Assembly (NCBI GenBank): GCA_009773565.1
Contig: WSXY01000017.1
Location: forward strand, 1 to 32,830
Direction of reading: 5' to 3'
Length of the DNA: 32,830 bases
From: Actinomycetota bacterium
GTDB lineage: Bacteria; Actinomycetota; Coriobacteriia; Anaerosomatales; Anaerosomataceae
Shown here: positions 1-32,830 of the stretch, one piece after another
Position numbering within the stretch: the first letter of the stretch is position 1
How the letters are laid out: every line of letters begins with the position of its first letter
Notes under the pieces: generated by a model
Seen by the model: the letters and a program-made list of their open reading frames with translations, nothing else
What the model was told of the DNA's origin: nothing
The model's database searches: none
Program-made: the position numbers and the translations under genes

Positions 1-247
1 ACCCGCCGAGCCGCCCAAGAGGACGAGAGGACACGCAGATCCTCCTTCCGGCCCGCGGCAAACAGAGCCTTCTACCAGCGAATCTGTGCACTAACTACGG
101 CGGCGGCGGACCGGACTCCCGTTTTGCACTAGCTTTGTCAATCAACCAATCGGAACACGAAAGAGTCGTGTCGCTTTGAGGTGTGGACAGGGTATAGCAT
201 CAGAGTATGCCGCCGCCGGGGCGGCTCGACGAAAGTGGGGAACCGCC
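1..247. other. Left-edge non-coding or unresolved stretch
   Basis: No gene can be supported here. All three plus-strand frames are open from the window edge for 30 to 60 codons, so the tail of a gene entering from the left is possible, but none reads as a recognisable protein end. The stretch from about 95 onward precedes the stomatin-like gene and presumably holds its promoter. I see no convincing -35/-10 pair. Confidence 0.3.
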
Positions 248-1027
248 GTGTGGCCGATATGGCTTGTCGTCATCCTGGGAATCATCGCAGTCTTGCTCTC
301 GGGTTTGCGCGTCGCTAACGAGTATGAGCGAGCCGTGGTCTTTCGGCTCGGTCGACTCCAAGAGCTCAAGGGTCCGGGCCTGTACTGGCTCATTCCGCTC
401 GGCATCGAGACGCAACGCAAGATTGACCTGCGCACAAATACGGTCGATGTTGAGCGCCAGGAGACCATCACGAAGGACTCGGTCACGATCAAGGTCAATG
501 CTGTGCTGTGGTTCAGGATCATGGATCCGGTCAAAGCGGTGACCGAGGTGGCCAACTACTACGCCGCGACATACCAAATCGCATTGACGAGCTTGCGCAA
601 CATCATCGGGCAGCACCAGCTGGACGAGATTCTCAAGGAGCGCGACAAGATCTCGACGATTCTCGGCGAGGTTGTGGACAAGGCGACCGATCCTTGGGGC
701 ATCAAGGTCGAGATGGTTGAAATGAAGGATGTTGAACTGCCTGAGGGCATGCAGCGTGCGATGGCGCAGGAGGCTCAGGCAATGCGCGAGAAGCGCGCGC
801 GGCTCATCAAAGCCGATGCCGAGTTTGAAGCGGCCAAGAAGCTGGGTGAGGCATCGGCGCTCATGGCCGCCAACCCGCTTTCGCTTGAGCTTCGGCGCAT
901 GCAGATGATCACCGAGGTCGGCGCCGAGCAGAACACGAGCACGATCATCATGATGCCGAGCGAGTTCGTTACGCTGGCCGACACGATGGCGCAGAAGTTT
1001 CGGGCAGAATTGCCGAAGGCTGAATAG
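248..1027 (+). CDS. SPFH/stomatin-like (slipin) membrane protein
   Basis: This 259-residue protein has the slipin layout: a short N-terminal membrane segment (residues 2-17), then the SPFH/band 7 domain with the family's opening pattern NEYERAVVFRLGR at about 24-36, and a helical C-terminal region rich in Ala, Glu, Arg and Lys (about 170-220) expected to form coiled-coil oligomers. Slipins scaffold membrane microdomains and often influence membrane protease activity. I chose GTG at 248 because a purine-rich GTGGGGA site lies just upstream and the protein then begins at the membrane helix. An in-frame TTG at 176 would add 24 poorly patterned residues. No NfeD-type protease gene, the usual partner, is adjacent. 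It stands alone and is closed by a strong terminator. The family call is firm; the cellular role is not known from the sequence. Confidence 0.9.
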   Translation: MWPIWLVVILGIIAVLLSGLRVANEYERAVVFRLGRLQELKGPGLYWLIPLGIETQRKIDLRTNTVDVERQETITKDSVTIKVNAVLWFRIMDPVKAVTEVANYYAATYQIALTSLRNIIGQHQLDEILKERDKISTILGEVVDKATDPWGIKVEMVEMKDVELPEGMQRAMAQEAQAMREKRARLIKADAEFEAAKKLGEASALMAANPLSLELRRMQMITEVGAEQNTSTIIMMPSEFVTLADTMAQKFRAELPKAE

Positions 1028-1050
1028 CGTCTGTGCGTGGAGTCTTGTAA

Positions 1051-1082
1051 GAGGGGGGCAGCCGATTCCGGCTACCCCCCTC
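1051..1082. terminator. Bidirectional rho-independent terminator
   Basis: A GC-rich hairpin with arms 1051-1063 and 1070-1082 around the loop GATTCC. It has twelve base pairs and one C-A mismatch, with a short T-run on each side. It lies between the convergent stomatin-like gene and the cobalamin-binding gene and can serve both. Confidence 0.85.
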
Positions 1083-1119
1083 TTCATGTGCTATCAGCGA
1101 GAACGCTTCGAGGCGCTGT

Positions 1120-2181
1120 CTACGACGCGACGAGCCTCCGACCTATCTCCAGCGCCGCCTGGGCGCTTCGCGCAAAACCGTCTGCGCCTACTCGTTTCCA
1201 CAGTGTTGGCGCGGTGTTGAACGTGTAGCCCCCGACGAGTACCTTCACGTCACTCGTGCGCTCATCGGTACGCAGCATGCGGATGATCTCAGCGACTTCC
1301 CTGATGTGGTACGACATGGTGGCCGAGAGTGCGAGAACATCGGCTTGACGCTCCGCCGTGGTCTCTACGATGGAGGCTGCAGGCATGTTCGCACCCAGGT
1401 AGTGCGTGTTCCATTTGTCCATCTCGAAAAAGTCAGTGACCATGCGGAGCCCCATTTCGTGCAGCTCCTCCCCAACACACGCTGCCACGAGCATCCGGTC
1501 CTTGATCTCTGCAGTGAATATCTCGCCATAGAGCTGCGACATTACAAGCTCTGTGATTGCCGTTGCGCAGTGCTCTTGAGCGACCGAGATGCGGTTGAGT
1601 TGCCAGAGCCGGCCCAGTTCGAGCTGCGCCGGTTGGAACACGTGGGTGTACACGTCGCGGACGGGCGTGCCGGAACTGACGGCATCAAGGATTGAGCGTG
1701 ATGCCCCATGTCGGTCGCCGCTAAGCGCGGCACCGAGATACCTGATGGCCAGAGCGCTTAGTGGCTGGTCGGGAGTGATGTACGTCGGGATGGCCACATC
1801 CACGGTGCTCAGCGCATCGAGGGATCGGTTGATCACAGCGGTCGATTGGACTGCGGTCTCGGTGTCCAACTCATTTGCGATTGCATCGCGAACATCCTCA
1901 AGGCTGCAGCTAAGCCACTCTGCCGGCAGCGAGAGGTTCTCAAACAGGACCTTTACCCACCTGACATAGTCGTCATAGAGTGCTTGCTCGCCTGCCCAAA
2001 GGGCCGAGGCAAGGAACTGGATGTGATACCTCGTGTCTTTGATAGCGTTCAGGTACTGAGGCTCACTGAAGGACTCCCGGAGACCCGGCCAACGCCTCCA
2101 CTGAAGCTGGAGTGCCGACTCCGCAATCCGATTGACCGAAGCGATCAGAGTCTCACTCGCGTGTACAGATGCTTCTCGCAT
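1120..2181 (-). CDS. Cobalamin-binding protein with CarH-type photoreceptor motifs
   Basis: This 353-residue protein has three parts. An N-terminal helical region (about 1-130) is unrecognised. A four-helix cobalamin cap (about 140-225) carries W193, then nine residues, then E203-H204, which is the Wx9EH signature known from the adenosylcobalamin photoreceptor CarH. A Rossmann-like B12-binding domain (about 228-350) has the base-off motif ELHEMG at 239-244, with His241 the expected lower cobalt ligand, plus the GANMP, LSATMS and VGGYTFN segments. It has no MerR-type DNA-binding domain, so it should act through a partner. The likely partner is the histidine kinase encoded 113 bases upstream on the same strand. 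The start has a good AGGAG site. B12 binding is well supported; light or redox sensing is inferred from motifs alone. It could also sense cobalamin or a methyl-transfer state. Confidence 0.88.
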   Translation of the reverse strand: MREASVHASETLIASVNRIAESALQLQWRRWPGLRESFSEPQYLNAIKDTRYHIQFLASALWAGEQALYDDYVRWVKVLFENLSLPAEWLSCSLEDVRDAIANELDTETAVQSTAVINRSLDALSTVDVAIPTYITPDQPLSALAIRYLGAALSGDRHGASRSILDAVSSGTPVRDVYTHVFQPAQLELGRLWQLNRISVAQEHCATAITELVMSQLYGEIFTAEIKDRMLVAACVGEELHEMGLRMVTDFFEMDKWNTHYLGANMPAASIVETTAERQADVLALSATMSYHIREVAEIIRMLRTDERTSDVKVLVGGYTFNTAPTLWKRVGADGFARSAQAALEIGRRLVAS

Positions 2182-2294
2182 CGAACTCCTCCCGACGGGT
2201 GTCGTGGGTAGAACCCCGCTATTTGCGCCCTATGTGCGGCGATGAAGCCCCGGGCCGCCCAGGAGACGGCAGCCCTGAACCTGACATGGCGGCT

Positions 2295-4466
2295 CTAGGA
2301 CGACGTCGACCCGGGGTCGTCTTGAGGGGTCTGCAGGTTTCGAGAGACCACCGCTGAGAAGACGGAGCCAGCACCGAGGTGACTGGATACTTCGATATGA
2401 CCTCCGAGAAGCTCAGCCAGGCGGTTCCCGATTGCCAGGCCCAGGCCGGCGCCTTCCGGCTTGACGCCGCCCACCCGGGATACCTGATGAAACTGCTCCA
2501 TAATCTTGGATGTTTCGGATTCGGCAATCCCGCAGCCCGTGTCGGTGACCGTGAGCCGCAAGAAAAGCGGATCGGAGTCATCGATGCTCACTACGACGGA
2601 TCCTTCATCGGTGAACTTGACGGCGTTTCCGACGAGGTTGAGCATGATTTGTCGTAACTTGGCCTCGTCGGTCGTGATGGTAATCGGATGTCCTGGCGTA
2701 CTTGCGCACAAGGAGAGCCCGCGTTCTTCCGCGAGGACGCTCATGGTGTCCACGACTGCGCTTACAAGCAGGCATGCATCCACTTCGGCGCATTCGACCT
2801 TCGCAACACGCGCTTCGATGCGCGCCAGGTCGAGAATCTCCGAGACCAGATCCAAGAGATGACGACCCGATGACTCCACCATTTTAAGTTGTGTCGTCTG
2901 TTCGTCGTTGAGCGGACCGGTAAGGCCGCGCAGCATCACACCGCTGAATCCGATGATTGAGTTGAGCGGGGTACGGAGCTCATGACTCATGTTGCGCATG
3001 AACTGGTCTTTGACCTGGCTGGCATTCTCCAGGTCAGCTACTACCTTCACCAGCTCCGCGGTTCGTTCAGCGACCACGTTCTCAAGGTCAACCTTCTGCT
3101 TCTCGGTATCGAGAAGCAGTCTTTCTCGCTCCGCTCGAAGGCGGAGCGCCTCAATGCCGTTGCCGATGCTCGCGACAAGTTGCACAACGAGAGCGGTCTC
3201 CTCCTGATCGAATCGGTTGATCTCGTCAGCGTAGAGGGCGATCGCACCAAACCGTCGTGCGCCAGCATCGATCGGAAGCGATGCAGTCGAGCGCAGCCCG
3301 AAGGCCAGGGCTTTTTCGCGCCACGGGGCCAGGCGCGGGTCGTGGGCGATATCGCGAGAGACCGTTGATTCACCGGTGCGGATCGCAGTTCCGACGGGCC
3401 CCTGTCCCAGAGGCGTATCGGACCATGCGATATTCAGGTCCGCCGCGTAGCCGGATGCCTCCCCGCACGCATGGACGATCCTCACGCTACGATCTTGATC
3501 GTCGACAGCCTCGCCAATCCATACCAGGGTGTACTCGCCCTTCTCGGCGGCCAATCGGCATACGGCAGCGAGAAGCGCCTCTTCGGTTTCGGCATCGGCG
3601 ATTGCACGGCGGCACTCGCTGAGCATATTCAATACGCGGTTCGAACGTGTCAGCCTCGCATCATTCGCACCAAGTTCCGCATACACCATTACCAGGGGTC
3701 TCGAAACGGCCGTTCGGAAGATTCCCACAAGAACGAGAGTGAAGCCAATAGGCTGGGCCAGATGGCCCATGATGTTAAGCAAGCCGTAGATATCGACGTA
3801 CAGCGTCAAGAAAAGCTCGGACGCGACGAACGCAGCAATCGCCAGGAGCGTCATATTAACGACGAGGCGATCGATTCTGTCGCGGCGCTGCCATATGAGG
3901 ATGCCGGCAACACATAGCACTCCAATGACCGCGTATTCGCTCCAGACCTTGAAGCGCGTCAATCCCGTTCCGGGGATGAAGGCGGTCGGAAAGGTGTGCC
4001 AGACAACGATTGATAGTGCAAGTACGATCGAAGGCAATCCGGCGATGGCCGCAGCGATGCCCATACGCGCGCGGCGTCCCACAAAGAACGGCGCGGCAAA
4101 CAGAGTCGCGGCCAGAAGGTATCGGCTGAGAATCCACAACTGAGTCGCTGGATTCGGGTCGCCCGCCGTTAGTGGAGGCGTGAGAACGCCAATGCCCCTA
4201 TAGGCGAGAATGTGTAGAACAATAACTGCCGCAAGCGGCCCCATCCCCGCTCCTAGCACGACCAGGAAACCGTTCGTCGCCTGTTTCCTGGTCGACCATG
4301 CGACGAGTGATACCGCAATAGCAATCGTCGTCACGAACAACTCAACAGCGGTATGGAACAGGAGATAATTCCATTGACCAAGCAACCAGGCGCCGGCCAC
4401 AGTCCCGACCGACAGGGTTGCGTACAGTAGAGCGGTCATAAGCCGGCTTGGTTGTATGCGGCGCAT
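2295..4466 (-). CDS. Membrane sensor histidine kinase (MASE3-GAF-HisKA-HATPase)
   Basis: This 723-residue protein opens with about eight membrane helices (about 10-260) resembling the MASE3 sensor domain. A GAF domain (about 286-440), a coiled-coil linker (about 445-490), a HisKA domain with phospho-acceptor His495 in NMSHELRTPLN, and a HATPase domain follow. The HATPase shows the N box (LVGNAVKF), DTGCGIAE and GAGLGLAI. It should autophosphorylate on histidine in response to a membrane or cytosolic ligand. I start at 4466 because GGGGAGGT lies 8 bases upstream; a start at 4493 would place that site inside the gene. No response regulator is adjacent. The next gene downstream encodes a cobalamin-binding protein, probably cotranscribed, which may be its accessory sensor. 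The signal is unknown. Confidence 0.92.
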   Translation of the reverse strand: MRRIQPSRLMTALLYATLSVGTVAGAWLLGQWNYLLFHTAVELFVTTIAIAVSLVAWSTRKQATNGFLVVLGAGMGPLAAVIVLHILAYRGIGVLTPPLTAGDPNPATQLWILSRYLLAATLFAAPFFVGRRARMGIAAAIAGLPSIVLALSIVVWHTFPTAFIPGTGLTRFKVWSEYAVIGVLCVAGILIWQRRDRIDRLVVNMTLLAIAAFVASELFLTLYVDIYGLLNIMGHLAQPIGFTLVLVGIFRTAVSRPLVMVYAELGANDARLTRSNRVLNMLSECRRAIADAETEEALLAAVCRLAAEKGEYTLVWIGEAVDDQDRSVRIVHACGEASGYAADLNIAWSDTPLGQGPVGTAIRTGESTVSRDIAHDPRLAPWREKALAFGLRSTASLPIDAGARRFGAIALYADEINRFDQEETALVVQLVASIGNGIEALRLRAERERLLLDTEKQKVDLENVVAERTAELVKVVADLENASQVKDQFMRNMSHELRTPLNSIIGFSGVMLRGLTGPLNDEQTTQLKMVESSGRHLLDLVSEILDLARIEARVAKVECAEVDACLLVSAVVDTMSVLAEERGLSLCASTPGHPITITTDEAKLRQIMLNLVGNAVKFTDEGSVVVSIDDSDPLFLRLTVTDTGCGIAESETSKIMEQFHQVSRVGGVKPEGAGLGLAIGNRLAELLGGHIEVSSHLGAGSVFSAVVSRNLQTPQDDPGSTSS

Positions 4467-4582
4467 ATAGGAATACCTCCCCGGAGCTCGCATCCAGTCA
4501 GAAACGATTTTGCAGGCGTGCCGTTCACGAGCGTTCTAGAGACAGAAGTATAGTCCCAGGACGCCGGTCAAGGCGATACGTG

Positions 4583-4613
4583 AGCCCCGGTCACCGTGTC
4601 GGCAATCGGGGCT
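4583..4613 (-). other. Inverted repeat between tRNA-Ser and the kinase gene
   Basis: AGCCCCG and CGGGGCT form seven-base arms around a 17-base loop. It lies 3' of tRNA-Ser(UGA) on the minus strand and 5' of the kinase gene. It could be a weak terminator or processing hairpin, but no T-run follows on the minus strand. Confidence 0.3.
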
Positions 4614-4627
4614 GATTCTGTGGTCGA

Positions 4628-4717
4628 TGGCGGAGGGGGTGGGATTCGAACCCACGAGACCCTTGCGGGCCCAACGGTTTTCAAGACCGTCGCATTCAAC
4701 CACTCTGCCACCCCTCC
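4628..4717 (-). tRNA. tRNA-Ser (anticodon UGA)
   Basis: A 90-base class II tRNA with a seven-pair acceptor stem (GGAGGGG with CCCCTCC), the D-arm GGCAGAGTGGTTGAATG, an anticodon loop carrying TGA (plus-strand 4681-4683), a long variable arm, GGTTCGAATCC in the T-arm, and an encoded CCA end. The long variable arm and G discriminator base fit serine. It is divergent from tadA and in the same direction as the downstream kinase gene. Confidence 0.95.
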
Positions 4718-4776
4718 ATGGGTGACGGCGAAGCACCAGGCGCGCTTCTCGGCGGCAGTAGTGTAGCATTCCAGGC

Positions 4777-5265
4777 ATGGACGCAGACACCGCATATATG
4801 GCCCTTGCGCTTGAAGAGGCCCGCCTGGCAATGGCCGAGGGCGAGGTCCCCATCGGCGCACTCGTCGTGTGCGACGGGGCGATAGTCTCTCGTGCGCATA
4901 ACACGCGCGAGATGGACAACGATCCCACGGGGCACGCGGAACTGATCGCGATTCGCGAGGCATCCCAGCGGCTTGGCCGGTGGCGTCTCTCGGATTGTAC
5001 GGTCTATGCCACGCTTGAGCCGTGCCCCATGTGCGCCGGGGCGATGCATCAGGCGCGGATCGAGCGCTTGGTCTATGGAGCGCCCGACCCGAAGGCGGGG
5101 GCAGTTGGGACGCTTTACGACCTCTCAAATGACGAACGACTCAACCATCGTTTTGCCGTCACTTCCGGTATTCTGTCCGAGGAAAGCTCGGCACTGCTCA
5201 AGGAATTCTTTGGTTTGCTACGAAGTAGGAAGGGCAACGTGTCACCGGCAGTCGCGGAATTGTGA
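4777..5265 (+). CDS. tadA: tRNA-specific adenosine deaminase TadA
   Basis: This 162-residue protein is the zinc enzyme that converts the wobble adenosine of tRNA-Arg(ACG) to inosine. The catalytic motif GHAELIAI gives zinc ligand His53 and proton-shuttling Glu55. The second motif LEPCPMCAGAM supplies Cys83 and Cys86. Length and spacing match bacterial TadA throughout, including the N-terminal ALEEA and VPIGALVV segments. It sits next to a tRNA-Ser gene on the opposite strand. I see no Shine-Dalgarno site; a TAGCAT element ends 7 bases before the ATG, so the transcript may be leaderless. Guanine or cytosine deaminases share the fold, but the motif context favours TadA. Confidence 0.95.
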   Translation: MDADTAYMALALEEARLAMAEGEVPIGALVVCDGAIVSRAHNTREMDNDPTGHAELIAIREASQRLGRWRLSDCTVYATLEPCPMCAGAMHQARIERLVYGAPDPKAGAVGTLYDLSNDERLNHRFAVTSGILSEESSALLKEFFGLLRSRKGNVSPAVAEL

Positions 5266-5352
5266 TCATCCGCACGGTGGTTTTTGTCCTGAGCGACGAT
5301 ACATGAGTACGCACTTGGTGCGCTGGTCGATTGAAGCAACGGAAGGAAGAGC

Positions 5353-5829
5353 ATGCGCGCACGGAACGTTGCACTCATGGCAGGTGTTCTCATCCTTAAC
5401 ACCCCGTCTCCTGCGTATGCGCAGGGGGTTGCGGAGATTCCTAAGTTCATCCTGACCGGTTCCGGGGTGGTTGCACTTGTCGTCGCTGCAGTTCTCCTCG
5501 TCGAGATGCTCGCACTTCGCAAGCTTGCGCATGGCGCGGCGATCGCGGACAACATCACCTACGCTATCCTTGCGGTCATCTGCCTTGCGGCGTCGGTGCT
5601 TGCAGGTTGGTTCGCCCGCTTTGTCCAGGTAGGTTTTAGTGCCGAGCAGGCGCGTTTGGGAGCGGATCTGCTGTCGGTGGCTGCGATGGTACTGTTCGGG
5701 ATCTACTTCTACCGGGTGTGGCGCGCGATGTCCCGATTTCTAGGTCGCCTTACGGGCGAAGAGCAGAACCTCATATCCGTCATCGATGTCGACGCGCCCC
5801 TCGCGAACGAGGATGGTTCCCTTGGCTAA
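5353..5829 (+). CDS. Small membrane protein of unknown function
   Basis: I do not recognise this 158-residue protein. Residues 1-24 look like a signal peptide ending PAYAQ. Three hydrophobic segments follow (about 33-55, 66-90 and 103-123), and the C-terminal tail of about 30 residues is acidic and polar. A GGAAGGAAG ribosome site supports the ATG. The next gene begins inside its last codons, so the two are probably translated together and may act together. It has no cysteines in the predicted mature membrane region that would suggest metal or haem binding. Confidence 0.75.
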   Translation: MRARNVALMAGVLILNTPSPAYAQGVAEIPKFILTGSGVVALVVAAVLLVEMLALRKLAHGAAIADNITYAILAVICLAASVLAGWFARFVQVGFSAEQARLGADLLSVAAMVLFGIYFYRVWRAMSRFLGRLTGEEQNLISVIDVDAPLANEDGSLG

Positions 5830-6052
5830 CGTGCTTGCAGAGCGCATCGAGGAGGTGCTCCGTCCGATTGTCGGGACGGTGCTTGCGAGCGTCTCGGTCG
5901 ACCTCGAGAGCCGCCGAATCGGCAAGGATCCTGACTCGATCACGCGGATCGATCTGCCGGTGATAGCTGACAACCTGGCGCAGCAGTTGAAGCTGGTCGT
6001 CGGTCCGGACCTTGCCACTGCCGCCGCACAGCGTGTTCGCGAACTCGCCTGA
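5813..6052 (+). CDS. Small soluble protein of unknown function
   Basis: A protein of about 79 residues with no recognised domain. It looks like an alpha/beta fold: an amphipathic helix (LAERIEEVLRPIVG), a strand-like stretch (ASVSVDLES), a charged turn and a C-terminal helix. The start is uncertain. ATG 5813 overlaps the preceding gene by 17 bases; TTG 5822, with GAGGATGG upstream, or GTG 5831 are alternatives. Its overlap with the membrane protein gene argues for translational coupling and a shared role. A candidate tRNA promoter begins about 50 bases downstream. Confidence 0.6.
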   Translation: MVPLANVLAERIEEVLRPIVGTVLASVSVDLESRRIGKDPDSITRIDLPVIADNLAQQLKLVVGPDLATAAAQRVRELA

Positions 6053-6103
6053 CGGGTAGGTCACCCCTGCTCGCTGAGGTTCGAATTCATGCCTCCGCGC
6101 CGT

Positions 6104-6133
6104 TTGCCGCTGTAGCACATCCTGGGTATACTC
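6104..6133 (+). promoter_or_regulatory. Promoter of tRNA-Ser(GGA)
   Basis: TTGCCG (6104-6109), 18 bases, then TATACT (6128-6133), placed 38 bases before the mature tRNA. The elements match those before tRNA-Ser(CGA) at 18321-18349, which supports both calls. Confidence 0.7.
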
Positions 6134-6170
6134 GCGTTTGCGCTTTTAAGCCTTCCAAGAAGCGCGCGCG

Positions 6171-6262
6171 GAGAGTTGTCCGAGTGGTTTAAGGAGCACG
6201 ACTGGAAATCGTGTATGCGGCGTTAAACCGTATCCAGGGTTCGAATCCCTGACTCTCCGCCA
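6171..6262 (+). tRNA. tRNA-Ser (anticodon GGA)
   Basis: A 92-base class II tRNA with acceptor stem GGAGAGT paired to ACTCTCC, anticodon GGA at 6204-6206 in the loop CTGGAAA, a long variable arm, T-arm GGGTTCGAATCCC and an encoded CCA. It reads UCC and UCU codons. Confidence 0.96.
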
Positions 6263-6339
6263 GATGCTACTTCCGGCCTCAGGGGCCGTTTCTCACTTCA
6301 AAGCCGTGGCAGCAGCGTGACTGGACCGTGCCGCCCGCG

Positions 6340-7290
6340 CTAGTCGTCGGTTGCCGTATGACACCTGACGCAGTACATCGGGCCGTGGCACTCAATGCAG
6401 GCGGCCGCGCCGCTCTTCTCCACTGCATCGGGGTGCTGCGAGACCCAGGGCCCTCGCTTCGTGTCGTACCCTCCGTGGTGACACATGCTGCAGAACTGAA
6501 CCCCGCCTGCGTGGCATTTCGTGCAGGTGCTTCGGTTCTTCGCGGCAATCACACCATGGCCAGTGGCGCCCTCTGCCCATGTGGGCGGATGCGGCATTTC
6601 GAGTCCGTGGCAAGTGCGGCAGGTGGTTTCTTCGTGACACATCAGGCACTCGGGTTGATCCGCCTTTGCATTCTTCCCGTGGGCAGCCTGCCAGTTCGAT
6701 GGCGCATGCGACGCGGGACGCTTATCGAAGGATGCGGGATGACAGGTGTTGCAGGTGCCGGACGCCTTCGGCTGAGCTGCTTGGCCATGACAGGTGAAGC
6801 ACTGGCTCATGAGAAGCAGGGGTCTGTCGGCCGCGGGGTCGGGGTGTCCGGTCCACAGGTGACACGAAACGCACGACTTGTTGCGCTGCGCGTGTTCCGA
6901 GTGCTTGATGAGCGTTCCGTAGCGCATGGTGATCTCACGGCCGAGGTCGTGGCATTGGAGGCAGGTCTCGTCGGGGACGGCTGTCGGGGTTCTGCCGGTC
7001 CCACCTGACACGTGCGCGCCCAGGTCGCGGCCCAGCAGGCCCCCGCGCTCCCAGAGGGTGACCGGAAGCTGATACCAGGGCCGGGGTGTCTCGTGGCATT
7101 TCGAGCAGGCAACCCGGGTGTGCGATGAGGTTTTCCAGGAAGCGACGGCAGGCTTCATCTCGTGGCACGCGTTGCAGAGATCTGGGGAGGCTGAGACGCG
7201 GTCGATGGCAAAACCGAGCGCCATGATCGCGGCCAGGGTCGCAAGTGCGATCCAGCCGACATGAAGGGCTGCGCGCAACCGACTTTTCAT
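6340..7290 (-). CDS. Membrane-anchored dodecahaem cytochrome c
   Basis: This 316-residue protein has one N-terminal membrane helix (about 9-28) and then twelve CxxCH haem c motifs, the first being CNACH right after the anchor. An anchored first haem followed by more haems recalls NapC/NrfH quinol dehydrogenases, but those have four or five haems, so this is a larger relative or a convergent design. It should sit outside the membrane and pass electrons. No CxxCK motif or other catalytic signature is present. Haem spacing is roughly one per 25 residues, with paired motifs separated by six to ten residues. It is divergent from the main cytochrome operon across a 348-base region that carries a perfect palindrome. 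The start has only a weak GGGG site. Identity as a multihaem cytochrome is certain; its donor and acceptor are not. Confidence 0.93.
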   Translation of the reverse strand: MKSRLRAALHVGWIALATLAAIMALGFAIDRVSASPDLCNACHEMKPAVASWKTSSHTRVACSKCHETPRPWYQLPVTLWERGGLLGRDLGAHVSGGTGRTPTAVPDETCLQCHDLGREITMRYGTLIKHSEHAQRNKSCVSCHLWTGHPDPAADRPLLLMSQCFTCHGQAAQPKASGTCNTCHPASFDKRPASHAPSNWQAAHGKNAKADQPECLMCHEETTCRTCHGLEMPHPPTWAEGATGHGVIAAKNRSTCTKCHAGGVQFCSMCHHGGYDTKRGPWVSQHPDAVEKSGAAACIECHGPMYCVRCHTATDD

Positions 7291-7638
7291 CGGGTGCCCC
7301 GGAGCCGTGTGTGCGCTTGTTGGGTATCAACCGTACGGTTGCACATAAACCCATCCCAGCACTATGGCCCGGCGAGTGGCGCGCAGAGCCGACCAATACT
7401 GAACATGAACCTACTGACAGCACCACAGGTACGTCAAGGTCATGTTGTACCGACAAAGCTCGTTTGCGGGGGGCGCTAACGGAACCTTAACAGTACCCCA
7501 ATCCTGCAACAAACTCCTGAAGCTCTGGCCTGGCGATACTCTCGTCAGGTACTCGCAGATTCTCCCAGCAGTCCGCGCACCGGCAGCGATAGGACTCGAA
7601 TGCTTCACACGATTCACACGACCGGCAGGAGAGAGAGT
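7291..7638. promoter_or_regulatory. Divergent intergenic region of the cytochrome cluster
   Basis: A 348-base gene-free stretch between the divergent 12-haem and tetrahaem cytochrome genes. It must carry promoters in both directions. I find a perfect 14-base palindrome at 7328-7341 but no -35/-10 pair good enough to assert. The region is somewhat AT-richer than its neighbours. Confidence 0.6.
7328..7341. promoter_or_regulatory. Perfect 14-base palindrome, candidate operator
   Basis: CAACCGTACGGTTG is identical to its reverse complement. It lies 38 bases upstream of the start codon of the minus-strand 12-haem cytochrome gene and about 300 bases before the plus-strand operon. The symmetry suits a dimeric repressor or activator. 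PhoB-type regulators usually bind direct repeats, so the cluster's own regulators are not the obvious ligands. Confidence 0.45.
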
Positions 7639-8361
7639 ATGGCTGTATCGCTGTGGGGTTGGCCCGAGCGTATCGCCCGGAGTCCGCTGGTACGGGCGCT
7701 TCTCGCGAGCGCGATTCTGACGCTCACGATGTTCATCTTATTGCCAGTAGTGCCCGCCATCGCCGGGCAGGCGTCCACGGGCAAGCTTCTCTTCTACCCG
7801 TGCACGGACTGTCATCCGGTGACCGTGGACGAGGTGACGGGTAAGCCGTCACACCCGATTCCCATCGACTTCAAAGGCCACGGAATCGTTCTCGAGGGAC
7901 ACGACGTGCTCGGCAAGGACGAAGCGGCGTGCCTCACGTGTCATGACGACTCGGAGCACAACCCCGGGCTGCTTCGCGCCGTCGACGGGACGCGCATCGA
8001 TGTGAAGACGGGCGACATAGCGCGCCTCTGTCAGAAGTGTCACTTCGAGAAGTACAACCAGTTCAAGCAGGGGACGCACGGTAAGCACCTGGCCAGCTGC
8101 GTCGCCGCCGGCTGTCACGACCCGCACACGCCTCAGTACATCTACGTAGGTCCGCTCGCTCCCTTCCTGGGGACGGGCTTCCAGATCAAGGCCGTCGGGC
8201 AGGAGCGCGAGCCGTTCAGGCCGATCATGCCGCCGCCCCTTCCGCCCGCAACGGTCACGCCGTTGTGGTACCAGATCGTCGCGGGTGTTGGCTTGTTTCT
8301 CGTGCTCGTCATCGTGGTCGGGCTGGTAAGACCGGCCGTCGTTGAAAGGTTGAAGCGATGA
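7639..8361 (+). CDS. Tetrahaem membrane cytochrome c, first gene of the respiratory operon
   Basis: This 240-residue protein has an N-terminal membrane helix or uncleaved signal (about 17-43), an exoplasmic haem domain and a C-terminal membrane helix (about 210-232). Haem motifs are CTDCH, CLTCH, CQKCH and CVAAGCH, the last an expanded CX4CH type known from cytochrome c3. Two further His near the N-terminal haem and many in the domain can act as distal ligands. It should link the NrfD/ferredoxin subunits to the larger cytochromes. I start at 7639, where GGAGAGAG precedes the ATG; a start at 7600 lacks a site. It overlaps the ferredoxin gene by four bases (ATGA), so the two are translationally coupled. 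Confidence 0.9.
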   Translation: MAVSLWGWPERIARSPLVRALLASAILTLTMFILLPVVPAIAGQASTGKLLFYPCTDCHPVTVDEVTGKPSHPIPIDFKGHGIVLEGHDVLGKDEAACLTCHDDSEHNPGLLRAVDGTRIDVKTGDIARLCQKCHFEKYNQFKQGTHGKHLASCVAAGCHDPHTPQYIYVGPLAPFLGTGFQIKAVGQEREPFRPIMPPPLPPATVTPLWYQIVAGVGLFLVLVIVVGLVRPAVVERLKR

Positions 8362-9284
8362 GCGACACGTTGCACAACGATGTGCGTCCGGACAATGCGA
8401 CGGCGCCAGACGGAACGACCTTCTCGCGACGAAGCTTTCTCCAGGGAATAGGTGTCGCAGCCGGACTTGTAGCGGCCGGAGTCATCCCGGCCGTGCTCTC
8501 GGCCGCACCAACATCCGCCGAGGAAGCGACTGCTACAACGACAGCGGCGGTGCCCGGTGGCGGCGAGGATCCCATCGCGACGATCATCGAGGAGAACCGC
8601 GAACTCAACTACCCGGGCAAGCCGGTCTACTATGCTGACCTGGCCGGTCCCGAGAAGTGGGCGATGGTCATCGATACGAAAGCGTGTGTCGGCTGTCGGA
8701 AATGCGCCTTCGCGTGCGTGAAGGAGAACAACATCGGGCGCACGTCGGGCTTCACCTACATCCAGCTGCTTGAGATGGAGCCCGGGAAGTTGGATCTGGA
8801 TACGGCGGTTCTCGACTACGAGGAGGCCGGCAGACCGGACAAATGGTACCTGCCGGTCCAGTGCATGCAATGTGCGAACCCGCCCTGCGTCACCGGTTGT
8901 CCGGTCAAGGCCACCTGGAAAGAGCCCGACGGCATCGTCGTCGTCGACTACAACAAGTGCATCGGCTGTCGCAACTGCATGATCACGTGCCCGTACGGAG
9001 CGCGCCACTTCAACTGGGTGCACCCCGAGGTACCCGAGGCAGAGGTCAACCCCAAGGTCCCGCTTGCCGAGAAGGCGTGGACGCCCGAGAAGTGCACGTT
9101 CTGTGTGCAGAGAACGCGCAACGGCCAGACCACCGCGTGCGTTGAAGCGTGTCCGGTCGGGGCGAGGACCTTTGGAGACCTTAATGACCCGAACAGCGAC
9201 GTCTCGATTCTGCTCAAAACACGTCGCGTCTTCCGGCTTAAAGAAGAGCTCTCGACCGAACCGATGATCTGGTATGTGGGGTGA
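8358..9284 (+). CDS. Tat-exported ferredoxin subunit with four [4Fe-4S] clusters
   Basis: This 308-residue protein begins with a twin-arginine signal (SRRSFLQG at about 23-30, followed by a hydrophobic stretch to about 52), so it is folded in the cytoplasm and exported. Four cysteine groups follow: CVGCRKCAFAC, CMQCANPPCVTGC, CIGCRNCMITC and the split CTFC...CVEAC group. This is the arrangement of NrfC, DmsB and HybA-type subunits, each binding four [4Fe-4S] clusters. It carries electrons between the NrfD-type membrane subunit and cytochromes on the outer face. It overlaps both neighbours by a few bases, so the first three genes form a tight block. Function as an electron-transfer subunit is secure; no catalytic partner of the molybdopterin type is encoded nearby. 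Confidence 0.95.
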   Translation: MSDTLHNDVRPDNATAPDGTTFSRRSFLQGIGVAAGLVAAGVIPAVLSAAPTSAEEATATTTAAVPGGGEDPIATIIEENRELNYPGKPVYYADLAGPEKWAMVIDTKACVGCRKCAFACVKENNIGRTSGFTYIQLLEMEPGKLDLDTAVLDYEEAGRPDKWYLPVQCMQCANPPCVTGCPVKATWKEPDGIVVVDYNKCIGCRNCMITCPYGARHFNWVHPEVPEAEVNPKVPLAEKAWTPEKCTFCVQRTRNGQTTACVEACPVGARTFGDLNDPNSDVSILLKTRRVFRLKEELSTEPMIWYVG

Positions 9285-10552
9285 TGACGATGACTGAAGC
9301 TACGACCTCACAGCCCGGAATCAAGCGGTTCATCGGCATGGACTGGAACATCGGCGCACTCAAGAGCGCCGATCGTCGGTACTGGTCGTTCGTGGCCCTG
9401 CTCGGCATCCTGATCACGCTTGGTGTCATGGCGTGGATTCTCGTCATGACCAAGGGCGGAACCGTGATGGCCCAGCGGGATGGTTTCACATGGGGCATCT
9501 GGTTCGCGAACTACATGTTCTACGTCGGCCTCGCTGCCGGAGGTCTCGTGGTGTACGCGAGCGTGCACCTTTTCGGAGCCGAACAGTTCCGACCCCTGGC
9601 TCGCCTGGCCGTGCTCATGGCTGGTTGTCTGACGATGATAGCCGTGCTCGGTGACCTCACTGACCTGGTGCGGGTGTGGAGGATCTACTGGTTCGCGCTG
9701 ACGCCGAACCTCTCCGCGATCTTCGTCTACACGGGAAGCGCGGCCGGAATCTATATGGTCATCTGCTTCGTCGACCTCTGGATTCTGATCACCGGCAAGG
9801 GTGGCGAGAAGCTCGCGTACCGGATGACACTGATCGCTCTCCCATTGGCCATCTACCTTCACACGACGACAGCGTTCGTGCTCGCCCTCAACAAGTCTCG
9901 CGAGTTGTGGAGCACGGCGGTCATGGTGCCCATCTTCCTGACATCGGCCGTGGCCTCAGGCGTAGCACTCCTTCTGATAGTCGCGTACATCATGCAGCGG
10001 TTCCACGTACTCGAATTCAAGCCGAGCATGTTCCGGAGCCTGTCGACGCTGCTTGCGACCGTGATGATCTTCGACCTGTTCCTGCTTGTCGCCGAGATTG
10101 CCTTCGTCTACTGGCCTTCGTCCGCCAAGATCGGGCATACGCTGCGGTTCTCGGAGTTCCTGACCGGCCCGTACGCAGGGATCTTCCTGCCGGTCCTCAT
10201 ACTCGGAGGCACAGCCTTCGCGCTGCTTTCGCGGCGCAAGACGCGGCACATCCCCGCCGTGCAGGTCACTGCGTCCGCACTCTACGTCGTGGCGATCTTC
10301 TTCAAGCGCTACACCCTCATGTCGATGGGTTTTGCGATCGGTACGCTCGGGCAGCCGCAGGCGCCGTACTTTCCGAGTCTCGTCGAAGGGCTTCTCGCGC
10401 TGGGACTTCTCGCACTGGCGGTGCTCTTCGTGACGCTTGCTGCAAAGGTCCTGCCGTTGCGGGTTCCTGAACACGAGCACGGTGAAGAGGTCGGTGCGCC
10501 GCACGCCGTCGCGTCGGGAGATCCGGCTCTGGAGTCTGGGGCCGCGCTGTGA
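9281..10552 (+). CDS. NrfD/PsrC-type quinone-interacting membrane subunit
   Basis: A protein of about 420 residues with eight to ten hydrophobic helices starting near residue 28. The opening, with FTWGIWFANYMFYVGLAAGG at about 68-87, is typical of the NrfD/HybB/QrcD superfamily, which oxidises or reduces quinones and pairs with four-cluster ferredoxins. The C-terminal tail is soluble and Glu/His-rich. GTG 9281 overlaps the ferredoxin stop; ATG 9284 or ATG 9290 may be the real start, the last having GGGG at the best spacing. The next gene overlaps by four bases. With its neighbours it forms the quinone end of the pathway. Direction of electron flow cannot be read from sequence. Confidence 0.93.
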   Translation: MMTMTEATTSQPGIKRFIGMDWNIGALKSADRRYWSFVALLGILITLGVMAWILVMTKGGTVMAQRDGFTWGIWFANYMFYVGLAAGGLVVYASVHLFGAEQFRPLARLAVLMAGCLTMIAVLGDLTDLVRVWRIYWFALTPNLSAIFVYTGSAAGIYMVICFVDLWILITGKGGEKLAYRMTLIALPLAIYLHTTTAFVLALNKSRELWSTAVMVPIFLTSAVASGVALLLIVAYIMQRFHVLEFKPSMFRSLSTLLATVMIFDLFLLVAEIAFVYWPSSAKIGHTLRFSEFLTGPYAGIFLPVLILGGTAFALLSRRKTRHIPAVQVTASALYVVAIFFKRYTLMSMGFAIGTLGQPQAPYFPSLVEGLLALGLLALAVLFVTLAAKVLPLRVPEHEHGEEVGAPHAVASGDPALESGAAL

Positions 10553-11547
10553 GCACCGTCGTCCCGGGCAAGCGAAGCCGAATCATCGCGATCGCGGTCG
10601 TCGCAGTTGTTCTCATCGCAGTGACTGCAGTTGCGGTGGCGCTTATCGCCACCTCGCGGCCTGCATTCTTCGAGCGCTATCAGGGGTTGGAGCGGCGTCA
10701 CACGATGCTGGCGTCCTCCGGTCATTCGGCGGTCGAGTGCGTTGTCTGCCACACAGATCCGGCTGCGACGGTTGGCGCGAGCGCGGCGCGGGTTGGCGAG
10801 TTCTACGCCAGCCTGGTGTCCACGTCGACCGACCTGAGGTTCGTGAAGTTCTCGCCACCAACCAACAAGGCGTGCCTCAAATGCCATCTCTACGCGTGGA
10901 GTTCCGACGCGTCGAGAACCGCCGAAGTGCCGCATCCCGCGCATATGCGCGTGGCGAGCGAGACGCGCGCGTGCGTGTCATGTCACAAGTGGGTCGCGCA
11001 CGAGGAGGCCTACCAGGCGAAGCACAAGACGATGCCCTTGAGCGGCGTGTGCGTCTCGTTCGGGTGCCACGTCGGCACGGCGAAGCGCGACGAGTGCGGT
11101 TACTGCCACCATGCACTTGCGCAGGATCAGACCGCATGGAAGACCGGCCATCCGGATGCCGTGCGGTTGATCGGGCCGAACGCCTGCATGCAGTGCCACA
11201 AGCAGTCGCAGTGCAGCGAGTGCCACACCACCGGCAAGGCTACCGACCTGCCATCCAGCGTCCCGACCCTTGGCGTGTCCGTCGAGGCGCAGCACGTGAA
11301 GGCGACGTGGGTCTCGCAGCACGGCAGCGTGGCGCTCAAGAACGCGGCAGTGTGCATGAGTTGCCACATCTCGGATGGTGAATGCCTTGACTGTCACGCC
11401 CAAAGACCGACGTTCCACGGGCTGAAATCCACATGGCTGATGCAGCACCAGCCACTGGGGAAGAAAGCGGATCTCCCGCGCTGCCTGACGTGCCATGAGC
11501 AGAAGTGGTGCGACGAGTGCCACGATCAGTTCAAGGAGACGAGTTAG
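10549..11547 (+). CDS. Anchored undecahaem cytochrome c, tandem paralogue 1
   Basis: This 332-residue protein has one N-terminal membrane helix (about 11-34) and eleven haem motifs: ten CxxCH and one expanded CVSFGCH (CX4CH, 11050-11070). After the anchor comes a signature shared with the next two genes: an aromatic-RY segment, a Ser-x-His before the first haem, an (E/A)FY(A/S) segment, a PTN-like turn before the second haem, and a proline-His-x-AH segment before the third. It is therefore the first of three tandem duplicates. GTG 10549 overlaps the NrfD stop by four bases. It should be held at the outer membrane face and conduct electrons. No catalytic motif is seen. Confidence 0.92.
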   Translation: MSTVVPGKRSRIIAIAVVAVVLIAVTAVAVALIATSRPAFFERYQGLERRHTMLASSGHSAVECVVCHTDPAATVGASAARVGEFYASLVSTSTDLRFVKFSPPTNKACLKCHLYAWSSDASRTAEVPHPAHMRVASETRACVSCHKWVAHEEAYQAKHKTMPLSGVCVSFGCHVGTAKRDECGYCHHALAQDQTAWKTGHPDAVRLIGPNACMQCHKQSQCSECHTTGKATDLPSSVPTLGVSVEAQHVKATWVSQHGSVALKNAAVCMSCHISDGECLDCHAQRPTFHGLKSTWLMQHQPLGKKADLPRCLTCHEQKWCDECHDQFKETS

Positions 11548-12333
11548 GTGGCTCGACCCGGGCCGATATTCAGGAAGTGGGCGTTCATCGCCGCAGCGGC
11601 GATCGTCGTCGTGCTGCTGGTGCTGCCGGTCTTCTCCACGCTCCAGCCGGGCTACTACGAGCGGTATCCGTCGCTGCAGGGCCGCATGGCCAACTGGCGT
11701 ACCTCCACGCACACCAAGATGCGGTGCGCCGACTGCCACGTCGATCCCGGAGCACTCGGATTCGTTGTGTTCGCGGCGAAGTCGGTGCCCGCGTTCTATT
11801 CGCAGCTGGTATTCGGGCCGACTCCGACGAACCTGCTGGGCGTCCCGTCGTCGGCTGCGTGCGAGAAGTGCCACACCATCAATCGTCAGGTTTCGCCAAA
11901 CGGCGACTTACTCATTCCTCATCGTGCGCATATCGAGGTCCTCGGTCTTCGGTGCGCGGTCTGTCACAAGGACCTCGTGCATTCTGAGAACCCTCAGGGT
12001 TTCAACAAGCCGGTGATGGCCACGTGCATGACGTGTCACGACGGCAAGCAGGCGAAGAACGCGTGCATCAACTGCCACACCCGGAAAGAAGTCCCGGTCA
12101 CGCATAAGCAGCGCGATTGGCTCGACGTCCACGGCACCAGGACCGACACGGTCGAATGCGGCACGTGCCACAGCTACCAGCCCGATTACTGCAACACGAC
12201 GTGTCACAAGCAGCTCCCGCCGTCGCACGCCGGGAGCTTCAGGCAGACGCACCCGCTCCGCATCAAGGTCAGGGGTACCAAGGGCTGCGACTTCTGCCAC
12301 GGCGGCGAGACGTTCTGCAAGGAGTGTCACTGA
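11548..12333 (+). CDS. Anchored nonahaem cytochrome c, tandem paralogue 2
   Basis: This 261-residue protein has an N-terminal membrane helix (about 10-30) and nine haem motifs: eight CxxCH and one CNTTCH (CX3CH, 12190-12207). The last motif, CKECH, ends the protein, so the haem-ligating His is the C-terminal residue. The N-terminal half matches its two neighbours (YYERY after the anchor, STHTKMRCADCH, AFYSQLV, IPHRAH). GTG 11548 directly follows the preceding stop codon, and the next ATG overlaps its own stop by one base. Same predicted location and conductive role as the flanking paralogues. Confidence 0.92.
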   Translation: MARPGPIFRKWAFIAAAAIVVVLLVLPVFSTLQPGYYERYPSLQGRMANWRTSTHTKMRCADCHVDPGALGFVVFAAKSVPAFYSQLVFGPTPTNLLGVPSSAACEKCHTINRQVSPNGDLLIPHRAHIEVLGLRCAVCHKDLVHSENPQGFNKPVMATCMTCHDGKQAKNACINCHTRKEVPVTHKQRDWLDVHGTRTDTVECGTCHSYQPDYCNTTCHKQLPPSHAGSFRQTHPLRIKVRGTKGCDFCHGGETFCKECH

Positions 12334-13169
12334 TGGCGACGCGACTTCGCCCCACGCCCCGCACTCTGCGGATGTTGGTGCGCATCGGGATCGCTCTCGT
12401 TGCGATCGCCGCGCTTGTCGTGGCGCCGGTGCTCTATGCCTCGCAGCCGAGTTTCCTCGCGCGCTACTCGAACCTGAGCGCTCCCTATAAGGCGTGGACC
12501 ACATCGACGCACAAGGATGTGGCGTGCGAGTCCTGTCACGTTCCACCGACCGTTGTGGCCCGTGCCGCATTCTCGGCCAGGATGCTTGGCGAGTACTACC
12601 TCTCGCTCGTGTCATCTTCGCGAGAACTGGACGTGCTGAGGCCTCCCACGAATGCGTCGTGCCAGCCGTGTCACGCCGACCTCGTCAGCGTGTCTCCCTC
12701 CGGCGATCTCAAGATCCCGCATCGCGCTCACGTCGATGTGCTCAAGATGTCGTGCGTGGAATGCCACGACTATGCGGTCCACGAGAAGAACGCTAAGGGC
12801 ACGCACGTGCCGCCCATGACGGCGTGTCTCACCTGTCATGACGGTAAGCGGGCCAAGAGCGCGTGTACGACGTGCCATACCGCGAAGGCGGCCCCCGACA
12901 CACACAAGGCGACCGACTGGGTCGTTGTCCACCCGCTGCAGCAGACAGGTGGCGAGTGCGCTAAGTGTCACGCGTGGACGAAGAACTGGTGCGCCGACTG
13001 CCACTTCAGGCGACCCGCGTCGCATTCGACCGACTGGCGCAAGAAGCACGCGACGGCCGTCAAGGGTCGGCGAAACTGCGAGGCCTGTCATCCCGCGAGC
13101 TTCTGTGTCCGGTGCCATGGCGTCGTGCCGCAGTTGAACTACAACCCGGCCACGAAACTCGTCAAGTAG
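12333..13169 (+). CDS. Anchored nonahaem cytochrome c, tandem paralogue 3
   Basis: This 278-residue protein has an N-terminal membrane helix (about 15-35) and nine canonical CxxCH motifs. It is closest to the preceding gene: both share the PSGDL or PNGDL plus IPHRAH segment and a TCLTCHDGK or TCMTCHDGK-like fourth haem followed within ten residues by a fifth. The reading frame is open further upstream, but ATG 12333 overlapping the previous stop (TGATG) is the natural start and puts the anchor at the N-terminus. A 34-base gap separates it from the response-regulator gene. Confidence 0.92.
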   Translation: MATRLRPTPRTLRMLVRIGIALVAIAALVVAPVLYASQPSFLARYSNLSAPYKAWTTSTHKDVACESCHVPPTVVARAAFSARMLGEYYLSLVSSSRELDVLRPPTNASCQPCHADLVSVSPSGDLKIPHRAHVDVLKMSCVECHDYAVHEKNAKGTHVPPMTACLTCHDGKRAKSACTTCHTAKAAPDTHKATDWVVVHPLQQTGGECAKCHAWTKNWCADCHFRRPASHSTDWRKKHATAVKGRRNCEACHPASFCVRCHGVVPQLNYNPATKLVK

Positions 13170-13203
13170 ATGCGACCCGTCCGATGCAGAGCATGAGCGA
13201 CCG

Positions 13204-13890
13204 ATGAGCACGCAACGCATTCTTGTCGTGGACGACGAGGAGTCGATTCTCAAAGTCGTCGAGTACGCGCTGGTGCAAGAGGGCTACGAAGTCCAGACCG
13301 CGCGCGATGCGATCACCGCCGAGCCACTCATCGCTCGCTATGCGCCGGCGCTCGTTATCCTCGACGTCATGCTTCCGGGGAAATCGGGACTTGAGATCGC
13401 GCGTGATCTGCGCGCCAGATCGGACATCCCGATCCTGATGCTGTCGGCCCGCACCGAGGAGGTCGACCGCATCCTCGGCCTGGAGTTTGGCGCCGACGAC
13501 TACGTCACGAAGCCGTTCTCGCCCCGCGAGCTCGTCAGTCGGGTGAAGGCTGTTCTTCGTCGGGCGGGCGGCTGCGCGGACGAGAGTGCGATCATCACCG
13601 TCGGCGATCTGCACGTGAACACGCTCTCCAGGTCGGTCGTACTCGGTGAAGCGCCCGTTGCACTCACGCGCACCGAGTACGACATCCTGCTCTTCTTGAT
13701 CAGGCACCCCGGCACAGCGTTTTCTCGGATGGCGATACTCGACGCGCTTTCCGATGTCGCGCCCATCGGTGATGAACGGGCAATTGACGTCCACATCCAC
13801 AACATCCGGGAGAAGCTGGAGCCTGACCCGAAGAATCCGACGTATATCCTCACGGTTCGCGGCTTTGGCTACCGGCTGAGGGAGTCGTAG
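13204..13890 (+). CDS. PhoB/OmpR-type response regulator inside the cytochrome operon
   Basis: This 228-residue protein has a receiver domain (1-118) with Asp10/Asp11, phospho-acceptor Asp54, Ser81 and Lys103, then a winged-helix DNA-binding domain (about 130-226) ending in the typical TVRGFGYRLRES. No kinase gene lies beside it in the operon. Its sequence is strikingly close to the regulator encoded at 17504-18187 on the other strand, including a long identical run covering EVDRILGLEFGADDYVTKPF and the DVHIHN recognition-helix region. The two may answer the same kinase or bind the same DNA. It lies between two cytochrome genes and 3 bases before the next start, so it probably controls its own operon. 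Confidence 0.95.
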   Translation: MSTQRILVVDDEESILKVVEYALVQEGYEVQTARDAITAEPLIARYAPALVILDVMLPGKSGLEIARDLRARSDIPILMLSARTEEVDRILGLEFGADDYVTKPFSPRELVSRVKAVLRRAGGCADESAIITVGDLHVNTLSRSVVLGEAPVALTRTEYDILLFLIRHPGTAFSRMAILDALSDVAPIGDERAIDVHIHNIREKLEPDPKNPTYILTVRGFGYRLRES

Positions 13891-13893
13891 GCC

Positions 13894-14862
13894 GTGGCGA
13901 GCGAGCGCAGGCGGTGGATCTTGCTTCTTGCGGCTGTGGCACTGCTTGCGGTCGTCTCCCTAGCCGCATTGGCAACGTCTGATTCAGTGGTAAGCCCGAC
14001 TCGCGCCTGGTCCGCATGGGCATGGCGGCTGCGCTACCGGGTGCTCCCCGTCGAGGACCGCAGTGTGCTTGCCGCGCTGCACCGAGATGCTTCGGCCGGA
14101 TCGCGCGGTCAGTGCGTCGCCTGTCACGGAGACCGGGCGCAATCAAACCTGCCGGTGCACCGCATCCATTTGCAGAGTGAGCTTCTCATGAGCTTGGCGT
14201 GTCCCGACTGCCATCAGCATGTCGATCTCGGATCGCGGACAAGCACGACGGCAGTCACGTGGGTTGACGTCGGATTCTGTCGCGAGTGCCATTCTGCGTT
14301 TCCTGCCGCGCCGCCAGGAGCTGATGGCCACGCTGGAGGGCTCGACTCGGATTGCGCCGGTTGTCATGTGGGCGCCCGAGCGGCCACGCACGCGCAACCC
14401 TACCTGCCGCGCGAGATCCCGGCGCCGGAGTGTAAGGGTTGTCATGGCGCGCGGGTGCTGCCGTGGACTCCTCGTCACGAGCAGGACGGGTGGCTCTCGG
14501 TTCACGGCACAGAGGCGCTTGGGGCAGGATCAGAGCGGTGTTTCGAATGCCACGACTTCGGGCTCAAGTTCTGCGATGAGTGCCACGCGAAGAAGCCGCC
14601 ATCGCACAGCCCGGTCGAGCAATGGCGGGCCAGCCACCCGGACAAGGCTCGTGCCGACACGCGGGTTTGCTATACGTGTCACAAGACCGGCTTCTGCAAG
14701 GGGTGCCACATCAACCATGAGGCTGGCTGGCTGAGCAAGCACCCGGCTTTCGTTGCGGAGCGGGGGACAGTGAGCTGTTCGGAGTGTCACAGCCAGTCCT
14801 CGTGCTCCTACTGCCATACGGCGGCCCTGGCGGGCTCGCCGCAGCCGACGGTCGCGCCGTAG
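13894..14862 (+). CDS. Anchored undecahaem cytochrome c
   Basis: This 322-residue protein has an N-terminal membrane helix (about 8-26) and eleven CxxCH motifs. Its N-terminal region does not carry the shared signature of the three tandem paralogues upstream, but its second half (KFCDECHAKKPPSHS, then WRASHP) resembles their C-terminal halves, for example WCADCHFRRPASHS in the 9-haem protein at 12333. It may be a distant member or a fusion of a different N-terminus to a common core. The GTG start follows the regulator stop by 3 bases. It is predicted to lie on the outer face and conduct electrons; no catalytic residues are recognised. Confidence 0.92.
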   Translation: MASERRRWILLLAAVALLAVVSLAALATSDSVVSPTRAWSAWAWRLRYRVLPVEDRSVLAALHRDASAGSRGQCVACHGDRAQSNLPVHRIHLQSELLMSLACPDCHQHVDLGSRTSTTAVTWVDVGFCRECHSAFPAAPPGADGHAGGLDSDCAGCHVGARAATHAQPYLPREIPAPECKGCHGARVLPWTPRHEQDGWLSVHGTEALGAGSERCFECHDFGLKFCDECHAKKPPSHSPVEQWRASHPDKARADTRVCYTCHKTGFCKGCHINHEAGWLSKHPAFVAERGTVSCSECHSQSSCSYCHTAALAGSPQPTVAP

Positions 14863-14992
14863 AGGTCGGCTCGGCTTCACACAACTCTAACAAGAGGGAA
14901 ACGCTCTACGAACCCGCGGCCTCTCTCATCGGCGAATACTCACCTTGTGAGGTCGAACGCCGGAAGGCGTCCCTGCATGGAAGGTGAGAGAG

Positions 14993-15583
14993 ATGACTGA
15001 AGTATTCATGGCGCTACTCATGCTCGTCGGCCCGATCGCGTTGCTGTTCTTGCTCATCCTGGTCCCCGTCGCATTCGGCATCATGGCCTACGATGTGATC
15101 GCCTCCCGGAAGAGCGAGGTCGCGACGGCTGTTGACCCGAAGGTCGCCTGGGATCGCTCGCAGGAAGCCGCCGAGAGCCGCATCTACCTTGAGCGCGGAG
15201 TTGCGCGCGCGTTTGTTATCGGCGGCGGGTTGTTCTGGGCGATTGCGGCATTCGCAGGTCTCTACTCGTTCCAGGATGCCGGTGGGATGCGGGCGTTCCT
15301 CGTTGCAGGAATCCCGCTCCTTGCGACGATCGTGACCCTTATCGTCGGGTGGTACTGGGAGCGGATCGCTGCGATCATGCTGGCGGTCGCGTCTCTCGGC
15401 GCCGTCTACTACGGACTCTCCGTTCAGTTCGACGTTGGCGTGTGGCTCCTCGTCACGCTCACGCTGATCGGCCCCATGATGACCGCCGCGGTGCTCTTCT
15501 GGCTGGCTCGCAGGGAGTACGAGGCACTCGAGTTCCGCCTGGCGCATCCCGAACTCGCGCCCGTGCGCGTAGCGGTTCAGTAG
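14993..15583 (+). CDS. Small multi-helix membrane protein, paralogue A
   Basis: This 196-residue protein has about five hydrophobic segments: one at 3-30, then four in residues 65-180. I do not recognise a named family. The part from about residue 62 (ERGVARAFVIGGGLFW) to the end aligns along its whole length with the protein encoded on the opposite strand at 15639-16070, sharing FW, LATIVTLIVGW(Y/K)(W/Y)ER and GVWLL segments. ATG 14993 has AAGGTGAG just upstream. It is 130 bases after the last cytochrome gene and is closed by a terminator. It may be a membrane subunit of the cytochrome system, but that rests only on context. Confidence 0.78.
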   Translation: MTEVFMALLMLVGPIALLFLLILVPVAFGIMAYDVIASRKSEVATAVDPKVAWDRSQEAAESRIYLERGVARAFVIGGGLFWAIAAFAGLYSFQDAGGMRAFLVAGIPLLATIVTLIVGWYWERIAAIMLAVASLGAVYYGLSVQFDVGVWLLVTLTLIGPMMTAAVLFWLARREYEALEFRLAHPELAPVRVAVQ

Positions 15584-15611
15584 CGAACAGCGCTCTCAGA
15601 AGCACTTACGG

Positions 15612-15640
15612 GGAGGGTCGGCGATTGCCGGCCCCCCTTT
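15612..15640. terminator. Terminator between the convergent operons
   Basis: A hairpin with arms 15612-15622 and 15627-15637 and loop GATT. It has ten pairs including one G-T and a single A-C mismatch, followed by TTT on the plus strand. It ends the cytochrome operon and may also act on the minus-strand operon. Confidence 0.75.
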
Positions 15641-16070
15641 AGGTTGCTGCGCCGGTGCGCTCCGGGAGCGATTCTGTTCGCACGGAGCGTCGCAACTCCG
15701 CGCGCTCGGCGAGCAGGAACAGGATTCCCGCGAGCGCCATCGGGGCGATGAGCAAGCACACCATGAGTAACCAGACGCCGGTCTCCCAGTTGTACAGCAA
15801 TCCCCAGATAGGCACGGCGGCGGATGCCCCGAAGAGCAGCACAGCAGCGAGGCGCTCGTACTTCCACCCGATGACGAGTGTCAGCAGCGTAGCGAGAAAC
15901 GGCCAGATCGCCGTCTTGACCGACGCCACGATACCGACGTCGCCAAAGGCCATGGGTCCCGCGAACGTCGCCGCTACCCAGAACACGCCGCCGAGGATGA
16001 CGAAGCCGCGCGCGAACAGGCGCTCCACGAATTCGAGCTCGCTCTGTCGGCTGGACGCGTCGTCGCTCAT
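15639..16070 (-). CDS. Small four-helix membrane protein, paralogue B
   Basis: This 143-residue protein has four hydrophobic helices (about 22-40, 50-68, 72-90 and 95-118) with a charged C-terminal tail. It is homologous to paralogue A at 14993-15583 but lacks that protein's first helix and linker. Its ATG overlaps the kinase stop by four bases, so it is translated as the third gene of the regulator-kinase operon. The position suggests a membrane partner of the sensor kinase, or a second copy of a cytochrome-complex subunit. Function is unknown. Confidence 0.8.
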   Translation of the reverse strand: MSDDASSRQSELEFVERLFARGFVILGGVFWVAATFAGPMAFGDVGIVASVKTAIWPFLATLLTLVIGWKYERLAAVLLFGASAAVPIWGLLYNWETGVWLLMVCLLIAPMALAGILFLLAERAELRRSVRTESLPERTGAAT

Positions 16071-17500
16071 AGCGGGCTCCTCGGTAGGTCGAAGCGGAAG
16101 GTCACGCCGTTGCCGGGCGTCGATTCGACGGTGATGCTGCTCTCGTGCGCCTCGACGATCTCCTTCGCGATCGAGAGACCGAGGCCGGTGCCCTTTGGAG
16201 TGGTGCGCGCCTCGTCGACGCGGAAGAAGCGATCGAAGAGGCGGGGGATGACCTCCGGGTCGATCGCAGCTCCTTCGTTGTGGACCGCGAGCGAGACGGC
16301 ATCTTCACCCGGAGTCGCGGACAGGGTGACCGTCTCGCCGCTTTCGGAGTGCTTCAGCGCGTTGTCGAGGAGGACGACGAGCACCTGCGTGATGCGATCG
16401 CGATCGCACAACACTTCCAGCCGGTCGTCGGGTGCATCGACTGCAAGCGTTACTCCGTAACCGGCCGCGAGGGGGCGAAGCACGGTGGCGATGTCGTCGA
16501 GGAGCCCTGCCGCCGGCATGGATTCCTGCTTGAGCGTGAGGCTTCCCGCGTCAAGCTGCGCAAGCGTGAGCAGGTCTGCGACGAGTCGTCCGAGGCGGTC
16601 CACTTCGAGCGTCATCGTCCGCAAGAAGTCGTCGCGAACGGCGGGATCGTCCTTTGCGCCGCTGTCGAGCAACTCGAGGAGCCCCTTGATCGCCGATATC
16701 GGCGTACGCATCTCGTGGCTTGCGTCGGCGACGAACCGGCGTTGCGCCTGCTCCTGCGCCCTGAGCGCCGAGAATGCGTCACCGAGCGTCACGGCCATCC
16801 GGTTGTATGACTCGGCAAGCTCATGGATCTCGTCCGGTACGAGACCCGTCGGGAGCCGCTGGTCGAAGTCGCCATCCGCGATCGCTACGGCGGCCAGTGA
16901 CATCTGCCGCACACGGCGTCCGATGAACTCCGCGAAGGCGAACCCCAGCAGCCCGGAGACAATCAGGGCGATCCAGAAGGTGGTCCAGAGCCGACTCCGG
17001 ACAGCATCGAGAACCGCAAGCGAATCGGTGACCGGACTGGCGATGACGAGCACTGCCGCCCGCCGTCCTTCAGCGTCATGGATGACTTTGCCCGCAACGA
17101 CGTAGCCGCCGGGCTTGAGTGTCATGTGCGAGTAGGGGGGAGAGTCGGCGAGTCCCTGGATCCGGGCCTCCTCGAGCACGCCTGCTGGGGGACCCTCTTC
17201 GCCGACCGAGGCGATCGTCGTGCCGTCGATATCGTAGACCCACACGGCGTCGCCGTAGATCAGACCATGCTGATCCACCTCGGAGCGTATGCGCGCGCGG
17301 CTCTCGACGGTGAGGGGGAACTCCTTGCTCAGCTGCGATGCGAACGCCGTGGCGTCACTCAGGCTGTCGCTCTCGCCAAGCTGATTGAGGGTGATCTGGA
17401 GGCCCTGCGAGAGCGTCACCGATAGGATCAGGATCGCGACGATGGTGACGATGACGAAGAGTTCGGTCTGCCAGAGGCGAACCGACGGCCGCCTGGCCAT
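16067..17500 (-). CDS. HAMP-domain sensor histidine kinase
   Basis: This 477-residue protein has a membrane helix at 12-33, an external sensor region (about 34-170), a second helix (about 172-190), a HAMP linker (about 190-243), a HisKA domain with phospho-acceptor His262 in ADASHEMRTPISA, and a HATPase domain with an N box (VVLLDNALKHS) and GTGLGLSIAKEIVEAH. Architecture and length are those of EnvZ/PhoR-type kinases. The external region, with WVYDIDGT near 87-94, resembles a PAS/Cache-like fold, but no ligand can be named. It begins 3 bases after the response-regulator gene, which is its cognate partner. The adjacent cytochrome operon is the likely target. Confidence 0.94.
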   Translation of the reverse strand: MARRPSVRLWQTELFVIVTIVAILILSVTLSQGLQITLNQLGESDSLSDATAFASQLSKEFPLTVESRARIRSEVDQHGLIYGDAVWVYDIDGTTIASVGEEGPPAGVLEEARIQGLADSPPYSHMTLKPGGYVVAGKVIHDAEGRRAAVLVIASPVTDSLAVLDAVRSRLWTTFWIALIVSGLLGFAFAEFIGRRVRQMSLAAVAIADGDFDQRLPTGLVPDEIHELAESYNRMAVTLGDAFSALRAQEQAQRRFVADASHEMRTPISAIKGLLELLDSGAKDDPAVRDDFLRTMTLEVDRLGRLVADLLTLAQLDAGSLTLKQESMPAAGLLDDIATVLRPLAAGYGVTLAVDAPDDRLEVLCDRDRITQVLVVLLDNALKHSESGETVTLSATPGEDAVSLAVHNEGAAIDPEVIPRLFDRFFRVDEARTTPKGTGLGLSIAKEIVEAHESSITVESTPGNGVTFRFDLPRSPL

Positions 17501-17503
17501 GAC

Positions 17504-18187
17504 CTACTCCTGCCTCAGTCGGTAGCCGAAACCGCGAACCGTCAAGAGGTACTCGGGGTTCTTGGGGTCGGATTCCAGCTTCTCGCGCATGTTGTGTATA
17601 TGCACGTCGACTGCCCGCTCATCTCCGACCGGCGATTCATCCCACAGCGCTGCGAGAATCTCGACTCGCGAATACGCCTTGCCCGGCTGTCGCACCAGGA
17701 GCTGCAGGATCCCATACTCCGACGTCGTCAGATGCACCGGCTCGCCGCGCATCAGCACCTGGTGAGAGTCCGAGTCGATGCTCAGGTCGCCGAGCGTGAT
17801 GCGAGGCCGCTCGCCACCACCCCGGCTCACGCGCCGCAGGATCGCCTTCACCCTACTGACAAGCTCGCGAGGCGAGAACGGCTTGGTGACGTAGTCGTCG
17901 GCGCCGAACTCCAGACCGAGGATGCGGTCGACCTCATCGCCACGCGCGGAGAGCATGATGATCGGCACATCTGAGGTCTGACGGATGTCGCGCGCGAGGT
18001 CGAGACCGCTCTTGCCCGGCAGCATGACATCAAGGATGAGCAACTCTGGTTTCACTTCGGTGAAGAGGAACATGCCGCCCTTGGCGTCCCCGGCGACGTG
18101 CACCTCGTAGCCCTCCTGTTCGAGGGCGTAGCGCACGACCTTGAGGATCGATTCCTCGTCGTCGACGGCGACAATGCGTACCGACAT
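17504..18187 (-). CDS. PhoB/OmpR-type response regulator, partner of the adjacent kinase
   Basis: This 227-residue protein has a receiver domain with Asp9/Asp10, phospho-acceptor Asp53 and Lys102, and a C-terminal winged helix ending TVRGFGYRLRQE. The frame is open upstream to 18364, but ATG 18187 gives the standard N-terminus (MSVRIVAVDDEES) and has GGAG about 9 bases upstream. It heads the minus-strand operon with the kinase and small membrane protein. It is a close paralogue of the regulator embedded in the cytochrome operon at 13204-13890, which suggests duplication and shared or cross-talking control. Confidence 0.95.
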   Translation of the reverse strand: MSVRIVAVDDEESILKVVRYALEQEGYEVHVAGDAKGGMFLFTEVKPELLILDVMLPGKSGLDLARDIRQTSDVPIIMLSARGDEVDRILGLEFGADDYVTKPFSPRELVSRVKAILRRVSRGGGERPRITLGDLSIDSDSHQVLMRGEPVHLTTSEYGILQLLVRQPGKAYSRVEILAALWDESPVGDERAVDVHIHNMREKLESDPKNPEYLLTVRGFGYRLRQE

Positions 18188-18320
18188 GTCGGGCTCCGTA
18201 CGTTGCGATGTCCGATGCGGCTTTGGTCCCGCACGCTGGACACTCTGCACGAACGTGCTTGCCTGATCATTATGGAGCAATCCGCGCGCGCGTGGGAATG
18301 CGCCGGCTGCGGCCGCAGTT

Positions 18321-18349
18321 TTGCCTCTAGCACACGCGCTGGCTATACT
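18321..18349 (+). promoter_or_regulatory. Promoter of tRNA-Ser(CGA)
   Basis: TTGCCT (18321-18326), 17 bases, then TATACT (18344-18349), 44 bases before the mature tRNA. Spacing is ideal for a housekeeping sigma factor, and the elements match those of tRNA-Ser(GGA). Confidence 0.75.
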
Positions 18350-18393
18350 AACCGTTGCGCTCAAGAGCCGCTCGATGCGGCACGCGCCCCTGC

Positions 18394-18486
18394 GGAGGGG
18401 TGGCAGAGTGGTTGAATGCGGCAGTCTCGAAAACTGTTTAGGAGGTATCCCCTCCTACGAGGGTTCGAATCCCTCCCCCTCCGCCA
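18394..18486 (+). tRNA. tRNA-Ser (anticodon CGA)
   Basis: A 93-base class II tRNA with acceptor stem GGAGGGG paired to CCCCTCC, anticodon CGA at 18428-18430, a long variable arm, T-arm GGGTTCGAATCCC and an encoded CCA. Its acceptor stem and D-arm are identical to those of tRNA-Ser(UGA) at 4628-4717, pointing to a common origin. Confidence 0.96.
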
Positions 18487-18499
18487 TAGAGGACTTGAT

Positions 18500-18533
18500 G
18501 ACGCCCGCTTCTCGAATGCGAGAGGCGGGCGTC
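18500..18533. terminator. Bidirectional terminator after tRNA-Ser(CGA)
   Basis: A 15-pair hairpin (one G-T pair) with arms 18500-18514 and 18519-18533 and loop AATG. It lies 13 bases after the tRNA and directly after the stop of the minus-strand RlpA-like gene, so it can close both. Confidence 0.85.
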
Positions 18534-18534
18534 T

Positions 18535-19431
18535 CTACTTCCCGATGATGCGGTAGCGCACCTCGTGCACGCCGCTGAAGTCGAGGACTCGCACCACGCC
18601 CGGGCCGAGGTCGAACGTCCGTCCTTTGGTGTACGGACCGCGGTCGGCGACCTTGGCGACCGCGCGCTTGCCGTTGTACTCGAACTCGATGAGCGTTCCG
18701 AAAGGCAGCGTCTTATGCGCGACCATCATCGAGTAGGGGCCGATGGCCTCGCCGCTGGCTCCGCGTCCGGTGAAGTTGCGTCCGTAGTGCGATGCGACCG
18801 CGGTCTTCCAGGCACCTGACCCCGTGACCCGTGGGGGCTGCTTCGCCGGGGTTCGCTTGGCGCTTGCGGCGGCTCGCGCGTTGAACTCACGAAGAGCGGT
18901 CTCGTTTGCGGCCAGTTCCTTTCGGGCCGCAGCGACCTTCTCGGCCAGTCCATCGAGCGAGCGCTCTTGTGCAGTTTGAAGATCCAGCAACTTCCTGGCC
19001 GCGCCCTGCGCTTCGATTCGCGCTGTCTGTAGGGCCTCGAGCGTCTCAACGTCTTGTCGGGCGATGCGTGTCAGCACATCCCACCTGGTGATGAACTCCT
19101 CAAACGAAGTCGCGTCGAGCAGCACCGACAGGAAGCCGTCGTTATCTGAGCGGTAGGCGGTGAGCACCACCTTACCGAGCTCATCCCGTGCCTCCGACTC
19201 CGCCTGAACTGCGCGATCAAGGCTCGCTGAGGCCTGCGCCGCCGATGCCTGGGCCTGCAGGAATCGTGTCTGCGCAGCTTCATACTCCTGGCTGGCGCGC
19301 GTCGCGGTGGCGCGGCTTGCTGATGTCTGGGCGCTTGAGGGCGCGGCGTTCGCGGGCGCGCCATACGGCACCGCAAGGGTCAGGGCAACCACCGCGGCGA
19401 CGAAGAGCGCACTTGTGCTCCTTGAAAACAT
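18535..19431 (-). CDS. Secreted coiled-coil protein with RlpA-like double-psi beta-barrel
   Basis: This 298-residue protein has a signal peptide (about 1-29, ending ANA), a long Ala/Glu/Arg-rich coiled coil (about 35-190), a basic proline linker and a C-terminal RlpA-like domain (about 205-298) with ASHYG, TLPFGT, VADRGPY and FDLGPG. RlpA-like domains act on peptidoglycan glycan strands or bind them, and N-terminal coiled coils of this kind occur in CwlO/PcsB-type cell-wall hydrolases that are activated by FtsEX. The combination suggests a regulated cell-wall enzyme or wall-binding protein. The catalytic competence of the domain cannot be judged by eye. The ATG at 19431 has no strong ribosome site. 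It is divergent from the aminotransferase-like gene. Confidence 0.85.
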   Translation of the reverse strand: MFSRSTSALFVAAVVALTLAVPYGAPANAAPSSAQTSASRATATRASQEYEAAQTRFLQAQASAAQASASLDRAVQAESEARDELGKVVLTAYRSDNDGFLSVLLDATSFEEFITRWDVLTRIARQDVETLEALQTARIEAQGAARKLLDLQTAQERSLDGLAEKVAAARKELAANETALREFNARAAASAKRTPAKQPPRVTGSGAWKTAVASHYGRNFTGRGASGEAIGPYSMMVAHKTLPFGTLIEFEYNGKRAVAKVADRGPYTKGRTFDLGPGVVRVLDFSGVHEVRYRIIGK

Positions 19432-19502
19432 CCGTGCAGTGTATCAGGCGTCGCGGGCGGTAGACTAACACCTGAAGCGTTTCACCGGCGAAGGGCGCAC
19501 CC

Positions 19503-20699
19503 ATGACGTTCCAGATAGACGCGGTCCGAGAAGCGTTCCCGGCGCTCCGGGAAGGCGCAGCTCACTTCGACGCGCCAGGCGGTACGCTCGTCCCGTCAGT
19601 GGTTGCCGACGCCGTTCGCGACGCTCTCGCCTCGGCCACCTGTCAGCGCGGCACGATCACCCCTGCGGAGCGGCGCACCGACGCGATTGTTCTCGGCGCA
19701 CGCCAGGCTATGGCGGATCTTCTCGGCGTCGATCCCGGCGGCGTCGTGTTCGGGCGGAGCATGACGCAGCTGACCTTTGACTTTGCACGCACGATTGCGG
19801 AGTCCTGGAGTGTGGGTGACGAGGTCGTCGTCTCGCGCCTGGACCATGATGCGAACATCCGCCCGTGGGTCTATGCCGCGAAGCGCGTTGGCGCGACGGT
19901 CCGCTACGCGGAATTCGACCCTGCGACCGGCGAGGTCACGGCCAACGACGTCGAGCGTCAGCTGAGCGATCGTACCCGGCTGGTCGCCATCACCGCAGCA
20001 TCGAATCTCATCGGCACGCGTCCTGCGATTCGCGAGATCGCCGAGCGCGTCCATGCGCATGGGGCGCATCTGTACGTCGACGGCGTGCACAACACGCCGC
20101 ATGCGTTCGTCGACGTGCCCGCGATGGGCGCCGACTTCTACGTCTGCTCACCCTACAAGTTCTGCGGCCCGCACCACGGCGTGCTGGCCGCGTCGCCAGC
20201 GCTCCTCGAAACACTCCTGCCCGAGAAGCTGTTGCCGTCGGTGAACACGGTGCCCGAGCGATTCGAGCTTGGCACGCTCCCGTGGGAGTTACTGGCCGGC
20301 GCGACCGCTGCGGTCGACTTCCTCGCAAGTCTCGGTGATGCGGCGCCGACGCGCCGCGAGCGTCTGCGGAGCGGAATGACCGCACTAGCCGCGCATGAGG
20401 ATGCCCTGCGCCGGAAGATCGAAGCCGGCCTTGCCGGGCATCCGCGGATCACGCTCTACTCGCGCGCGCAGGTGCGCACGCCGACGTTGCTCTTCACGGT
20501 GGACGGCATGGAGCCGCGAGCAGTTTCCGAGCGTCTTGGCGAGTTCAGCATCAACGCGCCCGCGAGCTCGTTCTACGCGCTCGAAGCATCGCAGGCGCTC
20601 GGGTTGGGCGAAGCCGGCGGCGTCCGTCTCGGCCTGGCGCCGTACAGTTGTGTCGAGGACGTCGAACGCTTGCTGGAGGCGCTTCGCGGCATCATCTGA
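19503..20699 (+). CDS. Class V aminotransferase-like protein (cysteine desulfurase-like, TIGR01976 type)
   Basis: This 398-residue PLP enzyme has the cysteine-desulfurase fold: DHDAN (114-118), VDGVHNTPH with Asp193 and His196, and the PLP lysine Lys219 in SPYKFCGPHHG. It resembles the TIGR01976 group, named cysteine desulfurase-like. The mobile-loop catalytic cysteine of IscS/SufS is not evident: the corresponding C-terminal region reads NAPASSFYALEASQAL with no Cys. It may therefore use another substrate or be a lyase or epimerase. A TAGACT -10-like element lies at 19461 and AAGG precedes the ATG. No IscU or SufU gene is adjacent. Confidence 0.88.
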   Translation: MTFQIDAVREAFPALREGAAHFDAPGGTLVPSVVADAVRDALASATCQRGTITPAERRTDAIVLGARQAMADLLGVDPGGVVFGRSMTQLTFDFARTIAESWSVGDEVVVSRLDHDANIRPWVYAAKRVGATVRYAEFDPATGEVTANDVERQLSDRTRLVAITAASNLIGTRPAIREIAERVHAHGAHLYVDGVHNTPHAFVDVPAMGADFYVCSPYKFCGPHHGVLAASPALLETLLPEKLLPSVNTVPERFELGTLPWELLAGATAAVDFLASLGDAAPTRRERLRSGMTALAAHEDALRRKIEAGLAGHPRITLYSRAQVRTPTLLFTVDGMEPRAVSERLGEFSINAPASSFYALEASQALGLGEAGGVRLGLAPYSCVEDVERLLEALRGII

Positions 20700-20794
20700 C
20701 GCGGTCGCAGCCGTTCAATCTCTGGCACTCCGCCTAGACCTGCGTGTGGTCCGCATTATGGTCGAGTTGCCACATCCTGGTACACTATCTGCCA

Positions 20795-20821
20795 CGCACA
20801 GGCGAGGGGTCGCCGTGTGCG
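20795..20821 (+). promoter_or_regulatory. Strong leader hairpin of the amino-acid ABC operon
   Basis: CGCACAGGCG (20795-20804) pairs with CGCC-g-TGTGCG (20811-20821) around AGGGGT, giving ten pairs with one bulged G. It lies 14 bases after a TACACT element (20781-20786) and 86 bases before the ATPase start, so it would form near the 5' end of the mRNA. It could stabilise the message or take part in attenuation. Confidence 0.45.
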
Positions 20822-20906
20822 TCATCCGCCTTACAATCGGGGGGCTTCAGCAGGTGCGACTTCGTGCACTATTCAACATCAAGGCTGCCCCGGCAGAGGA
20901 GCAACG

Positions 20907-21625
20907 TTGATCAAGCTTGTCGGTGTGTGTAAGCACTTCGGTAGTCACTATGCCCTCAAGAACATCGACCTCGAGGTTCCGACCGGCCAGAAGCTCATCG
21001 TCATCGGGCCGTCGGGCTCGGGTAAGTCGACGCTCATTCGATGCATGAACATGCTTGAGAAGCCAAGTTCTGGCCAGGTGATCGTCGACGGTGTCGACCT
21101 CACCGCGCTCCGATCGCCAGGGTCAGGCAATCGGTCGCGATGGTATTCCAGCAGTTCAACCTCTACCCCCATAAGACGGTGCTCGAGAACATCGCGCTCG
21201 CCCCGATCGTCGTGTGCGGTATCTCGAAGGTAGAGGCCACCGAGTCGGCTCTCAAGTATCTCGACCGCGTAGGCCTTCGCGAGAAGGCGGATCAGTATCC
21301 GGCTCAGCTGTCCGGCGGACAGCAGCAGCGGGTCGCCATCGCGCGCGCGCTCAATATGCACCCCAAGGTCATGCTCTTCGATGAGCCAACGTCGGCACTC
21401 GACCCGGAGATGATCCAGGAAGTGCTTGAGGTCATCATCGGCCTGGCGAACAGTGGTATCACCATGGTCGTCGTCACCCACGAGATGGGCCTCGCCAAAG
21501 AGGCGGGGGACCGCGTCATCTTCCTCGATGACGGTGTCATCCTCGAGGATGGTACGCCCCAGCACTTCTTCGAGAACCCGCAGCACGACCGAACGAAGCA
21601 GTTCCTGAGCAAGATCCTGCGGTAA
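20907..21625 (+). pseudogene. Polar amino-acid ABC transporter ATPase, frameshifted
   Basis: Read in two frames this is a complete GlnQ/HisP-type ATPase of about 239 residues. The first part (TTG 20907 with GAGGAG upstream) has Walker [10 protein letters not shown] and runs to VDGVDLTA. The second part, in another frame, resumes near 21110 with PIARVRQ and has the Q-loop [11 protein letters not shown], signature [14 protein letters not shown], Walker [13 protein letters not shown] and the H-loop THE. The shift lies at about 21095-21115. About two or three residues expected in this loop also seem absent, so a small deletion is likely. No slippery heptamer is present there. Because the binding protein and both permeases are intact, a sequencing or assembly error is a real alternative to gene decay. 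ATG 21140 alone would give a domain without Walker A. Confidence 0.88.
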
Positions 21626-21652
21626 CGCTCAGTCGCTCAACCCTGGTTCGTC

Positions 21653-21668
21653 GAGACCACCCGGTCTC
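21653..21668 (+). terminator. Weak hairpin after the ATPase gene
   Basis: GAGACC and GGTCTC pair around ACCC, followed by TTCT. With six pairs it could cause partial termination or mRNA processing between the ATPase and binding-protein genes. Confidence 0.35.
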
Positions 21669-21701
21669 TTCTGCACTGTCGGCACCGTCAGCGTTACGTA
21701 T

Positions 21702-21718
21702 CCCGGGCGCAGCCCGGG
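21702..21718 (+). promoter_or_regulatory. Hairpin just upstream of the binding-protein gene
   Basis: CCCGGGC and GCCCGGG form a perfect seven-pair stem with loop GCA, ending a few bases before the GAAGGAGGA ribosome site. In transporter operons such hairpins can protect the binding-protein mRNA and raise its level relative to the permeases. That role is inferred. Confidence 0.35.
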
Positions 21719-21732
21719 GCGAAGGAGGAAGC

Positions 21733-22563
21733 ATGAAGAAATCAGCTCTGCTGGTACTGCTCGCGCTCTCCCTGGTTCTGGGGGCTTTCGCTCTCGCCGG
21801 GTGTGGCGCAAAGGAGGAGGCAGCTGCTCCCGAGACTGAGCCTGCGGTGGAGTTGCCGGCCGGCGCAAAGGCCATCAAGGACGCGGGCGTTCTGCGCGTG
21901 GGCGTTAAGGCCGACGTACCGAACTTCGGCCTGCAGGATGCGGCCACCGGCGAGTTTGCCGGCATGGAGATCGACCTCGCGAAGGCGATCGCCAAGCGCA
22001 TCGGTATCGCCGAGGATAAGGTCAAGTTCGAGGCCGTTACCGCGAAGACCCGTGGTCCGCTGCTCGACAATGGTCAGCTCGACCTCGTCATCGCCACCTT
22101 CACCATCAAGCCTGAGCGCCTCGAGCAGTGGAACTTCTCCAAGCCCTACTACCAGGACGAAGTCGGTCTGCTTGTGAAGAACTCGTCCGGCATCAAGAGC
22201 CTCGCCGACCTCAACGGCAAGACTGTCGGCGTCGCGCAGGGCGCAACGTCGCACGATGCGGTCCAGGCCGAAGCTGACAAGGCGGGCGTCAAGGTCACGT
22301 TCCTGGAGTTCGCGACCTATCCCGAGATCAACGCCGCCCTCGAGTCCGGCCGCGTCGATGCGTTCTCGGTCGACAAGTCCATCCTTTCGGGTTACCTGAC
22401 CGAGAACTCCACGATCCTTCCCGATGGCTTCTCGCCGCAGGACTACGGCATCGCCAGCAAGAAGGGCACGGATGATCTGACGACCTTCATCAACGGCATG
22501 CTTGCCGAGATGGAGACCAACGGCGAGATGAAGACCCTGCTCGAGAAGTGGTCATTGAACTGA
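21733..22563 (+). CDS. Extracellular amino-acid-binding lipoprotein of an ABC transporter
   Basis: This 276-residue protein is a family 3 solute-binding protein. It has a lipoprotein signal with lipobox LAGC and the lipidated Cys24, an acidic linker, and the binding fold starting with GVLRVGVKAD and the family signature FAGMEIDLAKAIAKRIG. It captures a polar or charged amino acid outside the membrane; glutamine, glutamate, aspartate or histidine cannot be told apart here. A GGAGGA ribosome site is well placed. The order ATPase, binding protein, permease, permease is standard for this family. Confidence 0.93.
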   Translation: MKKSALLVLLALSLVLGAFALAGCGAKEEAAAPETEPAVELPAGAKAIKDAGVLRVGVKADVPNFGLQDAATGEFAGMEIDLAKAIAKRIGIAEDKVKFEAVTAKTRGPLLDNGQLDLVIATFTIKPERLEQWNFSKPYYQDEVGLLVKNSSGIKSLADLNGKTVGVAQGATSHDAVQAEADKAGVKVTFLEFATYPEINAALESGRVDAFSVDKSILSGYLTENSTILPDGFSPQDYGIASKKGTDDLTTFINGMLAEMETNGEMKTLLEKWSLN

Positions 22564-22590
22564 TCCTCGTGATCAGGACATAACGACAGC

Positions 22591-23298
22591 ATGACGGAGC
22601 TCATCGCGGGCATAGGCTTTCTCCAGGAGGGACCGTTCGCTATCCCTCGCTGGGAGGCGCTGTTCTCGAACATCGATGTGCTCTGGGCCGGAGCGCTCGT
22701 AACGCTTCTGGTGGCATCCCTGGGGCTAGCCATGGCGCTAGCCCTGGGGACTGTCATCGGCGTGATGTCGGCGTCGCACTGGCGGATCCCGCGGGCCTTC
22801 GCTCGCGTCTACGTCGAGTTCTATCAGAACACGCCGCTGCTCATTCAGGTGTTCATGCTCTACAACGCGATTCCGCTCATCTATCCGGGATTGTTCATTC
22901 CAGTCATCGTCATCGGAGTCTTCGGCGTTGGTATGTACCACGGTGCCTACATCGCCGAGGTCGTCCGCGCCGGTATCCAGTCCATCGGGCGTGGTCAGCT
23001 CGAGGCGGCGCTGTCACAGGGATTCACCTACGTCGGCGCGATGCGCTTCATCATCATTCCGCAGGCGATGCGCATCGTCCTTCCGCCACTGACCAACCAG
23101 GCAGTCAACCTCATCAAGAACACTTCGGTCATCGCCATCATCGCCGGCGGAGACCTCATGTACGCTGGCGATTCCTTCGCGGGTCGCTATGGTCATTACG
23201 GCCCGACGTACGTCGTGGTCGGGCTTCTCTACTTCCTGATGTGCTTCCCGCTTGCGCGGCTCACGCGGCGCCTTGAAGACCGCATGATGGCCGCATAG
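22591..23298 (+). CDS. Amino-acid ABC transporter permease 1
   Basis: This 235-residue membrane protein has five to six helices and the HisM/GlnP-type region VEFYQNTPLLIQ at about 71-82. The cytoplasmic EAA loop (EAALSQGFTYVGAMRFIIIPQA) docks onto the ATPase. The N-terminal 30 residues form an extension before the first helix. The stop codon shares a base with the GTG of the next permease gene. It should form a heterodimer with permease 2. Confidence 0.93.
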   Translation: MTELIAGIGFLQEGPFAIPRWEALFSNIDVLWAGALVTLLVASLGLAMALALGTVIGVMSASHWRIPRAFARVYVEFYQNTPLLIQVFMLYNAIPLIYPGLFIPVIVIGVFGVGMYHGAYIAEVVRAGIQSIGRGQLEAALSQGFTYVGAMRFIIIPQAMRIVLPPLTNQAVNLIKNTSVIAIIAGGDLMYAGDSFAGRYGHYGPTYVVVGLLYFLMCFPLARLTRRLEDRMMAA

Positions 23299-23984
23299 TG
23301 GATGCCTTCATGAACACCCCAGTCATGCTGATGCTGTCAGACCCGGTGCTGTATATCGGCCTCGGACGCGGCCTGCTCTTAACGCTGCAGATATCCGTGA
23401 TGTCCATCGCGCTGAGCTTCGTCTTCGGCACGATCATCGGGTCGATGCGGTACTCGGGGCTGCCGGTCCTCAGTCAGATCGCCACGACGTACATCGAGTT
23501 CATCCGCAACCTGCCAACGCTTTTGCTTATTCTCGTGAGCTACTTTGTGCTGGGCCTTCCCGCGATGTGGGCCGCTACGATCGGTCTGACCATCTACACG
23601 TCGGCGATCATCGCCGAGATCATCCGGGGCGGTCTTAACTCGGTGCCCGAGGGGCAGTGGGAGGCAGCGCGGTCGCAGGGCTTCTCGTTCCTGCAGTCGA
23701 TGAGGTACATCGTGCTGCCGCCGTCGGTCGTGAAGATGATTCCGGCGATCGTCTCCCAGTTCGTTACCGCCATCAAGGACTCATCGTTCGCCATGGCGAT
23801 CGGTGCATACGAGCTGATGTTCAAAGGGACGATCCTCGCGGCCAAGTACTGGAAGCCGTCGCAGATAATCACGATCTACGTGGTGATCTCGATGGTGTAC
23901 TTCGTAATCAACTTCACAATCTCGATGATCGCCCGACGCCTGCAAACCAAGCTGTCGATAGGTCGCGGCTCGATCGGTTCCTAG
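23298..23984 (+). CDS. Amino-acid ABC transporter permease 2
   Basis: This 228-residue membrane protein has the same family features: IEFIRNLPTLLLIL at about 65-78 and the EAA loop EAARSQGFSFLQSMRYIVLPPS. GTG 23298 overlaps the previous stop by one base; ATG 23310 is an alternative start. It is the last gene of the transporter operon. Confidence 0.92.
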   Translation: MDAFMNTPVMLMLSDPVLYIGLGRGLLLTLQISVMSIALSFVFGTIIGSMRYSGLPVLSQIATTYIEFIRNLPTLLLILVSYFVLGLPAMWAATIGLTIYTSAIIAEIIRGGLNSVPEGQWEAARSQGFSFLQSMRYIVLPPSVVKMIPAIVSQFVTAIKDSSFAMAIGAYELMFKGTILAAKYWKPSQIITIYVVISMVYFVINFTISMIARRLQTKLSIGRGSIGS

Positions 23985-24069
23985 TGGGCGTCACGCTGCC
24001 CGCCCTTCTGGCTTCGCACCCCTTTCGTGCTACGTGCACCCCCTGCCTTGCCCAGTGCAATCACTTGTG

Positions 24070-24086
24070 TTGATGTTAAGTATCAA
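24070..24086. promoter_or_regulatory. 17-base inverted repeat, candidate operator
   Basis: TTGAT-N7-ATCAA, with a further T/A pair near the centre. It lies 92 bases before the C_GCAxxG_C_C gene in an AT-rich patch, and overlaps a second small palindrome, AGTAT-CAA-ATACT (24079-24091). FNR-type sites have the same half-sites but a spacer of four, so FNR itself does not fit. Confidence 0.45.
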
Positions 24087-24177
24087 ATACTCTCACGTAT
24101 GAGCACGCGTCCGCGTGGGGTGCGAACCGTCGCTCACTGTGCGCGGCACTTCCCACCATCGTCTACAGGAGGAACGC

Positions 24178-24657
24178 ATGAACACGACGCTCAGCGTCCG
24201 GAAGGTTCAGGAAGACGCCGAGGCGTACTTCCGGCAGGGGAACTACTACTGCTCGGAAGCGATCGTCGCATCTGTCCGAGACAACATCGCCCCCGAGATG
24301 CCCGAGGCGCTCATCGCAGCCGCATCCGGATTCCCTGTGGGCGTCGGTCGTTCGAAGTGCATGTGCGGTGCGGTCTCCGGTGCCGTCATCAGCCTGGGCT
24401 ACGTTTTTGGACGCACCGAACCGAGCGCTCCTTCGGATCCGAAATCGGTTAAGACGATGGAGCTTGCCAACGAGCTCCAGCAAGCGTTCCGCGACAACCA
24501 CCGCGTGCTCTGTTGTAGCGTCCAGACCAAGGGGATGGACATGGCGAGCGGCGAGCATAAGGCGCAGTGCGTCGCATTCACCGGAGAGATGGCGGCAAAG
24601 ACGGCCGAGATAATCGCCCGAGAGCTGTCACTTGTCACCGCTGACCAGGAGGCCTGA
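24178..24657 (+). CDS. C_GCAxxG_C_C family protein
   Basis: This 159-residue protein matches the family named for its cysteine pattern: Cys25 in NYYCSEA, CMCGAVSG at 61-68, Cys112-Cys113 and Cys131. The conserved cysteines probably bind a metal or cluster, or perform redox chemistry; no member's function is firmly known to me. Such genes often neighbour transporters and redox enzymes of anaerobes. An AGGAGG site fixes the ATG at 24178, although the frame is open further upstream. The transporter gene starts 3 bases after its stop, so the two are likely cotranscribed. Confidence 0.9.
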   Translation: MNTTLSVRKVQEDAEAYFRQGNYYCSEAIVASVRDNIAPEMPEALIAAASGFPVGVGRSKCMCGAVSGAVISLGYVFGRTEPSAPSDPKSVKTMELANELQQAFRDNHRVLCCSVQTKGMDMASGEHKAQCVAFTGEMAAKTAEIIARELSLVTADQEA

Positions 24658-24660
24658 GAG

Positions 24661-25611
24661 ATGTCGTTCATCCGCCGGATTCCCATCCCCATGTCAGCCC
24701 TTGCGCTTGCCACTGCGTCGCTCGGCAACCTCTTGCTTCCGTATTCATCCGCTATCCGCGCCGTCTGCGGCGTAGTTGCGGCTGTGCTCGCGCTCCTCGT
24801 GCTCGCGCGTATCGCGTTCGACTTCTCGGGTGTGCGTAAGGAGCTTGAGAACCCCGCAGTTATGGCGGTGTTCCCGGCGTTCTTCATGGCGCTCATGCTG
24901 CTTGCAACGTACCTGAAGCCCTACGCTGCAGCACCCGCGCAGGCTCTCTGGATGGGTGCGCTCGTAGTGCAGCTTCTCGTTGCGGTGGTATTCGCGTACC
25001 GCTTCATCGGGTCGTTCAAGCTCGCTCAGGTGCTTCCCGGCTGGTTCCTCGTGTTCGTCGGTTTCGTCGTTGGAAGCGTTACGAGCCCCGCCTTTGGCGC
25101 GCAGTCCGTTGGCCGGGTTCTCCTGTACGCGGGACTCATCGGATACGTCGGAGTCCTGGCGGCGGTCGTGTATCGCATGGTCAAAGTCGGAGACCTGCCC
25201 GAGCCGGCGCTGCCCACCGTCGCCATCTTTGCCGCGCCGCCGAGCCTCTGTCTCGTTGGCTACCTCGCCGTGACTCCGGCGAAGCAGGCTGGCGTCGTGT
25301 ACGCGTTGCTCGCAATCGCTGCTGCGAGTCTGGTGTACGTCCTCACGCGGCTGCCGCGCATCCTGAAGACCCGCTTCTACCCGACGTATGCCGCCCTGAC
25401 ATTCCCGTTCGTGATCTCGGCAATCGCGCTCAAGCAGTCAAACGTGATTCTCGCCAAGACGGCCGCGGGATCCTTCATCCCGAAGGCCGCCATCATGGCG
25501 ATGGACGGCTTGGCCACCGTCATGGTGCTCTATGTGCTGGTTCGCTACGTGATGTTCCTTCTGGCGCCTGTCGCCGAGAAGGCTCCCGAGCCTGCGCCTG
25601 CTACGGCGTAA
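24661..25611 (+). CDS. TDT/TehA-SLAC1-type membrane transporter
   Basis: This 316-residue protein has about ten hydrophobic helices and the family's opening pattern IPIPMSALALATASLGNLL, with ENPAVMAVFPAFFMALMLLA near 62-81. TDT family members (TehA, MAE1, SLAC1-like channels) move anions such as dicarboxylates, sulfite, nitrate or tellurite-related species. The substrate is unknown here. Its tight coupling to the cysteine-rich C_GCAxxG_C_C protein hints at a sulfur or selenium compound, which is inference. Confidence 0.85.
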   Translation: MSFIRRIPIPMSALALATASLGNLLLPYSSAIRAVCGVVAAVLALLVLARIAFDFSGVRKELENPAVMAVFPAFFMALMLLATYLKPYAAAPAQALWMGALVVQLLVAVVFAYRFIGSFKLAQVLPGWFLVFVGFVVGSVTSPAFGAQSVGRVLLYAGLIGYVGVLAAVVYRMVKVGDLPEPALPTVAIFAAPPSLCLVGYLAVTPAKQAGVVYALLAIAAASLVYVLTRLPRILKTRFYPTYAALTFPFVISAIALKQSNVILAKTAAGSFIPKAAIMAMDGLATVMVLYVLVRYVMFLLAPVAEKAPEPAPATA

Positions 25612-25696
25612 GTGGGGGATGGGTTCTGACCGCGATTCTTGGGAGTCGAAGCCGGACGAAACGCTTGGGACTTCGCGTTGCGGATAGAATGAACCC

Positions 25697-26851
25697 ATGG
25701 GCACATCACATGACATCGATCGCCTGCGGGCGCTGACCGGGATCAAATGGCAGCGCTTCGCGGGCGACGTCATTCCCACGTGGGTGGCGGACATGGACTT
25801 CCCGACCGCCCCGGTGGTTCTCGACGCGCTTCGGGCGATGGTTGAGTCGAGCGACTTCGGCTACAACATGACCTCGTTTGACGACAGTATTCCGAAGGTG
25901 TGGACGGAGTGGTCGTTGCGGCGCTTCGGTTGGAAGCCCGAGGTTGCCGAGACGAAAGTCTTCTCGACGACGCTACAGCCCATCGCGACCGCGCTCTCGA
26001 TCGGCACGGCGCCTGGTGACGGGGTGTTGCTCTTCACGCCCGTCTACCCGCCGTTCTTCGATATGGTCACGAAGGCCGGCCGCCGACTGGTCGAGTATCG
26101 CCTCGATGAGGCCGGATGGCGCATAGACGGGGACCGGCTCCGCGCGGCGATCGATCCCGGAACCCGGGCGCTGATTCTCTGCAATCCGCATAACCCGAGC
26201 GGTCGTGCGTTCAGTCGCGAGGAGTTGCAGGCGGTCGCTCAGATCGCGCAGGAACACGACCTGCTCGTGATCAGCGACGAGATCTGGCAGGACTTCGTGT
26301 ATCCGGGGGGCGAGGGGCATATCCCGTTCGCCTCGCTTGGCCCCGAAGCGTCGGGGCGGAGTGTCACGGTCACGTCGGCCAGCAAGAGCTTCAACCTCGG
26401 CGGGCTGAGTTGTGCGGTCGCTCACCTCGGCGATGCGAGGATAGCCGCAGGGGTCGCGGCGCTGCCCCCGCAGTCGCTCGGCGGCGTGAACGCCCTCGGC
26501 GCGCACGCCACGCATGCGGCCTGGACGCACGGCGAGGAGTGGCTCACCGAGACGACGGGCGTCCTTCACGCCAACCGCGACCACCTGATGGCGCGGCTCG
26601 CCGCCGAACTGCCCGAGGTTCCGGTCGAGACACCCGAGGCGACGTATCTGGCGTGGCTCGACTTCCGGGCAACGCATATCGCACCGGATCCGGCGAAGCG
26701 CCTCCTCAAGCACGGCCGTGTCGGCTTATCGCCCGGCCCGGACTTCGGCACGGCGGGGAAGGGCTTCGCGCGGCTCAACTTCGCGACCCATCGCGAGCTG
26801 CTCGATGAAATCATCGACCGCATCATCACGACGGTCCGCGGCACCTCCTAG
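25697..26851 (+). CDS. PatB/MalY-type PLP C-S lyase (cystathionine beta-lyase-like aminotransferase)
   Basis: This 384-residue fold-type I PLP enzyme has WVADMDFPTAP near 29-39, typical of the PatB/MalY group, and FGYNM in the substrate region. CNPHNPSGR (162-170), SDEIWQDF with Asp194, and SASKSFNLGG with PLP-binding Lys230 complete the active site. These enzymes cleave cystathionine or cysteine, releasing homocysteine or H2S, pyruvate and ammonia; some also act as regulators. A TAGAAT -10 element at 25685-25690 ends 6 bases before the ATG with no ribosome site, suggesting a leaderless message. Plain aminotransferase activity is the main alternative. Confidence 0.9.
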   Translation: MGTSHDIDRLRALTGIKWQRFAGDVIPTWVADMDFPTAPVVLDALRAMVESSDFGYNMTSFDDSIPKVWTEWSLRRFGWKPEVAETKVFSTTLQPIATALSIGTAPGDGVLLFTPVYPPFFDMVTKAGRRLVEYRLDEAGWRIDGDRLRAAIDPGTRALILCNPHNPSGRAFSREELQAVAQIAQEHDLLVISDEIWQDFVYPGGEGHIPFASLGPEASGRSVTVTSASKSFNLGGLSCAVAHLGDARIAAGVAALPPQSLGGVNALGAHATHAAWTHGEEWLTETTGVLHANRDHLMARLAAELPEVPVETPEATYLAWLDFRATHIAPDPAKRLLKHGRVGLSPGPDFGTAGKGFARLNFATHRELLDEIIDRIITTVRGTS

Positions 26852-26934
26852 CCGCGCCGCCGTCTTCTGCTAGCATGGCGCGACGGTGCTCACGTGGTGG
26901 CGCCGCAACCTGAATCGAGAGGAGTGGAGCGGCC

Positions 26935-27171
26935 ATGGCCGACATGCAGTCGAAGGATCCACTCCACGGCATCACCCTAGAGACCATTCTCAACAGGCTC
27001 GTGGCCGAGTACGGCTGGGACGGGCTTGCCAGTCGCATCGCCATCAAGTGCTTCATGAGCGACCCGAGCGTCAGCTCGTCACTTAAGTTCCTGCGCAAGA
27101 CTCCCTGGGCGCGCGCTCAGGTCGAGGAGTTGTTTGTCGCGTCCAAGCTCTGGGTGCGCAAGGATTCTTAA
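26935..27171 (+). CDS. VF530-type small DNA-binding protein
   Basis: This 78-residue protein matches the VF530 (DUF2132) family almost end to end: [52 protein letters not shown]. The family has a small helical fold proposed to bind DNA; its biological role is not established. GGAG lies a suitable distance before the ATG, and a TAGCAT element at 26871-26876 may be its -10. It stands between the C-S lyase and a lipoprotein gene with no obvious link to either. Confidence 0.92.
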
Positions 27172-27247
27172 CCAGCCGCCCCGCGGACTGCTAGAGTACG
27201 TCCGATGACGCTAACGACGCGACTCCGAATGAAGGCGGTTGAACTCC

Positions 27248-27721
27248 ATGAAGGTACTCCTCGCACTCGTGCTCGCACTCTCTATGACGTTCATGTTCGG
27301 GTGCCAGGGAACCAAGCCGGAGGCCGGAGCCGGAGCCACCAGTACCGGGCAGTCCTCCGAGAAGGCTACCGAGAAGGTTGGCGAGCCGGTCGTCATCACT
27401 CCCGATCCGGGCCCGCTTGCGGCTATCGAGTCAGGTAAGGGTGCCGAGTCGATGATTGACGTGACTGACGGTGTTGGCGAGAAAGAGGCCGCAATCGTCG
27501 GTGCATACTACCTGCGAGCGCACCTTGAGGCGAAGCTTGCAGACGCCTACGGCGACACCAGCGAAGCCTACACGCTCTTGAACCAGGTCAAGGTTATGTC
27601 GGAGTGGCTGCTTACCTACTCCAGGACATCCGTTGACGGAAAGCCCGCTGACGCGTACGCGGCAACCATCGTGGTGGACGCTATGAGCGGCAAGATCCTC
27701 AGAGTGACCGAGGCGCCGTAA
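27248..27721 (+). CDS. Putative lipoprotein of unknown function
   Basis: This 157-residue protein has a signal peptide ending in a lipobox-like FMFGC with lipidated Cys19. A Gly/Ala/Ser/Thr-rich linker follows to about residue 45, then a mostly helical region and a C-terminal pattern, AATIVVDAMSGKILRVTEA, that recalls PepSY-type beta-hairpins. A TTG at 27239 in the same frame is possible, but ATG 27248 gives a standard signal. I cannot assign a function. It is closed by a strong terminator. Confidence 0.75.
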   Translation: MKVLLALVLALSMTFMFGCQGTKPEAGAGATSTGQSSEKATEKVGEPVVITPDPGPLAAIESGKGAESMIDVTDGVGEKEAAIVGAYYLRAHLEAKLADAYGDTSEAYTLLNQVKVMSEWLLTYSRTSVDGKPADAYAATIVVDAMSGKILRVTEAP

Positions 27722-27747
27722 GGGTCTTGTGTCTATGGCAGTTTACA

Positions 27748-27772
27748 GGGGCGGGCCCGACGGGCCCGCCCC
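27748..27772 (+). terminator. Rho-independent terminator after the lipoprotein gene
   Basis: A perfect 11-pair GC stem (GGGGCGGGCCC with GGGCCCGCCCC) around a GAC loop, 26 bases after the stop codon. The T-run is short (TTGCGTGT), so termination may rely on stem strength. Confidence 0.8.
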
Positions 27773-27903
27773 TTGCGTGTGCCTGTGCGCGCGATAGCGT
27801 CTCCTCGGCGGTACCGCGTCCCGCGCCCCTGCGGTAGTCCGCGCACGTGCTCCCCCCTTTTGGGTGCTGCAGGCGTGGGTGTTGTTCGCCCGTGGCGGCA
27901 GTG

Positions 27904-27931
27904 TTCCCTTTGCGACCCGACCCTATATGAT
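27904..27931 (+). promoter_or_regulatory. Candidate promoter of the arginine deiminase gene
   Basis: TTCCCT (27904-27909), 16 bases, then TATGAT (27926-27931), 37 bases before the arcA start. The -10 element is good and the -35 weak. The remaining intergenic stretch since 27773 shows nothing else I can support. Confidence 0.4.
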
Positions 27932-27968
27932 GGCGTAGCAGCGTGTCCCCCTCAGAAGGCCAGGTCTC

Positions 27969-29237
27969 ATGGCAACAATCGGTGCGTATTCCGAAGTCGG
28001 TACATTGCGGACCGTTCTCGTTCATCGTCCCGGGCTCGCGCTCGAGCGCTTGACGCCGCGCAATCGCGAGGAGTTCCTCTTCGACGACCTTGTGTGGGTG
28101 GAGCGCGCGCAGAGCGAGCACGACGCGTTCACGGACGTCATGCGCGACCGCGGTGTCGAGGTGCTCTACCTCCAGGACCTGCTTGTCGAGACGCTTGCGG
28201 CTTCCGCAGCTGCGCGCGCCGACATCGTGACGCGTCTCGTGTCGTCCTACACCGTCGGCCCGTCGCTCGTGCGCGACCTTCGCGCGTTCTTGCTCGCGCT
28301 CCCGGCCGAGCGGCTTTCTGAGGTCCTCGTCAGCGGCCTGCTCATCTCGGAGCTGGAAGGCTTCGACCTGGCCGCGCTCAACCGTCACTCCCTCGGTGCG
28401 GTGCTTGCCGAGCCGACCTCGTTCGTCTTGCCGCCGCTCCCCAACAGCCTCTTCACGCGCGATTCAAGCGCCTGGCTCTACGGCGGAGTCGTGCTGCCGC
28501 CGCTCTTCTGGCACGCGCGACGTCTCGAGGTCGTCAACACGTCGACCATCTACCGCTACCATCCGCGTTTTGCCGCCGAGGAGTTCTCGTTCTGGTACCC
28601 GCCGGAAGGCGACGCCGGCCGTTTCGGCGTGGAGGACCTTGGCCAGGGCAACTCGCTCGAGGGTGGCGACCTCATGCCGATCGGTAACAAGACCGTCCTC
28701 GTCGGAATGGGCGAGCGATCCACCGGACGCATGGTCGAGCACATCGCGCGGTCGCTCTTCGCCTCCGGCGCCGCCGAGCGGATCATCGCCTGCCGCATGC
28801 CGCAGGATCGCGCGTACATGCACATCGACACGATCTTCAGCTTCGTCGATCGCGACGCGGTGACGCTCTACCCGCAGGTCATCGACGCGATGCAGGTCTA
28901 CAGCATTCGCCCTGGAGACGGGGAGGACTCCTTCGAGATAACCGCCGAGAAGGGTCTTCTCGAGGCGGTTGCCGACGCACTCGGCGTGAAGCAGCTGCGC
29001 ACGATTCCGACGGGCGGCAACGCGTTCCAGTCCGCGCGCGAACAGTGGGATGACGGCAACAATGTCGTCGCCCTCGAGCCTGGCGTGGTCGTCGCGTACT
29101 CGAAGAACACGCATACGAACGCGGCACTGCGCTCGGCCGGCATCGAGGTCATCGAGATCGAGGGCTCGGAGCTTGGCAAGGGCCGCGGCGGCTGCCACTG
29201 CATGACGTGCCCCATCTCGCGAGATGCGATCGACTGA
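27969..29237 (+). CDS. arcA: Arginine deiminase
   Basis: This 422-residue enzyme hydrolyses arginine to citrulline and ammonia in the cytoplasm, the first step of the arginine deiminase pathway. Family signatures are LFTRDSSAW near 158-166, LEGGDLMPIGN, the catalytic histidine in MHIDTIFSF, and the C-terminal catalytic Cys411 in CHCMTCPI. The guanidinium-binding aspartates lie in RDSSAW and EGGDL. Length matches bacterial ArcA. The second gene of the pathway, ornithine carbamoyltransferase, is absent; the next gene on this strand is carbamate kinase. AAGG lies upstream of the ATG. Confidence 0.96.
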   Translation: MATIGAYSEVGTLRTVLVHRPGLALERLTPRNREEFLFDDLVWVERAQSEHDAFTDVMRDRGVEVLYLQDLLVETLAASAAARADIVTRLVSSYTVGPSLVRDLRAFLLALPAERLSEVLVSGLLISELEGFDLAALNRHSLGAVLAEPTSFVLPPLPNSLFTRDSSAWLYGGVVLPPLFWHARRLEVVNTSTIYRYHPRFAAEEFSFWYPPEGDAGRFGVEDLGQGNSLEGGDLMPIGNKTVLVGMGERSTGRMVEHIARSLFASGAAERIIACRMPQDRAYMHIDTIFSFVDRDAVTLYPQVIDAMQVYSIRPGDGEDSFEITAEKGLLEAVADALGVKQLRTIPTGGNAFQSAREQWDDGNNVVALEPGVVVAYSKNTHTNAALRSAGIEVIEIEGSELGKGRGGCHCMTCPISRDAID

Positions 29238-29314
29238 GAAAGCGGTCGCAGACGAGTGGATTGGCGCAGAGGTTCCCGTACTTCTCCGTGTCCGGCGGGG
29301 TAGAATGTATCAGC

Positions 29315-29331
29315 ATGCGGAAATCCTGCAT
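29315..29331 (+). promoter_or_regulatory. Leader hairpin before carbamate kinase
   Basis: ATGCGG and CC-t-GCAT pair around AAAT with one bulge. A TAGAAT -10-like element (29301-29306) lies just upstream, so carbamate kinase may have its own promoter and this hairpin would be at the 5' end of the message. Confidence 0.3.
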
Positions 29332-29372
29332 ACGCACAACTCACACGAGACGTGATCGCGAAGGGATCGTTG

Positions 29373-30317
29373 ATGGAGAAGCTGACTATCGTCGTGGCGC
29401 TTGGCGGAAACGCGCTGCTACGGCGTTCGGATCCGATGACCGCAGAGGCGCAGCGGGCGAATGTGAAGATCGCCGCCCAGTCGCTCGCGCCGCTTGCCGA
29501 GACGTGCAACCTCGTCGTCGCCCACGGCAACGGCCCGCAGGTTGGGCTGCTCGCGCTTCAGGCGGCGGCGTACACCGACGTGGAGCCGTATCCGCTCGAC
29601 GTCCTCGGCGCGCAGACGCAGGGCATGATCGCGTACATGGTCGAGCAGGAACTTGGCAACGTCATCCCATTCGAGAAGCACATCGCCACCCTGCTTACGA
29701 TGGTCGAGGTCGACCCCAAGGATCCGGCTTTCGATAACCCCACCAAGTTCGTCGGTCCTTCCTACGAGAAGGCAGCAGCCGACCTGCTCGCGGAGCAGAA
29801 GGGCTGGGTCTTCAAGCTCGATGGCGGGCAGTGGCGGCGCGTCGTTGCGTCGCCCGAGCCGAAGCGCATCTTCGAGATGGAGCCGATCCGCTGGCTTGTC
29901 GAGAAGGGCGCCGTCGTCATCTGCGCGGGCGGTGGCGGCATTCCCACTGTGTATCTGCCCGACGGCCAACGTACGCTCGTCGGTATCGAGGCCGTTATCG
30001 ACAAGGACCTGGCGAGCGAGCTTCTCGCGCGCGAACTCAACGCTGACCTCTACGTGATGGCGACAGACGCCGAGGGCGTTTGCCTCGACTGGGGGACATC
30101 GGAGCAGTGCCAGCTCGGTTGGGTGACTCCCGAGGAGCTTGAGAAGCACGAGTTCCCGGCAGGTTCGATGGGTCCGAAGGTCGAGGCCGCGTGCCGGTTC
30201 GTGAAGGCCACCGGCAAGCGCGCCGCTATCGGACGTCTCGCGGATATCGCCGCAATCGTCGCGGGTGACGCAGGCACCAACATCGTCGCAGAGGTCCCGG
30301 CGGAGCGCAGGCGCTAG
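29373..30317 (+). CDS. arcC: Carbamate kinase
   Basis: This 314-residue amino-acid-kinase-fold enzyme transfers the phosphate of carbamoyl phosphate to ADP, giving ATP, ammonia and CO2. Signatures include [12 protein letters not shown] near 7-18, [35 protein letters not shown] and [13 protein letters not shown] 29373 has AAGGGA upstream; a GTG at 29352 in the same frame is less likely. It follows arcA by 135 bases and ends six bases before the convergent ureohydrolase gene. Confidence 0.96.
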
Positions 30318-30323
30318 AAGCTC

Positions 30324-31244
30324 CTACGTTGCGGTGCGCCGGGTGAGGCCGGCCGCACTCTCCAGAACGAGCAGCGCCGCCAGTCGCACGGTGCGACCGT
30401 CGGCTGCATCTGCTGTCGCATCGATCTCGGTGATATCGATGCCGCGTACGCGCGTGTCGGACGCGAGCAGGAAGGTGAGTTGTCGCAGCTCGTCGGCGGT
30501 GATGCCGCCTGGTGCGGCTGACGGACACCCCGGTACCTCAGCGCGATCGCAGACGTCGATGTCGATGTCCACGAAGACGGGGCGGCCGCCATGACCCGCG
30601 ATTCGCAGCGCTTCCGCCACGATCTCGCTGAGGTCACGGCGGCGCAGCGACGCCCGCGGCACAACGGTGATGCCCAGCTCGCGCGCACGCGCCGCATAGG
30701 CGGCCGAGTTCGAGAAGTCGCCGATGCCGATCTGCACGACGTGCGCCCCGGGCAGGCCTGCCTCGATGAGCCGACGCACCGGCGAGCCGTTGGACTCGCC
30801 GTCACGCAGGTCGTGGTGCGCGTCGAGCGTGATGAGGCCCCACGCCTCGAGATGACCGGCTGCCACGCCGCGCATGAGCGGGAAGGTGACGGAGTTATCG
30901 CCGCCGATCGCAAGCACGAGTGAGAATCGCCAGGCGGCGCCTTGGGCCGTCGCCGAAACGCGTGCTTCGCCATCGGTCCCGTCCGGGTCAGCCACATCTC
31001 CGAGGTCGACGGCGTGTAGGGCCGCAACGTCAATGCCAGTGCTTGCGGAGTACGTCGAGAAGCGCCGCAGCGCGTCTCGCACTGCAGCAGGCGTCGCGTG
31101 CGCTCCGGTTGGCGTGATGGAGTTCACGTGCGCGGGTACGCCGAGGAAAGCGAGGTCACCCGCAGGTTGGCCGTCACCGACGGGGTTGAGCCACGTGGAG
31201 GCTCTCGGCCAGAGTGGGTCTTCGGGCAGTTTCACGGCAGTCAC
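30324..31244 (-). CDS. hutG: Ureohydrolase, probable formimidoylglutamase (HutG-like)
   Basis: This enzyme of about 306 residues belongs to the arginase superfamily, with the binuclear manganese motifs GGDNS, DAHHDLRDG and DIDIDVCDRAEVPG. The segment NGSPVRRLIEAGLPG after the second motif resembles actinobacterial formimidoylglutamases, and the divergent neighbour is histidine ammonia-lyase. It therefore probably hydrolyses N-formimidoylglutamate to glutamate and formamide, late in histidine degradation. Agmatinase or guanidinobutyrase activity cannot be excluded, and arginine deiminase genes are also close. The frame is open far upstream into hutH. GTG 31244 has GGGGTG upstream; ATG 31277 is an alternative. 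Confidence 0.85.
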   Translation of the reverse strand: MTAVKLPEDPLWPRASTWLNPVGDGQPAGDLAFLGVPAHVNSITPTGAHATPAAVRDALRRFSTYSASTGIDVAALHAVDLGDVADPDGTDGEARVSATAQGAAWRFSLVLAIGGDNSVTFPLMRGVAAGHLEAWGLITLDAHHDLRDGESNGSPVRRLIEAGLPGAHVVQIGIGDFSNSAAYAARARELGITVVPRASLRRRDLSEIVAEALRIAGHGGRPVFVDIDIDVCDRAEVPGCPSAAPGGITADELRQLTFLLASDTRVRGIDITEIDATADAADGRTVRLAALLVLESAAGLTRRTAT

Positions 31245-31362
31245 AGCGGCACCCCGGTCTCTTTCCGCGAATATCATCACTTGCACCAGATTCCACAAAA
31301 CGCCAAGTTGGTACCTACTACAAGAGTCTCTCACACCTTGCCCGGAAGAAAGGCGCACACGC
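31245..31362. promoter_or_regulatory. Divergent control region of the histidine-degradation genes
   Basis: A 118-base AT-richer stretch between the divergent hutG-like and hutH genes. It must contain both promoters and is the natural place for a shared operator. I see no convincing -35/-10 pair. Confidence 0.5.
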
Positions 31363-32830
31363 ATGGAGCCTATCGTCACTCTCGGAGCGGGTCCGCTCAC
31401 CATCGCGGACGTCGTCGCCGTTGCCCGGCGCGGTGCGTCGGTGAAGCTTGCAGCAGAAGCCGTCAAGGCGGTTGAGGCGGCGCGCGCGCGTATCGACGAA
31501 CTCGCCGCGTCGGGTAAGCCGGTCTACGGCGTGAGCACCGGTTTCGGTGCGCTTGCCACCAAATACATCGAGCCCGAGATGCGTCACCAGTTGCAGCGCT
31601 CGCTCGTGCGCTCGCACGCGGCAGGCAGCGGCGCGGAGGTTGAGACCGAGGTCGTCAGGGCGATGATGTTGCTGCGTCTGGCCACGCTCGCGACCGGGCG
31701 TACGGGCGTGCGTCTCTCGACCGTACGCGCGTACGCGGGGATGCTGAACGCCGGGATCACGCCGGTCGTCTTCGAGTACGGCTCGCTTGGCTGTTCGGGC
31801 GACCTCGCACCGCTCTCACACTGCGCGCTCGCGCTTATGGGAGAGGGTGTCGTGCACACGGTCGACGGGAGTCGCTTGTGCGCCGCTGAGGCGCTTGCCG
31901 CCGCCGGTCTCAAGCCGGTCGAGCTGGAGGAGAAGGAAGGACTCGCGCTCATCAACGGCACCGACGGCATGCTCGGAATGCTGGCGCTCGCGATAGCGGA
32001 CCTGCGGGATCTCGCGAAAGTCGCGGACATCACAGCCGCCATGAGCGTCGAGGCGCTTCTCGGCACGGACCGCGTGTTCGCGCCGGAGTTGGCTGCGCTG
32101 CGTCCCCACCCGGGGCAGGCTGCGTCCGCGCGAAATCTCATGCGGCTCCTCGAGGGTTCGGAGATGATGGCGTCGCACCGGACGTACGACAATCGCGTGC
32201 AGGACGCGTACTCGCTCAGGTGCGCCCCGCAGGTTGCAGGTGCGGTGCGAGACACGATCGCGCATGCCGAGATGGTCGCCGCGCGCGAGCTTGCCTCGGC
32301 GATCGACAACCCGGTCGTTCTCGCAGACGGTCGCATCGAGAGCAACGGCAACTTCCACGGCGCGCCGGTGGCGTACGTGCTCGATTTCCTTGCGATCGCG
32401 GTCGCCGACCTCGCGTCGATGAGCGAGCGACGCACCGACCGCATGCTCGACCCGGCGCGTTCACACGGCTTGCCGCCGTTCCTTGCGGACGACCCCGGCG
32501 TGGACTCGGGTCACATGATCGCGCAGTACACCGCGGCGTCGATCGTGAGCGAGCTCAAGCGGCTTGCGGTGCCGGCGAGCGTGGACTCGATTCCGTCATC
32601 GGCGATGCAGGAAGACCACGTCTCGATGGGCTGGAACGGTGCTCGCAAGCTGCGCCGTTCGGTCGACGGACTCTCGCGGGTGCTCGCAATCGAACTCCTC
32701 ACGGCAGCCCGCGCACTCGACCTGCGTGCAGCGCTGGAGCCTGGCGCCGGCGCTGCGGCCGCCCGCGCGCTCGTGCGCGAGCACGTGGAGGGCCCGGGCC
32801 CCGACCGGTACCTCGCGGCGGAGATCGAGG
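31363..32830 (+). CDS. hutH: Histidine ammonia-lyase, cut by the right window edge
   Basis: The visible 489 residues cover nearly the whole enzyme, which is usually about 510 residues. It removes ammonia from histidine to give urocanate. The MIO cofactor triad is Cys144-Ser145-Gly146 in GSLGCSGDLAPLSH; many bacteria have Ala-Ser-Gly, and the Cys form is the one I know from actinobacterial enzymes. Other signatures are YGVSTGFGALA (about 48-58), NGTDGMLGM, RPHPGQ, VQDAYSLRCAPQV, SNGNFHGAPVAY and SSAMQEDHVSMGW. The frame stays open to the last base, so the end is outside the window. An AAGG-type site lies about 10 bases before the ATG. Confidence 0.96.
   Translation, partial: MEPIVTLGAGPLTIADVVAVARRGASVKLAAEAVKAVEAARARIDELAASGKPVYGVSTGFGALATKYIEPEMRHQLQRSLVRSHAAGSGAEVETEVVRAMMLLRLATLATGRTGVRLSTVRAYAGMLNAGITPVVFEYGSLGCSGDLAPLSHCALALMGEGVVHTVDGSRLCAAEALAAAGLKPVELEEKEGLALINGTDGMLGMLALAIADLRDLAKVADITAAMSVEALLGTDRVFAPELAALRPHPGQAASARNLMRLLEGSEMMASHRTYDNRVQDAYSLRCAPQVAGAVRDTIAHAEMVAARELASAIDNPVVLADGRIESNGNFHGAPVAYVLDFLAIAVADLASMSERRTDRMLDPARSHGLPPFLADDPGVDSGHMIAQYTAASIVSELKRLAVPASVDSIPSSAMQEDHVSMGWNGARKLRRSVDGLSRVLAIELLTAARALDLRAALEPGAGAAAARALVREHVEGPGPDRYLAAEIE

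Follow-up and report, generated by a model that had tools for sequence, protein, structure and literature searches.

The window, by which we mean the whole 32,830-nucleotide stretch of DNA analysed, carries on its minus strand a histidine kinase gene followed on the same strand by the gene of a 353-aa B12-binding protein (Table 1). This minus-strand pair had been recognised in an earlier note on the same DNA, and it is indeed present, although the kinase start given there, position 4466, is an internal ATG of a frame that begins, in the same phase, at 4493. As had also been noticed, the kinase has no adjacent response regulator, its neighbourhood being made up of a SPFH/band-7 gene, located downstream of the pair on the opposite strand, and a tRNA-Ser gene upstream; no response regulator was identified for it. 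The kinase has its MASE3 domain and kinase core in common with the MASE3-PAS histidine kinases (NF047874), but differs from them in that a GAF domain replaces PAS, and it scored 288 of 560 bits, below the cut-off of that family. For the gene of the B12-binding protein, the comparison with a 69% identical orthologue gave a dN of 0.24, dS being about 2 and thus close to saturation, which indicates that it is under purifying selection and not decaying.

Table 1. Features of the kinase and photocobilin-type genes in the window. Residue numbers of SasPcob are our own conversion from chain index to the published numbering, anchored on Trp61/Glu71/His72.
Feature	Position	Strand	Evidence or remark
MASE3-GAF-HisKA-HATPase orphan histidine kinase gene, 732 aa	2295..4493	-	
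MASE3 membrane sensor domain of the kinase	3696..4373	-	PF17159, E 6e-62
GAF domain of the kinase (GAF_2)	3150..3590	-	PF13185, E 1e-18
HisKA and HATPase_c of the kinase	2349..3011	-	PF00512, PF02518
Gap from kinase stop to start of photocobilin-type gene, 113 bp	2182..2294	-	Minus strand without a terminator-like site
Photocobilin-type protein gene, 353 aa	1120..2181	-	Shine-Dalgarno GGGAGGAG at 2186-2193
Predicted phycobiliprotein-like (photoglobin) domain, residues 1-128	1798..2181	-	PF00502, orthologue profile, AF2 fold
D49	2035..2037	-	Aligns with Asp270, which contacts biliverdin in SasPcob (AbPcob has His)
W75	1957..1959	-	Aligns with Trp296 of SasPcob
Four-helix B12-binding_2 part, residues 140-223, with Wx9EH at 193-204	1513..1764	-	PF02607
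Rossmann B12-binding domain, residues 226-353, axial H241 in ExHxxG, GxxxP at 263-267	1123..1506	-	PF02310

Elsewhere in the window, a multihaem cytochrome cluster was found at 6340-14862, which also includes an OmpR-type regulator and, resembling NrfC/NrfD, a ferredoxin and a membrane subunit, and three tRNA-Ser genes (GGA, CGA, and TGA anticodons) lie on this one 33-kb contig at 6170-6262, 18394-18486 (+), and 4628-4717 (-).

The C-terminal part of the 353-aa protein gave Pfam matches to B12-binding_2 (residues 147-217, PF02607, E 4e-12) and to B12-binding (residues 231-344, PF02310, E 1e-21), values at which a chance match can be discarded. Both of the motifs announced for it, Wx9EH and ExHxxG (the latter at residues 239-244), were present, and three of the four elements of the SignatureFinder light-responsive signature could be located (GxxW at 190-193, EH, and GxxxP); the fourth, GxxH, has E238 in place of the Gly, a residue that contacts through its main chain only. 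Relatives were recovered by an alignment-based scan of contigs, a single-sequence scan having given none, and W193, E203, H204, and H241 were invariant in all 75 full-length ones; the conservation of W193 and G190 was partly selected by the search pattern, whereas that of E203, H204, H241, and the globin residues described below was not. In structural comparisons, the best matches of the B12 part were photocobilins (Z 26.2, 26.0, and 25.6), compared with Z 22-24 for methyltransferase-type domains and about 20 for CarH. Neither a helix-turn-helix nor any other DNA-binding match was detected in the protein, again in agreement with the first reading.

It was in the N-terminal domain that the earlier reading failed, as these 130 residues had been taken as unrecognised and proposed as a kinase-contact domain, a role for which we found no support, the domain being predicted to be a phycobiliprotein-like globin of the bilin type. 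PF00502 (Phycobilisome) matched residues 3-122 at 22.8 bits, over the Pfam cut-off of 22.2, and a profile built from 12 orthologues matched phycocyanin (E 9e-9) as well as, in a second stretch, the C-terminal globin of photocobilins (i-E 6e-8 for 8j2y and 1.6e-5 for 8j2w). Because the fold comparison of the whole chain spanned the B12 part alone, the globin domain was predicted and compared separately. Its AF2 model (pLDDT 95.5) superposed on phycobilisome proteins (Z 17.6, 2.1 A over 127 residues), on the biliverdin-binding smURFP (Z 17.4), and on residues 225-345 of SasPcob (8j2w, Z 16.7). In the profile alignment, D49 fell on Asp270 of SasPcob and, independently, on the His published for AbPcob, and W75 fell on Trp296. 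Among the 75 full-length relatives, D49 was kept in 70, Y72 in 72, and W75 in all. The sole cysteine of the domain, C92, lies away from the motif; the CXRD cysteine is absent from it as it is from BBAG-2 (PMC10151467), and photocobilins hold their bilin non-covalently (Zhang et al. 2024, PMC10979010).

Some variants of this architecture were encountered among the relatives. Locus L045 encodes a stand-alone B12-binding protein (2540-3172, minus strand), and the ORF just before it on that strand is helical and globin-like, so that the sensor may here be split in two; a similar stand-alone protein is found in L046 (6814-7515). In addition, a photocobilin homologue of 303 aa (L044, 6545-7456, genome G012) has most of its Rossmann part missing, either as a decaying copy or as an assembly error.

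What distinguishes photocobilins in sequence was thus found in the 353-aa protein: a CarH-type AdoCbl domain (W-x9/10-EH, E/DxH), a fused globin, and the contact Asp and Trp, of which the Asp is not universal, AbPcob having His. We put at about 80% the probability that the protein is a photocobilin-type light sensor using AdoCbl. That it serves as a light or B12 input, as the earlier note had suggested, appears well supported, as its nearest solved relatives are photocobilins and the residues of AdoCbl photochemistry are kept; the photochemistry itself and the binding of a bilin are inferred.

The closest known systems are SasPcob and AbDPcob (PDB 8J2W, 8J2X, 8J2Y; PMC10979010), which likewise combine a B12 domain with W-x-EH and ExH and a phycobiliprotein-like globin, SasPcob having in addition the same biliverdin-contact Asp and Trp and being stand-alone as well. 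Unlike them, the protein has its globin at the N-terminus, lacks a fused output, and belongs to a host without a recognised heme oxygenase. With CarH/LitR (TtCarH, PDB 5C8D) it has in common the AdoCbl domain fold and the W/E/H/H residues but not the N-terminal MerR-type DNA-binding domain, the globin occupying that place; signalling by protein contact is presumed. Phycobiliproteins, BBAG-2, and photoglobins (PMC10151467) present the same globin fold and pocket Asp; here, in contrast, the globin is fused to a B12 domain and its bilin binding is putative. The globin-first order is already known and not new: photocobilins have been grouped by the N- or C-terminal position of their AdoCbl domain, the globin-first ones being one of three groups, in that case with predicted structures (Zhang et al. 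2024, PMC10979010), and photoglobin-B12 fusions had been described before that.

The genes next to the orthologues offered information on the likely output. In six genomes of the order (G008, G010, G016, G030, G039, and G042), a partner gene begins a few bases downstream of the photocobilin gene, stop and start codons sometimes overlapping, and the first ~130 residues of its product form a common domain without Pfam match, here called the A3 domain. This domain is fused to PAS-GGDEF in G010, G016, G030, and G039 (by Pfam) and in G042 (by its sequence), and to HisKA-HATPase in G008. It was present in exactly 6 of the 69 genomes of the order, all of them with a photocobilin (p = 8e-6 for the co-occurrence, kinship being ignored). 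In a wider set of 72 loci, the A3 domain was found directly downstream in 47, and a coil of pattern LNNELVNxQRELAKKNxELE within 900 bp downstream in 50, including 12 that lack the A3 domain and in which the coil runs into kinase or GGDEF modules. Altogether, one or both elements lie directly downstream in 59 of the 72 loci, the modules driven being GGDEF or HisKA; in three further loci, the coil or the domain occurs downstream in a divergent form, and in another the coil protein is encoded upstream. Since the coil accompanies photocobilins and is rare elsewhere (2 occurrences in 583,132 residues of ORFs), we regard it as a candidate docking element for the photocobilin. Output proteins combining the A3 domain with the NNELVNxQRELAKKN coil, such as those at L034 5478-6656 (-), L035 4413-5807 (-), and L038 7329-8708 (+) and those encoded downstream in L063-L142, could constitute a new family.

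No such partner accompanies the photocobilin-type gene of the window: neither the A3 domain nor the NNELV coil was found in the window, the A3 domain was not found in the rest of its genome (G000) either, and the MASE3 kinase is itself devoid of the coil and partner domain typical of the usual output. In the closest orthologue, that of G008, the HisKA partner gene overlaps the photocobilin stop, and the SPFH gene comes only after it; the window has lost this HisKA gene, and its MASE3 kinase stands on the other side of the photocobilin. The simplest reading, taken purely from gene position, would be that the old partner was lost and that the MASE3 kinase is taking over. A survey of whether the pair is conserved, as the earlier note had proposed, spoke against conservation: only two full-length orthologues of the kinase exist in the 69 genomes, in G023 and G048, and both sit away from photocobilin genes, the former adjoining a SLAC1 gene in a genome in which no full-length photocobilin was found, the latter on a contig other than that of the photocobilin.

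Of the two-component light or B12 input suggested at first, the input protein stands, whereas the link to the kinase is only possible, as the kinase orthologues lie apart and those of the photocobilin are partnered otherwise. It is quite conceivable that the photocobilin does not talk to the MASE3 kinase at all, either because it was orphaned when its ancestral partner disappeared or because it acts on another protein in trans; the unrelated contexts of the kinase orthologues, the absence of the HisKA kinase found in G008, and the lack of the A3 domain in the genome would all fit, but the two genes lie on the same strand only 113 bp apart, no terminator being seen between them, and the kinase has neither a response regulator nor another obvious input partner. 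We regard the chances that the MASE3-GAF kinase is the output of the photocobilin as evenly balanced, the link being plausible but unproven because the adjacent partner protein of the relatives is missing here.

Regarding the chromophores, genes for a corrinoid adenosyltransferase and for a photolyase are present in the genome to which the window belongs, in favour of the light-sensor reading. The usual source of biliverdin is missing. Heme oxygenase PF01126 was detected in none of the 69 genomes of the order and in just 5 of 50 other genomes carrying the globin-first type, single absences being weak evidence because many of these genomes are drafts. The HugZ-type enzyme (TIGR04109) gave no match in the genome of the window. 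The model of HutW, involved in anaerobic heme degradation, gave matches below cut-off throughout the genomes of the order, as well as matches in each of the 14 controls, and these are thus uninformative beyond generic radical-SAM relatives. At 29921-30841 of its contig C11, the same genome has a radical-SAM frame that resembles HemN/HutW and contains two in-frame TGA codons; similar matches with in-frame TGA were seen in G008 and G023. The absence of heme oxygenase, together with the arginine deiminase, multihaem cytochromes, and NrfD-like genes of the window, fits a host that is a likely anaerobe.

As no heme oxygenase was found in the genome or in the order, the bilin may be absent. The protein could then be a sensor of AdoCbl levels or an AdoCbl-only light sensor whose bilin-free globin pocket acts as a structural corrin cap, an alternative to which we give a considerable, if minority, chance. 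Contact with the corrin could be the reason why W75 is kept, since Trp296 of SasPcob also bonds it, and AbPcob, in which His at the position of Asp270 of SasPcob is the substitution given for weak biliverdin binding, nevertheless senses light (PMC10979010). Against this, D49, the equivalent of the biliverdin-contact residue, is kept in most relatives, as mentioned above. Judged by its residues, the bilin pocket is kept despite the missing source. Either the organism scavenges the ligand or produces it by some other route, or it is contact with the corrin that preserves the pocket.

An enrichment of photolyase in the order genomes with a photocobilin was too weak to be relied on (7 of 12, against 17 of the 57 others, p = 0.06). 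In two records from Hermodarchaeota (Asgard; L094 1942-8199 and L100 1676-7897), a globin-first photocobilin lies by a Pyridox_ox_2 split-barrel gene, a photolyase, a FixC/geranylgeranyl-reductase-like gene, and a CrtI-family phytoene desaturase, possibly a light-response locus in Asgard archaea. Carotenoid genes are of the kind served by CarH-type sensors, and we count these neighbourhoods in favour of the light-sensor reading.

Finally, that the protein is the corrinoid protein of a methyltransferase system is highly improbable: its matches to the MtgC and MtbC models are weak (57 of 370 and 52 of 350 bits, far under the cut-offs), no methyltransferase gene or ORF is adjacent, and the light-type Trp, Glu, and His are invariant and a globin is fused.

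Returning to the photocobilin reading, we propose that AdoCbl, with H241 as its ligand and W193, E203, and H204 as its cap, would hold the protein as a head-to-tail dimer in the dark. Light would cleave the Co-C bond so that the adenosyl group leaves, and the ensuing change would alter the contacts with a signalling protein. The dark dimer, the cleavage of the Co-C bond by light, and the altered contacts have been shown for other photocobilins, stand-alone ones having been shown to act by protein contact. A linear tetrapyrrole, if held in the globin pocket by D49 and W75, would extend the response to red light. In the relatives, the output would be the downstream GGDEF or histidine-kinase protein, probably contacted via the NNELV coil, and here most likely the MASE3-GAF kinase, whose gene precedes that of the photocobilin on the minus strand and which would in turn act on some response regulator. 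A bolder and, as a whole, unlikely scenario would see in the globin-first photocobilins a widespread photosensory system of two genes, belonging to microbes mostly free of heme oxygenase. Their conserved pocket would hold a linear tetrapyrrole that is obtained or synthesised without the canonical enzyme, and the sensor would dock on a dedicated NNELV coil of exchangeable outputs, the membrane-bound MASE3 kinase having taken over in this organism.

In conclusion, these results would extend a photoreceptor type with two chromophores to actinobacteria of the Coriobacteriia group that have received little study and are probably anaerobic. They also raise two testable points: the identity of the tetrapyrrole, if there is one, in a bilin pocket that is conserved although the organisms lack heme oxygenase, and the possible role of a short coil, encoded beside the sensor gene, as the route from photocobilins to kinases and cyclic-di-GMP enzymes.
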